NCBI RefSeq assembly: GCF_025685645.1
Contig: NZ_JAGSYF010000004.1
Coordinates: 434,001 to 498,000, forward strand
Length of the DNA: 64,000 nt
Direction: 5' to 3'
From: Edaphobacter bradus
GTDB lineage: Bacteria; Acidobacteriota; Terriglobia; Terriglobales; Acidobacteriaceae
Below the pieces are notes generated by a model. It saw only the letters and a program-made list of their open reading frames with translations, did not search any database and was not told the DNA's origin. Both the position numbers and the translations under genes were made by a program. Positions 1 to 64,000 of this stretch are shown in pieces (positions within the stretch are counted from its first letter, which is position 1; each line of letters opens with the position of its first letter).

Positions 1-439
1 GCGTGCGATGGAGGCGATGGAGGCCTTCGGGGTTCCACGGAAGATCGTTGCCTTCGTGGTGCCGGCGGGGTACAGCTTCAACATGGATGGCTCGTCTGTG
101 TATCTGACGATGGGTGCGATCTTTACGGCGCAGGCTGCGGGCATGCACCTAAGGCTGGGCGAGCAGATCATGACCGTGCTGATCCTGATGCTGGCAAGCA
201 AGGGAGTGAGCGGGGTTCCGCGAGCGACGCTGGTGGTGCTGATGGCGACGGCTTCCTCGCTGCGGTTGCCGAGTGAGCCGCTCTTCGTGATCCTGGGGAT
301 CGATGCCGTGATGGACATGGGACGTACGGCGGCAAATGTTGTGGGGAACTGCCTGGCGAGCGCGGTCGTGGCGAAGTGGGAGGGGGAGTTTGGCACGGAG
401 CCGGCTTCACCGGTTGTGCTCGAGGGGATGGCTGAGTAG
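1..439 (+). CDS. Dicarboxylate/amino acid:cation symporter, C-terminal part (DAACS/GltP-DctA family)
   Basis: This is the last ~145 residues of an inner-membrane sodium- or proton-coupled symporter for C4-dicarboxylates or acidic amino acids; its start lies before the window. The visible part has the family's substrate and cation signatures: an NMDGSSVY segment with the following helix, the SKGVSGVPRA re-entrant loop, and a GIDAVMDMGRTAANVVGN stretch whose Asp, Arg and Asn residues bind ligand and Na+ in GltPh-like transporters. The substrate cannot be fixed from this fragment. The stop is 2 bases before the next gene, so the two may be co-transcribed. Confidence 0.85.
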   Translation, partial: RAMEAMEAFGVPRKIVAFVVPAGYSFNMDGSSVYLTMGAIFTAQAAGMHLRLGEQIMTVLILMLASKGVSGVPRATLVVLMATASSLRLPSEPLFVILGIDAVMDMGRTAANVVGNCLASAVVAKWEGEFGTEPASPVVLEGMAE

Positions 440-441
440 GG

Positions 442-1659
442 ATGCGGGAAGAGCTGAGAGGCATGGGGCGTTTGAGCAGGCGTGGATTTTGTGCTGGAGC
501 GATGGCCGTTGCGGGGCAGGTTGCGTTCGGTGCGCATGAGAGTTCGGTGGCTGGAAGCGGCTACGATCTGGTTGCAAGAACCGATCGAGAACGGATTCTG
601 AAGGCGGCGGAAGAGTACGTTAATCTAGAGCCACAGACGCTTACGTTTTTTCGGTCGGACCGATCGCCAGGTGGTTCGCACGATTTCTTCTCGCAGGCGG
701 ACTACTTCTGGCCTGATCCGAAGAATCCGGGTGGGCCATATCGCGAGCGTGATGGGCAGAGTAATCCTGATAATTTCACCGGGCACCGGAAGGCGATGAT
801 TGCACTGAGCGTGCAGATGCCTGCTCTGACGGCAGCATGGCTGCTGACGCGGAATCGGAGATATGGAGAGAAGGCCGCAGGACATCTGCGGGCCTGGTTC
901 GTCACACCTGCGACACGGATGAACCCGAATCTTGAGTTTGCGCAGGGAGTGGTGCGTGGAGCCATGGGGAGATCGTGGGGAATCATCGACACACTGCACC
1001 TGGTAGAGGTGGCGCGCGCGGCCAGCATAATGCGTGGAGCGTTTCTTTCACCGGAGGATGAGTCGGCATTGAAGGGTTGGTTCCGCGATTACCTCCAGTG
1101 GCTGATGACGAGCAAGAAAGGAATGGCGGAGCGCGATGCTGCGAACAACCATGGAACATGCTGGGCGCTGCAGGTGGCGGAGTTCGCAAAGTTGATCGGC
1201 GCAGAAGACACAAGGGACGATCTGCGGGAGCGCTACAAGCGCGTTCTGTTGCCGAATCAGATGGGGCAGGATGGAGGCTTTCCGCTTGAGTTGAAGCGAA
1301 CGAAGCCCTATAGCTACTCGATCTTCAATCTGGATGTGATGGCCGGACTATGTCAGTCGTTGAGCAGACGGGGCGATGATCTGTTCCGTTTTTCGCTGAG
1401 CGATGGGCGGGGAATCTGCAAGGGGGCGGCATTTCTTTATCCCTATCTCAAAGACAAGGGCAAATGGGCGTATACAAAGGACGTAGAACACTTCGATGCG
1501 CTTCCGGTGCGGTCGCCGAGTCTTTTGTTCTGCGGATTGGCGTGCGACAGGCAGGAGTATCTGACGTTGTGGACGCGGCTGGATCCCGATCCGAAGGATA
1601 CAGAGATTGTCAGGAACTACCCGATTCGGCAGCCGTTATTGTGGATGAGCCGGGACTAG
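442..1659 (+). CDS. Tat-exported alginate lyase family protein
   Basis: 405 residues resembling the alginate lyase superfamily (PF05426 type), alpha-barrel enzymes that cleave uronate polysaccharides by beta-elimination. The N-terminus has a twin-arginine signal (SRRGFCAGAMAVAGQVAFGA), so export of the folded protein is predicted. A family-like NNHGTCW motif (usually NNHGT[YW]W) sits near residue 233 and carries the likely catalytic Asn/His. Tyr-rich KPYSYSIFNLD follows. The first ATG is used here; an in-frame ATG at 463 would give a tighter Tat signal and is equally possible. Next to a carboxylate symporter, a role in uptake and breakdown of polysaccharide-derived acids is plausible, but that is inference. 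Confidence 0.75.
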   Translation: MREELRGMGRLSRRGFCAGAMAVAGQVAFGAHESSVAGSGYDLVARTDRERILKAAEEYVNLEPQTLTFFRSDRSPGGSHDFFSQADYFWPDPKNPGGPYRERDGQSNPDNFTGHRKAMIALSVQMPALTAAWLLTRNRRYGEKAAGHLRAWFVTPATRMNPNLEFAQGVVRGAMGRSWGIIDTLHLVEVARAASIMRGAFLSPEDESALKGWFRDYLQWLMTSKKGMAERDAANNHGTCWALQVAEFAKLIGAEDTRDDLRERYKRVLLPNQMGQDGGFPLELKRTKPYSYSIFNLDVMAGLCQSLSRRGDDLFRFSLSDGRGICKGAAFLYPYLKDKGKWAYTKDVEHFDALPVRSPSLLFCGLACDRQEYLTLWTRLDPDPKDTEIVRNYPIRQPLLWMSRD

Positions 1660-1823
1660 CGAAGGGAATGTGACCCTGCGGGGCGGAGGAGCGTCTAACG
1701 GCCCGAGAGATAGTGTGCTTGGTATACTTGAGAGTCAGACACAAGACTGGTTGGAGCTAGCGATGACTGCGGCGGCAGCGCCAATTGGCGAAGCGCGTAA
1801 CTGCTGCAGAAACAGGTATTTGG

Positions 1824-3713
1824 ATGAGCACAATTCTTGAAACGATCAACTCCCCGGCGGATGTGAAGAGACTGTCGGTGGCGGAGTTGGGGCAGCTTGC
1901 TGAGGAGATTCGCGAGCGGCTGATTGTTGGAGTTGCGAAGACGGGCGGACACATCGGGCCGAACCTCGGCGTCGTTGAACTGACGCTGGCGATGCACTAT
2001 GTCTTCGACACCCCGAAGGACAGCTTCGTCTTCGACGTGAGCCATCAGGCGTACGTGCATAAGCTGCTGACGGGGCGCGAAAAGCTGTTCCACACCATTC
2101 GCCAGCCGGGTGGGTTGAATGGCTTTATGCTTCGCACCGAGAGCGAGCACGACAGCTACGGAGCGGGGCATGCTGGAACGGCGTTGAGCGCAGCTCTGGG
2201 AATGGCCGTGGCGCGCGATCTTGCCGGGGGCAAAGAACACATCGTTGCGCTGGCTGGAGATGCGGCGTTTACGAATGGGATCTCGTTTGAGGCGTTGAAC
2301 AACATCGCTGCGCAGACGCGGCGGATGATCATCGTGCTGAACGACAATGCGTGGTCGATCGATAAGAACGTCGGCGCGATCGCAGAGTACTTCCACAAGA
2401 TTGTGGCGAACGATACGTTCAGCAACTTGCATGACAAGGCTGCAGGGCTGATCGAGAGGTTCGGCGGCAAGGCGGCGCGTCACGTAGCGCGTAAGGCAGA
2501 GGAGGCCGCGAAGGGCCTGATTGGGCCGGGCATGCTGTTTGAGGAGTTCGGACTCAGCTACTACGGGCCGATCGACGGGCACAACCTGCCGCTGCTGATT
2601 GAGACGTTCAAGTTTCTGAAGCAGCAGAATAAGCCGGTCGTGCTGCACGCGATCACGCAGAAGGGGCGCGGGTTTCAGCCGGCGGTTGAGAAGCAGAAGA
2701 AGTTTCATGGGCTCGGCCCGTACGATCCGGAGTCGGGCGAGACGAAGCCTGCGGGGCAGAAGACGTACTCGGAGATCTTTGCCGAGAGTCTGACGAAGCT
2801 GGCCACGATGAACGACAAGGTGGTTGCGATTACGGCGGCGATGCCCAACGGGACAGCTCTCGATCTGTTCCGGCCGCACCATCCAAAGCGCTACTTCGAC
2901 GTGGGGATCGCCGAGGAGCATGCGGTGATCTTTGCAGCGGGCATGGCGACCAAGGGATACAAGCCATTCTGCGCGATCTACTCGACGTTTCTGCAGCGGG
3001 CGTTCGATCCGGTGGTCCACGATGTGTGCCTGCAGAACCTGCCTGTGGTGTTCTGCATGGATCGCGGCAGCCTGAGCGGCGATGATGGTCCGACGCACCA
3101 TGGGCTGTTCGATATCAGCTACCTGAGGAGTGTTCCGAACCTGATCCACATGGTCCCAAAGGATGAGGACGAACTGCAGGACATGATGTATACGGCGATG
3201 CTGCATGATGGACCATCGGCGATACGGTATCCGCGCGGCACAGGGCCCGGGGTTGCGGTGAAGGAGCAGCCAGTGGCGCTTGAGATCGGCAAAGCCGAGG
3301 TGATTCAGGATGGCGCCGATGTTGCGATCTTTGGGCTGGGTGCGATGCTGCCTGAGGCAGTGCGGCTGGCCAGGATGCTGGAGCATGAGGGATTCCGCGT
3401 GGCAGTAGTGAATCCGAGATTCGCTAAGCCTGTGGACCGCGAGTGCGTGAATCTTTATGGCCGCCGATGCGGCCTGCTGATCACGATGGAGGACCATGTT
3501 CTGGCGGGAGGGTTCGGGTCGGCGGTGCTGGAGACAGCGAACGAACTGGGGTTGAATGTGCCTGTGGTTCGTATTGGCTGGCCAGACGAGTTTATCGAGC
3601 ACGGCAAGGTGGAAGCACTGCGTCAGAAGTATGGTCTGACGGCGGAGGCTGCGCTGAAGAAGGCCAGGCTGCATCTCAATGAGATTCTGGATTCGAGGCT
3701 GGTGGCGCGATAG
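1824..3713 (+). CDS. dxs: 1-deoxy-D-xylulose-5-phosphate synthase
   Basis: Thiamine-diphosphate enzyme that joins pyruvate and glyceraldehyde 3-phosphate, the first step of the MEP isoprenoid pathway. The 629-residue length is typical. Visible features are the N-terminal GHAGTALSAALGMA region, the ThDP site GDAAFTNG...EALNN, the transketolase pyrimidine-domain DVGIAEEHAV motif and SGDDGPTHHGLFD. The usual GDG of the ThDP motif reads GDA. The ATG at 1824 is chosen because the protein then opens as MSTILETINSPADVKRLS, matching the family; a TTG at 1785 would add 13 unlikely residues. A hairpin terminator follows. Confidence 0.93.
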   Translation: MSTILETINSPADVKRLSVAELGQLAEEIRERLIVGVAKTGGHIGPNLGVVELTLAMHYVFDTPKDSFVFDVSHQAYVHKLLTGREKLFHTIRQPGGLNGFMLRTESEHDSYGAGHAGTALSAALGMAVARDLAGGKEHIVALAGDAAFTNGISFEALNNIAAQTRRMIIVLNDNAWSIDKNVGAIAEYFHKIVANDTFSNLHDKAAGLIERFGGKAARHVARKAEEAAKGLIGPGMLFEEFGLSYYGPIDGHNLPLLIETFKFLKQQNKPVVLHAITQKGRGFQPAVEKQKKFHGLGPYDPESGETKPAGQKTYSEIFAESLTKLATMNDKVVAITAAMPNGTALDLFRPHHPKRYFDVGIAEEHAVIFAAGMATKGYKPFCAIYSTFLQRAFDPVVHDVCLQNLPVVFCMDRGSLSGDDGPTHHGLFDISYLRSVPNLIHMVPKDEDELQDMMYTAMLHDGPSAIRYPRGTGPGVAVKEQPVALEIGKAEVIQDGADVAIFGLGAMLPEAVRLARMLEHEGFRVAVVNPRFAKPVDRECVNLYGRRCGLLITMEDHVLAGGFGSAVLETANELGLNVPVVRIGWPDEFIEHGKVEALRQKYGLTAEAALKKARLHLNEILDSRLVAR

Positions 3714-3749
3714 GTTCGAGATAGAGGAAGAAAACCGGGCAAGAAAGGT

Positions 3750-3780
3750 GGGCTGCCGCGGCAGCCCATCTTTGCTTTTT
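3750..3780 (+). terminator. Rho-independent terminator after dxs
   Basis: An 18-base perfect palindrome (GGGCTGCCGCGGCAGCCC, 3750-3767) followed by ATCTTTGCTTTTT, 36 bases after the dxs stop. Confidence 0.75.
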
Positions 3781-3941
3781 GCTGTGGAATTTGTGCAGGG
3801 GTAAAAACTCCGACAGAGAGAGGGCAGAACCTGAATGCGTGGAAGGAAGGGAGCTGCGGGGTTTCGCTGATCACATAAAGGAAGGGATGACGCGGACGGG
3901 GCGTTGACAATTGGGCAGGGGAACCGTCAACTGGAAGTCAG

Positions 3942-4490
3942 ATGCTGATGCAGGACGAATCGAGAAACGAAAGTCTCCTTCCCGTTCAGGAGAGCGCTGT
4001 GCAGGCGGCTGAGAGCCACCCGTCCCACCATGACCGCGGGCTGCTTGCAATCGGACTTTTCAAGCTGGGCAAGGCGATTCTGTTCTTCGGCATCGGCATC
4101 GGAGCACTTCACCTGTTGCACAAGGACCTGGGCGATGAGGTGTTGCGGCTGGCCACCGCGCTGAAGTTCGATCCTGAGAGTCGGTTCGTGACGGTGCTGC
4201 TGGATAAGGTCGACCTGATCGACGCACACCGTCTGAGGCAGATCAGTCTGGCTACCTTTGCGTATTCGGCGCTGGCGTTGACCGAGGGGGTAGGCCTGCT
4301 ACTCGAAAAGGTGTGGGCCGAATATCTGACGCTGTTCCTCACAATTTCGTTCCTGCCGTGGGAACTGTATGAGCTGGCTCGGCGCCCAAGTTGGTTTCGC
4401 TTGAGCCTGCTTCTGATCAATCTGGCTGTTCTGGCCTATCTGGTGTGGCTGCTGCGGCGGAAGAGGCTTGAGGAAGAGCGTACGGCCTAG
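3942..4490 (+). CDS. DUF2127 family membrane protein
   Basis: 182 residues with about four transmembrane segments. The segments GLLAIGLFKLGKAILFF, a soluble loop, LATFAYSALALTEGVGLLL, EYLTLFLTISFLPWELYEL and a final hydrophobic helix before RRKRLEEE match the DUF2127 pattern as I know it. The function of the family is unknown. The first ATG is used; a second ATG two codons later (3948) is an alternative. It sits alone between the dxs terminator and the mra promoter region. Confidence 0.75.
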   Translation: MLMQDESRNESLLPVQESAVQAAESHPSHHDRGLLAIGLFKLGKAILFFGIGIGALHLLHKDLGDEVLRLATALKFDPESRFVTVLLDKVDLIDAHRLRQISLATFAYSALALTEGVGLLLEKVWAEYLTLFLTISFLPWELYELARRPSWFRLSLLLINLAVLAYLVWLLRRKRLEEERTA

Positions 4491-4614
4491 CTATTTTCGC
4501 CTTTATTTCGCCTATCAGAGTCAATTCAGCTCTGACAAGTGCCCAGCCTGCCATGAACCACAGGTGCAAACACGATATGTAGGGGTATCGGCGTTGATCC
4601 GCACAATTGGCTGA

Positions 4615-4640
4615 GTTTTCCACATTTCGTTGTGGGAAAC
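4615..4640. promoter_or_regulatory. Inverted repeat upstream of the mraZ operators
   Basis: Arms GTTTTCCACA (4615-4624) and TGTGGGAAAC (4631-4640) pair over 10 bp with one G-T pair around a 6-base loop. No T-run follows, so it is not a terminator. It lies about 55 bp before the MraZ boxes and could be a protein site in the mra promoter region; function unknown. Confidence 0.35.
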
Positions 4641-4694
4641 AGGGCAAATTCTGCAAATTTCCGCTTTACAGGGGGAACTGCTCAGGTCAGGATA

Positions 4695-4734
4695 GGGGAG
4701 TCAAGTGGTCTAAATGGGACTAAAGGGGACTGAT
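4695..4734 (+). promoter_or_regulatory. Four tandem MraZ boxes (autoregulatory operator of the dcw operon)
   Basis: Four direct repeats with an exact 10-bp period: GGGGAGTCAA (4695), GTGGTCTAAA (4705), TGGGACTAAA (4715) and GGGGACTGAT (4725). E. coli MraZ binds three TGGG-type repeats separated by 5 bp (10-bp period) upstream of its own gene, so location, period and sequence all fit. The array ends 76 bp before the mraZ start. The core promoter itself could not be assigned. Confidence 0.75.
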
Positions 4735-4810
4735 CGGCAACCCTTGGACTGATTTTAGCCCCTGCTGACGATTCCAAGGCCAAGACCGCAGGACAGGTAT
4801 CGAGGTTGTT

Positions 4811-5275
4811 ATGTTTCGCGGCAACTATCCAACTCGGATGGACGAGAAGGGCAGGCTGAAGATGCCGGCTGACTTCAAGCACGAGTTGGATGAGTCGTTT
4901 GGAACGAAGTTTTTTATTACCAGCTTTGACGGGAAGCGGGCCAAACTCTTCCCGATGAAGACCTGGGAGGGAATCGAGAAGTCGATCCAGAAGCTGGCGA
5001 CGACCGACCCGATCCGGAAACGGTTTCTGGATGTAACGAATTATTACGGGCAGCCAGGAGAGATGGATGCCCAGGGCAGACTGCTGATTCCGCAGAGGTT
5101 GCGGGATGCGGTGAAGGCAGCCGGAGTTGTGTGTGTGCTGGGAGCGCAGGACCACCTGGAGTTGGTGAACGAGGAGAGCTTCGAGGCCGAGCTGAGAGGT
5201 GAGACCGGGGTGATTGCGCTGACGGAGAGCGAAAACGCTGCCTTTGCAGAGAAGACGCAGCCGACGGATTTGTAG
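4811..5275 (+). CDS. mraZ: Transcriptional regulator MraZ
   Basis: 154-residue DNA-binding protein of the SpoVT-AbrB fold and first gene of the dcw cluster. It carries the two diagnostic tandem half-domains: MDEKGRLKMPADF near residue 10 and MDAQGRLLIPQRLR near residue 85. MraZ forms a ring-shaped oligomer that binds direct repeats before its own gene; such repeats are present at 4695-4734. The start ATG has GAGG five bases upstream. The ~20-residue tail (ALTESENAAFAEKTQPTDL) is longer than in many homologs. Confidence 0.95.
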   Translation: MFRGNYPTRMDEKGRLKMPADFKHELDESFGTKFFITSFDGKRAKLFPMKTWEGIEKSIQKLATTDPIRKRFLDVTNYYGQPGEMDAQGRLLIPQRLRDAVKAAGVVCVLGAQDHLELVNEESFEAELRGETGVIALTESENAAFAEKTQPTDL

Positions 5276-5324
5276 CAGAGGAAGTGGATGTTGGCCCCCA
5301 GGGGCAGCACAGAGGGCGGAAGCG

Positions 5325-6218
5325 ATGAATAGACCGCAGCATGTGCCGGTTCTTTTAGATGAAGTTTTGGAGTATCTGAATGTGCGGCCCGGCGGCGTTT
5401 ATGTTGACGCCACGGTCGGCCTGGCGGGGCACTCCTCGGAGATTGCGAGGAGGCTGGGCGCGAAGGGCAGGCTGATCTGCTTTGATCGCGACCCGCAGGC
5501 CATGGAGCTAGCCAAGGCGCGGCTCGAGGAGGTTCGTGCCGAGCTTGGGGAGGAGATGCCGGAGGTTGAGTTTGTGCCGAAGGCGTTCTCGGAGGCTGCC
5601 AGTGTGGTGAAGCCCGGGAGTCTGGATGGTCTGCTCGCCGACTTTGGCGTGAGTAGCTTGCATCTGGACGAGGCGCACAGAGGATTCAGTTTTCGGTCGG
5701 AGGGGCCGCTGGACATGCGAATGGACTCGCGCAGCGAGCTGACGGCCGAGCAAGTGGTAAATCAGGTGGACGAAAACGATCTCGCCAACCTGATTTACGA
5801 ATTCGGAGAGGAAAGGAGGTCGCGGAGAATCGCCAGAGCCATTGTGAGGGCCCGGCCGATTACGACGACAGCGGAATTGGCAAGAGTCGTATCGGCCGCG
5901 GCCCCAGCAATGAAAGGCGACAAGATTCATCCAGCGACACGGACCTTTCAGGCGCTCCGAATTTATGTGAACGATGAGCTGGGAGAGATCAGGACGCTGC
6001 TTGCGAGCGCGCCATCTCTGCTGAAGCCAGGAGGAAGGCTGGTGTTTATCAGCTTCCACTCGCTGGAGGACCGGCTAGTAAAGGATGCGTTCCGTGAGGC
6101 TGGCCGGAACAAGGTGTTTGAGGTTTTGACGAAGAAGCCGGTTGTGGCCGGCGAAGAAGAAGAGAGGCGGAACCCGCGGTCGAGAAGCGCAAAGATGCGG
6201 GCGGCCCAGAAGGTTTAG
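5325..6218 (+). CDS. rsmH: 16S rRNA (cytosine-1402 N4) methyltransferase
   Basis: SAM-dependent methyltransferase that modifies C1402 of 16S rRNA in the ribosomal P site; 297 residues, normal for the family. It starts HVPVLLDEVLEYL, followed by the SAM-binding DATVGLAGHS motif, FDRDPQAM, the LLADFGVSSLHLD motif and the C-terminal FISFHSLEDRLVK. ATG 5325 is preferred over upstream in-frame starts overlapping mraZ because homology begins there and GAGGGCGGA lies just upstream. Second gene of the dcw operon, 49 bp after mraZ. Confidence 0.95.
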   Translation: MNRPQHVPVLLDEVLEYLNVRPGGVYVDATVGLAGHSSEIARRLGAKGRLICFDRDPQAMELAKARLEEVRAELGEEMPEVEFVPKAFSEAASVVKPGSLDGLLADFGVSSLHLDEAHRGFSFRSEGPLDMRMDSRSELTAEQVVNQVDENDLANLIYEFGEERRSRRIARAIVRARPITTTAELARVVSAAAPAMKGDKIHPATRTFQALRIYVNDELGEIRTLLASAPSLLKPGGRLVFISFHSLEDRLVKDAFREAGRNKVFEVLTKKPVVAGEEEERRNPRSRSAKMRAAQKV

Positions 6219-6421
6219 AGGTACGAATTTCGCTTCGCGCGGTGCGCAGGCGAGAACAGGTAATCGGGCCGGGGTTGTCCCACCGTTCTTTCAGGCGAAA
6301 GACAACCAGTAACAAAAAGTCCCTTCCTCCCATAGCGATCCCGGCCCGGTTCGCACGTAGAGGAGAGTGGCAGAGAACAAGAACAGGGCCCTGGCAGCAG
6401 AGAAGAATTGAGAGGTGTGCG

Positions 6422-6940
6422 ATGGCGACGACAGCGATGGCGGGACAACAGATAGAGATGATGGCGCGGCAGCCGCGCAGCCGTGCGGAGTCGGTGACGG
6501 AGCGGAATCGCAATCTGTTTGAGGCGCAGCGTCGCGCGCGTCGCGGGCCGACGCCCGAGGTCTTCTTCGCAAAACACATCGACAACACGCGGCTGGTGAA
6601 GGCGGACGATCCGGAGCGGCGGCGCGAGATGCGGCAGTTCGCAACGGTGATGAGCCTGCTGTTTCTGCTGGTGATGGTGTACGTGTGGCAGCACTTCTCG
6701 GCGATTGAAATCGGCTACCAGGTCGAGGCCCAAAAGCAGCAGGTGGAGCAGTTGCGCGAGGAGAACCGGCAGCTTCGGCTGACGGAGGCGCAGCTCACGG
6801 ATCCGGAGCGGATCGACAAGATTGCGAAGCAGCTTGGCCTCGATGCTCCTAAGCCGGGCCAGGTCGTGCGGCCGGATGGCAGCCTCACGAATACTGCCGT
6901 ATGGGCGCAGGCGAAGGCTCCGGCGCTGGTGGCACAGTAG
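6422..6940 (+). CDS. ftsL: FtsL-like cell division protein
   Basis: 172 residues with the small bitopic architecture of FtsL/DivIC: a ~75-residue charged cytoplasmic N-terminus, one transmembrane helix (FATVMSLLFLLVMVYVWQHF), then a periplasmic leucine-zipper-like coiled coil (EAQKQQVEQLREENRQLRLTEAQL) and the DPERIDKIAKQLGL end typical of the family. FtsL recruits FtsW/FtsI to the septum with FtsB and FtsQ. The assignment rests on architecture and its classic position between rsmH and ftsI. ATG 6422 is chosen; the open frame extends upstream to 6242 but that part is Arg-rich and unlike the family. The cytoplasmic tail is long for FtsL. Confidence 0.82.
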   Translation: MATTAMAGQQIEMMARQPRSRAESVTERNRNLFEAQRRARRGPTPEVFFAKHIDNTRLVKADDPERRREMRQFATVMSLLFLLVMVYVWQHFSAIEIGYQVEAQKQQVEQLREENRQLRLTEAQLTDPERIDKIAKQLGLDAPKPGQVVRPDGSLTNTAVWAQAKAPALVAQ

Positions 6941-6997
6941 GACAGCGTTTAGCATGGAGATTGGATTTGATTCGCGACTCGCAAGTACAGGATTGAG

Positions 6998-9340
6998 ATG
7001 AACAAAGCGCCACGGCAGACGTTGACCGCTCCGATACGGAGAATCCGGTTTGCCTACGTGGCGCTCTTTTTCTGCTTCTGGACGTCGCTGATTGGGCTGC
7101 GGTTGGTTTGGCTGCAGGTGGTGCGGCACGGCGATTTTGTCGAGAAGGCTGCGAAGCAGCAGCAGAGGACCTTTGAAGTCGCACCGAGGCGCGGAGTGCT
7201 GTATGACCGCAATCTGAAAGAGCTGGCGATGACGGTGCTGGTAGACAGCATCTATGCCGTGCCGAACGAACTGGGCGACAACCGGGAGAATGCAGCGGAG
7301 ATCCTGGCGAAGATCGTTCACGCCGACCCCAGGGACAACTTCACGTCGCAGCAGCAGATGCTGGCGCGGTTCAATGCCTCGCGGAATTTTGCGTGGGTAG
7401 CGCGTAGGGTGGATGCGGACACGGCCGACAGGATTCGTGAGCTGAATCTGAAGGGCGTTTACTTCCAGAAAGAGTTCAAGCGCTTCTATCCGAACAATGA
7501 TCTTGCCGCGCAGGTGCTGGGCTATGTGGGCACCGACGATACAGGGCTTGGCGGGCTGGAGCGCGAGTTCGACGATGACATGCACGGCACTCCCGGCCAC
7601 ATGCTTACGGCGATTGATGCCAAGCGGCATGTGCTGGGAAGCGAAGAGAGCCAGCCGATGCCCGGCGAGAACCTGGTGCTGTCGATAGACGCGAACATTC
7701 AGTACATGGCGGAGCGGGCCCTTGATGCCCAGATGGAGAAGATGAAGGCGGCGCACGGCACCGTCGTGGTGCAGGACCCGCACACTGGCCAGATTCTCGC
7801 GCTCGCCATTGCACCGCGCTTCAATCCCAACGACCAGCGGCACATGGATGCGAGCGTGCTGACAAACCTTGCGGTGAGCGATGTCTATGAGCCGGGCTCA
7901 ACCTTCAAGCTGGTTACGTACGCGGCTGCCCTGGATGCGGCGGGCGTTCAGCCGACCGATATCGTGGATTGCCAGAACGGCGCCATGACCATGTATGGCC
8001 GTACCTTGCATGACGACAGATCCGACCGATTTGGTCGGGTGACGGTGCAGTACGCGCTCGAGCATTCCAGTGACGTGGGCGCGGCGAAGATGGCGCTGAA
8101 GCTGGGAAATCAGAGGTTCTACGATTACATGCGCAGCTTCGGCTTCGGAGATCGTTCCGGCATCGAACTGCCCAGCGAGACCCGCGGTCTTTTGCGTAAT
8201 CCCAAGAAATGGGGGGCGACCAGCATCCTGTCGATGGCGATCGGGCAGGAAGTCGCCGTCACGCCGGTGCAGCTGGTCACCATGGTGAGCGCGATTGCGA
8301 ACGGCGGTGTGTACATGCCCCCGCATATTCTGCTTCAGTCGACTGATCAGATGAAGGGCGATGCGAGGCTGAAGCCGGCCGCTTTCCGGCCCGCCAACCA
8401 GTTGCCGTCTACGCTGCCCGATGGAGCACATCGCGTGATCAGAGAGATCACCTCTGCCAAGATGCGCATGATGATGCAGGGAATTGTCACAGAAGGCACG
8501 GGAAGGCGGGCGGCACTTAACGGCTACAGCTCTGCTGGAAAGACGGGCACGGCGCAGAAGATCGATCCTGCGACTCATACCTACTCGCACACGAAGCTTG
8601 TCGCCAGCTTCGCGGGGTTTGCTCCGGTCAGCAATCCGGCGGTCTCAATCGCAGTAGTCATCGATACTCCGACCGTGGGCACGCGATATGGAGCGGAGAC
8701 GAGCGCGCCCGTCTTCGCCGAGGTTGCGCAGCAGGTGCTCGAGTACCTTGGCGTGCCGCATGATCAGCCGTTGAAGACGAAGAAAGAGCTGATCGCGCAG
8801 AATGATGTCGTCGATGACTCAGTAGCAGACAGCTCCGCCGATCTGAATGCGATGTTTGCCGACGTCAATAGTCTTCCGGCGGATGATCCGTTACGGACCC
8901 CGGCGAACGTTGGAGCAGCAACGGAGGCCGCCGCGGTTGACGAAGACAAGACTGGCTCTGCAAGAGCCGCGACGAAGGGTACGGGCAAGAGTTCGGGCGT
9001 CCTGAATCTGCTGCCGGCCAAAGTCCTGGCGGCGTTCCGCGCTGGTGGGACGACGGGCTCGTCGATGCCCGATGAGCAGAGGGCGTCGGCTGCGCTCGAG
9101 GCGTCGAAGATTGCCCCTGCGTCACAGGCGCGCGCTAATGGCGGGGTCTTGGTCGATGCCAGCAAGCACGTGGCGGTTCCGGCGTTTGATGGTGCCGCGT
9201 TGCGAGCTGTAGTGGAGAAGGCAGACTCGGTTGGGCTACGCGTGCAGGCCTTGGGGAGCGGTCTGGCGCGGGAACAGGTTCCGGCAGCCGGCACGATGGT
9301 TCCCGTGGGGACTGAGGTAGTCGTCCGGTTCGGCCGGTAG
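6998..9340 (+). CDS. ftsI: Septal peptidoglycan transpeptidase (FtsI/PBP3 class B PBP) with PASTA domain
   Basis: 780-residue class B penicillin-binding protein that crosslinks septal peptidoglycan. Order: one N-terminal membrane anchor (about residues 18-40), PBP dimerisation domain beginning APRRGVLYDRN, transpeptidase domain with STFK (catalytic Ser301), SSD at 357-359 in place of the usual SxN, and KTGTAQ near 515, then a ~110-residue low-complexity linker and a C-terminal PASTA domain (about 715-780). PASTA is usual for SpoVD/PBP2x-type enzymes but absent from E. coli FtsI. SSD instead of SSN may be a lineage trait. It is positioned between ftsL and murE. Confidence 0.93.
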   Translation: MNKAPRQTLTAPIRRIRFAYVALFFCFWTSLIGLRLVWLQVVRHGDFVEKAAKQQQRTFEVAPRRGVLYDRNLKELAMTVLVDSIYAVPNELGDNRENAAEILAKIVHADPRDNFTSQQQMLARFNASRNFAWVARRVDADTADRIRELNLKGVYFQKEFKRFYPNNDLAAQVLGYVGTDDTGLGGLEREFDDDMHGTPGHMLTAIDAKRHVLGSEESQPMPGENLVLSIDANIQYMAERALDAQMEKMKAAHGTVVVQDPHTGQILALAIAPRFNPNDQRHMDASVLTNLAVSDVYEPGSTFKLVTYAAALDAAGVQPTDIVDCQNGAMTMYGRTLHDDRSDRFGRVTVQYALEHSSDVGAAKMALKLGNQRFYDYMRSFGFGDRSGIELPSETRGLLRNPKKWGATSILSMAIGQEVAVTPVQLVTMVSAIANGGVYMPPHILLQSTDQMKGDARLKPAAFRPANQLPSTLPDGAHRVIREITSAKMRMMMQGIVTEGTGRRAALNGYSSAGKTGTAQKIDPATHTYSHTKLVASFAGFAPVSNPAVSIAVVIDTPTVGTRYGAETSAPVFAEVAQQVLEYLGVPHDQPLKTKKELIAQNDVVDDSVADSSADLNAMFADVNSLPADDPLRTPANVGAATEAAAVDEDKTGSARAATKGTGKSSGVLNLLPAKVLAAFRAGGTTGSSMPDEQRASAALEASKIAPASQARANGGVLVDASKHVAVPAFDGAALRAVVEKADSVGLRVQALGSGLAREQVPAAGTMVPVGTEVVVRFGR

Positions 9341-9410
9341 TGTTATCGCCTAAGGTCGGAGCGCGGCTGTGTGTTTGTGAGTGCGTTCAGGCAGCTTAGA
9401 ATCGGTGGGT

Positions 9411-10901
9411 ATGCAATGGAGTGAAATCTTGCTTGAGGTGGCGACGCTGGCGTGCGCGGGCGGGCCGGTGGAGGTCACCGGGGTCGCGTATGATTCGCGG
9501 CGCGTGGTGCGTGGCGACCTGTTTGTTGCGATGCGCGGTGGCAGCTCGGACGGGAACCGTTATATCGAGGCTGCGGTTGCGCATGGCGCCCTTGCCGTGA
9601 TGACGGACTCGCGCGAGGCGTACGAAAAGGTGCGGCAGGAGCATCCTGAGATCGCTGCGGCACTGGTGGAGCACGGGCGGCGGGCGCTGGCAGAGGCTAG
9701 TTCGGCGGTCATGGGGCATCCTCAGAGGAAGCTTGCGCTGAGCGCAGCAACGGGGACGAACGGGAAGACGACAACGGCGTTTTTGCTGGAAGAAATGTTG
9801 CGCAGCGCAGGACGGACGTGCGTGCTGATCGGGACGATTGAGACGCACGTAGCGGGAGAGGTGAGGGAGTCGCCGCATACAACTCCGGAGAGCCGTGATG
9901 TTCTGGAGATCTTCGCCGAGGGGGTAACGGCTGGAGCGACCGAGGCCGTGATGGAGATGAGCTCGCATGCGCTGGAGCAGGAGCGGGTGTGGGGGCTGCC
10001 GGTGGAGGTCGGGATCTTTACGAACCTGACGCAGGACCACCTCGACTATCACGGGACGATGGAGAACTACTTCGCGGCGAAGACGAGGCTGTTCGAAGGA
10101 GTTGGCGCGCCTCCTCCGCGCGTTGCCGTGGTGAATGTAGACGATGCCTTTGGCGCGCGGCTCGCTGCGTCGATCGACCGATCGCAGATGTTGCGCTATG
10201 GCGTGGTGGGCAGTGGGGAGTTTCGTGCCGAGGATGTGCGGATGCGTGCGGGGGAGACGCGGTTCCGGATGATGACTCCTGTGGGGGCCGTTGAGATGCG
10301 GTCGTCGCTGACGGGGCACGTGAATGTGTACAACCTGCTGGCGGCGAGCGCGGCTGCGTGGGCGCGTGGAATGTCGCTGGAGCAGATTGCTGCAGGCGCG
10401 GCGTCCGGAGCGCAGGTTCCGGGAAGGTTCGAGGTGGTGCCTTCAAAGAACGGCGTGACTGTGGTGGTGGACTACGCTCACACAGACGACGCCCTGCGGA
10501 ACCTGATCTCACTGGCACGTGAGTTGGAGAAAGAGAGCAGCGGACGTGTGATCACGCTGTTCGGCTGCGGCGGGGACCGCGACAGAACGAAGCGTCCGAA
10601 GATGGGGCGAGCGGCGGGCGAGGGAAGCGATCTGGTGGTGCTGACGAGCGACAACCCGCGCAGCGAGGAGCCGATGGCGATCATCGCGGAGGCCCTGGCT
10701 GGCGTGAAGGAGACAGAAACGGAATGCCTCGTTGAACCTGATCGCGCGAAGGCGATTGGGATTGCGATTCGCGCGGCGCGGTCGGGCGACATTGTTCTGC
10801 TTGCGGGCAAGGGGCATGAGAAGGTGCAGGTGCTGAAGGGTGCCACAGTTCCGTTTGATGACGTGGCTGTAGCTGCCGGTGTTTTGAAGGAGATTGGATG
10901 A
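9411..10901 (+). CDS. murE: UDP-N-acetylmuramoyl-L-alanyl-D-glutamate--2,6-diaminopimelate ligase
   Basis: ATP-dependent amide ligase adding the third residue of the peptidoglycan stem peptide. 496 residues with the N-terminal DSRRVVRGDLFVAM region, ATP-binding GTNGKTTT near residue 115, the HTTPES motif, and DNPRSEEP near residue 410. DNPR is the determinant for meso-diaminopimelate, so the wall is probably DAP-type. ATG 9411 is preferred over GTG 9381 because family homology starts just after it. The stop overlaps the murF start by four bases (ATGA). Confidence 0.95.
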   Translation: MQWSEILLEVATLACAGGPVEVTGVAYDSRRVVRGDLFVAMRGGSSDGNRYIEAAVAHGALAVMTDSREAYEKVRQEHPEIAAALVEHGRRALAEASSAVMGHPQRKLALSAATGTNGKTTTAFLLEEMLRSAGRTCVLIGTIETHVAGEVRESPHTTPESRDVLEIFAEGVTAGATEAVMEMSSHALEQERVWGLPVEVGIFTNLTQDHLDYHGTMENYFAAKTRLFEGVGAPPPRVAVVNVDDAFGARLAASIDRSQMLRYGVVGSGEFRAEDVRMRAGETRFRMMTPVGAVEMRSSLTGHVNVYNLLAASAAAWARGMSLEQIAAGAASGAQVPGRFEVVPSKNGVTVVVDYAHTDDALRNLISLARELEKESSGRVITLFGCGGDRDRTKRPKMGRAAGEGSDLVVLTSDNPRSEEPMAIIAEALAGVKETETECLVEPDRAKAIGIAIRAARSGDIVLLAGKGHEKVQVLKGATVPFDDVAVAAGVLKEIG

Positions 10902-12277
10902 AGCTGACGTTGGGGCAGATTGCGGATTGGATTCATGCGGAGGGGAACTTTGATACTTCAGCGGAGGCCCTGGGGTACGGGATTGATTCGCGAACGATTG
11001 GGGCCGGCGATCTGTTCTTTGCCGTGAAGGGTGAGCGCCTGGATGGGCACGACTTTGTCGCTGCAGCTCTGGCGGATGGCGCAGTGGCTGCGGTTGTCAG
11101 CATGGGTTGGATTGTGCCGGCTGACGTGGACGAGACGAAATTGCTGCGGGTTCCGGCCTGCGACGACTGTGTCCTGCTGGCGCTGCAAAAGCTGGCGCAC
11201 GCGGTTCGGCGGGAGTGGGGCGGCAGAGTGATCGGCGTTACGGGCTCGGCGGGGAAGACGACGACCAAGGAGGCCGTGGCACAGGTGCTGGGGGCGCGGT
11301 CCACGGTGCTGAAGTCGCTGGGAAATCTGAACAATGCGTTTGGTCTGCCGCTGCAACTGCTTAAGCTTGAGCGCGAGCATGAGGTCGCAGTGATCGAGAT
11401 GGGGATGAACCATGCGGGGGAGATCGCCGCGCTGGCAAAGATCGCGGAGCCGAACTGGGCTGTGGTGTCGAACGTTGCGCCGGTGCATATGGAGTTCTTT
11501 CCCGACGGATTGGTGGGAATCGCGCGGGCGAAGTACGAGCTGGTGGAGGCGTTGCCGAAGGATGGCGTGGCGGTACTGAACTTCGACGATCCTTATGTGA
11601 AGGAGTTCGGGCGCGGGATGGGTGGGCGCGCTGTCTATTACGGGCTTGGCGAGGGAGCCGAGGTGCGGGCCGTCGATGTGGCCGAGATCGCTGGCGAGGG
11701 TGTGGCCTTCACCGTTGAGTCGAAGAGGCAACGGGCGAGCGTGCGGTTGAAGCTGCTGGGGCGGCACAACGTTCTGAACGCGCTTGCGGCGATTGCCGTG
11801 GGGCTGCGGAGCGGGATGACGCTGCAGGAGTGCGCCGCGGCGGTTGGCGAGTTGCGCGCCGGAGACAAGCGCGGCGAGGTGCTCGAATGGCGCGGCGCGA
11901 AGCTTATCAACGACAGCTACAACTCAAACCCGCGGGCGCTGGACGCGATGGTGGATGCTCTGCTGGCGATGCCTGGGGAACGCCATATTGTGGTGGCCGG
12001 GGAGATGCTGGAGCTTGGGCCGGAGGCGGAGTCGCTGCATGCGGCATGTGGCCGGCGAATGGCCGAGCGCGGTGTCTCGGTCGTGGTGGGAGTCAGAGGC
12101 GCGGCGGAGGCGATTGTTCGGGAGGCAGGAGCGCTCGGGGTGGAGGCGGAGTTTGTGAAGGATGCGGAGGCCGCGGGAGAGTGGCTCCACAGCAATGTCA
12201 GGGTCGGCGATATTGTGTTGCTGAAGGCCTCGCGGGGAGTGCGGCTGGAGCGGGCGCTGGCTGCGCTGAGTAGCTAG
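10898..12277 (+). CDS. murF: UDP-N-acetylmuramoyl-tripeptide--D-alanyl-D-alanine ligase
   Basis: Adds D-Ala-D-Ala to the UDP-MurNAc-tripeptide, finishing the soluble precursor. 459 residues; N-terminal DSRTIGAGDLFFAVKGERLDGH, ATP loop GVTGSAGKTTTKE near residue 112, the MGMNHAGEI motif and the NDSYNSNPRALDAM motif of the central and C-terminal domains. The start ATG overlaps the murE stop and has AAGGAG five bases upstream, so translational coupling is likely. The usual companion ddl is not adjacent. Confidence 0.95.
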   Translation: MKLTLGQIADWIHAEGNFDTSAEALGYGIDSRTIGAGDLFFAVKGERLDGHDFVAAALADGAVAAVVSMGWIVPADVDETKLLRVPACDDCVLLALQKLAHAVRREWGGRVIGVTGSAGKTTTKEAVAQVLGARSTVLKSLGNLNNAFGLPLQLLKLEREHEVAVIEMGMNHAGEIAALAKIAEPNWAVVSNVAPVHMEFFPDGLVGIARAKYELVEALPKDGVAVLNFDDPYVKEFGRGMGGRAVYYGLGEGAEVRAVDVAEIAGEGVAFTVESKRQRASVRLKLLGRHNVLNALAAIAVGLRSGMTLQECAAAVGELRAGDKRGEVLEWRGAKLINDSYNSNPRALDAMVDALLAMPGERHIVVAGEMLELGPEAESLHAACGRRMAERGVSVVVGVRGAAEAIVREAGALGVEAEFVKDAEAAGEWLHSNVRVGDIVLLKASRGVRLERALAALSS

Positions 12278-12439
12278 CATTACTGAAAGTGCAGGTCTGT
12301 TGTGCGAATCGTCTTGGATTCGCCGAGGAAATTGCATTCCGGCGCAAGGGCGGGCGTGTTCTAAGATATCGAGAGATTGCGGCGCGCCGGGAAGCCGCGG
12401 TTTTTACGTGGATTTGATCGTGAGATAAAGGCGGACGTT

Positions 12440-13576
12440 TTGCTCTATTGGCTGCTCTACCAGAAGTTATTTCCTTACTTTCGTCTCTTTCGCATCTTTC
12501 GCTATCTGACGTTTCGCACGGTGTTTGCGAGCCTTACGGCGCTGCTGATCGGTCTGCTGATCGGCCCGTATGTGATTGAGCGGCTTAGGGAGTTTCAGAT
12601 CGGCCAGTACATCCGCGAAGAGGGGCCGCAGTCGCACCAGAAGAAGAGCGGCACGCCAACGATGGGCGGGGTGCTGATCTGTATCTCGATCTTGGTGCCA
12701 ACGCTATTGTGGTCGGATCTGTCGAATCCATTTGTATGGATCGTGATGCTGTCGACGCTGGCGTTTGGAGCGATCGGGTTCGCCGACGACTACATCAAAG
12801 TGGTGCACCGGCGGAACCTCGGACTCACAGCCAGGGAGAAGCTGGGGCTGCAACTGCTGGCAAGCTGCGGAGTTGCGATCGCGCTGCTGCGGCTGCAGGC
12901 ACATGGCAACTATTCGACCAGGCTGATGTTCCCCTTCCTGAAGCGCTTTCGTCCGGACATGGTCTGGGACTGGATTGGGCATGTTCCGCATATGCACTGG
13001 CTGGCCTATCTGCCATTCGTGGTGTTCGTGATGCTGGTTATCGCCTTCTCCAGCAATGCGGTGAACCTGACGGACGGGCTGGACGGGCTCGCGATCGGCT
13101 GCACGATTGTTGCGGCCGGCGCGCTGACGATGCTGACCTATGTGAGCGGGCATGTGGTCTTTAGCGACTATCTTGAGCTGCAGCGCATGCCGATGGTGAG
13201 CGAGTTGACGGTCTTCTGCGGGGCGATGGTGGGGGCGAGCATCGGGTTCCTCTGGTACAACGCGCATCCGGCGGAGATCTTCATGGGCGATGTGGGAAGC
13301 CTGGCGTTGGGCGGAGCAATCGGGACAGTCGCAGTGGCGATCAAGCAGGAGCTGCTGCTGCCGTTCATTGGCGGCGTATTCATCATGGAGGCCGTGAGTG
13401 TGATGTTGCAGGTGGGAAGCTATAAACTGCGCAATGGCAAGCGCATCTTTAAAATGGCTCCGCTGCACCATCACTTTGAGCTGATGGGGTGGTCGGAGTC
13501 GAAGGTGATTGCGCGGTTCTGGATTCTGGCGCTGATCTTTGCGCTGTTGGCGTTGACGACTTTGAAGCTGCGGTGA
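12440..13576 (+). CDS. mraY: Phospho-N-acetylmuramoyl-pentapeptide-transferase (lipid I synthase)
   Basis: Integral membrane enzyme that transfers phospho-MurNAc-pentapeptide to undecaprenyl phosphate. 378 residues, about ten transmembrane helices, with KSGTPTMGG, the catalytic FADDYIKV Asp pair, NLTDGLDGLAIG, the HHHFE loop near the end and FMGDVGSLALGG. The TTG at 12440 is taken as the start because the protein then opens LLYWLLYQKL like other MraY proteins and AAAGG lies about 8 bases upstream. The frame is open to TTG 12377, but the extra 21 residues are Arg-rich and unlike the family. It lies 162 bp after murF. Confidence 0.94.
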   Translation: MLYWLLYQKLFPYFRLFRIFRYLTFRTVFASLTALLIGLLIGPYVIERLREFQIGQYIREEGPQSHQKKSGTPTMGGVLICISILVPTLLWSDLSNPFVWIVMLSTLAFGAIGFADDYIKVVHRRNLGLTAREKLGLQLLASCGVAIALLRLQAHGNYSTRLMFPFLKRFRPDMVWDWIGHVPHMHWLAYLPFVVFVMLVIAFSSNAVNLTDGLDGLAIGCTIVAAGALTMLTYVSGHVVFSDYLELQRMPMVSELTVFCGAMVGASIGFLWYNAHPAEIFMGDVGSLALGGAIGTVAVAIKQELLLPFIGGVFIMEAVSVMLQVGSYKLRNGKRIFKMAPLHHHFELMGWSESKVIARFWILALIFALLALTTLKLR

Positions 13577-13588
13577 GGACGTGGATAG

Positions 13589-14947
13589 ATGATGGATTTG
13601 AAGAATAAGCGCGTACTGGTTGTGGGGTTAGGGAAGTCGGGGCTTTCGGCGGCTATGTTTCTGCGCAAGCTGGGCGCGCGCGTGACGGTGAGCGATGCGC
13701 GCAGCGCGGTGGCGTTCGCGAAGGAGATCCCGGCGCTGCTCGATGCGGGAATCATGGTCGAGAGCGGAGGCCATGGGCTGTTGACGTTTCGGCGGCAGGA
13801 CCTGATCGTGGTCTCGCCGGGCGTGCCGATGGATACGCCTGAGGTGAGGCAGGTTATCGGCTATGGGATGGACGTGATTGGCGAGCTGGAGCTGGCGAGC
13901 CGGTTTCTGCAGGGGCAGGTGATTGCGATTACAGGGTCGAACGGCAAGACGACGACGACGACCCTCGTGGGGAAGATCCTGAGCGATGGGGGGCTGCCGA
14001 CACAGGTGGGCGGCAATATCGGGCTGCCTGTGATCGACCTGGTGGCAGGGAGCACGCCGGAGACTAAGAATGTGCTGGAAGTGTCGAGCTTTCAACTGGA
14101 GACGGTCGTCGAGTTTCATCCGCAGATCGCGGTGGTGCTGAACATCACTCCGGACCATCTGGACCGTCATGGCAGCTTTGAGGCGTATGCGGGCGCGAAG
14201 GCAAGGATCACGGAGCGGCAGACGGCGGAAGACTTCCTCATACTGAACGCCGAGGACAAGCCGGCGCAGATGATCGCGGCGAAGACTAAGGCGCAGATTT
14301 ACTGGTTCAGTCTGCGCAGGCCAATTAAGCAAGGTGCGTTTGTGCACGGCGAGAGCATTGTGTTTGTACCTCGCGAGGGCGCGAAGGCAGAGCCGGTGAT
14401 GCCCGTGAGGGAGATCGGGCTGAAGGGCTCGCACAACGTGGAGAACGTGCTGGCTGCGGTGTGCGTGGCGCGTCTTGCCGGAGTTGCGCCGGAGAAGATT
14501 CGGGGTTCGGTGGCGAGCTTCAAGGCCGTGGAACACAGGCTGGAGTTTGTGCGGGTGCTGAATGGGGTGGAGTACTTCAACGACTCGAAGGCGACGAATG
14601 TTGACGCGACGATGAAGGCGGTCGCGTCGTTTCCGCGGGGAATTCACCTGATTCTCGGCGGCAAGGACAAGGACTCCGACTACGCGGAGCTTGCGTCGCT
14701 GCTGAAGGAGCGGGTGAAGGCTGTTTATACGATTGGTTCTGCAGCGGAAAAGATTGAGCAGCAGTTGAGCGGAGTCGTGAAGATGGTGGGAGCAGGAACG
14801 ATCAATATTGCGGTCCGCGAGGCCCAGAAGGCCGCAGTTCCTGGAGATGTTGTGCTGCTGGCGCCGGCCTGTTCTAGCTTCGATCAGTTTGAGAACTACG
14901 AGCATCGCGGGCGTACCTTTCGGCAGATCGTGAATGAGTTGAGCTGA
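13589..14947 (+). CDS. murD: UDP-N-acetylmuramoylalanine--D-glutamate ligase
   Basis: Adds D-glutamate to UDP-MurNAc-L-alanine. 452 residues; Rossmann-like N-terminus VLVVGLGKSGLSA, ATP loop ITGSNGKTTTTTLVG near residue 115, EVSSFQLE, NITPDHLDRH, and the C-terminal NDSKATNVDATMKA and LILGGKDK motifs. ATG 13589 is followed directly by a second ATG. It sits 12 bp after mraY in the dcw order. Confidence 0.95.
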   Translation: MMDLKNKRVLVVGLGKSGLSAAMFLRKLGARVTVSDARSAVAFAKEIPALLDAGIMVESGGHGLLTFRRQDLIVVSPGVPMDTPEVRQVIGYGMDVIGELELASRFLQGQVIAITGSNGKTTTTTLVGKILSDGGLPTQVGGNIGLPVIDLVAGSTPETKNVLEVSSFQLETVVEFHPQIAVVLNITPDHLDRHGSFEAYAGAKARITERQTAEDFLILNAEDKPAQMIAAKTKAQIYWFSLRRPIKQGAFVHGESIVFVPREGAKAEPVMPVREIGLKGSHNVENVLAAVCVARLAGVAPEKIRGSVASFKAVEHRLEFVRVLNGVEYFNDSKATNVDATMKAVASFPRGIHLILGGKDKDSDYAELASLLKERVKAVYTIGSAAEKIEQQLSGVVKMVGAGTINIAVREAQKAAVPGDVVLLAPACSSFDQFENYEHRGRTFRQIVNELS

Positions 14948-14972
14948 GAGCAGCGGGAAGCGAAGTTGAGCG

Positions 14973-16064
14973 ATGGCGAAGAGAGTAGGGGTGGACAAGT
15001 GGCTCTTCGGAGTGGTGCTGCTACTGGTGCTGTTTGGGCTGGTGATGGTCTTCTCCGCCTCGGCTGTGATGGCGAAGGCGGAGTATGGTTCTCCTTATCA
15101 ATTCATGCTGAGGCAGGCTGGCTGGGCCGTTGTGGGTATGATCGCGCTGGCCCTGCTGATGCAGGTGGACTACCGGCGATACAACAATCCTAAGGTTGTG
15201 TTTACTGCGGTCGGGATCACACTGGTGCTGCTGATCGGCGTTTTTGCGATGCGCGATTCGCACAACACACATCGCTGGTTCCGGTTCGGCTTCATGAGCT
15301 TTCAGCCTTCGGAGCTGGCTAAGCCCACGCTGGTCCTGTTTCTTGCGTACTTTCTGCAGACGCGCATCCACAAGATGGACGACTGGCGCGGAACGATTTT
15401 GAAGGCGGCGCTGCCTCCGCTAATCTTTGTGGCGCTGATCCTGAAGGAGCCGGACCTTGGCACAGCGATTGTGTGCGTGGCGGTGACGGCTCTGATGCTG
15501 TACCTTGCCGGATTGCAGGTCAGGTATCTCGGCATTGGGGTGTTGTGCGCGACTCCCGTGCTGTATTACATGTTGTTCCGCGTGCCGTGGCGTCGGGCCA
15601 GAATGCTGGCTTATCTGAATCCTGAGGCCGATCCACGGGGGACGGGGTTCCATATTCTCCAGTCGCTGATCGCGGTTGGCACGGGCGGAATCCGTGGACT
15701 GGGATTGATGGAGGGAAGGCAGAAGCTGTTCTATCTGCCGGAGCCGCATACGGACTTCATCTACGCGAACGTGTGCGAGGAACTAGGACTGATTGGCGCG
15801 CTGCTGCTGATTGCGCTGTTTGTCGCGCTGGGATATCGCGGGCTGCGGGCGGCGTATCTCTCGACCGATCCGTTTGCGAGGTTTCTGGCCTTCGGGCTTA
15901 CGACGACGGTGTTGATCCAGGCGTTCTTCAACATGAGCGTTGTGGTGGCGCTGCTGCCGACCAAGGGAATCACGCTACCGTTCGTCTCGTTTGGTGGTAC
16001 GTCTCTGTTTGTGATGCTGGCGAGTATGGGCGTGCTGCTGAATGTGACTCGTGAGATCGACTGA
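14973..16064 (+). CDS. ftsW: Septal peptidoglycan glycosyltransferase FtsW (SEDS family)
   Basis: 363-residue SEDS polymerase that works with FtsI to make septal glycan strands from lipid II. About ten membrane helices; FSASAVMA near the first helix, RWFRFG and FQPSELAKP, the large-loop GGIRGLGLMEGRQKLFYLPEPHTDFIYANVCEELG with the conserved catalytic Asp region, and the C-terminal LPFVSFGGTSL signature. Its position between murD and murG favours FtsW over RodA. It ends 7 bp before the GTG chosen for murG. Confidence 0.93.
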   Translation: MAKRVGVDKWLFGVVLLLVLFGLVMVFSASAVMAKAEYGSPYQFMLRQAGWAVVGMIALALLMQVDYRRYNNPKVVFTAVGITLVLLIGVFAMRDSHNTHRWFRFGFMSFQPSELAKPTLVLFLAYFLQTRIHKMDDWRGTILKAALPPLIFVALILKEPDLGTAIVCVAVTALMLYLAGLQVRYLGIGVLCATPVLYYMLFRVPWRRARMLAYLNPEADPRGTGFHILQSLIAVGTGGIRGLGLMEGRQKLFYLPEPHTDFIYANVCEELGLIGALLLIALFVALGYRGLRAAYLSTDPFARFLAFGLTTTVLIQAFFNMSVVVALLPTKGITLPFVSFGGTSLFVMLASMGVLLNVTREID

Positions 16065-16071
16065 GGCGGCT

Positions 16072-17163
16072 GTGTTGCGAGTTCTGATTGCAGGTGGTGG
16101 AACTGGCGGGCATGTGATTCCGGCGCTCGCATTTGCGCGGGAGCTGCGCGATGCGCATGGAGCTGAAGTGCGGTTTGTAGGGACCGCGCGCGGGATGGAG
16201 ACGCGGCTGGTGCCTGAGGCGGGCTTTCCGCTGGAGTTGATTCGCGTAGGACAGTTGAAGAATGTGGGCCTCGCAACGCGGGCGCGGACGCTGTTCGATC
16301 TGCCGCTGGGCGTGATGCGCTGCGTGGAGTTGCTGCGGAGCTTCAAGCCCAATGTGGTGGTGGGGGTTGGTGGGTATGCGTCGGGGCCGGCAATGATGGC
16401 GGCGATTCTGCTGCGCGTTCCTACGTTGGCCTTTGAGCCGAACGCTGTTCCCGGGCTGGCGAACCGGTTGGTGGGCAAGTGGGTGAATGCGGCGGCGGTG
16501 AACTTCGCAGAGACCTGCCGGTATTTTCGCAATGCGCATGTGACAGGGATTCCGCTTAGATCGGAGTTCTTTGCAGTTGAGCCCAGGCCGACCAACCTGG
16601 AGCAGCCGCTGCATCTGCTGGTCTTCGGTGGAAGCCAGGGAGCGCGTATCTTCAACGAGGTTCTGCCGCGAATTGCGTCGCAGTTGCTGGAGAGGGTGCC
16701 GGGTCTCACGATTCTGCACCAGGCCGGCGCCAGGTTCGGAAAGACGACCGAAGAGGCATATCGCGCGAATGTGGCAGACTCGAGTCGCTGGCAGGTGGCG
16801 GAGTTCCTCGACGATATGCCGAGGAGATTTGCCGAGGCCGACCTCATTCTGTGCCGTAGCGGAGCGAGTACGGTCGCGGAACTCGCTGCTGCAGGACGAG
16901 CGTCGCTCCTTGTACCCTTTCCGGGAGCGGCGGATGACCACCAGCTTCGCAATGCTGAGGTGTTCGTGGCGGCAGGGGCCGCGGAGCTGAGGGTGCAGGG
17001 CTCGGATGAACTGATGACGGGTTTCCTTCTCGAGGACCTGTCGGGTCTGCTGCGGGACTCAGCGAGGCGGTCCGAGATGGGGCGTAAGGTGAAGAGGCTG
17101 GCCCATCCGAATGCGGTGCGAGAGATTGGGCAGATGATTGTGGAGTTGGCTCGGCGCGGGTGA
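16072..17163 (+). CDS. murG: UDP-N-acetylglucosamine--N-acetylmuramyl-(pentapeptide) pyrophosphoryl-undecaprenol GlcNAc transferase
   Basis: Membrane-associated GT28 glycosyltransferase that converts lipid I to lipid II. 363 residues from GTG 16072; glycine-rich loop LIAGGGTGGHVIPALA at the start, GVGGYASGP, the FEPNAVPGLANR motif, VFGGSQGARIFNE in the UDP-GlcNAc domain and the CRSGASTVAEL segment. GTG 16072 has GAGG five bases upstream; GTG 16051, overlapping ftsW by 14 bases, and TTG 16075 are alternatives. The dcw cluster ends here: no murC or ftsQAZ follows, and a bidirectional terminator separates it from the next, opposing gene. Confidence 0.95.
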   Translation: MLRVLIAGGGTGGHVIPALAFARELRDAHGAEVRFVGTARGMETRLVPEAGFPLELIRVGQLKNVGLATRARTLFDLPLGVMRCVELLRSFKPNVVVGVGGYASGPAMMAAILLRVPTLAFEPNAVPGLANRLVGKWVNAAAVNFAETCRYFRNAHVTGIPLRSEFFAVEPRPTNLEQPLHLLVFGGSQGARIFNEVLPRIASQLLERVPGLTILHQAGARFGKTTEEAYRANVADSSRWQVAEFLDDMPRRFAEADLILCRSGASTVAELAAAGRASLLVPFPGAADDHQLRNAEVFVAAGAAELRVQGSDELMTGFLLEDLSGLLRDSARRSEMGRKVKRLAHPNAVREIGQMIVELARRG

Positions 17164-17212
17164 AGTCTGAAATTGCGATTGTTCATCGCGCCTTCGAGAA
17201 TTAAATGAGAAT

Positions 17213-17237
17213 GGGCTGAGGAGGTTCTCCTCAGCCC
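17213..17237. terminator. Bidirectional terminator between murG and the WXXGXW gene
   Basis: An 11-bp perfect stem, GGGCTGAGGAG (17213-17223) with CTCCTCAGCCC (17227-17237), loop GTT, between two convergent genes. A GGTTGGTTTTC tract follows on the plus side and an A/T-rich tract on the other. Confidence 0.7.
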
Positions 17238-17260
17238 GGTTGGTTTTCTGGGTAGGTTGG

Positions 17261-18283
17261 CTAGCGATGTCCGCCGCCGCCGCCGTGGAAGCCACCTCCA
17301 CCACCGCCGCCATGGAAGCCGCCGCCACCGCCGAAACCGCCACCGCCGAAACCACCGCCGTGGAAGCCGCCGCCACCGCCGTAGCCGCTGTTACCGTGGA
17401 AGCCGCCACCGCCGAAGCCGCCGTTGCCACGGAAGCTGCTACCACCACCGACGAAGCCACTGTTGCCACGGAAGCTCCCGCCTCCGCCGTAGCTGGGGCG
17501 GGGCTGCGCGCTGGCGAAATTACCCATTGAGCGTCCCTGGCTGGGCATCGCGAAGTTATGCGATGTATTACCGGAGAAGTTGTGGCCGGTATTGAAGTTG
17601 CCGTTGTACGCTGGACGAGCCGTGTTGCCGAAGCCGCCATTGTGGTTGGTTCCCACAGAGGTGCGGTTGAAGCCTGCGCCGCGGTTTCCGAAGTTGTTAC
17701 CCGCGAAGTTGTGGCCGTTCACGTACGATCCACGGTTGCCGTTGCCGCCAAAGTCTCTTCCGGTGTGGACGAAGCCCGGGCCGCCGGGGCGTCCGTCAAA
17801 GCCGCGGAAGGGGCGGTTGTAGACATTATGGTAGCCGCCGAAGCCGTGGCCGAAGTGGTTATAGCAGCTGTTGTACCAGAAGTGTCCGCCACGCCAGAAT
17901 CCGCCGTAGAAGCCTGTTCCGAAGTATCCAAAGCCGTAGTTAAGGCCACCGTAGTAGCCGACGAATGGTCCCCAGTATCCGGCGTTCCAGAAGTAGCCGT
18001 AAGGGCCCCAGCCCCAGTAGCCGGGCGTCCAGAGGGCTCCGGCGTAAGGCGGATAGACCCAGGCGCCATTGACCCACTCGTAGCCGTCCTCGGTCCAGGC
18101 CCAGTAGCCTGGCGTCCAGATGTAGCCATCGCCAGGGATTTCAGGTTGCGCGTAGACGGGAATGGCAGGCGGAGCGATCGATACGAAAACTGATGCGTGT
18201 GACGCCGCGGGAGCAGCGAAGAGCAGGGCCCCAGCCAACGCTACTGCGCCAACCAGGTTACTGAGACGGCGGAAGAGCTTCAT
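17261..18283 (-). CDS. Secreted glycine-rich WXXGXW-repeat protein
   Basis: 340 residues. A signal peptide (about residues 1-30, ending APAASHAS) is followed by aromatic repeats of the WTPGYWAW, WVNGAWVYPP, WTPGYWGWGPYGYFWNAGYWG type (residues ~50-115), a hallmark of YXWGXW/WXXGXW proteins. After that comes a long Gly/Asn/Phe-rich region with GNN and GGGGFHGG blocks to the C-terminus. I predict an exported or surface-associated protein; its function is unknown. The Gly-rich tail makes long shadow frames on the other strand. It ends against the terminator shared with murG. Confidence 0.75.
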   Translation of the reverse strand: MKLFRRLSNLVGAVALAGALLFAAPAASHASVFVSIAPPAIPVYAQPEIPGDGYIWTPGYWAWTEDGYEWVNGAWVYPPYAGALWTPGYWGWGPYGYFWNAGYWGPFVGYYGGLNYGFGYFGTGFYGGFWRGGHFWYNSCYNHFGHGFGGYHNVYNRPFRGFDGRPGGPGFVHTGRDFGGNGNRGSYVNGHNFAGNNFGNRGAGFNRTSVGTNHNGGFGNTARPAYNGNFNTGHNFSGNTSHNFAMPSQGRSMGNFASAQPRPSYGGGGSFRGNSGFVGGGSSFRGNGGFGGGGFHGNSGYGGGGGFHGGGFGGGGFGGGGGFHGGGGGGGFHGGGGGHR

Positions 18284-18448
18284 ATTTTTGCCTTGCCGGC
18301 CGGGCCTTCGTTTCTGTCCGTTCTTTCTGGGCTTCGAGGACGGCTGACTGAGGTTCCTGCCCGGTTAGCGTTTCCGGATCAGGCACTCATTCTATTAGAC
18401 ACAACGGGGATTGTTTTGTTGCATAAGAGTGAACAGCGGTTCAGCCCA

Positions 18449-18840
18449 CTCCCCCCCGGGGTGTTTGGCGTAAAGTATTGATTCTATTTGGCTTGACTAT
18501 GGGGCGTGGGTATAAAATATTCAAAACAAAGGGGTTGCAGGTCAAAATATTCAAACGAAATGGGTTATGGCTAAGAGGAAAGGTTCGGATTTCCGGGGCC
18601 TTGCTCTATTTCAATTCTAGCAAGTTCGGGAAACTGGTCTGCCACTTGGAAGCTGTTTGTTTTGATTGGGTTGAGTGGATTGGGGGCTTGACAAGATTTT
18701 CTGTGGAAAACTCGCAGGTTAGCGCGCAGCACATGCTCCGGTCGAAATGACGGTCATTGGCTGGTTGGGGGGGAAGGCAAGGTTCCTCCCGTTCGACTTC
18801 GCTCAGGGCAGGCTGCTGCAACAAGAAAGGGAACTGCAAA
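18449..18840. repeat. Composite intergenic repeat, copy 1
   Basis: Non-coding stretch upstream of the WXXGXW gene. In order: a C7 run with GGGG (18451-18461), two AAAATATTCAAA..AAxGGGTT units (from about 18505 and 18543), a TGCCACTTGGAAG...TTGAGTGG...TGGGGGCTTGACAAGATTTTCTGTGGAAAAC block (18639-18711), CCGGTCGAAATGAC (about 18738), and a TTCCTCCCGTTCGACTTCGCTCAGGGCAGGCTGCTGC block (18783-18818). The same sub-elements recur in the same order at 45838-46330. I see no gene in 18284-18959. Confidence 0.7.
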
Positions 18841-18959
18841 GGCGAACGCAAAGAGCGCAAAGGTTGCGCGAAGATCGCAGAGGAACGGCAGCCGGAACAG
18901 CAGGCAATGGCAACAACTAACGTGAGGGTCTGCAACGGCGTAGGATTTGGCCAGGATTT

Positions 18960-19691
18960 CTAGAGAAGGTGGGAGGACGTGATGGCGATGGCAGCGATCG
19001 CGGCGGTTTCGGCTCGGAGGATGCGAGGGCCGAGGGTGACGTGCTGCCACATGTGACTGGTGAAGAGGGCCATCTCTTCGGCGGTCCAGCCGCCTTCGGG
19101 ACCGATGGCGAGTGCGATGTTGGAGAGTGGGGAGCTGGCGAGCGCGGCGGCGATTGTTGTGGCCTGCTCCGTCTCTGAGAGGAGGATTCGCGTGGGGCTG
19201 GTCTCGCGCTCGAGGGTGAGCTTGAGCGGAGCGGGGTCTTCAATGGAGGGGATGGTGGTGCGGCGCGATTGCTTGGAGGACTCGAGGGCGATGCGGCGCC
19301 AGCGTTCGGCGCGCTTGGGGGCGGATTGGGCGAGATGCTTGTCGGTGCGGCGCGCGAGGATGGGGGTGATGCGGGCGACGCCTAGCTCGGTGGCCTTTTC
19401 GATGGCCCACTCCATGTGGTCGAACTTGAACACGGCGAGTAGCAGGTGAAGGGGAAGCGCGGTGTCTGATTCGAGCTCTTCGTGGAGGGTGAAGACGACC
19501 TCGGAGTCCTTGTCATCGCCGCCGGCGCTGACGGACGTGATCTCGGCGCGGTGGAGGAAGCCGCCTGCGACGACGTCGAAGATCTGGCCGGGCGTTGCGC
19601 GAAGGACGCGGGCGAGGTGAGCGGCCTGGTCACCAGTAAGCGTTGCGGTGGTGGCGGTCCAGGTGTCGGCGATCCAGCGGCGGCGGGTCAT
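18960..19691 (-). CDS. rsmE: 16S rRNA (uracil-1498 N3) methyltransferase
   Basis: 243 residues of the SPOUT-fold RsmE family, which methylates U1498 of 16S rRNA. Visible: the N-terminal PUA-like part with HLARVLRATPGQ, the middle KFDHMEWAIEKATELGVARITPI, and the trefoil-knot SAM site IGPEGGWTAEE with LGPRILRAETA near the C-terminus, both diagnostic. It is preceded by a membrane-anchored hypothetical whose stop overlaps this start by 4 bases, so the two are likely one operon. Confidence 0.93.
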   Translation of the reverse strand: MTRRRWIADTWTATTATLTGDQAAHLARVLRATPGQIFDVVAGGFLHRAEITSVSAGGDDKDSEVVFTLHEELESDTALPLHLLLAVFKFDHMEWAIEKATELGVARITPILARRTDKHLAQSAPKRAERWRRIALESSKQSRRTTIPSIEDPAPLKLTLERETSPTRILLSETEQATTIAAALASSPLSNIALAIGPEGGWTAEEMALFTSHMWQHVTLGPRILRAETAAIAAIAITSSHLL

Positions 19692-20311
19692 TCCTGCTCG
19701 GAGGGCTTGTCCTGATCGGTACCTTGAGAGTGGGTAGCGGCCGCCTTGCTGCTTTCGATCGGAATTGTGATGGAGAGCGGGCCCTGATGGTAGAGATGTA
19801 CCTGGAGGACGGCGGATTGGCGATGTTGCCAGACTTCGAGAGTCACGGGGAAGTGCAGCAGAAGCATTCCATCGGCGGACTTGCTGGGCCCGATGAAGGT
19901 CTCGCGCAGCAGAGGCTCTGATGCGAGGGGCCGGATGGCCGGAAAGACGGCGTAGATGTTTTCGAGGTCGGCCTTCTCGGCCGCGCTCGAGTCGAACTGC
20001 TGACCGTCGGAGGTGATGAGCGTCGCGGTGAAGTCCTTGATGAAGAGCGGCAGGTTGAGGCGGTCCTGAATGTGGAGGTTCGTCAGGACGTAGAGATCGT
20101 CCTCGGTCTTGTCGCTGCCGACGACCAGGGAGTCAGACTTGAAGACGGTGTGGGCGGGATAGACAGCGGTGTGTGTAATGGCGAGGTCGGCCGTCCGATG
20201 AGGGGTGTAGCGGAGGACCAGAGCAATAGCGATGCCGAGGACCACGAAAGCGATGAGAACGGGGGCCAGGAGGTTGCGGCGGTCGGGATGGATTAGTTGG
20301 AGTTCGGACAC
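19688..20311 (-). CDS. Membrane-anchored hypothetical protein
   Basis: 207 residues, not recognised. One N-terminal transmembrane helix (LLAPVLIAFVVLGIAIALVL, about residues 14-33) is followed by a ~170-residue extracytoplasmic domain with alternating beta-like segments and no Cys. The domain resembles small DUF4352-type beta-sandwich proteins only in overall architecture. It is translationally coupled to rsmE by a 4-bp overlap; a functional link to rRNA methylation is not implied. Confidence 0.6.
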   Translation of the reverse strand: MSELQLIHPDRRNLLAPVLIAFVVLGIAIALVLRYTPHRTADLAITHTAVYPAHTVFKSDSLVVGSDKTEDDLYVLTNLHIQDRLNLPLFIKDFTATLITSDGQQFDSSAAEKADLENIYAVFPAIRPLASEPLLRETFIGPSKSADGMLLLHFPVTLEVWQHRQSAVLQVHLYHQGPLSITIPIESSKAAATHSQGTDQDKPSEQE

Positions 20312-20429
20312 GGGTTTTGTTCAGGTCGTAGAGCGCCATTTTATACCGTAAGCACCTGCACGTGTGCAATACACGGAGAGCTAGAGACTAGGTAATGCTT
20401 GCGGTGTAGAGGCCTTTTCACAGAGGAGA

Positions 20430-20475
20430 AGCACTTCAGCGGCCAAAGCCGCAATGACGGCTTTGAGCAAGGCAA
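20430..20475. repeat. Short REP-like palindromic element
   Basis: CTTCAGCGGCCAAAGCCGC followed by AATGACGGCTTTGA; a small GCGGC/GCCGC hairpin with the AATGAC motif found in the other intergenic repeats of this window. It lies downstream of the AI-2E-type gene. Confidence 0.35.
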
Positions 20476-20501
20476 AGTCCTTGAATGCAGTGCTGCGAGG
20501 T

Positions 20502-21596
20502 TCAGGCCGGGCCCTTCTGAACGGCGTACTCATCTAGCAGGACGGAGAGGAGGGCGGCCGTGGGGACGGCGACAAGCGCTCCGACTACGCCGGCGAGGGA
20601 AGTGCCAAGGAGGAGCGAGACGAGGATGGTGAGGCCCATGAGATTGACGCTGGAGCGCATGATGCGGGGGATGAGGTAGGCGTTCTCGACGTTGACGTAG
20701 ACGAGGTAGAAGGCGAGGACGGCAGCCATCTTGGTCCAGGAGTCGAGTGCGGCAACCCCGGCTGAGAGGCAGATGGTGATGATGCCTCCGGCGACGGGGA
20801 TGATGTTGAAGAGGCCCATGAGGAAGCCGAGGAGAAGGAAATAGCGAACGTGCAGGAGTCCGAAGACGATGGTGCTGGAGATGCCGAGGATGAGCATGAG
20901 CAGGCCCTGTCCGAGGAGCCATTTACTGATCTTCTGGTTGGCGCGCTGGAGGGTGGCGTCGAGACGGAGGCGTTGCGGGAGGGGGAACAGAGAAAGGAAA
21001 AAGCGGTAGGCGTGCTCGCCCTCAAGCATGAAGTAGATGCAGAGGAAAGCGGCGGTGAGGATGTCGAAGAGGTGCGAGAGCCAGAGAGGAAGCGAGGTAA
21101 GGAGATAGCTGGCTGTGGCGGCGAGGGCGCCTTCGGCGCGGGTAACGATGGCGTCGACGTTGAGCCTGTCGACGAAGGGAAGCTTGTGAAACTTCGCAAC
21201 GAAGGCGGGGATGCGGCCGGGAAGCTCGTCGGTGAATTGGGTGAGATCGCGCAGAACGGGAGGAAGTCCCACCGTGAAAAAAGCGCCGAGGAGGAGCGTG
21301 GCTCCGACAAAGAGGATCAGGATGGCGACCGGACGGGAGGGATGCCAGTTGCGGACCTTGAACTCTGTGATGCGGTCGACGGCGGGCATGAGAACGGCAG
21401 CAAAGAGGGCGCTGACGTAGAGGATAACCAGCTCCTTGAGGAGGACCCAGGCGAGCGCCAGGAGGAGCAGGACGCCGATGGTGAAGAGGATGTTGCCGCG
21501 AACGGCGCCTCGAGAACGTTTCTCTTCGTCACGCATTGGTTCGTGCAGTGAGGTAGCCAGCGTTGTCTCCTGCGGTACGGGAGTAGGATGCTGCAA
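20502..21596 (-). CDS. AI-2E family transporter (PF01594-type membrane protein)
   Basis: 364 residues with about eight transmembrane helices, matching the AI-2E_transport family. The N-terminal helix pair (ILFTIGVLLLLALAWVLL, ILYVSALFAAVLMPAVDRI), a periplasmic loop, and the conserved C-terminal block LLGFLMGLFNIIPVAGG...VYVNVENAYLIPRIMRSSVNLMGLTILVSLLLG are clear. Family members export diverse solutes (AI-2, Na+, others); the substrate is unknown here. TTG 21596 is the longest start; ATG 21536 would remove 20 residues that look non-membrane. It lies just downstream of aroK. Confidence 0.88.
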   Translation of the reverse strand: MQHPTPVPQETTLATSLHEPMRDEEKRSRGAVRGNILFTIGVLLLLALAWVLLKELVILYVSALFAAVLMPAVDRITEFKVRNWHPSRPVAILILFVGATLLLGAFFTVGLPPVLRDLTQFTDELPGRIPAFVAKFHKLPFVDRLNVDAIVTRAEGALAATASYLLTSLPLWLSHLFDILTAAFLCIYFMLEGEHAYRFFLSLFPLPQRLRLDATLQRANQKISKWLLGQGLLMLILGISSTIVFGLLHVRYFLLLGFLMGLFNIIPVAGGIITICLSAGVAALDSWTKMAAVLAFYLVYVNVENAYLIPRIMRSSVNLMGLTILVSLLLGTSLAGVVGALVAVPTAALLSVLLDEYAVQKGPA

Positions 21597-21639
21597 CTAT
21601 GCCGCCGTGGGGCCTAGGGGCGGGAGTGCGGAGTTTGAT

Positions 21640-22221
21640 TCAGGGTTGTCTCTTCAGGGCCAGCAGCAGGGCATCGACGGTCTGCTCGGGTGTGTGCTCC
21701 GAGGTTTCAATGGTGAGCTGCGCGAGGCGGGCATAGAGGGGATGGCGGTGGGCGAAGCGGAGCTCAGCGGCGGCGGGGTCCTGGAGGACAGGACGGGCGA
21801 TGTCCTGGAGCATGCAGCGGTCAAAGAGAGTGGGGAATGGGGCGTCAAGGAAGATGGTGAAGGTCCCGGGGGTCTGCTCGATCAGAAGGCGATTAGTGAG
21901 GCTTTCAGGGGCGCCTCCGCCGAGCGCGAGGACGGTGTAGGTGGCTGAGAGGGCCGAGGCGAGGGCGGTGGACTCGAGGCGGCGGAAGCGAGCTTCTCCG
22001 TGGCGCTCGAAGAGCTCGGGGATGGTGGCTCCGGCGCGGCGCTCAAGGTGGGTGTCGACATCGAGGAAGTTCCAGCCGAGACGCGAGGCGAGCAGGCGAC
22101 CGATGGTGGATTTGCCGGCCCCCATGAAGCCGGTGAGCACGAGCCGCTTGACGTGCGAGGGCAACTCAGCGGGTGTGACGATTGCCGGGGTGAGAGTATC
22201 GGTCGTGGTGGCGGGCGTCAT
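21640..22221 (-). CDS. aroK: Shikimate kinase
   Basis: Phosphorylates shikimate at O3, the fifth step toward chorismate and the aromatic amino acids. 193 residues: Walker A GFMGAGKSTIGRLLA near residue 30, the shikimate-binding DVDTHLERRAG, FRRLE, and the GGGAP motif, then RPVL in the lid region. ATG 22221 is chosen because GGAGAG lies just upstream and the ~20-residue N-terminus is already longer than in E. coli AroK. A terminator and a short aromatic-codon ORF lie immediately upstream, suggesting attenuation control (see those entries). Confidence 0.93.
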   Translation of the reverse strand: MTPATTTDTLTPAIVTPAELPSHVKRLVLTGFMGAGKSTIGRLLASRLGWNFLDVDTHLERRAGATIPELFERHGEARFRRLESTALASALSATYTVLALGGGAPESLTNRLLIEQTPGTFTIFLDAPFPTLFDRCMLQDIARPVLQDPAAAELRFAHRHPLYARLAQLTIETSEHTPEQTVDALLLALKRQP

Positions 22222-22260
22222 GGGACTCTCCAAAGTGTAGTTGCTGGGGTTGATGTTGCG

Positions 22261-22295
22261 GCAAAGCAAAAGCCGCGACCTTTGGGGTCGCGGCT
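22261..22295 (-). terminator. Attenuator terminator in the aroK leader
   Basis: On the minus strand AGCCGCGACC (22295-22286), loop CCAAA, GGTCGCGGCT (22280-22271) form a 10-bp perfect stem followed by TTTGCTTTGC. It ends 40 bases before the aroK start and 26 bases after the leader-ORF stop. The first arm can instead pair with GTCGCGGC inside the leader ORF (22361-22354), an antiterminator-like alternative. Confidence 0.65.
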
Positions 22296-22320
22296 CGGGA
22301 AGATCGATGACTCTGAGGAT

Positions 22321-22416
22321 TTAGCTCATTTCAGAGGTGCATGCGTTCCGCCGGCCGCGACTGTGCCAATACCAGTAGCAGTAGCTAAATCGGCCGGTGT
22401 GGAGGTGGTTCAACAT
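22321..22416 (-). CDS. Putative aromatic-amino-acid leader peptide of aroK
   Basis: A 31-codon ORF starting ATG, reading MLNHLHTGRFSYCYWYWHSR and ending with TAA. It carries Phe, three Tyr and two Trp codons within eight positions (codons 10-17), a composition expected of a control-codon run. Before the run lies CCGGCCG (22397-22391), after it CGGCCGG and GTCGCGGC (22361-22351), then the terminator arms, giving possible 1:2, 2:3 and 3:4 pairings as in the trp attenuator. No Shine-Dalgarno sequence is seen; a weak promoter 10 bases upstream would make it nearly leaderless. The regulatory role is inferred; it was read directly from the sequence. Confidence 0.55.
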   Translation of the reverse strand: MLNHLHTGRFSYCYWYWHSRGRRNACTSEMS

Positions 22417-22425
22417 GCTGGCGAT

Positions 22426-22454
22426 AGGCTACACGAGGCCGGGCGGCGACGCAA
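22426..22454 (-). promoter_or_regulatory. Possible aroK leader promoter
   Basis: On the minus strand TTGCGT (22454-22449), a 17-base spacer and TAGCCT (22431-22426) give a weak sigma-70-like promoter, whose start would fall within about five bases of the leader ATG. Only three of six bases match at each hexamer; read-through from the sigma operon is an alternative. Confidence 0.25.
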
Positions 22455-22579
22455 GCGGGTTTTCAGGCACTCGCTGGAGCCTTCAGCCGCGGTTTGCGAG
22501 AATGCTCCGCCAAACGGGCTGGAACTGATTTGGTTTCAGCGCCGTGAGGTGATGCAATGTCCTACGCGAGGAACCGGGG

Positions 22580-22888
22580 TCAGACAGGCTCGGCCTTGAG
22601 GGGCGGCGCAGGTGTCTGGGTTCGTTCGGTGTCGATGCTCTCCTGGATCTTCTTCCAGACGTCGTCGCTCGGGTCTTCGTCGACCTGCTGGAGCAGAAGA
22701 CTGGCCTGCTCGGCGATGTACTGGAGGTCGCGAACCAGGGCAGAGCAGTTGTCGCAGGTCCCCAGATGTTCGTGGAGAGCGCCGTCAGGAATCTGATGGG
22801 AACCAGAGGCGAAGAGATCAGGCAGTTGTTCTTGAAATTCCGCACAGGACATAGGAGCAGGGGAACCGTGATTGTTGTTGGATGTCAT
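22580..22888 (-). CDS. Zinc-finger-type anti-sigma factor
   Basis: 102-residue soluble protein with the [10 protein letters not shown] (His-x3-Cys-x2-Cys) motif near residue 40, typical of zinc-binding anti-sigma domains, and a preceding [14 protein letters not shown] helix common in putative zinc-finger anti-sigma proteins. There is no membrane helix, so it should act in the cytoplasm. It is translationally coupled to the ECF sigma gene by an ATGA overlap, with AGGAGG inside the sigma coding sequence. The partner and signal are unknown; binding to the adjacent sigma factor is inferred from gene order. Confidence 0.8.
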
Positions 22889-23544
22889 AGTGCCGCCTCC
22901 TTGAGGTCGGCCTCCTTGGTGGATTCGGGCTGACGGAGTAGCTCTCGGAGTTTGAGTCGTGCTTTGTGAAGTTGCGATTTGCTGTTGCCGGTGGAGCATT
23001 CGAGCATGCCGGCGATCTCGTTGTGCTCGAAGCCTTCGACGTCGTGGAGGACGAAGACCATGCGGTAACCGGGAGGCAGTGAGGCGACAGCGCGCTCGAG
23101 GGCGACACGGTCGACCGAGCCGGCCAGATGCGGATCGCGGCTGCCGAAGTCACGCTTGGGCGCGTCCTCTTCAGAAGGGTTGATGGTCTCTTCAAGAGAG
23201 ACGAGTTGCAGGCCCTTCTTGCGCAGGTGCATGAGGACGAGGTTGACCGTGAGGCGGTGCAGCCAGGTGGAGAAGGCGCTCTCGCCGCGGAAGCTGCCGA
23301 TCTTGCGGAAGAGGTGGAGGAAGGCCTCCTGGGTCATGTCCTCGGCTTCAGAGACGTTGCCGAGCATGCGGAGGCATAGCGTGTAAACCCGGCGCTTATG
23401 CAGCGCATAAAGGCGGGAGAACGCTTCGGCGTCACCGGCCTTGGCGCGTTCAATCGCCTCAGTTTCGCCTGCAATGGGAGGATTTCGTTTGAACAACCCT
23501 GGAACGGTTTTATTTTCTGTCATCGGTAGGTTCTGGAGATCCAT
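22885..23544 (-). CDS. ECF RNA polymerase sigma factor (RpoE-like)
   Basis: 219 residues with sigma region 2 ([73 protein letters not shown]) and region 4 ([55 protein letters not shown]), no region 3, as in ECF sigma factors. The 40 residues before region 2 include an alternative start (Met8). Paired with a ZAS-like anti-sigma gene immediately downstream. Its target promoter motif could not be identified from this window. Confidence 0.92.
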
Positions 23545-23736
23545 GGCTAGACTCCCGGGTTGGGGGTACTTGTCTTCCCCGTTTCGTTTTTGCCTTCCAA
23601 AAGCCTACTTGAAATAGTCGGGATTTTTCATCATCAGAAGATTTAGAGTGCGAGTTGGGAGAAAAGGTTGTGTGGCTGGAATGGCGTAAGCGATTGATGA
23701 TACTATGGTTGTCGCGAATAAGTGGCCTGAAAAGGC

Positions 23737-24816
23737 TCAGGAGCCGATAAAGCGGGCGTACAGGGAGCGGGCGAGGGCGACGTCAGTGGTGCCCTGGATG
23801 ATGGCCCTTCCGTCGGCGAAGAGGGTCAGAGTGTGGGGCGGGCGCTCGAAGCGGAGCAGGAGGTTGTTGAAGCGGACATCGCCGTGGGGGGCGAGGCGGT
23901 CGCGCATGGCGGCGAAGTCGACTGGGCGGTGGTGTTCGTGGATCTGGACGGAGTTGCGGCCGCACAGAGTGATGTGGGGGCGGCCTTCGCCGGAGAGATG
24001 GGTGAAGACACGTCCGCCGCAGACCTCGCAGTCCGGGCGGGAGTGAGCGGCGGTGATCTCGGAGCGCTCTGCTGTCCAGAGATCGAAGGAGAGGAGAGTT
24101 CGGCGCATGTGTTGAGGCTGGCCGGTGAGGAATTTTAGGGCTTCTGTGACCTGGAGGGAGGCGGCAAGGTTGACGGCGGTGGCTAGGATGCCGGACGTGT
24201 CGCAGGTCTCAACCGGGCCGGAGGGCGGCTTGGGGAAGATGCAGGCGAGGCAGGCGGTGGGCTCCCAGGTTTCGGAGGATTCGGGCGCTGCGGGGAGGAT
24301 GTTCATGGTGGCGGCGTAGGAGCCGATGGCCGCGGCGTAGATCCAAGGCTTGGACTGCTGGACGGCGAAGTCATTGAGGAGATAGCGCGTCTCGAAGTTG
24401 TCGGTGGCGTCGAGAATGATCTGGGCGGGGCCGAGGAGCTCGGCGACGTTGGCCGGGACAAGGTCGGCGATGTGCGCGTTGACGCGGATGGTGGAGTTGA
24501 AGAGGGCGATTTTGCGGCGGGCGGCCTCGGCCTTGGGGAGCGAGTCGAGCGCGTCCTGTTCGTCGAATAGAATCTGGCGCTGAAGATTGGAGGGTTCGAC
24601 GAAGTCTCGGTCGATTAGGGTGAGGGTTCCGACGCCGGCCCGGGCGAGGAGCGAGGCTGCGGCTGCGCCTGTGGCTCCACAGCCGACGATGGCGGCGTGA
24701 GATGTTGCGAGGCGGCGCTGGCCTTCAACTCCAATGCCGGAGAAGAGAACCTGGCGGGAGTAACGCTCCTGATCGTCGATGGTGGCCGGGACGGGTTCTT
24801 GCACAGTGTGGGACAT
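23737..24816 (-). CDS. ThiF/MoeB/HesA family adenylyltransferase
   Basis: 359-residue E1-like enzyme that adenylates the C-terminal Gly of a sulphur-carrier protein (MoaD- or ThiS-like). Visible: nucleotide fold GCGATGAAAASLLARAGVG with DRDFVEPSNLQRQ, the DATDNFETRYLLND motif, metal-binding CLAC and CEVCG pairs, and the catalytic-loop Cys in PVETCDTSG. The C-terminal ~110 residues are not a recognisable rhodanese and carry no clear catalytic Cys loop. Molybdopterin or thiamine thiolation cannot be separated without the carrier gene, which is not nearby. Confidence 0.82.
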   Translation of the reverse strand: MSHTVQEPVPATIDDQERYSRQVLFSGIGVEGQRRLATSHAAIVGCGATGAAAASLLARAGVGTLTLIDRDFVEPSNLQRQILFDEQDALDSLPKAEAARRKIALFNSTIRVNAHIADLVPANVAELLGPAQIILDATDNFETRYLLNDFAVQQSKPWIYAAAIGSYAATMNILPAAPESSETWEPTACLACIFPKPPSGPVETCDTSGILATAVNLAASLQVTEALKFLTGQPQHMRRTLLSFDLWTAERSEITAAHSRPDCEVCGGRVFTHLSGEGRPHITLCGRNSVQIHEHHRPVDFAAMRDRLAPHGDVRFNNLLLRFERPPHTLTLFADGRAIIQGTTDVALARSLYARFIGS

Positions 24817-25048
24817 GCTGATGGCTTTCTACGCCCGAAGACGCTGCTCTTCCGTAGTATAGGGAATGGACCGGGATGGAGGGGGCCGACCGCCAATCTG
24901 GTAAGGGTTTCCGCATCCGTGCGGTGTGAACCTCAATGGAAGCAGAGAGGGGCGCAGGCGCGGCTCGCAGGGCAGCGAGAGGCGCCTGTGGTGCAGGAAA
25001 AACGGAAGGGGATGGGTGGATTTTTTGGTCCAGGTGCAGCGAGGTCGG

Positions 25049-28000
25049 GTGCTGGAGGCGCGTAAGAAAAAAGGGCATGGGCGTGCCGGACGCGTGGGCT
25101 GGGCCGGAGTTCTGCTGATGTGCGCTGTGATGGGGGTGGCCCAGACGCCGTCCTCGACTCCCTCTGTGACTCGTTCGGCTGCTGCAAGGACCTCTTCATA
25201 TTCTGCCGGCCGGCGGAGTCCTGCACCGCAGGCGCAGCAGCCTGCGAACGCGCAACAGGCGCCGGAGCTTGAACCGATCGGGCCTGCGCTCGGGACGTCG
25301 GTGTGGCAGTGGAAGGGGCTGATCGTCGAGAAGATCGAGTTTGCAGGAGTGGTCTTTGAGAAGGGAGACAAGCTGCCGGAGGAGATGGAGCAGAAGGCGG
25401 GGCAGCCGCTGGACCCGGAGAAGATGCGGCAGAGCCTGCGTCGGCTCTTCGACAGCGGGAGGTATCGCGATATTGAGGTGCGGGGGATTCGCCAAGGCAA
25501 CCGCGTGACGCTGATCTTTGCCGGGCGGGCGCGACTCTACGTAGGGCGGGTAACGGTGGAAGGGGTGAAGAGCGACCAGCTGACGACGCTGCTTCAGTAT
25601 GCGACAAAGATGAGTCCAGGAGCCGCAGTGACGCAGGGCGCTGTGGCGGCGGGGTCGGAGGGTATCAAGCAGACTCTCGAGCAGCAGGGGTACTACGAGT
25701 CGAGGGTGTCTGTCACGAGAACGGTGGATGTGCCGAACAGCCAGGTGAATCTTGTGTACACGGTGATGCTGGGGCCGCAGGCGCGCGTGGGGCAGGTCGC
25801 CGTGGAGGGCACCGTCGGAATGACGCCTGAGGAGTTTCGCAAGAAGGGGAAGCTGAAGCAGGGAAACAAGGTGAGCCGTGAGACGGCGAGCAACGCTATG
25901 GCCAGACTTCATAAGCTGTACCAGAAGCGAAACCGGCTGGAAGCGACGGTGACGCTGCAGAAGCAGACGTATATTCCGGCGCGGAAACAGGTGGACTACG
26001 AGTTTGTGGCACACGAAGGGCCGGAGGTGAAGGTTGCCGTGGAGGGCATCAAGGTCTCCACGAGAAGGCTGCATCTGCTGGTGCCGATCTTCGAAGAGGG
26101 GACGATCGACAACGACCTGCTGAACGAGAGCGTGTACAACATTCACAACTATGTGCAGCAGCAGGGGTACTTCGACGCAAAGGTGGGTGTCAGAGTAATC
26201 GGGCAGGAGTCGGGGTCGGAGAGCGTGGTCTTCACAGTCGATCGCGGTATCAAGCACAAGGTGGTTGCTGTGGACATCAAGGGCAACCATTACTTTGGGA
26301 CCGATATTCTGCGCGAGCGCATGCAGGTGAAGAAGGCTGACGCATACCAGCGCAGCGGCCGGTATAGTCCGAGCATGGTGGAAGGCGATGTGAGCTCGAT
26401 CAAGGCGCTCTATCGAGCCAATGGATTTGATCAGGCGCAGGTGACGACGGACGTAAAGGACATCGATCAGGTTAGCGGAAAGGAGATCGGTGAGATTCGG
26501 GTAATGTACACGGTTGTCGAAGGGCCGCAGCAGAAGTTTGGCTCGGTGGATCTGGTGGGGGTGGATCCGAGCCGCGAGAAGGACATCCGTGCACTGATCA
26601 ACGCGCAAACGGGGCAGCCGTTTTCGCTGATAACGCTCTCGGGCGACCGGGAGGCCGTTGTCGGCTACTACCTGAGCCATGGCTTCGATCAGGCGAAGGT
26701 GGAAATCAGACAGCAGAAGGAAGACGACGACGCGAATGTCACGAACGTCTCGCTGAACGTGGTCGAGGGGCAGCAGGTCTTCATCAACCGCGTTCTGGTC
26801 TCAGGGCTCGTGCATACAAAGCCCAAGGTAGTGGCGAACAAGATTCTTGTACATCCGGGTGATCCTCTGGACCAGAACGCGCTGCTGGAGACGCAGCGAG
26901 GACTCTACGGCCTTGCGCTATTCAACGAAGTCGTGACGGCGGTGCAGAATCCTGATGGCAACGCTCCGCAGAAGAACGCACTGGTGCAGATTACGGAGGC
27001 GAAACGCTGGAACGTCACCTATGGCTTTGGCTTCGAGGCGGAGACAGGATATCCGGGGACGATCAACCAGACCAATGCAGGGTACTCGCAGGAAGGGAAG
27101 GCCGGGGTCAGCCCGCGCATTTCGTTAGACGTGTCGCGGATCAACTTTCGCGGGACGGAGGATTCGCTGACGCTGCACTCTGCGTACGGCATGTTGGAGC
27201 AGGTGGCAGTGTTGACTTTTCAGAACCCGCACCTGCGTGGGAGCCAGACTGTCTCAGCGTCGGTTTCGGGCGGCTATACGAATATTCGCGACATTACGAC
27301 GTTCGCCTCTTCGACGCTGCAGGGTGACTTTCGCGTCACGCAGAAGTGGGGACGCAAAGATACCTTCATCTACCAGTTCCTGTACCGCAGAGTGAAGGTT
27401 GACCCGAAGAGCCTGCAGGTTTCGGTCGATCTGATTCCGCTGCTGTCGCAACCGGTGCGTGTGGGCGGGCCGGGGATTACGTGGTTCCATGACACGCGGT
27501 CACCGAGTCCATTGAACGCGGTGAAGGGATCGTATACGACGGTCCAGTTCTTCGATTCGTCGTCGAAGGTGGGGTCGGAGACGGACTTCTTCAAGCTGGA
27601 TGGGACGAACTCGACGTACTACCGGTTCAACAAGGATCGATATGTGCTCGCGAGAAGCACGCGCATCGGCTATCAAGGAACCTCGGGACCGAACCCGAAT
27701 GCGGGGAACCCCGTGTGCGAGGGCGTGCTATTGAACACGAATCCAACTTGTAACGCAGTGCCCCTGCCGGAGAGGTTGTATGCAGGCGGCGCTTCGTCGC
27801 TGCGCGGATTTCCGATCAATGGAGCAGGGCCACGCGACCTGCAGACGGGATATCCGGTGGGTGGCTCGGCGGTGTTTGTGAATTCGATTGAGTTCAGGAT
27901 GCCTCCGCCGACGCTACCGTATGTGGGAGATAGCGTCAGCTTCGTTCTGTTCCACGACATGGGGAACGTCTTCCAGAACCCGAAGGATCTGTTCCCGAGT

Positions 28001-28264
28001 TTTCTGCGCTTCAATCAACCGAACAGAGGCACGTGCAAAGATGTCTCGGGGACAATCGGCACGTGCAACTTCAACTACTTCACGCATGCCGTGGGGCTTG
28101 GCGCGCGTTACCGGACGCCAGTCGGGCCGATCCGGTTCGACTTCAGCTATAACCTGAATCCACCGATCTATCCGGTGATCAACGACTACACGAACAACAG
28201 CGTTCCGCATGTCGGACAGGCAAATCACTTCAACTTCTTCTTCAGCATTGGGCAGACCTTCTAG
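25049..28264 (+). CDS. Outer membrane protein assembly factor BamA-like (Omp85)
   Basis: 1071 residues. A signal peptide (about residues 1-31, LLMCAVMGVAQ) is followed by multiple POTRA domains and a C-terminal 16-strand beta-barrel. The SLRGFPINGAGPRD segment is the (V/I)RGF loop that Omp85 proteins place inside the barrel. It folds beta-barrel proteins into the outer membrane. GTG 25049 is chosen (GAGG just upstream; clean signal peptide); the frame is open to GTG 24926, whose extra 41 residues are Arg/Gly-rich and implausible. Longer than E. coli BamA, probably from extra POTRA repeats. First of a three-gene operon with SurA-like and TamB-like genes; TamA rather than BamA is possible. Confidence 0.87.
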   Translation: MLEARKKKGHGRAGRVGWAGVLLMCAVMGVAQTPSSTPSVTRSAAARTSSYSAGRRSPAPQAQQPANAQQAPELEPIGPALGTSVWQWKGLIVEKIEFAGVVFEKGDKLPEEMEQKAGQPLDPEKMRQSLRRLFDSGRYRDIEVRGIRQGNRVTLIFAGRARLYVGRVTVEGVKSDQLTTLLQYATKMSPGAAVTQGAVAAGSEGIKQTLEQQGYYESRVSVTRTVDVPNSQVNLVYTVMLGPQARVGQVAVEGTVGMTPEEFRKKGKLKQGNKVSRETASNAMARLHKLYQKRNRLEATVTLQKQTYIPARKQVDYEFVAHEGPEVKVAVEGIKVSTRRLHLLVPIFEEGTIDNDLLNESVYNIHNYVQQQGYFDAKVGVRVIGQESGSESVVFTVDRGIKHKVVAVDIKGNHYFGTDILRERMQVKKADAYQRSGRYSPSMVEGDVSSIKALYRANGFDQAQVTTDVKDIDQVSGKEIGEIRVMYTVVEGPQQKFGSVDLVGVDPSREKDIRALINAQTGQPFSLITLSGDREAVVGYYLSHGFDQAKVEIRQQKEDDDANVTNVSLNVVEGQQVFINRVLVSGLVHTKPKVVANKILVHPGDPLDQNALLETQRGLYGLALFNEVVTAVQNPDGNAPQKNALVQITEAKRWNVTYGFGFEAETGYPGTINQTNAGYSQEGKAGVSPRISLDVSRINFRGTEDSLTLHSAYGMLEQVAVLTFQNPHLRGSQTVSASVSGGYTNIRDITTFASSTLQGDFRVTQKWGRKDTFIYQFLYRRVKVDPKSLQVSVDLIPLLSQPVRVGGPGITWFHDTRSPSPLNAVKGSYTTVQFFDSSSKVGSETDFFKLDGTNSTYYRFNKDRYVLARSTRIGYQGTSGPNPNAGNPVCEGVLLNTNPTCNAVPLPERLYAGGASSLRGFPINGAGPRDLQTGYPVGGSAVFVNSIEFRMPPPTLPYVGDSVSFVLFHDMGNVFQNPKDLFPSFLRFNQPNRGTCKDVSGTIGTCNFNYFTHAVGLGARYRTPVGPIRFDFSYNLNPPIYPVINDYTNNSVPHVGQANHFNFFFSIGQTF

Positions 28265-29050
28265 ATGCGCGTGATGGCTTACAACCCGGCGATGCGATGG
28301 AGCGAGAACGCGGCCGCACTTGTCCTGGCGGTTGCGTTGCTCGGTTTGCCGGTGTGGGCGCAGCAGCCCTCGCCGCAGACTCCCGGCCCGGCGGCTGCGG
28401 CAGGGAGTGCAGCGGCCGCCGATGCGGCAGGGCAGGGAGTCGTACTGGACCGAGTGGTTGCCGTGGTGAACGACGACGTGATCCTTGATAGCGATGTGGA
28501 TGAAGAGCGGCGGTTTGAGATGATTCAGCCATACCGCGGCGCAGGGGAGTTCTCGCGTGAGCGGGCGGTGCAGCGGCTGATCGATCGCGCGCTGATTGCG
28601 CAACAGGCGGAGCTGCAGCCGGAGGCGGCGGTTACGGACCAGGAACTCGACGCTCAACTGCAGACGCTGCGCAGGGATATTCCGGAATGCAAGCAGTATC
28701 ACTGCGAGACGGATGCCGGCTGGGAAAGGTACCTAACGGCCAAGGGATTCACCCTGGAAGAGTTTCGTGACCGGTGGCGGACGCGGATGCAGCTGCTGCG
28801 CTTTATCGAGGTGAGGTTCCGTTACGGGATTCACATCTCAGAGGAGGAAATCAAGGAGTACTACGAGAAGACGATGCTGCCGGAGTACGCGCGGCAGAAG
28901 GCGACTCCGCCACAGCTGGACACCATCTCGAAGAGAATCGAAGAGGTCTTGCTGCAGCAGCGGGTTGGCAATCTGCTGCGCGACTGGCTGGCATCGCTGC
29001 GGGCGCAGGGGAGCGTGCGAATCATTAGTCCCGAGGGGGTGGCCCGGTGA
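28265..29050 (+). CDS. SurA N-terminal-like periplasmic chaperone lacking a PPIase domain
   Basis: 261 residues. A signal peptide near the N-terminus (LVLAVALLGLPVWAQ) is followed by a SurA-N-type helical domain opening VVAVVNDDVILDSDVDE and a second helical block (RLIDRALIAQQAEL, then EEEIKEYYEKTM and QRVGNLLRDWLASLR). No parvulin domain motif is present, so this is a chaperone without isomerase activity. It follows the BamA-like stop directly and overlaps the TamB-like start by 4 bases (GTGA), which supports a role in outer-membrane protein delivery. Confidence 0.8.
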   Translation: MRVMAYNPAMRWSENAAALVLAVALLGLPVWAQQPSPQTPGPAAAAGSAAAADAAGQGVVLDRVVAVVNDDVILDSDVDEERRFEMIQPYRGAGEFSRERAVQRLIDRALIAQQAELQPEAAVTDQELDAQLQTLRRDIPECKQYHCETDAGWERYLTAKGFTLEEFRDRWRTRMQLLRFIEVRFRYGIHISEEEIKEYYEKTMLPEYARQKATPPQLDTISKRIEEVLLQQRVGNLLRDWLASLRAQGSVRIISPEGVAR

Positions 29051-32000
29051 GCGAGAGAGTGCAAGGGCCGCTGAAGGAGGTTGAGCGCGTCAGGGAGAAG
29101 CTCACTGAGGTGAAGCGGTCCTTGATGGCGCGTATCGGACGCGGCATGATGTGGACCGTCCTGGCGGTGGTGCTGTTGATCGCGGCGCTGTTTGGGACGT
29201 TTGCGTGGTACTCGACGACATCGGATTTCGAGCGCAGAGTCGCGAGGGAGCTTGTGAGTGTGCTTGAGGACGCGACGGGCGGGCGCGTCGAGCTGAAGGC
29301 AGTTCACTTCAATCTGTGGAAGCTGTCGGTTGAGGCCGATGGGCTGGTGATTCATGGGCTGGAGGGGCCGGGCGAGGCTCCGTATTTTTCGGCCGATAGA
29401 GTCCTCTTGCGGGTCAAGCTCTTCAACTTCTTCACGCATGTGACGGGATCGGGGCTAGCTTCGCATGTGTCGCTGAACTATCTGCGGGTGGAACATCCGC
29501 AGATGCACCTGATCGTCGATAAGGATGGAAAGACGAATCAGCCCGCGCCGAAGCATCCGCGGACAAGCTCGACGCCGATGACGGACACGCTGCTGGACCT
29601 GAAGGCGAGGCAGGTGGAGTTGGCCGATGGTGTCGTGTCGTTCAACGATCACGCGATTCCGTTCGATCTGGCGGCGCGCGATCTGAATGCGGAGATCCAC
29701 TACATCTTCGCGAGCGACAGCTATGGTGCGACGGTCGATCTGAACGATCTGCGGACAAAGCTGGGCAAAGAGGGTGAGGCGCAGTCGAAGGTGCATCTGG
29801 AGGCTGAGCTCGGACGTGATGCGGTGGAGTTGAAGAAACTGGATCTTCATACCGGCACGGACTCTGAGATCCACGCAACGGGGACACTGACTCACTTCGC
29901 GAAACCAGACTGGAAGGTTGAGGCGAAGGGCACGCTCGATCTGAAGCAGGTTGCGGTGCTGACCGGAGTGGATGGGCTGAAGACAGGGGCTGTCAATGTG
30001 GATGTGACTGGCCACAACTGCGGAGTGACTCCGGCTGAGACGAAGAAGCGGCCGCGATTCTGGGAATCGCTGCGTTCCGGGACAAAGACGAAGCCGGGGA
30101 CGACGGTCGCGCTGCCTGCTTCGCAGTGCGAGGCAGGGTATCTGATCGAAGGCTCGGCCAAGGTGAGGAACGCCGGGTACCGTGATGAGTTCGTCCGGCT
30201 GCACGATGTGAACGGCAGCGGGAAGGTACATATAACCCCTTCAGAATTGCTGCTGACGCAGCTTGTTGGAGATCTGCCAGATGGCGGGAGAGCAGAGGGT
30301 GAACTGCGAATCGTGAACCCTTCGGCCGAGGGCGCAACCGCGCCGCCACAACAGCAGAACGCACATGCCTATCTGACTGCGACGCTGACAAAGGTTCCGT
30401 TGCGCACGATCATGGATGTTACGGCGCCCGAGAACTACGGCGATCTGGGCTTCGATACAGCGGTCAGCGGGCCAGTCAAGGTGGAGTGGGGAGGGCCGGC
30501 GAAGGACATTGCAGATACGGTGGAGGTCGACGGCAATCTCACGATGGCCCCGACGGGGGTGAAAAGGAAAGGCGCGCTGTCGGATATTCGAGTGACGGGC
30601 GATGTGCTGGCGCACTACACAGGGAAGGATGAGACGGTGCGCATCCAGAGGATGACCGCACATACGCCGCAATCAAACATGGTGGCGAGCGGAGTTCTGG
30701 GAGTGAACACAGGCGATCGATTGACCGCGCTGAATGTAAATCTCTCGGTCCGCGATCTCTCGGAGTACGACCAGTTGCTGACCACGCTGGGGCTCGAGGG
30801 GAATGGGAAGAAGGGCGCGGCTGCCATTCCTGTTTCGGTGCATGGCCTCCTCGATTTCGACGGGACTGCGAGCGGACCAATTCGTGACCTGGATGTGAAG
30901 GGACATGTGGAGGGCAGCCAGATTGAGTTTGCAATGGGTTCGACAGACGCGCTGATCGACTCGCTGGTTGCCGACGCGGAGTACGCGCCGAACGAAGGGG
31001 TCGCAGTGGCGAACTCGACGATCAAACGGGGCTCGGCTGTGCTGAAGGCATCCGGCACGGTGAAGCCGCGAAAGGTGGTCTCGCGGCGCGGCGTTGCCAG
31101 CTATGTGTGGGATGAGGACCTCACCTTCGATGCCAATGTGCAGCTTGCCGATGGTTCTGTCACAGATGTGCTGAAGATTACAGGCCAGCAACAGAACGTT
31201 CCGGTGACGGGAACGATTGCCGCGAATGCTCATGTGACAGGAACGGCGAATGAGATGACAGGCAGTGGACATATCTCGCTGGTGAATGGAGTCGCGTACG
31301 GTGAGCCCTATGAGTCGGCTGCTGCTGATCTGAGCATTCAGGGCAAGGATATCGAGGCAAGGCACGTTCTGCTGAAGCTGCATGGGATGAAGGCTGCAGG
31401 CGATGGCGGCTATGACATGACCAGCGAGAGGCTGCATGGCCATATCGAAGGCCATGACCTGGTGCTGTCGAAGTTCGAGACGGTGAAGAGGGCCAACATA
31501 AACGCGGACGGGACGCTGAGCGTGGTTGCCGATGCGAATGGCACGTTGACGGAGCCGGGGCTGAAGGCAAATGTGAGGCTTGTCAAGGCGACGTATCAGG
31601 GCCAGCCGATCGGAGAGGCGACGGCTGAACTTCACAGCACGGGAAAGACGCTGTATGCGACGGTGAACTCGACGCTGGTGGGCGCTAACGTGGATTTGGC
31701 CGGGCAGACGCAACTGACGGGGAATTATGAGACGCAGGCGAAGCTGACGGTAGCCAATCTCGACATCAACAAGCCGCTCGCGATATTTGCGCCGGGACAG
31801 ATGTCTGCGCAGTCCACCATAAACGGAACGGCAACGCTGAGCGGGCCGTTGAAGACTCCGAAGGCGCTGAGCGGGGCTGCGGAGTTCAACGTGGCCGACG
31901 TGAAGCTGGAGGGAATCGAGCTGAAGGCGGCTGAGCCGCTGCGCGTGAGCCTGCGAGACGGAATTGCGACACTCGAGCAGGTGCACATTACCGGTCAGGA

Positions 32001-33333
32001 TACGGATATGCGGATGAACGGGACGGCTCAGTTGATTGGAGCCACCGATCCGCGCGGCGGCAAGTTGAACATCAAGTCGAGCGGAAGCGTGAGCATGTCG
32101 CTGCTTCATACCTTCGATGCCGACTTTACCTCGAGCGGCAAGGTGGAGTTCTCGGTGGCTGCAGGCGGGCAGGTGAAGAATCCCACGCTTAGCGGCAAAG
32201 TGCAGTTCGACAATGTAAATGTTGCGTTCGATGGAGTTCCAAACGGATTGAGCAATATGAACGGCACGCTGGTCTTGAATGAAGAGCGGCTGGAGGTGCA
32301 GACGCTGACGGCAAGGACAGGCGGAGGCGATCTGAAGCTGGGCGGCTCGATTCGTTACCGCAACGGCATCTTCGCCGACCTCACAGCGACGGGAAGCGCG
32401 GTTCGGGTGAGGTTATATGGCTTCAGCGCGACTGCGAATGCGAACCTGAGGCTGCAGGGAACGCCGCAGAGCTCTCTGTTAAGTGGCAATATTCTGCTGA
32501 CTCGTTTTGGTATGGGGCAGGATGTCGACATTGCGGCATTTGGCAGCGCTGGAAGCGTCAGCACTCCGCCTGATCCGAATGCTCCTTTGAACAGGGTGCG
32601 GCTGGATGTTCGCGTGAAGAGTTCGCCGCAGCTGGACTTTCAGAACACGTATGCGAAGCTGGCGGGAACGGTCGATCTGACGCTTCGCGGCACGGTTGCG
32701 GTCCCCTCGGTTCTGGGCCGGATCCAGATCACCGAGGGCAGTGCGACGTTTTCTGGAGTCAAATATCAGTTGCAGCGCGGGGATATTTATTTCACCAATC
32801 CTGTGCTGATCGACCCTACGATCGACCTGGATGCGACCGCTCAGGTGGAGAACTATCAGGTCACGGTGGGGTTGCATGGAACCTCGAGAAGCCTGAAGCC
32901 GACGTACCGTTCGGAGCCGCCGTTGAGCGAGGCCGACGTCTTCGCCCTGCTGGCGCTCGGCAGGACGCAGGAAGAGGCACAGCTCTACCAGGAAAGGCAG
33001 CTGCAGACGGGAACCGACCCGACAACCAGCGCCTTGCTGGGAGGTGCGCTGAACGCTACGGTGAGCACGCGCGTCGAGAAGCTGTTCGGCGTGGGAAGCG
33101 TGAAGATCGACCCGGCGTTCGTGGGCACGCTGGGCAACTCCTCGGCGCGTATCACTGTGCAGGAGCAGCTCTCCAAGCAGATCACTGCGACCTTTGCGAC
33201 GAACGTGAATACGTCGGCACAGCAGCTGATTCAGGTGCAATATGACCTGAGCCACGATAACTCGATTGTGGTGACGCGCGATGAATCGGGCGTCTTCAGC
33301 ATTGTGTATAAGGTTCGCCGGCGGTATCGTTAG
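29047..33333 (+). CDS. TamB-like translocation/assembly module protein (DUF490)
   Basis: 1428 residues with one N-terminal membrane anchor (MMWTVLAVVLLIAALFGTFAW, about residues 34-54), a long beta-helical periplasmic body of repeated beta-strands, and a C-terminal TamB domain (LGRIQITEGSATFSGVKYQLQ..GDIYFTNPVLIDPTIDLDATA...GLHGTSRSLKP, then EADVFALLALGRTQEE). TamB-type proteins span the periplasm as lipid or protein conduits and work with Omp85 proteins. It starts at GTG 29047, overlapping the SurA-like stop. The body carries extra inserted segments, so it is slightly longer than E. coli TamB. Confidence 0.88.
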   Translation: MSERVQGPLKEVERVREKLTEVKRSLMARIGRGMMWTVLAVVLLIAALFGTFAWYSTTSDFERRVARELVSVLEDATGGRVELKAVHFNLWKLSVEADGLVIHGLEGPGEAPYFSADRVLLRVKLFNFFTHVTGSGLASHVSLNYLRVEHPQMHLIVDKDGKTNQPAPKHPRTSSTPMTDTLLDLKARQVELADGVVSFNDHAIPFDLAARDLNAEIHYIFASDSYGATVDLNDLRTKLGKEGEAQSKVHLEAELGRDAVELKKLDLHTGTDSEIHATGTLTHFAKPDWKVEAKGTLDLKQVAVLTGVDGLKTGAVNVDVTGHNCGVTPAETKKRPRFWESLRSGTKTKPGTTVALPASQCEAGYLIEGSAKVRNAGYRDEFVRLHDVNGSGKVHITPSELLLTQLVGDLPDGGRAEGELRIVNPSAEGATAPPQQQNAHAYLTATLTKVPLRTIMDVTAPENYGDLGFDTAVSGPVKVEWGGPAKDIADTVEVDGNLTMAPTGVKRKGALSDIRVTGDVLAHYTGKDETVRIQRMTAHTPQSNMVASGVLGVNTGDRLTALNVNLSVRDLSEYDQLLTTLGLEGNGKKGAAAIPVSVHGLLDFDGTASGPIRDLDVKGHVEGSQIEFAMGSTDALIDSLVADAEYAPNEGVAVANSTIKRGSAVLKASGTVKPRKVVSRRGVASYVWDEDLTFDANVQLADGSVTDVLKITGQQQNVPVTGTIAANAHVTGTANEMTGSGHISLVNGVAYGEPYESAAADLSIQGKDIEARHVLLKLHGMKAAGDGGYDMTSERLHGHIEGHDLVLSKFETVKRANINADGTLSVVADANGTLTEPGLKANVRLVKATYQGQPIGEATAELHSTGKTLYATVNSTLVGANVDLAGQTQLTGNYETQAKLTVANLDINKPLAIFAPGQMSAQSTINGTATLSGPLKTPKALSGAAEFNVADVKLEGIELKAAEPLRVSLRDGIATLEQVHITGQDTDMRMNGTAQLIGATDPRGGKLNIKSSGSVSMSLLHTFDADFTSSGKVEFSVAAGGQVKNPTLSGKVQFDNVNVAFDGVPNGLSNMNGTLVLNEERLEVQTLTARTGGGDLKLGGSIRYRNGIFADLTATGSAVRVRLYGFSATANANLRLQGTPQSSLLSGNILLTRFGMGQDVDIAAFGSAGSVSTPPDPNAPLNRVRLDVRVKSSPQLDFQNTYAKLAGTVDLTLRGTVAVPSVLGRIQITEGSATFSGVKYQLQRGDIYFTNPVLIDPTIDLDATAQVENYQVTVGLHGTSRSLKPTYRSEPPLSEADVFALLALGRTQEEAQLYQERQLQTGTDPTTSALLGGALNATVSTRVEKLFGVGSVKIDPAFVGTLGNSSARITVQEQLSKQITATFATNVNTSAQQLIQVQYDLSHDNSIVVTRDESGVFSIVYKVRRRYR

Positions 33334-33422
33334 CTCCCGAAGTGTGAAATCTGCATCGTAGAGGTTTAGGCCGTACGGCTGCCGCTGCGACGGCATGGGC
33401 ACGGCCACACTGAGGAGGAACC

Positions 33423-34208
33423 ATGAAGCGATTCGGAGCTGCTGTCTTGTTGTGCGTTGCGTGCGGGTTCATGCTGACAGGCGTGCCTGACAAGGCAGCG
33501 CTGGCGCAGGCTGGAGCAGCTGTGAGCGGGAAGGATGCCGAGATCCAGGCCGACGTGATGAAGGCGCTGGACAACAAGAGATTTTCGAATGTGAAGGTCT
33601 CGGTTCAGGGCGGTGTCGTTACGTTGAGCGGGACCGTGAACCTGTACGCCGACAAGGTGGACGCCGATCACAAGACGCACCACAGGAAAGACGTAAGAGG
33701 TGTGCAGAATCTCATCGAGGTTGGCGGACCAACGGTCGAGGACGTTACGCTTCGCGACAAGCTGGCCGAGAAGCTGGCATACGACCGCGTGGGTTATGGG
33801 ACGACGGCGTTCAATGCCTTCACCATCGGCGTGCAGAATGGCGCAGTGACGCTAGGCGGAGTTGCCTATGGGCCGGTCGATAAGGATTCGGCGATCAGCC
33901 TGGTGTCGAACTATCCGGGCGTAAAGGACGTGATCGACAACATCGAGGTAGCACCGGTTTCGCCGATGGATGACCGCATTCGGCTGGCGGAGGCGCGGGC
34001 GATCTATGGCGCTCCGCAGTTGAACAAGTATGCGATCGATCCGGCAAAGCCGATCCGTATTACGGTGGTCAACGGCAATGTGACACTGTCGGGCGTGGTG
34101 GACAACAAGGGCGACAAGGACGTGGCCAACATTCGCGCCAACGGTGTGCCGGGGGTCTTCAAGGTCGTCAACAATCTGGAGGTTGCGGGCGCCTCGCAGG
34201 AGAAGTAG
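33423..34208 (+). CDS. BON-domain periplasmic protein
   Basis: 261 residues. A signal peptide (LLCVACGFMLTG... about 1-30) is followed by three BON domains, each with the conserved alpha-beta pattern: DVMKALDNKRFSNVKVSVQGGVVTLSGTVNLY, TAFNAFTIGVQNGAVTLGGVAYGPVDKDSAISLVSNYPGVKDVIDNIEV, and RITVVNGNVTLSGVVDNKGDKDVANIRANGVPGVFKVVNNLEV. BON domains bind lipids or envelope glycans; OsmY-like stress roles are possible. The start has AGGAGG seven bases upstream. Confidence 0.87.
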   Translation: MKRFGAAVLLCVACGFMLTGVPDKAALAQAGAAVSGKDAEIQADVMKALDNKRFSNVKVSVQGGVVTLSGTVNLYADKVDADHKTHHRKDVRGVQNLIEVGGPTVEDVTLRDKLAEKLAYDRVGYGTTAFNAFTIGVQNGAVTLGGVAYGPVDKDSAISLVSNYPGVKDVIDNIEVAPVSPMDDRIRLAEARAIYGAPQLNKYAIDPAKPIRITVVNGNVTLSGVVDNKGDKDVANIRANGVPGVFKVVNNLEVAGASQEK

Positions 34209-34223
34209 CCGCAGTTTTCGCGG

Positions 34224-34262
34224 AAGGGCCATCCCGGTCAGCCGGTGCGGCCCTTTGTCTTT
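34224..34262 (+). terminator. Terminator after the BON gene
   Basis: AAGGGCC (34224-34230) pairs with GGCCCTT (34249-34255), with a CCGG inner pair, followed by TGTCTTTTAC. The T-rich stretch reaches within 12 bases of the UbiA start. Confidence 0.5.
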
Positions 34263-34274
34263 TACGATAGAGAT

Positions 34275-35141
34275 ATGTCTTCATTATGGAAAAGCACGGC
34301 AGTTACGCTTGAGATGATCAAGTGGGAACACTCCATCTTTGCCTTGCCGTTTGCGCTTACCGCAGCGGTGCTGGCGGCGGGAGGATGGCCGCAGTTGCGA
34401 GTGCTGGGCTGGATCATCGTGTGCATGGTGGCCGCGCGATCGGCGGCCATGGCCTTCAATCGGCTGGTGGACGCGCGAATCGATGCAGCGAATCCGAGGA
34501 CGGCGATGCGCGCAATTCCTGCCGGAGCGCTGAGCGGCCGGTTTGTCGGGGGCTTCGTTCTGGTCTCGGCAATGATCTTTACGCTGGGAGCGGCGATGCT
34601 CAATCGGCTCGCATTTGCTCTGGCTCCTGTGGCGCTTGCGGTGGTGCTTGCTTATAGCTATATGAAGCGGGTGACGAGGTGGTCGCATCTGGTGCTGGGG
34701 CTCGCGCTGGGAATTGCTCCATCGGCGGCCTGGATTGCAGTGCGGGGAACGCTGGACGCGCGCATTGTCGTGCTGACTGTGGCGGTGCTGCTGTGGGTCG
34801 GGGGCTTTGATGTTCTGTACGCGTGCCAGGACTATGAGCACGATCGCCGGGTTGGACTGAACAGCGTTCCCCAGGCATTTGGAGTTCGCGGGGCCTTCTG
34901 GATTGCGCGCGGAATGCACTTGGGGATGCTGGTTCTGCTGTGCTGGTTGATTGCGCTGTTCGGACTGGGAGAGATTGCGGCGCTGGGGGTGGTATTGGTT
35001 GCGCTGCTATTGCTGTATGAGCACCTGATCATCTCGCCGACCGACCTGCGGCGAATGAACGCAGCGTTCTTTACGATGAACGGTGTGATCTCTGTCGTGT
35101 TCTTCGCTTTTGTTGCGGCGGACGTCTTTTTACACAGATAG
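34275..35141 (+). CDS. UbiA-family prenyltransferase (MqnP/MenA-like)
   Basis: 288-residue multi-helix membrane enzyme with the two Asp-rich prenyl-diphosphate motifs: NRLVDARIDAANPRT near residue 75 (NxxxDxxxD) and DYEHDRRVG near residue 190. It transfers a polyprenyl group to an aromatic acceptor in quinone synthesis. ATG 34275 is preferred to GTG-type starts upstream because homology begins there. An mqnA homologue 5 kb away points to the futalosine pathway, so menaquinone rather than ubiquinone is inferred; the exact acceptor is unproven. Confidence 0.85.
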   Translation: MSSLWKSTAVTLEMIKWEHSIFALPFALTAAVLAAGGWPQLRVLGWIIVCMVAARSAAMAFNRLVDARIDAANPRTAMRAIPAGALSGRFVGGFVLVSAMIFTLGAAMLNRLAFALAPVALAVVLAYSYMKRVTRWSHLVLGLALGIAPSAAWIAVRGTLDARIVVLTVAVLLWVGGFDVLYACQDYEHDRRVGLNSVPQAFGVRGAFWIARGMHLGMLVLLCWLIALFGLGEIAALGVVLVALLLLYEHLIISPTDLRRMNAAFFTMNGVISVVFFAFVAADVFLHR

Positions 35142-35158
35142 GTATTGAAGAGCAAAGA

Positions 35159-35190
35159 GGCCCGTCTTACGGCGGGCCTTCTTGTTTTAC
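35159..35190 (+). terminator. Terminator after the UbiA gene
   Basis: AGGCCCG (35159-35165) and CGGGCCT (35174-35180) pair around a loop, followed by TCTTGTTTTA. Confidence 0.65.
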
Positions 35191-35198
35191 CGTAGATA

Positions 35199-35348
35199 TT
35201 AGTGTGCTCGCCGGTGAGAATAGTGGCTAAAGAGGAGAACGATGATGGCGAGTGCGAGAAAGATGTGGACCCAGCCGCCAAGCACATAACTATTGGCCAT
35301 CCCCAGTACCCAGAGGATGAAGAGACCGATGATGATTGCCCTAAGCAT
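35199..35348 (-). CDS. lmo0937-family small membrane protein
   Basis: 49 residues with two hydrophobic helices (AIIIGLFILWVLGMANSYVL and IFLALAIIVLLF) matching the tiny lmo0937-type membrane proteins as I remember them. ATG 35348 is chosen because CAGGAG lies upstream and homology starts there; the longer open frame (to 35438) gives an unrelated N-terminus. It is opposite and just upstream of pheA. Function unknown. Confidence 0.6.
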   Translation of the reverse strand: MLRAIIIGLFILWVLGMANSYVLGGWVHIFLALAIIVLLFSHYSHRRAH

Positions 35349-35439
35349 TGTCCCGGCTCCTGATAGGGTGTCAAACATATTGCGCCTGAAGGTGGGCGGG
35401 TTGCAAGAGTGAATAAAATAGGAGCATTCGGGGTACATC

Positions 35440-36264
35440 TTGAAGATCGCGATTCAGGGAGAGTTGGGCTCTAACAGCCATATGGCAGCGGTGGCGATGT
35501 TGGGGAGCGCAAATGGGCTGGATATCGTTGCGTGCAGCGCCTCGGCGGAGGTCTTCGCCAAGGTCGTGGATGGGAGCGTGGACGGCGCGGTACTCCCGAT
35601 TGAAAACAGCCTGCATGGTTCGGTTTCGGAGCACTACGATCTGCTGCTCGAGAGGCCCGTTGGCATTGTGCGCGAGAGCCTGCTGCGGATTCGGCACAAC
35701 CTGATCGCCATGCCCGGGGTGAAGCCGGCCGAGGTGAAGCGAGTGATGAGCCATCCGGTGGCGCTCTCGCAGTGCCGGAGATTTCTGGCGGAGCACCCGG
35801 AGCTTGAGGTCGTCCCTTTTTATGACACCGCCGGAAGCGTGAAGCACTTGATGGCCGAAGGTCTGCGCGACGTGGCCGGGATCGCTCCGGAGCTTGCGGC
35901 GACACAGTATGGCGGTGAGGTGCTGGTGGCAGGGATCGAGGACCATGCCCAGAACTTCACGCGCTTTCACCTGGTAGTGCGTGAAGGAGCGCCGGGATAC
36001 GACGGAGCGGGTGCGGACAAGATGAGCCTGGCGTTTGCCGTCGAACACCGGCCGGGCACACTGGTTGCGGCGCTGGAACGGTTGGCTGCGGCTGGGGTGA
36101 ACCTGACGAAGATTGAGTCGAGACCGGTGCCAGGCAGCCCGTGGGAGTATGTTTTTTACGTCGATGTGCGATTCGATTCCGCCGCGAAAGCGGACGAGGC
36201 GGTCGAAGCATTGCGGCGGCATTGCCGGATGGTGAAGCTGCTGGGACGATATCGTGCGGCGTGA
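35440..36264 (+). CDS. pheA: Prephenate dehydratase
   Basis: Converts prephenate to phenylpyruvate for phenylalanine synthesis. 274 residues; the N-terminal IQGELGSNSHMAA, PIENSLHGSVSEHYDLL, and NFTRFHLV (the conserved Thr-Arg-Phe) form the catalytic domain, followed by an ACT domain (SLAFAVEHRPGTLVAALERLAAAGVNLTKIESRP) that senses phenylalanine. The start is TTG 35440, since no ATG or GTG is near the homologous N-terminus. There is no chorismate mutase domain. Confidence 0.93.
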   Translation: MKIAIQGELGSNSHMAAVAMLGSANGLDIVACSASAEVFAKVVDGSVDGAVLPIENSLHGSVSEHYDLLLERPVGIVRESLLRIRHNLIAMPGVKPAEVKRVMSHPVALSQCRRFLAEHPELEVVPFYDTAGSVKHLMAEGLRDVAGIAPELAATQYGGEVLVAGIEDHAQNFTRFHLVVREGAPGYDGAGADKMSLAFAVEHRPGTLVAALERLAAAGVNLTKIESRPVPGSPWEYVFYVDVRFDSAAKADEAVEALRRHCRMVKLLGRYRAA

Positions 36265-36311
36265 TGACTCTGTGCATCTTGAGACCGCCCGGAGATGTTA
36301 GAATGAGACGT

Positions 36312-36408
36312 GTGCCGGGTCCTACGCGACGTAATCCCGCCAACCCCGCCAGGTCCGGAAGGAAGCAGCGGTAACGGGCAACTACGGGCGCAGTGGGTCG
36401 CCCGGTAC
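36312..36408 (+). ncRNA. ffs: Small SRP RNA (4.5S-like)
   Basis: Core CAGGTCCGGAAGGAAGCAGC (36350-36369) is the symmetric and asymmetric loop region that SRP RNA uses to bind Ffh, with GUAACGGG after it. The ends GTGCCGGG (36312) and CCCGGTAC (36401) pair, giving a ~97-nt single hairpin of the bacterial short type. A T-rich tail (ATTTTATTTTGT) follows. It forms the signal recognition particle with Ffh. Confidence 0.93.
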
Positions 36409-36658
36409 ATTTTATTTTGTGGCATATCTGGCGTGCTTTTCCAAAGCCGTCGAGGTGGCTTACGGTCTCTTCTCCCCCCTCTTTTTCACCCACAACAGAG
36501 GCAAATACACGGCCGGTGTGGAGGAGAGAGTTGCGTGCGCCACACGAGTGCCATGGTAATTGAGTGACAGGCCGACCTTTCTCAGAGAGAATGGTTGGCG
36601 TTGGATGAATGACAATTCAGCGCGGCAATTTGGACCGCCGGCACTACGAGGTGAAGGG

Positions 36659-37675
36659 TTGAGTTTGACGTTGAAGCCGCAGGCACGGGTGCGAGCGAAG
36701 ATCAGTTCCGTTGGGGTGTATGTTCCGCCGCGGCTGTTGACCAATGCTGATCTCGAAAAGATGGTCGAGACCAACGACAAGTGGATCGTGGAACGGACGG
36801 GGATCCGCGAACGTCATCTTGTGGATCAAGGTGTGGCGACGAGCGATCTGGCGGTGGAGGCGGCCAAGTGCTGCCTGGCAAAGCGCGGCGTGGATGTGAG
36901 TGAGGTTGAGGTGATCATCGTCGCGACAGTGACGCCGGACATGATGTTCCCGGCGACGGCGTGCCTGGTGCAGGACAAGCTGGGAGCCAAGGGCGCGTGG
37001 GGGTTTGATCTGTCGGCGGCCTGCTCGGGGTTTCCGTATGCGCTGCAGGTGGGAGCGAAGCTGGTCGAGAGCGGGATGCATAAGAAGGTTCTGGTAATTG
37101 GGGCCGATGTGATGAGCTCGATCATCGACTACACGGACCGCGCGACGTGCGTGATCTTCGGCGATGGCGCGGGTGCTGTGCTGCTCGAGCCTTGCGCCGA
37201 GGGCGAGGTGGGGCTGGTTGACTACTGGCATGAGGTTGATGGTTCGGGCGCGGTTGCGCTCAACATGCCGGGAGGCGGAAGCCTGAACCCTGCGACCGCC
37301 GAAACGGTGGCGAAGAAGATGCACTACGTCCACCAGGACGGGCAGGCGGTGTACAAGTTCGCGGTGCGGAAGATGGCAGAGGCGACGGAGATGGTGCTGC
37401 ACCGCAATGGTGTCGAGGGCAAGGACCTGGGGTGCTTTATTCCGCATCAGGCCAACAAGCGGATCATCGAGTCGACGGCGCACCGGCTGGGGATGCCTGA
37501 GGACCGAGTGATCATCAACATCGACCGCTACGGAAATACGACGGCGGGAACGATTCCGCTGGCAATGCAGACCGCGCTCGACGATGGCCGCCTGAAGAAG
37601 GGCGATCTGGTGCTGCTGGCGAGCGTGGGGGCCGGGTTTACGATCGGCGCGACGCTGCTAAGGTGGGAGTTCTGA
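36659..37675 (+). CDS. fabH: Beta-ketoacyl-ACP synthase III
   Basis: Starts fatty acid synthesis by condensing acyl-CoA with malonyl-ACP. 338 residues from TTG 36659, which has GAGG seven bases upstream and begins just before the family's [17 protein letters not shown]. Catalytic Cys lies in [11 protein letters not shown], His in [10 protein letters not shown] and Asn in [15 protein letters not shown] 36605 or the GTG at 36560 would add unconserved residues. The gene follows the SRP RNA after a ~250-base gap holding no other gene I can see. Confidence 0.92.
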
Positions 37676-37710
37676 AGGGGTTACGGCCGGAGGTTTAGAA
37701 GGTGTTCTGA

Positions 37711-37747
37711 ATCGGGGCGGGCTTATGGCCTGCCCTGATGTTTTGTT
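37711..37747 (+). terminator. Terminator after fabH
   Basis: ATCGGGGCGGGC (37711-37722), loop TTATG, GCCTGCCCTGAT (37728-37739), a 12-bp stem with two G-U pairs, followed by GTTTTGTT. Confidence 0.65.
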
Positions 37748-37784
37748 GCCGGCAGGACTGGAGCTAGTCAACTTGCCTAAATTG

Positions 37785-37813
37785 TATCTGTGAGATATAT
37801 ATCTTGCAGATAT
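37785..37813 (+). promoter_or_regulatory. Candidate PadR operator overlapping its own start
   Basis: Two inverted repeats, TATCT-GTG-AGATA (37785-37797) and ATATCT-TGC-AGATAT (37799-37813), spaced 15 bp centre to centre; the second covers the ATG at 37812. The spacing and AT-rich arms resemble a regulator site for autorepression. No Shine-Dalgarno sequence precedes the ATG, so the message may be leaderless. Confidence 0.45.
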
Positions 37814-38384
37814 GAAGGCCGAACGTGGGGCGACGTTGAAGGCGCTGTTGGGGCTGCTGAGCCTGGGGCCGATGTCGGGCTATGACATCCGCGCGCTGAT
37901 CCAGGAGTCGATCGGGCACTTCTGGAGTGAAAGCTATGGGCAGATCTATCCCGGGCTGAAGCGGCTTGCGACGGCTGGGCTGGTGGAGAAGAAGACGGAA
38001 CGTCAGAAGGGAAGGCCAGACCGTCATCTGTACTCGCTGACCGATGAGGGGCGTGAGGAGCTGTGGCGATGGCTGCGACTGCCTCCGGTGGACGAGGTGC
38101 CACGGAATGAGCTTCTGTTGAAGCTCTTCTTTGGCGCGCAGGTTCCTGCGAGTGTGTGCCGGGAGCATGTTGCAGCGCACCTGGCAAAGCACGAGGCTCT
38201 GTTGAAGCGGTATAGCGTCGTTGCCAAGGCGCTTGAGCGGGAGCACGGCCACGACCCCGATCTGCCGTACTGGCTGATAACGCTGAGCCTAGGCCGTCAC
38301 ACGAGTTCGGCAGAGGCGAAGTGGTGCAAAGAGACCTTGAAGCGTTTGGAGGAGTTGGAGAGGAAGAAAAAAGGAGGCAGGTGA
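37812..38384 (+). CDS. PadR family transcriptional regulator
   Basis: 190 residues. An N-terminal winged helix of PadR type (LLGLLSLGPMSGYDIRALIQESIGHFWSESYGQIYPGLKRLATAGLVEKK) is followed by the beta wing (GRPDRHLYSLTDEGREEL) and a C-terminal helical Vir-type domain that dimerises. The PadR family generally represses stress- or drug-related genes, often the neighbouring transporter. Two inverted repeats overlap its start (see the operator entry). The stop shares a base with the next gene's start (TGATG), so the two form an operon. Confidence 0.9.
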   Translation: MKAERGATLKALLGLLSLGPMSGYDIRALIQESIGHFWSESYGQIYPGLKRLATAGLVEKKTERQKGRPDRHLYSLTDEGREELWRWLRLPPVDEVPRNELLLKLFFGAQVPASVCREHVAAHLAKHEALLKRYSVVAKALEREHGHDPDLPYWLITLSLGRHTSSAEAKWCKETLKRLEELERKKKGGR

Positions 38385-39073
38385 TGCACGTACATGATCC
38401 GTTGTGGATGAAGATTTTTCTTGGAGTGCATATCACGGCCGGAGCATCGTCGTTTCTAATGGCTCCGATCGCACTGGTTACGGCAAAGGGTGGAAAGCAG
38501 CACAGGCGCTGGGGAAAGGTCTACCTATGGTCGATGGGGGTTGTAGCCGCGACGGCGTTGCCGATGGCGATCTATCGGCCAGTGCTGTTTTTGGCACTGG
38601 TGGCAGTCTTCAGTTTCTACTCGTGCTTTTCGGCGTGGAGAGTGCTGGCTCTGAAGGACCTTCCGAAAGGTGGGAGCGCAAAGCCCATTGACTGGGCCGC
38701 GGGTGCGATCACGTTTGTAACGAGTGCCTGTCTGGCGGGGTTTGGTGCGTTCAAGCCTGCCATCGTGCAGAACATGGGGATTGTGGCGATTGTGTTCGGG
38801 TTTATCGGGATGGGACTTGCGTCTGGGCAGTTGAAGAGCTTTATCGTGAAGCCCAAGGAGAAGATGTTCTGGTGGTATACGCATCTGGGGAACATGATCG
38901 GCAGCTACATTGCGGCGTGGTCGGCGTTCTCGGTGGTGACGTTGTCGCGGTTTCTTGGGAGCCGGTGGTACGTGTGGCTGTGGCCGACGATGGTGGGTGT
39001 GCCGGCGATTGTGCTGACGATGGCGTATTACAAGCGGAAGTTTGCGCCGAAGACGAGAGCAGCGGCTGCCTGA
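38384..39073 (+). CDS. DUF2306-type membrane protein
   Basis: 229 residues with about seven transmembrane helices. The MKIFLGVHITAGASSFLMAPIALVTAKGGKQHRRWGKVYLWSM opening, with an HR-G pattern, fits the DUF2306 family, which has no known activity. ATG 38384 is chosen because AGGAGG is upstream and it overlaps the PadR stop; the open frame starts earlier at 38321. Likely controlled by the PadR regulator. Confidence 0.65.
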   Translation: MHVHDPLWMKIFLGVHITAGASSFLMAPIALVTAKGGKQHRRWGKVYLWSMGVVAATALPMAIYRPVLFLALVAVFSFYSCFSAWRVLALKDLPKGGSAKPIDWAAGAITFVTSACLAGFGAFKPAIVQNMGIVAIVFGFIGMGLASGQLKSFIVKPKEKMFWWYTHLGNMIGSYIAAWSAFSVVTLSRFLGSRWYVWLWPTMVGVPAIVLTMAYYKRKFAPKTRAAAA

Positions 39074-39086
39074 GGTTGAGGCCGAG

Positions 39087-39806
39087 CTACGCTACTGTTC
39101 TGGTGTGGCTTGCGATCCCTTGTGGGGCTTCGACGCTGCGTGAGGTCTTGTAGAGCTTCCAGAAGGCAAAGGCCGCGCTGCCCAGAATGGCGGTCCACAT
39201 GACGATGAGAATTGGAGTGGCGTACTGCGTGGAGAGGTGGTTCCAGAGCCGCAGGACGTGGCGGCCATAGCGGACGCCAAGCCAGATCGCCGAAGCGTGG
39301 CGCAGGCTGCGGCTGATGCCAAACGTGGTAAGGAACTTCTTGCGTGACATCTTGAGCGCGCCGGCGGCGAGGACAAAGGGCGACAGCGGGATCGGCGGTG
39401 GCAGCAGTGCGGGAATCGCGATGGAGAGGATGGCATGCTGCTCCATCCATTCGCGGACGAGGTTGAAGGTGCGTGGCTGGACGTGTCTTTCGAGGAGACT
39501 GATACCGCCGGCGTATCCTGCGCGGTAGCTGAGGTATCCGCCGACGAGCGAGCCCGAGATTGAGGCGAGCAGAAGCAGCAGGATGTTGGTGTGTCTCGCC
39601 GCGAGCACGATGAGCATGATGTCGGTGATGCCCGGCAGGGGCAGCGGTACGAAAGACGAGTCGACGAGCGCGACAAAGAAGAGGCCGAAGAGGCCGAGGC
39701 TGAAGAGGACGTGCAGCAGCGCAGAGTGAGGCCGCGCCGGCGGGGCAAACGCCTCTGCGGCAACTGCTGAGTCGGCCACGATGGCTGTCGCTACGGTCGG
39801 CGTCAT
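39087..39806 (-). CDS. DedA/VTT-domain membrane protein
   Basis: 239 residues of the SNARE-associated/VTT (DedA) family. Motifs visible include the first re-entrant loop SSFVPLPLPGITDIMLIVLA, GYLSYRAGYAGG, and the second re-entrant loop IPALLPPPIPLSPFVLAAGALKM with the following RKKFL. DedA proteins are lipid flippases that help undecaprenyl phosphate recycling. About six membrane segments; the family membership is clear, the substrate is inferred. Confidence 0.83.
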   Translation of the reverse strand: MTPTVATAIVADSAVAAEAFAPPARPHSALLHVLFSLGLFGLFFVALVDSSFVPLPLPGITDIMLIVLAARHTNILLLLLASISGSLVGGYLSYRAGYAGGISLLERHVQPRTFNLVREWMEQHAILSIAIPALLPPPIPLSPFVLAAGALKMSRKKFLTTFGISRSLRHASAIWLGVRYGRHVLRLWNHLSTQYATPILIVMWTAILGSAAFAFWKLYKTSRSVEAPQGIASHTRTVA

Positions 39807-39866
39807 ATAGATATGACGCCGACCCCGTGTCGGAAGTCGCGGGGAAAGAAGCGAAAAGCTACCGGT

Positions 39867-40742
39867 CTAGAGAAAGCGCAGGTTAGGGAGCGGGGGAAGA
39901 GCGTTGATTTCAGCGGCATACTGCCGAAAAAGCTGGATCGTGCGGATGCAGTCGGCGTCGAGGCGGTAGTGGATGTTGCGGGTCAGGTAGTGGCGGATAG
40001 TCTCGGATGAAAGTGGAAGGCGTTGAGTCCACTCAGAGACGAGGTCTTCGATGTGGGCGAGGCCGTGATCGCGCGAGAGAGTGAGGTTGTCGATGAGCTG
40101 CGCTGGAGTGATGTGAGCGATGGAGAGGGCCTCCGGTCGAACGGCCCAGACGGCGGCGACCCAGGGGAGCGAGGTTCGCGTGCGCCACTCGTGCGCGAGA
40201 TCGAACCAATGGCAGTGGCCGACGGCCTGCTCGATCTCCGCGCGTGATTCGACGGCGCGCAGAGCGGGGTCTCCGATCAGGAGCGCGGCGTCGGCCTGCT
40301 TGAGCATTGCGACAGGGTCGGCCGTTGCCGGGACGAAGGCAGGATGGACGTTGAGGAACCTGCGGAAGAGGATCTCGGCATAGGCGACCGAACTGCGCGA
40401 GGCGGTATCGGAGGCGATGGACCGGATGGATTCGAGAGGCTGCGATGCGCCCCTGTGGTCTTTGACGATGAGCTGGATGGAGCGGACGTGGTCGAGAGAT
40501 GCGATCGTGCAGTTGGGAACGACGGCCAGATCGGGCGTGAGTGAGGCGATGGGGATGAGGCCGAGATCGGCGCGGGCGGCGAGGAGTTCTTCCGCGCAGC
40601 GCGAGGGAAGCGTGTAGTGGAGCTGGAAGCGCTCGGCCAGCGTAGTGGCGAGCGGTGGATGCTCGAAGTCCCACATGAGAGGGGCGGGATTAAGAAACTT
40701 GATAGCGGCGACGCGGACGGGATGTGACGAGCTAGGGGCCAA
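39867..40742 (-). CDS. mqnA: Menaquinone biosynthesis protein MqnA (chorismate dehydratase)
   Basis: 291 residues of the periplasmic-binding-protein-like MqnA/MqnD family. The VRVAAIKFLNPAPLMWDFE start, the CAEELLAARADLGLIPIASL segment, SSVAYAEILFRRF and DAALLIGDPAL match chorismate dehydratase, the first enzyme of the futalosine route to menaquinone. The start is TTG 40742; an in-frame stop lies four codons upstream. MqnD cannot be fully excluded. It suggests futalosine-type menaquinone synthesis together with the UbiA-family gene at 34.3 kb. Confidence 0.78.
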   Translation of the reverse strand: MAPSSSHPVRVAAIKFLNPAPLMWDFEHPPLATTLAERFQLHYTLPSRCAEELLAARADLGLIPIASLTPDLAVVPNCTIASLDHVRSIQLIVKDHRGASQPLESIRSIASDTASRSSVAYAEILFRRFLNVHPAFVPATADPVAMLKQADAALLIGDPALRAVESRAEIEQAVGHCHWFDLAHEWRTRTSLPWVAAVWAVRPEALSIAHITPAQLIDNLTLSRDHGLAHIEDLVSEWTQRLPLSSETIRHYLTRNIHYRLDADCIRTIQLFRQYAAEINALPPLPNLRFL

Positions 40743-40778
40743 GCAACTAGTTTATTGGATGAAGCGATAAGGACAAAG

Positions 40779-40991
40779 ATGAAGCGAGCGATTATCGGGT
40801 TCGACAAAGATGAGGAAGGCCACTGGGTGGCGAAGCTGGAGTGCGGGCATGGGCAGCATGTGAGGCACGATCCGCCATGGACGGTGCGCGAGTGGGTGAC
40901 GACGGAGGAGGGAAGAAGGTCGCGGCTCGGCGCTGTGCTTGAGTGCAAGCGGTGTGATGAGGAGTCGCAGAGCGAAGCCTCTGGCGAGTGA
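40779..40991 (+). CDS. DUF3565 small protein
   Basis: 70 residues, beginning MKRAIIGFDKDEEGHWVAKL, with CGHGQHVRHDPPW, REWVTTEEGR and CKRC motifs that define DUF3565. The paired Cys/His residues suggest metal binding. ATG 40779 is chosen (AAGGA upstream); the frame is open to 40755. Function unknown. Confidence 0.78.
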   Translation: MKRAIIGFDKDEEGHWVAKLECGHGQHVRHDPPWTVREWVTTEEGRRSRLGAVLECKRCDEESQSEASGE

Positions 40992-41076
40992 CCGGATGGT
41001 AGTTGCTTGACATGAGAGGGGAGTGCCGTTAGGCTCTGCCGTCGATGGTTCTCGTTCTGGAGGTTGAAGGAGGCAA

Positions 41077-42276
41077 GTGGGCTCAGCGGGTTCGGTGGGG
41101 CAGGATGAAGGCTTGAGGGTGGGCCAACGTGAGACAGCGCGGTTAGCGTGGCTGGCGTTGATCCTTACGCCTGGCATGGGCGCAAAGCGGATATGGAAGG
41201 CGATGGCGCGGCTAGGAGGTGCAGCGCGGCTCTTCGACGCTTCTCTGACTGAGCTTGAGGGGTTCGGAATGCCTGCGCAGTCGGCGCAGTTCGTCTTCGA
41301 AGGGAAGGCGCGCGAGGCTGCCGAGAACGAGATGGCTCGGGTGATCGAGGCAGGCGGCCAGATTATGACGCCGGAGGATGAGGGATATCCGGCGAGGTTG
41401 CGGGAGATCTACGATCCGCCGGCTGTGCTGTGGGTTCGCGGAAGCGTGGAGCTGTTGTCGCGGCCGGGAATTGCCGTTGTCGGCACACGGCATCCTTCGC
41501 CGTATGGCGCTGGAATGGCGGAGATGCTCTCACGCGATCTGGCTGCGCGAGGAATGACGATTCTGAGCGGCATGGCGCGTGGCGTGGATACGGCGGCGCA
41601 CAAGGGAGCGTTGGAGGCCAGAGGGAAGACGGTCGCGGTGTGGGGAACGGGGATCGACGTCATCTACCCGAAGGAGAACAAGAAGCTCGCTGAGAGTATT
41701 GTTGCGAGCGGCGGGACCATCGTGAGCGAGTATCCGCTGGGGACGTTTCCTGCGCCGCAGAACTTTCCGATCCGCAACCGGATTTTGAGTGGGATGAGTG
41801 TGGGCGTGCTGGTCATCGAGGCGGCCGAGTACAGCGGCACCCGGATCACGGCGCGTTGCGCGATGGAGCAGAACCGCGATGTCTACGCGGTGCCGGGGAA
41901 CGTGACAAACAAGAACGCCTGGGGGCCGAATACGCTGATCAAGCAGGGAGCGAAGCTGACGGCGACCTGGGAAGATGTGTGGGAGGAGCTCTCCTCTGAT
42001 ATAAGGAGACAACTCGAAGATGAGATTGGAGTTGCAGGCGGCGATGAATCGAAATCGATGGGTGCTGCATCCTTATTTAGCGATTCGCCGCTGGCAGAGC
42101 ACGAAAGGGCCGTTCTGGAGCGGCTGCGGCACGACGAAGCAACGCAGCTTGACGAGCTGATCGAGCGTCTTGAGGCGGAGTTGGGTTCCGCGGAGATATT
42201 CACCGCGCTGTTCGAGCTGGAACTCGCGGGACGCGTGAAGCAGTTGCCAGGCAAGAATTATGTTCGAGCTTTTTGA
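41077..42276 (+). CDS. dprA: DNA-processing protein DprA
   Basis: Loads RecA on incoming single-stranded DNA in natural transformation. 399 residues: an N-terminal SAM-like helix domain, a Rossmann core with IAVVGTRHPSPYG, MARGVDTAAHKGAL, GTGIDVIYPKENKKL, SEYPLGTFPAPQNFPIRNRILSGMS, and ITARCAMEQNRDVYAVPGN, then a C-terminal winged helix-like domain ending LELAGRVKQLPGKNYVR. The start is GTG 41077 with AGGAGG four bases upstream. Confidence 0.93.
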   Translation: MGSAGSVGQDEGLRVGQRETARLAWLALILTPGMGAKRIWKAMARLGGAARLFDASLTELEGFGMPAQSAQFVFEGKAREAAENEMARVIEAGGQIMTPEDEGYPARLREIYDPPAVLWVRGSVELLSRPGIAVVGTRHPSPYGAGMAEMLSRDLAARGMTILSGMARGVDTAAHKGALEARGKTVAVWGTGIDVIYPKENKKLAESIVASGGTIVSEYPLGTFPAPQNFPIRNRILSGMSVGVLVIEAAEYSGTRITARCAMEQNRDVYAVPGNVTNKNAWGPNTLIKQGAKLTATWEDVWEELSSDIRRQLEDEIGVAGGDESKSMGAASLFSDSPLAEHERAVLERLRHDEATQLDELIERLEAELGSAEIFTALFELELAGRVKQLPGKNYVRAF

Positions 42277-42548
42277 CGGCGAGTAGAATAGCGGCCGGTA
42301 GAGCGGTGGAAAAGTCACAGAGATGTTTTAGTAAGTAGGCAGCTTGATTCGACTTGGCGGAAGGTTGGTAAATTGCTTCCCGCGTTTGGATCATTGGGAA
42401 TTACAGTGACGTTTTGTGATGAAATGCGTCAGTTCAGGCATTGCGCTGAGATGACGTTTCTGAGAAAGCATGTTAGGTTCGCAAGGGAATGAGCGATGAA
42501 GGGAACGTTTTGTTTCGGCGGAGCGTTTCTGTTGGATGAAGGGAAGAG

Positions 42549-45386
42549 ATGGCTAAGTCACTTGTGATCGTAGAGTCGCCGGCGAAGGCGAAGACGATCA
42601 ATAAATATCTCGGCAATGATTACCAGGTGGAGGCCTCGCTGGGGCACATCATGGACCTGCCGAAGAACGATATCGGCGTGGAACTGAAGAAGCGGACGTT
42701 TGAGCCGACTCTGATCGTGTCCCCGGGCAAAGAGAAGGTAGTAGCTCATCTGAAGAAGCTGGCGTCGAAGGCGGAGATGGTGTATCTCGCACCTGACCCT
42801 GACCGCGAGGGGGAGGCGATTGCCGCGCATCTTTCGATGCAGCTTCTGCCGATGGTGAAGGACAAGAGCAAGGTGCGGCGCGTGACGTTTAACGAGATCA
42901 CGCAAAAGGCCGTGAAGGCCGCGTTCTCGCATGCTCGCGATGTAGACGAGAACCTGGTGGACGCGCAGCAGACGCGTCGTGTGCTGGATCGACTTGTGGG
43001 GTATCAGATCTCTCCTCTGCTGTGGGACAAGGTTCGCCGTGGACTGAGCGCGGGGCGCGTGCAGACTGTGGCTCTGCGGTTGATCGTGGAGCGCGAGCAG
43101 GAGATCAACGAGTTCAAGCCGGTGGAGTATTGGACGATCAACGCGGTGTTGAAGCCAGGTGCAGACGGGCAGGAGTTCGTCGCGAGGTTTGTCGGTATCG
43201 ATGGCGTTGCTGCGCGTGTTGCGAACGGAACGGATGAGAGCGGCAAGGAGCTTTTCATCGCCAGCTCGCTGCCGAACAAGGAGCGCATTGATCAGGTCGT
43301 TGCGCAACTTGAGAGAGCGAAGTGGAGCGTGCGTTCCGTTGAACGCAAGGAGCGCAAGCGGAACCCGACGGCTCCGTTTACGACGAGCAAGCTGCAACAG
43401 GATGCCTCGGGCCGGCTGGGCTTCAACGTCCGCCGGACGATGGGCGTCGCGCAGCGTCTATATGAGGGCGTAGAGCTCGGCAGCGAGGGCACAGTCGGTC
43501 TGATTACGTATATGCGTACCGACTCGACGCGCGTGGCTCCCGATGCGATCGTCGATGTACGGGAGTACGTTGAGAAGAAGCTTGGCGCGCAGTATCTGCC
43601 GGCGAAGCCGAACGAGTACAAGAGCAAGAAGGATGCGCAGGATGCGCACGAGGCGATTCGTCCGACGAACGTGGCGTTCACTCCCGACAGCATTCGCAGG
43701 TATCTGAGCGATGAGCAGTACCGGCTTTACCGGCTGATCTGGCAGCGGTTTGTGGCGTCGCAGATGGTTCCGGCGGTGTTCGATCAGACGACGGTGGATA
43801 TTGCTGCGGTCGCGGACAAGACGTATGACTTCCGCGTCTCGGGTTCAGTGCTGAAGTTCGACGGCTTCCTGAAGGTGTATGAGCAGGTGAAGGTCGACTC
43901 GGCGAAGAAGGATGACGAGGACGACGATGCTGATGACAAGCGTCTGCCCGCATTGAACGATGGCCAGGCGCTGACGAAGGTACGCGTCGATTCGGAGCAG
44001 AAGTTCACCGAGCCGCCGCCGCGTTACAACGAAGCCTCCCTGGTGAAGGTGCTGGAGGAGCGCGGAATCGGGCGGCCTTCGACTTATGCGTCCATCATTA
44101 ATACGATTCAGGATCGCGACTATGTGAAGAAGATCGGCGCAAAGTTTGTGCCGACTGAAATCGGCATCGTCGTGACGAAGCTGCTGGTGAAGAACTTCCC
44201 GTACATCTTCGACACGCAGTACACGGCGACGCTCGAGGGCGAACTCGATGCGGTTGAGGATGGCCAGGAGCGCTGGACCGATCTGCTGAATGGCTTCTAC
44301 GACCACTTTGAGAAAGAGCTCAAGGTCGCCGAGAAGCACATGGAAGACATCAAGCGAATGGAGGAGCCAACGCACGAGGTCTGCGAGAAGTGCGGCTCTC
44401 CGCTGATTCTGAAGTGGGGCAAGTTCGGCAGCTTCTATTCGTGTTCGAACTTCACCAAGGTGAAGCCGATGACGGTTGCGGCTGGTCCGTGGAAGAAGGA
44501 CCAGAAGGCAGTGGTGAAGAAGATTACTTCGGCGCTGCACTATCCGATGACGGTGAAGGCGACGACGGACGATGAGATCGCGTTTACCAGAGAGGCTGCG
44601 GACGCGAAGGCCCTCGTGGCTGCGATCGACGAGGCTTTCACGCAGGGCAAGAAGGTGACGGCCGAGACGTTCAGCTGCGACTTCACCAAGGAAAACTTCG
44701 CGGCGAAGCCGGATTTAAGCGCTCCGGGCGCGGAGGAAGACCCGGAGGAAGAGGCCTGCGACAACTGCGGCCGGACGATGGTGCTGCGCAATGGACCGTG
44801 GGGGCCGTTCATGGCTTGCCCGGGCTACAACGAGGATCCGCCTTGCAAGACGATCCGCAAGCTGAACCAGAAGGTGCAGCAGAAGCCTCCGGTGCAACTG
44901 GAGGAGAGCTGCCCGCGGTGCGGCAAGCCGTTGCTGCTGCGCAATGGGCAGTATGGCGAGTTCATCAGCTGTAGCGGCTACCCGAAGTGCAAGTACATCA
45001 AGCAGGAGCTACTGGATGTGAAGTGCCCGAAGGACGGCGGAGACATCGCGGTTCGGAAGACGAAGCGCGGCGATGTGTTCTACGGCTGCGTGAACTATCC
45101 GAAGTGCGACTTTGCCTCCAATCTGAAGCTGATCGACCATACGTGCCCGAAGTGCGACAGCGCGTATCTGCTCGAAGTGGTCAACGACAAGGGCACGTAC
45201 TGGGTCTGCCCGAACAATCATGAAGCTCTGCCGAAGCGCCGCAAGAAGAAGGGCGCTGAGGAAGAGGCTCCAACAACACCGCGTTGCAACTATGAGAAGA
45301 AGGTCGCAGGACCGGCGCAGACGACGGTTGAGCGGCCTGATCCGGAGAAGACCCGGCCGGTGGTTGAAAGCGTTGTTGTTGCATAA
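42549..45386 (+). CDS. topA: DNA topoisomerase I
   Basis: 945-residue type IA topoisomerase that relaxes negative supercoils. The N-terminal TOPRIM domain (SLVIVESPAKAKTINKYLG, and the DPDREGEAIAAHL acidic motif near residue 80), the catalytic Tyr in GLITYMRTDSTRV near residue 320, and the C-terminal zinc ribbons are all present. Of the zinc ribbons, two have four Cys; at least two have lost a Cys (CEKCG..SCSNF and CPKDGG..CVNYPKC). The C-terminal ~30 residues are low complexity. Confidence 0.95.
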   Translation: MAKSLVIVESPAKAKTINKYLGNDYQVEASLGHIMDLPKNDIGVELKKRTFEPTLIVSPGKEKVVAHLKKLASKAEMVYLAPDPDREGEAIAAHLSMQLLPMVKDKSKVRRVTFNEITQKAVKAAFSHARDVDENLVDAQQTRRVLDRLVGYQISPLLWDKVRRGLSAGRVQTVALRLIVEREQEINEFKPVEYWTINAVLKPGADGQEFVARFVGIDGVAARVANGTDESGKELFIASSLPNKERIDQVVAQLERAKWSVRSVERKERKRNPTAPFTTSKLQQDASGRLGFNVRRTMGVAQRLYEGVELGSEGTVGLITYMRTDSTRVAPDAIVDVREYVEKKLGAQYLPAKPNEYKSKKDAQDAHEAIRPTNVAFTPDSIRRYLSDEQYRLYRLIWQRFVASQMVPAVFDQTTVDIAAVADKTYDFRVSGSVLKFDGFLKVYEQVKVDSAKKDDEDDDADDKRLPALNDGQALTKVRVDSEQKFTEPPPRYNEASLVKVLEERGIGRPSTYASIINTIQDRDYVKKIGAKFVPTEIGIVVTKLLVKNFPYIFDTQYTATLEGELDAVEDGQERWTDLLNGFYDHFEKELKVAEKHMEDIKRMEEPTHEVCEKCGSPLILKWGKFGSFYSCSNFTKVKPMTVAAGPWKKDQKAVVKKITSALHYPMTVKATTDDEIAFTREAADAKALVAAIDEAFTQGKKVTAETFSCDFTKENFAAKPDLSAPGAEEDPEEEACDNCGRTMVLRNGPWGPFMACPGYNEDPPCKTIRKLNQKVQQKPPVQLEESCPRCGKPLLLRNGQYGEFISCSGYPKCKYIKQELLDVKCPKDGGDIAVRKTKRGDVFYGCVNYPKCDFASNLKLIDHTCPKCDSAYLLEVVNDKGTYWVCPNNHEALPKRRKKKGAEEEAPTTPRCNYEKKVAGPAQTTVERPDPEKTRPVVESVVVA

Positions 45387-45406
45387 CAGTAAATCAAGGA
45401 GAACGA

Positions 45407-45826
45407 ATGGCTACGGCAGCAGATGCTGAGGTGATACTGCGTTTGTACGAACTGCGGCAGGAGGAAGCCCTGCGGCGAGCACGGAAGTTTATGGTCTTCG
45501 AGTTCAACCCGAAGAACCTGGAGGAGCTGAGGGCAGTCTCACGAAATCCCGGGACGCAGGAGAACGCGTACTGGCGACAGACGGTGACCTACTGGGAGAT
45601 GGCTGCCTCGTTCGTGCTGCGCGGGGCGGTCGATCCGGAGCTGTTCTTTGATTCGGCGGCCGAGGGCGTCCTGCTGTACGCCAAGTTTCACCACTTCCAC
45701 GCGGTGACCGAGAAGGAGTCGGGGAACCCGTTCATGCGGAATACAGCTGCGCTGATTGAGCGGTTTCCGGCGGCTAACTCGCTCCACGAGATGTTTCTGA
45801 AGGCGTTTGGGCAGACGAAGTCCTGA
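45407..45826 (+). CDS. Conserved hypothetical protein
   Basis: 139 residues, not recognised. It is largely helical, with an aromatic-rich middle (YWRQTVTYWEMAASFVLRG and LLYAKFHHFHAVTEKES) that looks like a compact cytoplasmic domain. It starts 20 bases after the topA stop with AAGGAG upstream, and so may be co-transcribed with topA. It is followed directly by the second composite repeat. Confidence 0.6.
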   Translation: MATAADAEVILRLYELRQEEALRRARKFMVFEFNPKNLEELRAVSRNPGTQENAYWRQTVTYWEMAASFVLRGAVDPELFFDSAAEGVLLYAKFHHFHAVTEKESGNPFMRNTAALIERFPAANSLHEMFLKAFGQTKS

Positions 45827-45837
45827 CGGATGGCACC

Positions 45838-46330
45838 TACCCCCCCCCCGGGTATTGTGCGAGTAAAATATCTGTTTTCAAGGGTTTATGCGTTTTGTCC
45901 TCCGCAAAATATTCTATTCAAAGGGTTTAGTAGTCAAAATATTCAAAACAAATGGGTTATAAACAGGAAAGCCCCGGACGGGTCCGGGGCTTTCCTGTTT
46001 CTTGTCTGTTTCTATTTTAGCGGATTGAGGGAAACTACTCTGCCACTTGGAAGTGGTTTGTTTTTATGGAGTTGAGTGGTTTGGGGGCTTGACAGGATTT
46101 CTGTGGAAAACTTGGGTAACGAGTCAGTGGTTGCGGGAAGGAGAATGTGGGTAGAGCAGCGGATTTCTCCGCTCCGCAGTGCGATGAGACTGCACTGCCC
46201 CGGTCGAAATGACAGATCTTACGCGATTGGGGAAGGGCAAGAAACAGATTCCTCCCCATTCGACCTCGCGAAGGGCAGGCTGCTGCGCTGCGGAATGGCA
46301 ACAAGAGAGGTGCGGCAATTGGCAAGAGCA
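45838..46330. repeat. Composite intergenic repeat, copy 2
   Basis: It begins with a C-run and GGG (45840-45852), then the AAAATATTC..AAGGGTT units (45905 and 45935), a large hairpin (45961-46000), the CTGCCACTTGGAAGT...TTGAGTGG...TGGGGGCTTGACAGGATTTCTGTGGAAAAC block (46039-46111), CCGGTCGAAATGAC (46199-46212) and a TTCCTCCCCATTCGACCTCGCGAAGGGCAGGCTGCTGC block (46249-46286). Same order as copy 1 at 18.45 kb; the two differ in the sequence between blocks. No gene is seen in 45827-46490. Confidence 0.7.
45961..46000. terminator. Large perfect hairpin, likely bidirectional terminator
   Basis: Two 18-base arms, AAACAGGAAAGCCCCGGA (45961-45978) and its exact complement (45983-46000), around loop CGGG. 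Its T-rich ends favour termination on either strand, acting after topA and the hypothetical gene. Confidence 0.6.
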
Positions 46331-46490
46331 ACAGAAAGAGCAACAAGCGAGCCTTCACTCAGGAGTGGGCTTTGGTTTTTGCATCATTTCTGTTACAACT
46401 AGAGAGTAGGTGTGGGGGTATGGGACCGGCAGCGAGGGTCAGGTTGGTGTCTGAGCTTGTCGTAAGTTATTGAAAAGAAGGTAGTCTACG

Positions 46491-46775
46491 ATGGCGAAGG
46501 CAGTTTGGAATGGCCAGGTTCTGGCCGAGAGCGAGACGTACGAGACGATTGAGGGCAATATTTATTTCCCCGACGAGACGGTCAAGCGGGAGTTCCTGAA
46601 GCCAAGTTCGACGACCTCAAGCTGTCCCTGGAAGGGACAGGCGAGGTACTACACGGTGGTCGTGGATGGACAGGAGAACCAGGACGCGGCGTGGTACTAC
46701 CCCGATCCCAAGCCTGCGGCCCGAGGTGTGAAGCACCATATTGCCTTCTGGCGTGGCGTGGAAGTGACTAAGTAA
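46491..46775 (+). CDS. DUF427 domain protein
   Basis: 94 residues, beginning AKAVWNGQVLAES and containing GNIYFPDETVKREFL and SCPWKGQARYYTVVVDG, the typical DUF427 pattern (a small beta-barrel domain). Family activity is unknown. It is flanked on both sides by intergenic repeats. Confidence 0.85.
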   Translation: MAKAVWNGQVLAESETYETIEGNIYFPDETVKREFLKPSSTTSSCPWKGQARYYTVVVDGQENQDAAWYYPDPKPAARGVKHHIAFWRGVEVTK

Positions 46776-46794
46776 GCGCAGGCTTTGCCATAGC

Positions 46795-46998
46795 GGGCAC
46801 CCGAGCTTTAGTGGCTCTCCAGGCGAACAGCAGATTCCTCGGCTTCGCTCGGAATGACAACCAAAAAGGCGAGTGGTTTTGTGGCTGGCGGTGTGGTTCT
46901 TTCCTACCCATGCCGCGATGTGGCTGCGGCATGAATGGGGCACCCGAGCTTTAGTGGCTCTCCAGGCGAACAGCAGCTCGGAATGACAACCAAAAAGT
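46795..46998. repeat. Direct repeat pair of ~60-74 bp
   Basis: Copy A (46795-46868) and copy B (46938-46998) share GGGCACCCGAGCTTTAGTGG with CTCTCCAGGCGAACAGCAG, then CTCGGAATGACAACCAAAAAG. Copy B lacks a 14-base internal ATTCCTCGGCTTCG. It lies between the DUF427 and cupin genes; the CTCGGAATGAC core matches other repeats here. Confidence 0.7.
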
Positions 46999-47039
46999 GG
47001 TGGAACTCGTAACGAGTTGCTCCGATTCCGGTTGCGGGC

Positions 47040-47420
47040 TCATTTTTCCTTCTCGAGTTCCACGACCATTACTTCAATCGGTTTATCACCGGCGTTGACA
47101 TCGCTATGCATAGCGCCTGGGGGCATCGCGGGGAGCCAGTAGGCTTTGCCGGTCTCCCAGACGTGGCGCTCGGTGGGGCCATTCTGCTCAACGATGTTCA
47201 TTGTTCCGCCGTTGAGCGCAATGATGACGCGGGGGTGATCGTGGCGGTGCATGGTCAGCGGCGCATTGGGCAGGATGACAGACTTCCACACCTTTACGTC
47301 TTCGTTCTCAAACTGAGGGAGGCGCTGCGTCTGTTGTGCGGCCTGCTGGGAGTGCATGACGCCGAAGACGGCCAGCGGGAGAGCCAGGAAGATTGCGGCA
47401 CGGATCAGGTAGGTTTTCAT
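47040..47420 (-). CDS. Secreted cupin-domain protein
   Basis: 126 residues. A signal peptide (AAIFLALPLAVFGVMHS) is followed by a single cupin barrel with the metal-binding HRHDHPRVI pattern and PGAMHSDVN. Small cupins of this type bind a metal and a small ligand; the reaction is unknown. It faces the decarboxylase gene. Confidence 0.78.
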   Translation of the reverse strand: MKTYLIRAAIFLALPLAVFGVMHSQQAAQQTQRLPQFENEDVKVWKSVILPNAPLTMHRHDHPRVIIALNGGTMNIVEQNGPTERHVWETGKAYWLPAMPPGAMHSDVNAGDKPIEVMVVELEKEK

Positions 47421-47514
47421 AGAGGATTTTCCTTCGGCGGGAGGATAGCACCTGTTTGGGAACTGGCCTGCGATTTATTGCAGCAGCGTATGGTTAAAGT
47501 CTGCGGAGGGCAGG

Positions 47515-48981
47515 TTGAAAGGCAAGGATGAGGGGTTGCGCACGGGGATGACGGAGAAGACTCTCGATCCGGTGAGCGAGGCGGAGTGGGCTGAGTTGCG
47601 CGGGCTTGGGCACAAGATGCTGGACGGAATCTTTGACCACCTGCAGGGTTTGAGGACTCAGCCGGTATGGCAGGCTCCCGAGGCGGCGCTGCGGACACTT
47701 GCTGCCGAGGGCGTTCCGCGCCAGGGGCAGGGTGCGGCTGCGGCCTACGAGAGCTTCTTGAGGGACGTGCTGCCTTCTTCGGTGGGGAATACGCATCCGC
47801 GGTTCTGGGGATGGGTGATGGGGAGTGGAACGCCGGTAGGGATGCTGGCGGAGATGCTGGCGTCGGGGATGAATCCGAACGTGGGTGGATTTAACGACGC
47901 CCCAATGGTGGTTGAGGAGCTGGTAATCAGGTGGATGGCAGAGCTGATGGGGCTGCCGGAGGGGACGAGCGGACTGCTGACGAGTGGCGGGAGTATGGCG
48001 AATCTGGTCGGGCTGGCGGTTGGACGACATGCTCGAGCGGGGTTCGATGTGCGCGCGGAGGGAATGCAGGGAGGACCGGAGCTGCGGGTGTACTGCTCGA
48101 CCGAGACGCATAGCTGGCTGAAGAAGTCGATGGAGCTGATGGGGATGGGGAGGGCGAGCCTTCGTTCAGTCGGAGTAGATGGCAGCTACCGGATGAAGAT
48201 TGCCGAGCTGCGTGAGGCGATTGCGGCTGATCGGGCTGCGGGGCATCGCCCAGTGTGCGTGGTGGGGACGACGGGCACGGTGAATACCGGCGCCACGGAC
48301 GATCTGACGGCGATCGCGGATGTGTGTGCGGCCGAGGGGCTGTGGTTCCATGTGGACGGGGCGTTTGGAGCGCTGGCCTACTGGAGCGAAAGGCTGCGGC
48401 CTGCGCTGAAGGGGATGGAGCGTGCGGATTCGCTGGCGTTCGATCTGCACAAGTGGGGGTATGTGCCGTATGAGATCGGGTGCGTTCTGGTGCGGGATGC
48501 GGAGGCGCACAAGGCGGCATTTGCCACGGGAGCAAGCTATCTGACGGCGATGGAGCGAGGGCCGGTGGCGGGCGGGATCAGGTTTGCCGACCGCGGCGTG
48601 GATCTGTCGCGGGGGTTCAGGGCGCTGAAGGCGTGGATGAGCCTGAGGGCGTATGGCGTGGATGCCCTGGTCGCTCTGGTTGAGCAGAACGTGGAGCAGG
48701 CGCGGTATCTGGCGGAGAGAGTAGAGGCTTCTCCGGTGCTGGAGCTGGCGGCGGAGGTTCCGCTGAATCTTGTGTGCTTCCGGTATCGCGGGGCGAGTGA
48801 CCAGGAGAACAAAGAGATATTGATGCGGCTGCAGGAGAGCGGTGTGGCGGTGCCTTCGGGGACAGTGGTGGGCGGCCGATTTGCGATTCGTGTGGCGAAT
48901 ACGAATCACCGGTCGCGGCGGGAAGACTTTGATCTGCTGGTGGAGGCGGTGGAGAGGATTGGGCGCGAGGTGGTTGGGTGA
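47515..48981 (+). CDS. Pyridoxal-phosphate-dependent decarboxylase (group II)
   Basis: 488 residues of the Glu/aromatic amino acid decarboxylase family (PF00282). Visible: the substrate/PLP region LLTSGGSMANLVGLAVGRHARAG, TGTVNTGATDDLTAIADVCAAEGLWFHVDGAFGA, and the Schiff-base lysine in AFDLHKWGYVPYEIGCVLV. The substrate (aromatic amino acid, glutamate or other) cannot be decided by sequence alone. It starts at TTG 47515 with GGAGGG five bases upstream; ATG 47548 is a later alternative. Confidence 0.87.
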   Translation: MKGKDEGLRTGMTEKTLDPVSEAEWAELRGLGHKMLDGIFDHLQGLRTQPVWQAPEAALRTLAAEGVPRQGQGAAAAYESFLRDVLPSSVGNTHPRFWGWVMGSGTPVGMLAEMLASGMNPNVGGFNDAPMVVEELVIRWMAELMGLPEGTSGLLTSGGSMANLVGLAVGRHARAGFDVRAEGMQGGPELRVYCSTETHSWLKKSMELMGMGRASLRSVGVDGSYRMKIAELREAIAADRAAGHRPVCVVGTTGTVNTGATDDLTAIADVCAAEGLWFHVDGAFGALAYWSERLRPALKGMERADSLAFDLHKWGYVPYEIGCVLVRDAEAHKAAFATGASYLTAMERGPVAGGIRFADRGVDLSRGFRALKAWMSLRAYGVDALVALVEQNVEQARYLAERVEASPVLELAAEVPLNLVCFRYRGASDQENKEILMRLQESGVAVPSGTVVGGRFAIRVANTNHRSRREDFDLLVEAVERIGREVVG

Positions 48982-49064
48982 GTTTTAGACGCTGGCTGAC
49001 TTGACAGTGTGATTTCCCGGCACCCGATCACGATCGATAGCCGAGGCGTCCTGCGAACCCAGGT

Positions 49065-49125
49065 CTCAGAATCGAGACCCTTCGGCAGGCTCAGGGCAGG
49101 CTCTGGGGCACCCACTGTTGTTGCT
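49065..49125. repeat. Repeat fragment after the decarboxylase gene
   Basis: CCCTTCGGCAGGCTCAGGGCAGGCTCTGGGGCACCCA carries the CTCAGGGCAGGC core and the GGGCACCC element also seen in other intergenic repeats of the window. It separates the decarboxylase and kinase genes, which converge. Confidence 0.4.
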
Positions 49126-49137
49126 ATCCCAGGTGGG

Positions 49138-50709
49138 TTAGTAGGCGAGGGCCTGGTCGATGGGGATGCGGACCTGGAAGCATGTGGATCCGGGCTTGGA
49201 ATCAACATGGATGTAGCCCGAGTGTTTGCTGACGATGCGCTGAACCGTGTCGAGTCCGAGTCCGAGTCCGTCGCCGAGGACCTTGGTAGAGAAGAAGGGC
49301 TCGAAGATGCGGTCGCGCAGCTCGGGCGGGATGCCGGGGCCTGAGTCCCATATCTCAACGAAGGCCATATGGCCACTGAGGTGCGTTTTGAGGCGGAGCG
49401 TTCCCTGGGCTGTGCCGTCCTTGCTGCCGGCGCTCATGGCGTCGACGGCGTTTTCGATGAGCGCGAACCAGACCTGGTTGAGCTCGCGGCCGAAAGCGGC
49501 GACGCAGGGTAGCGCGGGGTCGAAGGTAGTTTCGACGGTGACGTGGTGCAGGCGCGACTTGAACATGACGAGTGTGTTCTCGAGCGACTGCGCGAGATCG
49601 ACGTCCTGAACGGGCGCCTGGTCCATGTAGGAGTAGTCCTTGATGGCGCTGATGAGGTCGAAGATGCGCAGGGTGGAGCTGACGACGGTCTCGGCCATGC
49701 GCTCGGCGCGGAGCGAGCTGGCGACTGTGGAGACGGCCACAGGGAGGGCTTCGGAGGACATGATGCCGGCGAGCTCGTCGAGTTTGGAGATGGGCAGGAA
49801 GGTCTCCGCCAACGCCGGGGCGATGGCCCAGGGATTTGGGACGTTGTGGGACTCGAGCCAGCGGAGGAGCTCAAGCTCGCGGTCGCTCTCGGCAAGGAGG
49901 TTTGGGGAGCTGACGGCCTGGGCCTCCCGCTCGGCCATGCTGGCACGGGCGCTGGCGATCCATGCACGGTACTGCGAGGTGATGGAGTCGGGGAGACAGA
50001 GATTTCCCATGCGGTACTTCTGGTCGCCGTACTGGCGCAGCTCGGAGAAGAGGCTGGAGGCGGAGCGCTGCGCGGCGGAGGCCGGGTTGTTGAGCTCGTG
50101 CGCGAGGTTGGCGGCGAGCTTGCCGAGGGCAGCGAGCTTTTCAGCCTGTTGCTCGATGCGCGTGACCTCGCGGACGCGGTCGAGCAAGGTGGAGACGCTG
50201 CGCTGCGCCATGGAGGGAATGGCTGCGAGCATGGCGGGGAAGAGGTCCTGATGGATGTCGAGCGCCCAGGTGTTGCCGATCGAGTAGCCGTCGGCGCCGA
50301 AGGTCTTCATGCGCGAGAAGGGCAGTTTGCCGGTCATCTGCCCGGCGCGGCCGATCCAGAGGGTCAGGGGGCCGGTGTTGTGACGGCGGACGTGGATCTC
50401 CCCCCTGAGGATGAAGGTCATGCGGTCGGCTGGGACTCCTTCGAGGAAGACGATCGAGCCAGGTTCGCCGACGCGCTCGGCGCCGTGGGTGGCGAGCCAG
50501 GCGTACTCCTCTTCAGTGAGGCCGTCCAGCGGCGGAACCGTGCGAAGGGCGGCGACGATCTCGTGCAGCGGAGTAGGATGCGCGGGCGGCCCGGCGAAGA
50601 CCAGCGGACTCTCGGCCGGGAGGGTGATGTCGGGGATGTAGTTGTCGAGAGTGCTGATAATGCACCTCCATGTGCTGGCGAAGGGTGCGGGCCCTAAAAG
50701 ACAAGCCAA
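49138..50709 (-). CDS. Histidine kinase with an N-terminal cNMP-binding (CRP-like) domain
   Basis: 523 residues. A CRP-like cyclic-nucleotide domain (about 60-170: LTEEEYAWLATHG, SIVFLEGVPADRMTFILRGEIHVRR) comes before a kinase core with H-box AANLAHELNNPASA, N-box ENAVDAM, G1 DSGPGIPPEL, F-box FEPFFSTK and G2 GDGLGLGLDT. There is no membrane helix, so it is a soluble sensor. No response regulator is adjacent. The start is uncertain: the frame begins at TTG 50709; GGAGG precedes an ATT at 50661, suggesting an alternative rare start. It converges with the decarboxylase gene. Confidence 0.85.
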   Translation of the reverse strand: MACLLGPAPFASTWRCIISTLDNYIPDITLPAESPLVFAGPPAHPTPLHEIVAALRTVPPLDGLTEEEYAWLATHGAERVGEPGSIVFLEGVPADRMTFILRGEIHVRRHNTGPLTLWIGRAGQMTGKLPFSRMKTFGADGYSIGNTWALDIHQDLFPAMLAAIPSMAQRSVSTLLDRVREVTRIEQQAEKLAALGKLAANLAHELNNPASAAQRSASSLFSELRQYGDQKYRMGNLCLPDSITSQYRAWIASARASMAEREAQAVSSPNLLAESDRELELLRWLESHNVPNPWAIAPALAETFLPISKLDELAGIMSSEALPVAVSTVASSLRAERMAETVVSSTLRIFDLISAIKDYSYMDQAPVQDVDLAQSLENTLVMFKSRLHHVTVETTFDPALPCVAAFGRELNQVWFALIENAVDAMSAGSKDGTAQGTLRLKTHLSGHMAFVEIWDSGPGIPPELRDRIFEPFFSTKVLGDGLGLGLDTVQRIVSKHSGYIHVDSKPGSTCFQVRIPIDQALAY

Positions 50710-50867
50710 GCTACCTTCCTATTGTTACAGAGAGTACGAAGGGCCCGATAGGAAGAGTTCCGATTATGTGACAAAGCGTCTGGTCTTGGGTGCCATTTGC
50801 AGCAGCTTCGCTATAGACAATGATAAAGCTTCGCGCAAGAGTTTGTGGACGGACCAATCCTTTGCGA

Positions 50868-50904
50868 AACCATCAGGCCTCCTGCTTGAGGAGGCCTGAT
50901 GGTT
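50868..50904 (-). terminator. Terminator after ilvC
   Basis: 15-bp arms AACCATCAGGCCTCC (50868-50882) and GGAGGCCTGATGGTT (50890-50904), loop TGCTTGA. On the minus strand it lies 21 bases after the ilvC stop and runs into TTTCGC. It probably ends the whole ilv transcript. Confidence 0.7.
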
Positions 50905-50924
50905 GAAGCGGGTTGTGGCGGGCG

Positions 50925-51962
<1,038 letters not shown>

Positions 51963-51988
51963 CTATTTAGTAGGGTATCTCAGTAAAA

Positions 51989-52079
51989 CGACCGCGGATT
52001 GACGCGGAAGAACACGGATTAAACGCAGATTTGTTTCGATTCTGTTCTTCATCCGTTCCATCCGTGTAATCCGTGGTCG
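51989..52079. repeat. Inverted-repeat element between ilvN and ilvC
   Basis: CGACCGCGGATT (51989-52000) pairs with AATCCGTGGTCG (52068-52079), one G-T pair, with GACGCGGAAGAACACGGATT and ATCCGTTCCATCCGTG repeats inside. Such CCGCGGATT/AATCCGTGG elements look like a mobile intergenic family. It adjoins the ilvN stop. Confidence 0.55.
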
Positions 52080-52700
52080 CTAGGTTTCGTCCTCGGCGAA
52101 CTGGTTGGGCAGGTCTTCGTGAGGCTCGGGGCGGTTGGGGTAGGCGGCGTGAGGCTGCTCGCCGTTGTTGGTGCCGAGAGCCTTGAGGACGCGGCTGGTG
52201 TGGTGGCCACGGCGCATGGCCATGCGGCCCGTGCGGGAGACCTCGAGGACCTCGAAGCTGGATTCGCGGAGGACCTGCAGGAGGCCCTCGATCTTGCTGG
52301 CCGCGCCGGTCATCTCGAGCATGATGGACTCGGGGGCGAGGTCGACGACGCGGGCGCGGAAGACGTTGGCTAGCTCGAAGATCTGCGAGCGCGACTGCTG
52401 GCCGTGCGGGTGGTTGGGTCCGGCGGCGACCTTGATGAGGCAGAGCTCGCGGATGACGGCCTCGACGCGACCGAGCTCGTCGACGTCGCGGGTGATCTCG
52501 AGCTTGTAGAGCGAGGCGCGGATGCGGTCGGCGGCGTGCTCGGGGGCGTCGCAGACGATGGTCATGCGGGACACGCCCTCACGCTCGCTCTCGCCTACGG
52601 TGAGGGAGACGATGTTGACGTTGAGACGGCGGAAGAGGGAAGCGACCCGGGTTAGGACTCCGGGTTTGTCGTCTACCAGGGCTACGAAGGTATGGAGCAT
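52080..52700 (-). CDS. ilvN: Acetolactate synthase regulatory (small) subunit
   Basis: 206 residues: an N-terminal ACT domain (LHTFVALVDDKPGVLTRVASLFRRLNVNIVSLTVGESE), which binds valine for feedback inhibition, and a C-terminal extended domain containing RVVDLAPESIMLEMTGAASKIEGLLQVL. It pairs with IlvB. Separated from ilvB by a small membrane-protein gene. Confidence 0.93.
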   Translation of the reverse strand: MLHTFVALVDDKPGVLTRVASLFRRLNVNIVSLTVGESEREGVSRMTIVCDAPEHAADRIRASLYKLEITRDVDELGRVEAVIRELCLIKVAAGPNHPHGQQSRSQIFELANVFRARVVDLAPESIMLEMTGAASKIEGLLQVLRESSFEVLEVSRTGRMAMRRGHHTSRVLKALGTNNGEQPHAAYPNRPEPHEDLPNQFAEDET

Positions 52701-52729
52701 GAGGGCCTTTCTAATTCAGCGGTCATGAA

Positions 52730-53077
52730 TCAAAGACGGACGGTTGTAAGGAAGCACGCTCCACCCCACAGCACGGCGAGCATAATGCAGGAGATTCCCA
52801 AAGACACCAGACGGCTCGATCGGTTTGCAAACGCGAAAATGGCGGTGAGCAATAAAACAATTGCGTTGCCGCTCATAATCGAGAATCTTGTTTTGCTATG
52901 ATCGGCGCCCACAAGATTTTCGTTGAGCAAAGGTAGAAACCACCATCCGTAACTTAGTGTTGCGATCCATATTGCAATAGTTATCTTGCCTGCCAGTTTG
53001 CGACGTTTATAGGCCAACACCGAACATCCCAAAAAGATACCTGGAAGCGCATAAATCAAGGCAATTAGCAATGACAT
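52730..53077 (-). CDS. Small hydrophobic hypothetical protein between ilvB and ilvN
   Basis: 115 residues, not recognised. Four predicted helices: ALIYALPGIFLGCSVLAY, IAIWIATLSYGWWFLPLL, AIVLLLTAIFAFA and LGISCIMLAVLWGGACFL. It is AT-richer than the adjacent genes and its start lies right after the ilvB stop. A membrane location is predicted; whether it has any part in amino acid synthesis is unclear. It may be an inserted gene. Confidence 0.55.
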   Translation of the reverse strand: MSLLIALIYALPGIFLGCSVLAYKRRKLAGKITIAIWIATLSYGWWFLPLLNENLVGADHSKTRFSIMSGNAIVLLLTAIFAFANRSSRLVSLGISCIMLAVLWGGACFLTTVRL

Positions 53078-54904
53078 CTACTCGTCCTCTGCGGTTTCGA
53101 TGAGTGGGTCGGGTCGGCGGACCATCTCGTGTAGGGCGGCGCCGGGGGCTATCATCGGATAGACGCCGTCTTCTTTTTCGACTGCGAAGTTGATAAGGAA
53201 GGCTGACGGCGCGGTGCGCGCTTTTGTGACTGTGGGGGTTACATCTTTGCGTTGGGTGATGTGTGCGCCGGGGATGCCGTGGGCGTCGGCAAGTTTGACG
53301 AAGTCGGGCGAGAGGATGGGCGAGCAGGCGTAGTTTTTGTCGTAGAAGGTCTCCTGCCACTGCCGGACCATGCCCAAAAATCCGTTGTTGATGACGGCGA
53401 TGTTGATGTGGAGGTTCTCCTGGACGATGGTGGAGAGCTCGGCGGCGGTCATCTGGAAGCCTCCGTCGCCGGCGATGACCCAGACGTCTTTCTCCGGGCA
53501 GGCTACCTTGGCGCCGATGGCGGCGGGGAGCGCGAAGCCCATGGTTCCGAGGCCTCCGCTGGTGACGAGGGTGCGGGGTGCGGTGTGGTGGAAGTACTGG
53601 GCCTCCCACATCTGGTGCTGGCCCACATCTGTGACGATGATGGTTTCTTTTTCGCGGCCGGCAGCTACGGCCTCGCGCCAGATGTCGTGGATGACGTGCG
53701 CGGCGTAGAGGTGGCCGTTGTCGGGGAGGTTGATGATGTCGCGGACGGCGGCGGTGCCTTTGGAGGTGTTGATGTGCTTGAGCCATGCGTCGACTTCGGT
53801 GCGGTCCCAGGCATTCTGCAAAGGTGAAGCAGTTCCCTCCGCTTCGCTGCGCTCCGGTCGGGATGACACTTCTGAGGAGGGGATGAGGGAGAGCAGGGTT
53901 TCGAGGACTTCTTTGAGGTCGCCGATGAGGGCTACGTCTACCTTGACGTTCTTGTTGATCTCGGAAGGGTCGATCTCGATGTGGATCTTCTTCGCGTGCG
54001 GGGCGTAGCTGGCGAGGTTGCCGGTGACACGGTCGTCGAAGCGCATGCCGAAGGCGAGGAGGAGGTCGGACTCCTGGATGGCGTTGTTGACCCAGGACTC
54101 GCCGTGCATTCCCATCATGCCGAGCGAAAGCGGGTGCGAGGCGGAGAAGCTGCCGAGGCCGAGCAGCGTGCTGGCGACGGGGATGTGGAGGCGCTCGGCG
54201 AACTCGATGACCTCTTTTTCGGCACCGGACTGGTTGATGCCGTGGCCGGCGAGGATGACGGGCTTCTTCGATTGCTTGATGAGCTCGATGGCCTCGCGGG
54301 CCGCGGAGCTTTCGGCTCGGAGCATGGGATGCGGGCGGTAGGGCCCAGGCTGGGCGTCGTCGAAGTTGAAGAGCGCGGTGCCCTGCTGTGCGTCCTTGGT
54401 GATGTCGACCAGCACGGGGCCGGGGCGGCCGGACTGGGCGATCTGGAAGGCCTGGCGGAGCATGGGCGCGATGTGGTCGGGGCGCGTGGCGACGAAGTTG
54501 TGTTTCGTAATCGGCAGGGTGATGCCGGTGATGTCGATCTCCTGGAAGGCGTCACTGCCGAGAACTTTGCTCGAGACCTGACCGGTGATGCAGACGATGG
54601 GAATGGAGTCCATCATGGCCGTGGCGATACCGGTGACGAGGTTGGTCGCGCCGGGGCCGGAGGTGGCGATGGCGACTCCAACCTTGCCCGAGGCGCGCGC
54701 GTAGCCGTCGGCCATGTGCGCGGCTCCCTGCTCGTGGCGCACGAGGACGTGGTGGATGGGGAACTTGCGCAGAGCGTCGTAGGCGGGGAGGATGGCTCCG
54801 CCGGGGTAGCCGAAGACCGTGGTGACACCTTCGCCTACTAGCGTGGCCCAGAGGATTTCGGCTCCGGTTAGGGTGGGGTGTGCGTTTTGATTGTTGTCGG
54901 TCAT
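53078..54904 (-). CDS. ilvB: Acetolactate synthase catalytic (large) subunit
   Basis: Thiamine-diphosphate enzyme that makes acetolactate and acetohydroxybutyrate. 608 residues: the N-terminal PYR domain (GVTTVFGYPGGAILPAYDAL, RHEQGAAHMADGYARASGKVG), a central FAD domain (EIDPSEINKNVKVD), and the C-terminal ThDP motif GDGGFQMT...AVINNGFLGMVRQW. A ~24-residue insert with the peptide SSRPERSEAEGTASPLQNA, near residues 342-365, corresponds to an intergenic repeat sequence read in frame (see the repeat entry). Confidence 0.95.
   Translation of the reverse strand: MTDNNQNAHPTLTGAEILWATLVGEGVTTVFGYPGGAILPAYDALRKFPIHHVLVRHEQGAAHMADGYARASGKVGVAIATSGPGATNLVTGIATAMMDSIPIVCITGQVSSKVLGSDAFQEIDITGITLPITKHNFVATRPDHIAPMLRQAFQIAQSGRPGPVLVDITKDAQQGTALFNFDDAQPGPYRPHPMLRAESSAAREAIELIKQSKKPVILAGHGINQSGAEKEVIEFAERLHIPVASTLLGLGSFSASHPLSLGMMGMHGESWVNNAIQESDLLLAFGMRFDDRVTGNLASYAPHAKKIHIEIDPSEINKNVKVDVALIGDLKEVLETLLSLIPSSEVSSRPERSEAEGTASPLQNAWDRTEVDAWLKHINTSKGTAAVRDIINLPDNGHLYAAHVIHDIWREAVAAGREKETIIVTDVGQHQMWEAQYFHHTAPRTLVTSGGLGTMGFALPAAIGAKVACPEKDVWVIAGDGGFQMTAAELSTIVQENLHINIAVINNGFLGMVRQWQETFYDKNYACSPILSPDFVKLADAHGIPGAHITQRKDVTPTVTKARTAPSAFLINFAVEKEDGVYPMIAPGAALHEMVRRPDPLIETAEDE
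53812..53880. repeat. Repeat-derived insert within ilvB
   Basis: TTCCCTCCGCTTCGCTGCGCTCCGGTCGGGATGACA (about 53832-53867) resembles the CCTCxGCTTCGCTCGGAATGACA core of the intergenic repeats (for example 46837-46858). It is in frame, at the linker between the central and C-terminal domains of IlvB, and encodes SSRPERSEAEGTASPLQ. Confidence 0.6.
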
Positions 54905-54955
54905 GATTGGCTCCTTCTGCCTCGGGTCCTCTCGGATTTCATGTTCAAAGCTGAT

Positions 54956-55546
54956 TTATTGCGCACTTGCGGTGGAGTTGTAGCGCCTTATCAGCCAAGG
55001 TCGGTACCGCTGTAGCATTCCCACGACAAACTCGATCTCCACAAGCGCTTCTTCTTCTAACCGGCCCTCCAACTTCCCCTGTCTCATAAGAAGGGAGAAG
55101 TGGTCCTCTAGAAATTCAACGGATTCCTTCCCAAGTCGTCTCACCAAGCCGTGCGCAAACGGGATCCGAGTCGATTTATAGAAAGTTCGCATCGATTCAG
55201 CATCGCTAGGTGTGATTACCGCAGGCTCCAATTGAGTCAACATCGACTCGAAGGTGTTGTTCCTGTCTCCTTCCAGTTCTCTTTCCACTTCCCCGAAACG
55301 CGACATGTCCCCGTCAAGACGAGTCTGCAGTGCAAGTGCCACTGAGAGATCGCGTACAAATAGCTCCAGCAACGACGAACTTACAGACACGGCCGCCAAC
55401 AGAAGGCCCATCGATAGACAGTCAGCTATTTCCGAGGTGTACAGTTTGTATCTTGTCGGATTTTGGCCAAGCTCTGATAGAGCGCTGATGAGAGAAGCAA
55501 TCTTCTTAATCTGTTCTTGTTCAAATGACTCTGTGTATGGGCGCAT
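54956..55546 (-). CDS. HEPN-like hypothetical protein
   Basis: 196 residues, helical, AT-richer than its neighbours. Residues 127-132 RIPFAH, within STRIPFAHGLVRR, fit the R-x4-6-H motif of HEPN RNases, and the all-helical character fits that fold; a partner nucleotidyltransferase (MNT) or Swt1-type arm is not seen next to it. It sits between ilvD and ilvB. It may be an inserted defence or regulatory gene; other helical families could also explain it. Confidence 0.45.
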   Translation of the reverse strand: MRPYTESFEQEQIKKIASLISALSELGQNPTRYKLYTSEIADCLSMGLLLAAVSVSSSLLELFVRDLSVALALQTRLDGDMSRFGEVERELEGDRNNTFESMLTQLEPAVITPSDAESMRTFYKSTRIPFAHGLVRRLGKESVEFLEDHFSLLMRQGKLEGRLEEEALVEIEFVVGMLQRYRPWLIRRYNSTASAQ

Positions 55547-55564
55547 AACATTCTTCCGGGTTCA

Positions 55565-57274
55565 TTAGGTTGTGACAGCGCCTTCGCTTGCGCTGCTTAC
55601 GCTGTTGGCGTACTTGGCGAAGACTCCGCGCTTGTAGCGGGGTTCGGGGGCCTTCCAGGACTTGAGGCGGGCGGCGATCTCTTCGGCTGGGACTTCGAGG
55701 CGCAGCTCGCGGTTGGGGATGTCGAAGGTGATCTTGTCGCCTTCGCGGACGGCGGCGATGGGGCCGCCTAGCTGAGCTTCGGGGGCTACGTGGCCGGCCA
55801 TGAGGCCGCGGGTGGCTCCGCTGAAGCGGCCGTCAGTGAGGAGCGCGACGGTTTCGCTGAGCTCGGGGATGCCCTTGATGGCGGCGGTGACGGCGAGCAT
55901 CTCGCGCATGCCGGGGCCTCCCTTGGGGCCTTCGTAGCGGATGACGAGGACGTCGGAGGGATTGATCTTTCCGGCCTCGACGGCGGCGAAGCAGGCGTCC
56001 TCGGAGTCGAAGACGCGCGCGGGGCCGGTGTGATTGATGCGCTCGTGGCCGGCGACCTTGATGACGCAGCCCTCGGGCGCGAGGTTGCCCTTGAGGATGA
56101 CGAGGCCTCCGGTGGGCTTGAGCGGCTTGTCCCAGTTGTGGATGACGGGCTGGTTGGGCGTCTCCTGCGCGAGCTTCGCTTCTTCGTGGAGGGTCTTGCC
56201 GGTGACCGTGATGGTGTCATGCAATGCGCCGCGCTCCATGAGGCGCTTGGCGAGGACGCGCGAGCCGCCAGCGTCCTGGTAGTCCTTGGCGACGTACTTG
56301 CCGCCGGGGGAGAGGTCGCAGATGAAGGGAGTGCGCTCGCTGATCTTGTCGAAGTCGTCCATGGAGAGCGGGATGTCGAGCTCGCTGGCGATTGCGATGA
56401 GGTGGAGGACGGCGTTGGTGGAGCCTCCGGAGGCGCAGACGGCGGCGATGGCGTTCTCGATGGACTGGCGGGTGAGGATTTTGGTGGGCCGGAGATCGTT
56501 CTTTGCCAGATGCATGACGAGCTTGCCGGCCTCGCGCGAGGCGTTGGCCTTCTCGGGCGACATGGCGGGGACTCCGGTGAGCTGGATGGGAGAGATGCCG
56601 AGGAACTCGGCGGCCATGGCCATCGTGTTGGCGGTGAACTGGCCTCCGCAGGCTCCGGGGCCGGGGCAAGCGGCGGCTTCTACGGCTTCTAGCTGGGCAT
56701 CATTTATCTTTCCAGCCGCGTGGGAGCCGATGGCTTCGAAGACGTTGAGGATGGTGATGTCTTTGGTGGTGCCGTCGGATTGGGGTAGGTGGCCGGGCGC
56801 GATGGAGCCTCCGTAGAGCATGAGGCCGGGGATGTCGAGGCGGGCGAGGGCCATGATGGCGGCGGGCATGTTCTTGTCGCATCCTGCGATGCAGATAAGG
56901 CCGTCGAAGCTGTTGCCGCGCGTGACGAGTTCGATGGAATCGGCGATGATCTCACGCGAGATGAGCGAGGCCTTCATGCCCTCGGTGCCCATGGTGATGC
57001 CGTCGGAGATGGTGACGGTGTTGAACTCCATGGGGGTTCCGCCGGCCTCGCGCACGCCCTGCTTAACGGCTTCGGCGACCTGGCGGAGATGGAAGTTGCA
57101 AGGGCCGATCTCGGTCCAGGTGTTGGCGATGCCGATGATGGGCTTGTGCAGGTCTTCTTTGGAGAAGCCGACTCCGCGCAGGTAGGAGCGGGCGGCCGCT
57201 CGGCTTGGGCCTTCGGTGAGGACTTTGGAGTGCTGCTTGGGATCGACGATGCTCAAGAGTGGTATTCCTTCCAT
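55565..57274 (-). CDS. ilvD: Dihydroxy-acid dehydratase
   Basis: Dehydrates dihydroxyisovalerate and dihydroxymethylvalerate to 2-keto acids. 569 residues; conserved Cys-containing segments [23 protein letters not shown] and [20 protein letters not shown] are the Fe-S binding sites, with [10 protein letters not shown] and SDGRFSG-type [10 protein letters not shown] further on. Its 5' end overlaps the end of the UDG-like gene by 22 bases. Confidence 0.95.
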
Positions 57275-57759
57275 TTGTTGCCACTTGCGACAGGCAGATT
57301 GGGGATGATCTCGGTCATGGCTTTATGAAAGCGGGGCTGGTTTCCGAAACCGGGATACGGGGTGCAAAAGGTCTGACAAGATAGTCCCGCCTCATGCATT
57401 GCCTTCAGGACCATCGGCCTGATCGAGATGAGCAGGATGACAACTGCTTTGGGGTTATAGTCCCGTAGCCTTTTGGCAAACGACGAGACTGCCTTCCTGC
57501 AGAACGAGCGGCGATCCTTGTCTTCCAAGTGATTGACGGGTTCGAGCACGAGGTCGTCGAGATAGAAGCCGTTGCGTTTGAAGTTGTCGAGAAAGCGCGC
57601 TTCGCCTCGAAATGCTTTTCGTATCTCCCGAAAGAGCCCACTGTCCTGGTTGTAGAAAAACGTGCCGCCGTGCGGCGCCGACTCACCCACAAAAAGAGTG
57701 GTGATGCGGTCTGGCCGGTAGCTGGCTCGCGTTCCTTCAAAGTTGGTTATCGAATTCAT
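57253..57759 (-). CDS. Uracil-DNA glycosylase-superfamily-like protein
   Basis: 168 residues. The [25 protein letters not shown] segment resembles the active-site motif of the uracil-DNA glycosylase fold, though the rest is not clearly matched. Its start overlaps the leuD stop by 4 bases and its end overlaps ilvD, so it is embedded in the operon. The assignment is uncertain; it could be another small conserved protein. Confidence 0.45.
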
Positions 57760-58391
57760 ACGACGGTGGCTTTTGGTGCGGACCAGAATTCTTTGTCGTG
57801 TTGGCTTTCGAATTTGTCGATGGCTTCGGCCTGGCGCAGGGTTAGGCCGATATCGTCGAGGCCATTCAGCAGGCAGTATTTGCGGAACGGGTCGATGTCG
57901 AAGTGGGCGTTGAAGCCTTGATCGTCGGTGACGGTTTGGGCTTCGAGGTTGATGGTGAGCTTGTGCTCTGGGTTCTTTGTGCAGCGGTCGAGCAGGGTTT
58001 TGACTTCGTCTTCGGTGAGGCGGACGATGATCATGCCGTTCTTGCCGGCGTTGGAGAAGAAGATGTCGGCGAAGGTGGGGGCGATGACGGCGCGGAAGCC
58101 GTACTGCTGTAGCGCCCAGGCGGCGTGCTCGCGCGAGCTGCCGCAGCCGAAGTTGCGCTCGGCGATGAGGACCTCGGCGCCCTTGTGCTCAGGTTTGTTG
58201 AGGACGAAGTCGGGGTTGGTGGCGGGGTGGCCGGCATCGTCGAAGTTATAGCGCCAGTCGTAGAAGAGGAACTCGCCGTAGCCCGTTCGCTCGATGCGTT
58301 TGAGGAACTGTTTGGGGATGATCTGGTCCGTGTCGATGTTGGGCAGCGGCAGCGGGGCGGCTTTGGAGGTGAGGATATTGATGGGTTCCAT
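57756..58391 (-). CDS. leuD: 3-isopropylmalate dehydratase small subunit
   Basis: 211 residues of the swivelling domain of isopropylmalate isomerase, partner of LeuC. Visible: PLPLPNIDTDQIIPKQFLKRI, FGCGSSREHAAWALQQYGFRAVIAPTFADIFFSNAGKNGMI and NGLDDIGLTLRQAEAIDKFE. Its stop overlaps the start of the downstream UDG-like gene by 4 bases. Separated from leuC by a GyrI-like gene. Confidence 0.95.
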   Translation of the reverse strand: MEPINILTSKAAPLPLPNIDTDQIIPKQFLKRIERTGYGEFLFYDWRYNFDDAGHPATNPDFVLNKPEHKGAEVLIAERNFGCGSSREHAAWALQQYGFRAVIAPTFADIFFSNAGKNGMIIVRLTEDEVKTLLDRCTKNPEHKLTINLEAQTVTDDQGFNAHFDIDPFRKYCLLNGLDDIGLTLRQAEAIDKFESQHDKEFWSAPKATVV

Positions 58392-58409
58392 TGAGGCTCC
58401 GGAGGCGAG

Positions 58410-58874
58410 TTAGTCGATGAGTGGACGATTGAGTTCAGTGCGCCAGGTGGACGGGTCCGGGCTGGAGTCGGGATTGATGAGATACCGCTCCCAGAGGTCG
58501 GTTGCGGTCTTGTGTCCGTTCGCGTCGAGCCACTCGTGGAACTCTCTCCACGCCGCGGGAAGGCCGCTGTAGTTTCCGTGGAAGATCGTTCTGGCCACGG
58601 TCATGGCCGGCCATGTGGACGGGACGACGCGACCGGCGGGAGCGATGGGCTGCGAGACGGGGAAGCAGATCTGGAAGTCGAAGGTGTCGGTAGGCCTTCT
58701 GAAATGGTGGGTGAACCATGGGCCGGTGGGAGCGATTCCCTGAGCAGAGATCGCGGCGAGGACCTCTTGCACTCCGGGACCCATGACGCTACGGATCTGG
58801 TCGCTCGGGACGGTGAGATGGAGCGCGGCGGTGTGCTGCTCGGTGGTTTGCGTGATATACGGCGTTTCGATCAT
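58410..58874 (-). CDS. GyrI-like/effector-binding domain protein
   Basis: 154 residues matching the GyrI-like (bacterial transcription activator effector-binding) fold: two SHS2-type halves with [43 protein letters not shown] and [29 protein letters not shown]. There is no DNA-binding domain. The domain binds small hydrophobic ligands in other proteins. It overlaps the leuC stop by 4 bases and precedes leuD, suggesting co-expression with leucine biosynthesis; a sensor or inhibitor role is speculative. Confidence 0.8.
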
Positions 58875-60337
58875 GCTCTACCTTCCGGGGAAGATTTTTC
58901 TGAGCTATTGGAGTTCCATTGACGGATGTCGGTGAAGTGGCCGGTGATGGCAGCGGCTGCTGCCATCTCAGGGGAGACGAGGTGGGTGCGGCCTCCGCGG
59001 CCCTGGCGGCCTTCGAAGTTGCGGTTGCTGGTGGAGGCGCAGCGCTCGCCGGGGGAGAGGATGTCGGGGTTCATGCCGAGGCACATGCTGCAGCCGGGCT
59101 CGCGCCACTCGAAGCCCGCGGTCTTGAAGATGGCGTCGAGGCCCTCCTGCTCGGCCTGGCGCTTGACGGCCTGAGAGCCAGGGACGACCATCGCGCGCAC
59201 GGTGGTCGCGATGTGGTGGCCTTTGACGACCTTTGCGGCGGCGCGGAGGTCTTCGATGCGGGCGTTGGTGCAGGAGCCGAGGAAGACGGCGTCAACCTTG
59301 ATTTCCTGCATCGGCGTGCCGGGCTTGAGGCCCATGTATTCGAGGGCGCGGGCGAAGGACTTGCGGTCGGCTTCGGTCCGCGCGTCTTCGACGGAGGGAA
59401 CCTTGCCGTCGATTCCAGTGACCATGCCGGGCGAGGTTCCCCAGGTGACGCGCGGGGCAAGCGTGGCGGCGTCGATGTGCAGCTCACGGTCATAGGTCGC
59501 GCCGGGGTCGGTGGGCAGAGTGCGCCAGTGAGCTACGGCCTCGTCCCATGCTGTGCCAGTGGGCGAGAAGCGGCGGCCCTTGAGGTAGGCGAAGGTGGTC
59601 TCGTCGGGGGCGATCATGCCGGCCCGGGCTCCGGCCTCGATGCTCATGTTGCAGATGGTCATGCGGCCTTCCATAGAAAGCGCGCGGATGGCCGAGCCCG
59701 CGTACTCGATGACGTAGCCGGTGGCTCCGTCGGTGCCGATCTTGCCGATGATGTCGAGGATGATGTCCTTGGCGGTGACGCCGAAGGGAAGCTCGCCGTC
59801 GACCGTTATGCGGAAGGTCTTTGGCTTTGACTGCGGGAGGGTTTGCGTGGCCATGACGTGCTCGACCTCGCTGGTACCGATTCCGAAGGCGAGGGCTCCG
59901 AATGCGCCGTGCGTCGAGGTGTGCGAGTCGCCGCAGACGATGGTCATGCCGGGCTTGGTGGCTCCTAGCTCGGGGCCGATCATGTGGACGATGCCTTGGG
60001 AGGCGTCCTGTACATCGAAGAACTCGACGCCAAACTCAGCGCAGTTCTTACGCAATGCGTTGACCTGTGCGGCGGAGATCTGGTCGACGATGTGGAGCCG
60101 GTCGTAGGCGCTGGTGGTGGGGACGTTGTGGTCCACGGTGGCGATGGTGCGGTCAGGGCGGCGCAGCTTGCGGCCAGCCATGCGGAGACCGTCGAAGGCC
60201 TGTGGCGAGGTGACCTCGTGGATGAGGTGGAGGTCGATGTAGAGGATCGTCGGCTCGCCCTCGGGCTCGGCGACGAGGTGCTGCTGCCAGACTTTTTCGA
60301 AGAGTGTCTTGGGTGTTGATTGGGGTGCTGTGCTCAT
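58871..60337 (-). CDS. leuC: 3-isopropylmalate dehydratase large subunit
   Basis: 488 residues of the aconitase superfamily; interconverts 2- and 3-isopropylmalate with LeuD. The 4Fe-4S ligand Cys lie in [14 protein letters not shown] and [10 protein letters not shown], and the substrate motif in [28 protein letters not shown]. Typical length; the C-terminus has an extra ~20-residue tail. It overlaps the GyrI-like start by 4 bases. Confidence 0.96.
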
Positions 60338-60339
60338 AC

Positions 60340-61008
60340 TTAGGTTCCTGTGCTGTTGCTTGTGCAGATTATTGAGGAGATTCCGAGCTTGTCTGTTGTG
60401 GCCAGGTGGGGCGTTCCGTCCGTATCAACGACCGCAGCGAGACGAATTTGTGGAGCGCAGCCGTCTGACCTCGTCCAGTCGGCAAGGGTACTTTGCAATT
60501 GAAGCGGGACATGCAGAGGATCAATGTTGCGATCTGGGAAGAGCCAGAGTGAGAATGGTGCGTCCTTTTCATCAGGTGTACGGCTCTGCTCATCCCAACG
60601 CATTGCAGCGAAGACGATGAGCGGCTTCGTTGCTCCAAGGTCCATCCAGAGAAGACCGCGCTGCGTGCACTGTGCGACCACGCAACCTGTAATCGTAAGG
60701 TATCGATTGGCTGTAGAGGTTACGTGGCCCTTCCCTGAGAGAAAAGCAGACGCAGCCTCGCTAAGCGGAAGGCCATTTCCCCAGAAGGTCTGCGGGGCCT
60801 TTAGCTCATTTTTCAGTAAGTCAGCGAAACGTGAGTCGGCGAGTAGTGCAGCCTTTTGTCCGTCGGGTGCAGGCTGTGTGTACTGCCAGAGCCAGGAGAA
60901 GTCTTCGGTCTGCGGTTTGTCGTGCTTGAGGTGAAGTTGCGCGCGCGCCGCAGTGGCTCCTATGACGAGGAGGAGGGTGATGGCGGCGAGCTGGAGCGAG
61001 CGGCGCAT
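60340..61008 (-). CDS. Secreted hypothetical protein
   Basis: 222 residues, not recognised. A signal peptide ([20 protein letters not shown]) is followed by a soluble domain with [23 protein letters not shown] and [14 protein letters not shown]. Two Cys pairs may form disulphides. ATG 61008 gives the signal peptide; the frame is open to 61146 but the extra part is His/Arg-rich. It sits between leuB and leuC. Confidence 0.6.
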
Positions 61009-61031
61009 ATTCAAACCTAAGCAGAGACTCC

Positions 61032-61220
61032 TTACTTTTTCGATAAAGCTGAGTTCTTTGCAGCGAGGACCATCAGAATGTTGACCAGCGGGAACATGAT
61101 GAGTCCGGTAATGATGAGCGGGACTGTTGGCGAGCCGTGCAGCCATCGGTAGATGATCGCCCCTGCTACGGCGAGATTCATCAGGATCATTTTGGTTCGC
61201 GGGACCATCGGCTTACTCAT
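61032..61220 (-). CDS. Small membrane protein next to leuB
   Basis: 62 residues with two hydrophobic helices (LMNLAVAGAIIYRWL and VPLIITGLIMFPLVNILMVLAA). The start overlaps the leuB stop by 4 bases. Not recognised. Confidence 0.55.
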   Translation of the reverse strand: MSKPMVPRTKMILMNLAVAGAIIYRWLHGSPTVPLIITGLIMFPLVNILMVLAAKNSALSKK

Positions 61221-62320
61221 ACGGCGTGCAGGGCCTGGCGGCGGTCGATGGACTCCGTGAGAGCCTGGTGAACGCGCTTGCCCATCTCATGCGTCGAGAT
61301 GGTCTGGGTGTCGCTTCCGCGGGCGATGTCGGCGGTGCGGTAGCCGGCTTCGAGGACGGTGTGGACGGCCTGTTCGACGGCCCGGGCGTCCTGCTCGAGG
61401 TTGGCCGAGTGGCGCAGGACCATCGCAGCGGTGAGGATGGCTCCGAGCGGATTCGCCTTGCCTGTTCCGGCGATGTCGGGCGCGCTGCCATGGACGGGCT
61501 CGTACAGGTTGACCTGGCCGCCGATAGTGGCAGAGGGCAGCATGCCGAGTGAGCCGGTGATGACTCCGGCCTCGTCGGAGAGGATGTCGCCGAAGAGGTT
61601 CTCTGTAAGCACGACGTCGAAGTTGCGCGGGATGTTCATGATGTGCATCGCCATGGAGTCGACGAGCTGATGCTCGAGTGTGATCTCCGGGTAGTCCTTC
61701 GCAACTTCGGTGACAGTCGCGCGCCAGAGTTGCGAGACCTCGAGAACGTTTGCCTTGTCTACAGAGGTGACCTTCTTGCGGCGTTTGGCAGCGAGCTCGA
61801 AGGCGACGCGGGCTACGCGAACGACCTCGTCGCGTGTGTAGCGCATGGTGTTGATGGCCTCATTGGTCTCTTTGTTCCACGAGCGTGGAGCGCCGAAGTA
61901 GAGCCCGCCGAGGAGTTCGCGGACGAAGAGGATGTCTACGTCTTTGGTGACCTCGGGGCGAAGTGGCGAGCTCGATGAGAGTGCGCTGTACGCGACAGAT
62001 GGGCGTAGGTTGGCGTAACCGCCTAAGGCTTGGCGGAGCTGAAGCAGGCCCGCCTCGGGGCGCTTGTCGGGAGTGAGCGAGTTGAACTTGTTGTCGCCGA
62101 CGGCGCCGAGCAAGACGGCGTCCGAGTCGAGCGCGACATCGAGCGTAGCGGTGGGCAGAGGCGAGCCGGTCTCTGTGATGGCGATGCCGCCGATGCGGGC
62201 TTCAACGAAGGTGAAGTCGTGGCTGCCAAGCTCCGCTACGGCGCGGAGGATGTTGGTGGCTTCACGGGTGACTTCGGGGCCGATGCCGTCGCCGGCGAGG
62301 ACTGCAATCTTGAGACGCAT
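61217..62320 (-). CDS. leuB: 3-isopropylmalate dehydrogenase
   Basis: Oxidatively decarboxylates 3-isopropylmalate with NAD+. 367 residues: AVLAGDGIGPEVTREATNIL at the start, RPEAGLLQLRQALGGYANLRP, RELLGGLYFG, the metal-site region DVVLTENLFGDILSDEAGVITGSLG and the NAD-binding PVHGSAPDIAGTGKANP. Second gene of the leu run after leuA, ~107 bp apart. Confidence 0.96.
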   Translation of the reverse strand: MRLKIAVLAGDGIGPEVTREATNILRAVAELGSHDFTFVEARIGGIAITETGSPLPTATLDVALDSDAVLLGAVGDNKFNSLTPDKRPEAGLLQLRQALGGYANLRPSVAYSALSSSSPLRPEVTKDVDILFVRELLGGLYFGAPRSWNKETNEAINTMRYTRDEVVRVARVAFELAAKRRKKVTSVDKANVLEVSQLWRATVTEVAKDYPEITLEHQLVDSMAMHIMNIPRNFDVVLTENLFGDILSDEAGVITGSLGMLPSATIGGQVNLYEPVHGSAPDIAGTGKANPLGAILTAAMVLRHSANLEQDARAVEQAVHTVLEAGYRTADIARGSDTQTISTHEMGKRVHQALTESIDRRQALHAV

Positions 62321-62346
62321 GCTTGAGTTCCTTATGACGTTGTTCC

Positions 62347-62400
62347 GGGGCTAAGCCCCTTTTACGTTGGCGCGTGTTCAGCGGGCTGAAGCCCGCTGCT
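62347..62400. repeat. Small palindromic elements between leuA and leuB
   Basis: Two hairpins: GGGGCTAAGCCCC (62348-62360) followed by TTTTA, and AGCGGGCT-GA-AGCCCGCT (62381-62398). On the minus strand they lie between leuA and leuB and might attenuate or process the transcript; they also look like the GGGCTGAAGCCC family of intergenic repeats. Confidence 0.5.
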
Positions 62401-62426
62401 CCCTCCGAAAGACAAAACCTCGTGGC

Positions 62427-63608
62427 TTAGGGAACAGTTTCGACCGGGATTGATTTGTTCGGCTGAAGCAGGCCGAGGATGTCCTGGTCGTAGATGGCTT
62501 TCTTGCGGTCGGCGAGTTCGGTGAAGCGGTGATAGACGTCGTCCAACTGTTCGCGCGTGAGGCCGTAGCCTAATTTTTCGAGGCGGTCTGCGAGGGCGCG
62601 GCGGCCGGAGTGCTTGCCCAGGACGAGATTGGTGTGCGCGACTCCGACGGATTCGGGCGTCATGATCTCGTAGGTGAGCGGGTTGGCGAGGACGCCGTGC
62701 TGATGGATGCCCGATTCGTGGGCGAAAGCATTGGCTCCGACAACGGCCTTGTTGGGCGATACGCCGAAGCTGATGAACTCCGCCAGCAACTTGCTGGTGG
62801 GGTAGAGCTGGTCCATCTTGATGTGGTGCGTGTAAGGGAAGCGGTCGCGACGGACCATGATGGCTGCGGCGATCTCTTCGAGTGCGGCGTTGCCGGCGCG
62901 CTCGCCGATGCCAGTGATGGTGCACTCGACCTGGCGGGCTCCGCCCTGGATGGCTGCAAGCGAGTTGGCGACGGCCATTCCGAGGTCGTCGTGGCAGTGC
63001 GCGGAGAGGACGACGTTCTCGATTCCCGGAACGCGCTGTTTGACCATGCGGAAGATGGCTTCGTACTCGGCGGGCGTGGTGTAGCCGACGGTGTCGGGGA
63101 TGTTGATGGTGGAGGCTCCGGCCTGCACAGCAACGGTGATCATCTTGACGAGGAACTCGGGGTCGGTGCGGGTGCCGTCTTCCGTGGAGAACTCGACGTC
63201 ATCGACGAAGGTGCGGGCGAAGCGGACGGACTCGGCGGTCTGGTCGAGCGCCTGCTCGCGGGTGATTTTGAGCTTCGCTTCGAGGTGTAGGTCGGACGAG
63301 GCGAGAAAGACGTGGACGCGATTGCTGGCGGCGGGCTGGACGGCGCGACCGGCGGCTTCGATGTCCTCGCGCTTGCAGCGGGCGAGCGAGGCGATGCGGG
63401 TGCCTTTGACCTCGCGGGCGATGGTCTGCACGGCGTGGAAGTCGCCTTCGGAGGCGATGGCGAAGCCGGCCTCGATGATGTCGACGCCGAGGTCGCGGAG
63501 CTGATGCGCCAGCCGGAGCTTCTCGTCATGGTGCATGGTGCAGCCGGGGGACTGCTCGCCATCGCGGAGGGTGGTATCGAAGAAGACGATCTGATTTGGC
63601 TCGAGCAT
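62427..63608 (-). CDS. leuA: 2-isopropylmalate synthase, short form without feedback domain
   Basis: First committed step of leucine synthesis: condenses 2-ketoisovalerate with acetyl-CoA. 393 residues; the DRE-TIM barrel opens FFDTTLRDGEQSPGCTM and carries the metal-site His pair in LSAHCHDDLGMAVANS and the GERAGNAALEE motif, then ESGIHQHGV. It ends with the linker subdomain (LVLGKHSGRRALADRLEKLG); the ~120-residue regulatory LeuA dimer domain of the typical ~510-residue enzyme is absent. Leucine inhibition would then be lost. A homocitrate or citramalate synthase is less likely in this leu context. Confidence 0.85.
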   Translation of the reverse strand: MLEPNQIVFFDTTLRDGEQSPGCTMHHDEKLRLAHQLRDLGVDIIEAGFAIASEGDFHAVQTIAREVKGTRIASLARCKREDIEAAGRAVQPAASNRVHVFLASSDLHLEAKLKITREQALDQTAESVRFARTFVDDVEFSTEDGTRTDPEFLVKMITVAVQAGASTINIPDTVGYTTPAEYEAIFRMVKQRVPGIENVVLSAHCHDDLGMAVANSLAAIQGGARQVECTITGIGERAGNAALEEIAAAIMVRRDRFPYTHHIKMDQLYPTSKLLAEFISFGVSPNKAVVGANAFAHESGIHQHGVLANPLTYEIMTPESVGVAHTNLVLGKHSGRRALADRLEKLGYGLTREQLDDVYHRFTELADRKKAIYDQDILGLLQPNKSIPVETVP

Positions 63609-63632
63609 AGAATAACTCCCGGTCTGGACGTT

Positions 63633-63680
63633 AGTATAACTCCGGCTTATGATGGCATTCGAGAGTATCAGAACTTCTAA
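63633..63680. promoter_or_regulatory. Shared leuA/LysR control region
   Basis: The 118 bp between leuA and the LysR gene hold a TATACT -10-like hexamer for leuA (minus strand, 63638-63633) and a T-N11-A dyad ATCAGAACTTCTAAT (AGAA-C-TTCT core, 63670-63678) suited to a LysR-type protein, about 45 bases upstream of the leuA start site. No convincing -35 hexamer was found. Confidence 0.35.
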
Positions 63681-63726
63681 TCGTCATATTGAAGCCGGTA
63701 ATTCTTCGGCCGCAGCGAGGTGAAAC

Positions 63727-64000
63727 TTGGATCTGGTCCAAATGGAGACGTTTCTGGCGGTCGCCGAGGAACGAAGCTTCTCGCGCGCCGCGGCACGCCT
63801 CCATCGTACTCAGCCTGCGGTAAGTCAGGCAATCGCGAAGCTCGAGGGTGAGCTGGGCGAGGTGCTGTTTGAGCGGACATCGCGGGATGGGACGCTTACG
63901 GATGCAGGCGAAGTTCTGAAGGATTATGCCGCTAAGTTACTGAATCTGCGCGGCGAGGCGTCCGAGGCTCTGGCAGAGTTGCGATCGCTGCACCGGGGGC
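63727..64000 (+). CDS. LysR-type transcriptional regulator (N-terminal part)
   Basis: First ~91 residues of a LysR regulator, cut by the window end. The winged helix-turn-helix reads DLVQMETFLAVAEERSFSRAAARLHRTQPAVSQAIAKLEGELGEVLFERTSR, with the following TDAGEVLKDYAAKLL linker helix. It starts at TTG 63727 with GAGGTGA four bases upstream, not ATG. Being divergent from leuA, it is the likely regulator of the leu/ilv series; the effector domain is outside the window, so ligand and direction of control are unknown. Confidence 0.85.
   Translation, partial: MDLVQMETFLAVAEERSFSRAAARLHRTQPAVSQAIAKLEGELGEVLFERTSRDGTLTDAGEVLKDYAAKLLNLRGEASEALAELRSLHRG

Follow-up and report, generated by a model that had tools for sequence, protein, structure and literature searches.

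Does the DNA immediately upstream of aroK, the shikimate kinase gene of Edaphobacter bradus, read the supply of aromatic amino acids, and if so, how? An earlier note on the 64,000-nt stretch of contig analyzed here (the window, to which coordinates refer unless a contig or locus is named) had proposed a ribosome-mediated attenuator at this place. Our analysis supports that proposal, which survived the test of conservation among relatives, where covariation was also seen. We consider it highly probable (about 0.87) that this is a trp-type ribosome-mediated attenuator through which a shortage of charged tRNAs for Phe, Tyr, and Trp turns on aroK, together with the permease gene downstream. The elements are the following, in the order of transcription.

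22449-22454, minus strand: putative -35 element TTGCGT (TTGCAA in most relatives)
22426-22431, minus strand: putative extended -10 element TG-TAGCCT after a 17-bp spacer, ending 9 nt 5' of the leader ATG
22321-22416, minus strand: leader peptide ORF, 31 codons plus stop, read from the sequence and in-frame in 38 congeneric aroK loci
22391-22397, minus strand: segment 1, CCGGCCG, which pairs with CGGCCGG at 22357-22351
22366-22389, minus strand: control codons F-S-Y-C-Y-W-Y-W (Phe, Tyr, Trp), with the conserved core F-[S/T]-x-x-Y-W
22351-22361, minus strand: segment 2, GTCGCGGCCGG, common to stems 1:2 and 2:3, with a GCGGC core in nearly all homologues
22287-22361, minus strand: antiterminator, a long bulged hairpin from segment 2 to segment 3 (dG -35.3 kcal/mol, z -5.0)
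22336-22331 with 22316-22311, minus strand: internal antiterminator helix CTCTGA/TCAGAG
22287-22294, minus strand: segment 3, GCCGCGAC, which is also the 5' arm of the terminator
22270-22296, minus strand: intrinsic terminator, 11 pairs and a 5-nt loop, followed by TTGCTTTG (dG -21.6, z -5.7)
21640-22221, minus strand: aroK, shikimate kinase (PF01202, E 1.1e-39), the first controlled gene, with GGAG as its ribosome site some 10 nt 5' of the ATG
20502-21596, minus strand: AI-2E-family permease gene (PF01594, E 7.9e-48), 43 nt 3' of aroK

The pairing of aroK with the permease gene is kept in four genera (g1, g48, g80, and g83). The two genes are probably co-transcribed, and the permease may serve aromatic metabolism as a transporter. 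On the 5' side of the attenuator lie two overlapping genes (22580-23544, minus strand), the first for an ECF sigma factor and the second, downstream of it, probably for an anti-sigma factor, judging by its position. The sigma gene occurs at the same place in some congeners only, and the leader is retained regardless. Elsewhere in the window, we noted a bacterial small SRP RNA (RF00169; 36313-36410, plus strand) and a TTG-start short ORF at 4468 (plus strand) with five aromatics in eight residues (..SYFRLYFAYQSQF..).

The leader ORF, as the earlier note had reported it, has 31 codons, six of which in a run of eight are aromatic. Translated from 22416 to 22321 on the minus strand, it reads MLNHLHTGRFSYCYWYWHSRGRRNACTSEMS. 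No second short ORF in the 64-kb window is so rich, and five block shuffles of the window yielded 0, 0, 0, 1, and 0 ORFs with six aromatics in eight. The run owes part of its length to a 4-nt insertion relative to congeners, by which the Tyr-Trp run is doubled. Across relatives, the Tyr codon of the core alternates between TAT and TAC. The note had taken the element to sense Tyr and Trp only; the conserved core points instead to a code of Phe plus Tyr plus Trp.

No Shine-Dalgarno site precedes the window's leader ORF, a point against the attenuator, and a strict sigma-70 consensus scan returned no promoter, including at the putative -35 element. The promoter-like motifs are nonetheless placed very regularly among relatives: a TTGC/TTGA motif occurs no more than 45 nt from the leader ATG in all 38 congeneric aroK leaders, and TGTA with the end of the -10 hexamer 8-10 nt before the ATG in 31/38. 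Such spacing predicts a 5' UTR of a few nucleotides, that is, a leaderless or nearly leaderless transcript, and we infer that transcription starts at the leader ATG or a few nucleotides before it. There is precedent for this. On average, 13% of genes were predicted to be leaderless in three Acidobacteria (PMC3160421), and a leaderless attenuator ORF is known in trpL of Sinorhizobium meliloti (PMC7298713).

Between the leader ORF and aroK, the first structural gene, sits the intrinsic terminator. Folding finds its stem where it had been described, with 11 pairs (22296-22270) where 10 bp had been counted. The coordinates previously given for the three competing pairings are exact, namely CCGGCCG (22397-22391) with CGGCCGG (22357-22351), GTCGCGGC with GCCGCGAC, and the terminator arms. 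The second of these (2:3; 22361-22354 with 22294-22287) proves to close a longer hairpin at its base, the antiterminator (22361-22287), which begins directly 3' of the last control codon and overlaps the terminator. It should be noted that the T tract of the terminator tail is broken up (TTTTGCTTT), which counts against an attenuator. In the window, the control codons do lie between segments 1 and 2, as had been claimed; the wording that likened this arrangement to trp was off, given that the Trp codons of the E. coli trp leader are part of segment 1 itself. The CTCTGA/TCAGAG helix, the promoter spacing, and the conservation throughout the genus and the trpB paralogue described below are additions to what the note contained.

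To assess conservation, we located aroK relatives in 60 of 61 genomes and read the upstream DNA, which gave 38 congeneric loci (carrying Edaphobacter or Granulicella names). The in-frame aromatic ORF with its core, the antiterminator, and the overlapping terminator are kept in every one of the 38 upstream regions, and covariation accompanies them; the leader ORF starts about 190-430 nt 5' of the aroK match. On the 5' side of the core, length differences between relatives preserve the reading frame. On the 3' side, frame shifts occur (ends ...VLACISEN or ...SLRMHL) and the DNA is nearly identical. Thus, the core appears to be constrained as codons and the remainder as RNA. An upstream scan in families f2-f11 found aroK without a comparable aromatic leader ORF.

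The basal helix of the antiterminator is present in the minimum free energy fold of 99/99 homologues, with class-mean z values of -2.9 to -4.7 against dinucleotide shuffles (the window scores -4.0 in the same test). In a model-fitted alignment, 88.6% of antiterminator positions are paired (29%-59% in slid controls). Double changes occur at 16 of 21 pairs and fill 131 cells, where 26 would be expected (0/500 shuffles). Because pair counts from such an alignment lean toward the model, we added an alignment-free test, in which 3' halves are swapped between homologues. Exchanged halves cost a mean of 5.9 kcal/mol in the diverse set, in which 27/60 native sequences rank in the best 5%; the effect is smaller in the close set (-3.2; 7/39). 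The close set A2, taken by itself, is too conserved for informative covariation. For the terminator and the control-codon stem, a plain, structure-independent MAFFT alignment of 45 diverse leaders gives 95.5% pairing and 42 double-change cells, where 12 are expected (0/500), and compensatory changes in the terminator are seen among the homologues. An initial RNAalifold consensus from the whole alignment recovered little besides the terminator; we attribute this to the mutual exclusivity of antiterminator and terminator and to misplacement of the inner helix arms by MAFFT.

Covariation thus extends to the antiterminator and terminator and, outside the aroK copies of the genus, to the control-codon stem, in which the Arg-Tyr-Trp codons (CCGC-TAY-TGG) pair with segment 2 (CCRRTAGCGG). 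In leaders of trpB and aroF, and in most aroK leaders from outside the genus, this 1:2 stem is strong and covaries, compensating when the Tyr codon goes from TAC to TAT or back, or becomes TTC or TCT. Among aroK copies of the genus, that of the window included, the control-codon stem is lost, the 1:2 stem is weak, and the short control-codon segment has a mean z of -0.8. Substitutes are present there: CCGGCCG/CGGCCGG in the window's subclade and, elsewhere, control-codon stems with the GGCC..GGAG part. CCGGCCG as segment 1 is confined to six loci (L001, L012, L020, and L021, plus L013 and L019 with G-U). The 1:2 stem drawn in the earlier note holds for the window and its subclade, and elsewhere segment 1 contains the control codons. 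This limited conservation and the weakness of 1:2 in the genus's aroK leaders count against the attenuator. Stems 2:3 and 3:4 are thus fixed, and stem 1:2 has been re-wired.

The element is not peculiar to aroK. A function-blind covariance model (R1), built from 22 aroK leaders only and run on 200 Acidobacteriaceae genomes, found 75 matches in 54 genomes of 22 genera. By blastp, 71 of these lie at most 0.7 kb 5' of aroK (22), trpB (26), or aroF (23), which encodes DAHP synthase; the other four are unassigned, two of them at contig ends. The window's own genome has exactly two R1 matches, even at E<=10: the aroK leader and a copy before trpB-trpA-aroF-tyrA (genes assigned by Pfam), whose leader peptide is MIISSSRFISFIYRYWRTVAASAE.

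L116:1580-6054 (G000 contig C2, 991479-995953): second attenuator with trpB-trpA-aroF-tyrA

Regulation of aroK alone, as first suggested, is thus not what the genome presents: a paralogous attenuator serves trpBA-aroF-tyrA, and the permease gene follows aroK. A second model (R2) matched 181 of 282 near-complete genomes of the family (34/62 genera) and all 52 congeneric genomes, 51 of them with at least two matches. Outside the family, a phylum-wide search gave weak matches only, except for family f29 (L199 and L200), in which Phe-rich leaders and terminators stand 5' of prephenate-dehydratase genes. Other genera, too, have homologous or related leaders 5' of aroF or of genes for prephenate dehydratase. 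Within the family, we also observed Phe-rich leader ORFs and terminators before chorismate mutase/prephenate dehydratase genes (L206, L207, L212, and L215). In the window's genome, no leader of the aroK type was found before pheA or the two chorismate-binding (trpE/pabB-type) genes; the prephenate dehydratase gene in the window (35446-35985, plus strand) has none.

These data bear on a simpler explanation, in which the hairpin ends the upstream sigma/anti-sigma operon, or terminates transcription partially and constitutively, with the ORF present by chance. About 160 nt separate the end of the anti-sigma-like gene from the leader, and the terminator by itself is strong by folding. Even so, we find this explanation scarcely credible, because the aromatic ORF is conserved in-frame, a promoter-like motif is fixed next to its ATG, the antiterminator covaries, the same unit also precedes trpB and aroF, and three loci (L032, L036, and L037) keep the leader though no sigma gene was found upstream.

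The codon content of the leaders varies with the gene that follows. In aroK leaders of the genus, residues 6-20 include on average 2.0 codons for Phe, 1.5 for Tyr, and 1.2 for Trp. Trp is present in 24/24 trpB leaders. Leaders of aroF have the highest Phe content, and three of 18 are without Trp; loss of Trp together with gain of Phe is seen in some leaders of aroF and of prephenate dehydratase/chorismate mutase. A codon mix that tracks the target gene favors reading of codons over arrest by a peptide. The latter would be TnaC-like: a nascent F-T-Y-R-Y-W peptide would stall the ribosome on binding a free aromatic metabolite and throw the same RNA switch. The core peptide is indeed kept across genera and genes, and in our model a ribosome stalled at the core would work through the same hairpins. 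We nevertheless judge peptide arrest very unlikely, as the core varies with its target in the manner just described, base pairing of CGC and GCGGC accounts for the conserved Arg and Ala-Ala, the spacing of the core is variable, and in the genus's aroK leaders the R is frequently C or S.

A dual role is a separate matter. The locus could act as an attenuator in cis and also supply a trans-acting leader RNA or peptide, like rnTrpL/peTrpL of S. meliloti. A short mRNA that is almost leaderless and ends at a terminator of its own resembles the source of the trans-acting RNA and peptide in that organism (PMC7298713), and two homologous leaders per genome might allow cross-talk. The peptide and RNA ends vary freely 3' of the core, however, and we regard a dual role as unlikely.

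As for how these leaders arose, we offer tentatively, at somewhat less than even odds, that the Acidobacteriaceae possess a family-wide aromatic attenuator regulon, for which an ancestral leader-terminator cassette was duplicated before aroK, trpBA-aroF-tyrA, and aroF (with related leaders at prephenate dehydratase/chorismate mutase), its codons re-tuned for each operon, replacing repressor control, and its RNAs perhaps acting in trans.

Under the trp-type attenuator that we favor, transcription would begin at the leader ATG or a few nucleotides 5' of it. We infer that the leader is translated and that shortage turns aroK on, with Phe, Tyr, and Trp as the amino acids presumably sensed. When aromatic amino acids are scarce, the ribosome would slow on the F/Y/W codons and cover segment 1, leaving segment 2 free to pair with segment 3 in the long bulged antiterminator; the terminator would be blocked and aroK transcribed. 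Given ample aromatic aminoacyl-tRNAs, the ribosome would advance within one or two codons and mask segment 2, segment 3 would pair with segment 4, and transcription would end before aroK. With a homologous trpBA-aroF-tyrA attenuator in the same cell, entry into the pathway at DAHP synthase, the kinase step in its middle, and the Trp and Tyr branches would share one kind of sensor.

We modeled this switch with the transcript cut before the 3' terminator arm and the ribosome footprint masked. The predicted mean probability of the antiterminator is about 0.8 while an aromatic core codon occupies the A site and falls to 0.01-0.02 just beyond the last aromatic codon. For a ribosome that has reached the stop codon, the modeled value is 0.04 for the set of trpB, aroF, and other aroK leaders and 0.33 for the genus aroK set. 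For the window's leader, the modeled switch falls at Trp17-Ser19, and the antiterminator is predicted also without a ribosome or with the ribosome at the stop codon, which counts against the attenuator. Equilibrium folding of the full-length RNA with the masked ribosome gives the terminator at most positions, so the decision must be kinetic.

Among known systems, the E. coli-type trpL (Rfam Trp_leader) shares a leader ORF with product codons, control codons in or adjoining segment 1, mutually exclusive 1:2, 2:3, and 3:4 hairpins, and an intrinsic terminator before a biosynthetic gene. Unlike it, the element described here has a mixed Phe/Tyr/Trp code, aroK as target, a long antiterminator with multiple bulges, and hardly any 5' UTR. 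The gamma-proteobacterial pheA/pheST attenuators also rely on a translating ribosome that reads aromatic codons, in their case Phe only; they are single-target and do not form one homologous family before aroK, trpB, and aroF, as here. Among the nearest published cases are the classical trp attenuators of Actinobacteria, in a paper that cites those of pheA/pheST type (PMC1262725). S. meliloti trpL, likewise from a soil bacterium, has an aromatic-codon leader peptide and a transcript that starts at the leader ATG (PMC7298713), a start that promoter spacing suggests here; it differs in using Trp only and in controlling trpE(G). The nearest parallel at a shikimate-pathway gene is the uORFC-13-1 motif, a predicted uORF attenuator with terminator before aroF in Acholeplasma (PMC8632094), which differs in being restricted to aroF, to Phe codons, and to Acholeplasma (an unrelated lineage), and in having a ribosome-binding site. 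According to Naville and Gautheret, attenuators predicted in Acidobacteria almost all lack an assigned function (PMC2965389). Rfam 15, at gathering and relaxed thresholds, returned no relevant family (one unrelated chance match, E 1.2). We found no aroK attenuator in the open-access literature searched, so an earlier mention elsewhere is possible. The locus is well supported as a conserved attenuator for aromatic amino acids, with a mechanism that is classical; the target, the lineage, and the multi-operon homologous set appear to be new.

What the finding offers is a specific, testable role for an attenuator of the Acidobacteria. Shikimate kinase, a mid-pathway enzyme, would be placed under direct translation-coupled control and linked to DAHP synthase and the Trp and Tyr branches; these bacteria probably register a lack of aromatic amino acids through the speed of the ribosome. 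Because the codon mix differs by target in dozens of species, the family also offers a natural experiment in the re-tuning of an attenuator code and the re-wiring of its RNA switch, the re-wiring being seen as different 1:2 stems on the same antiterminator and terminator.
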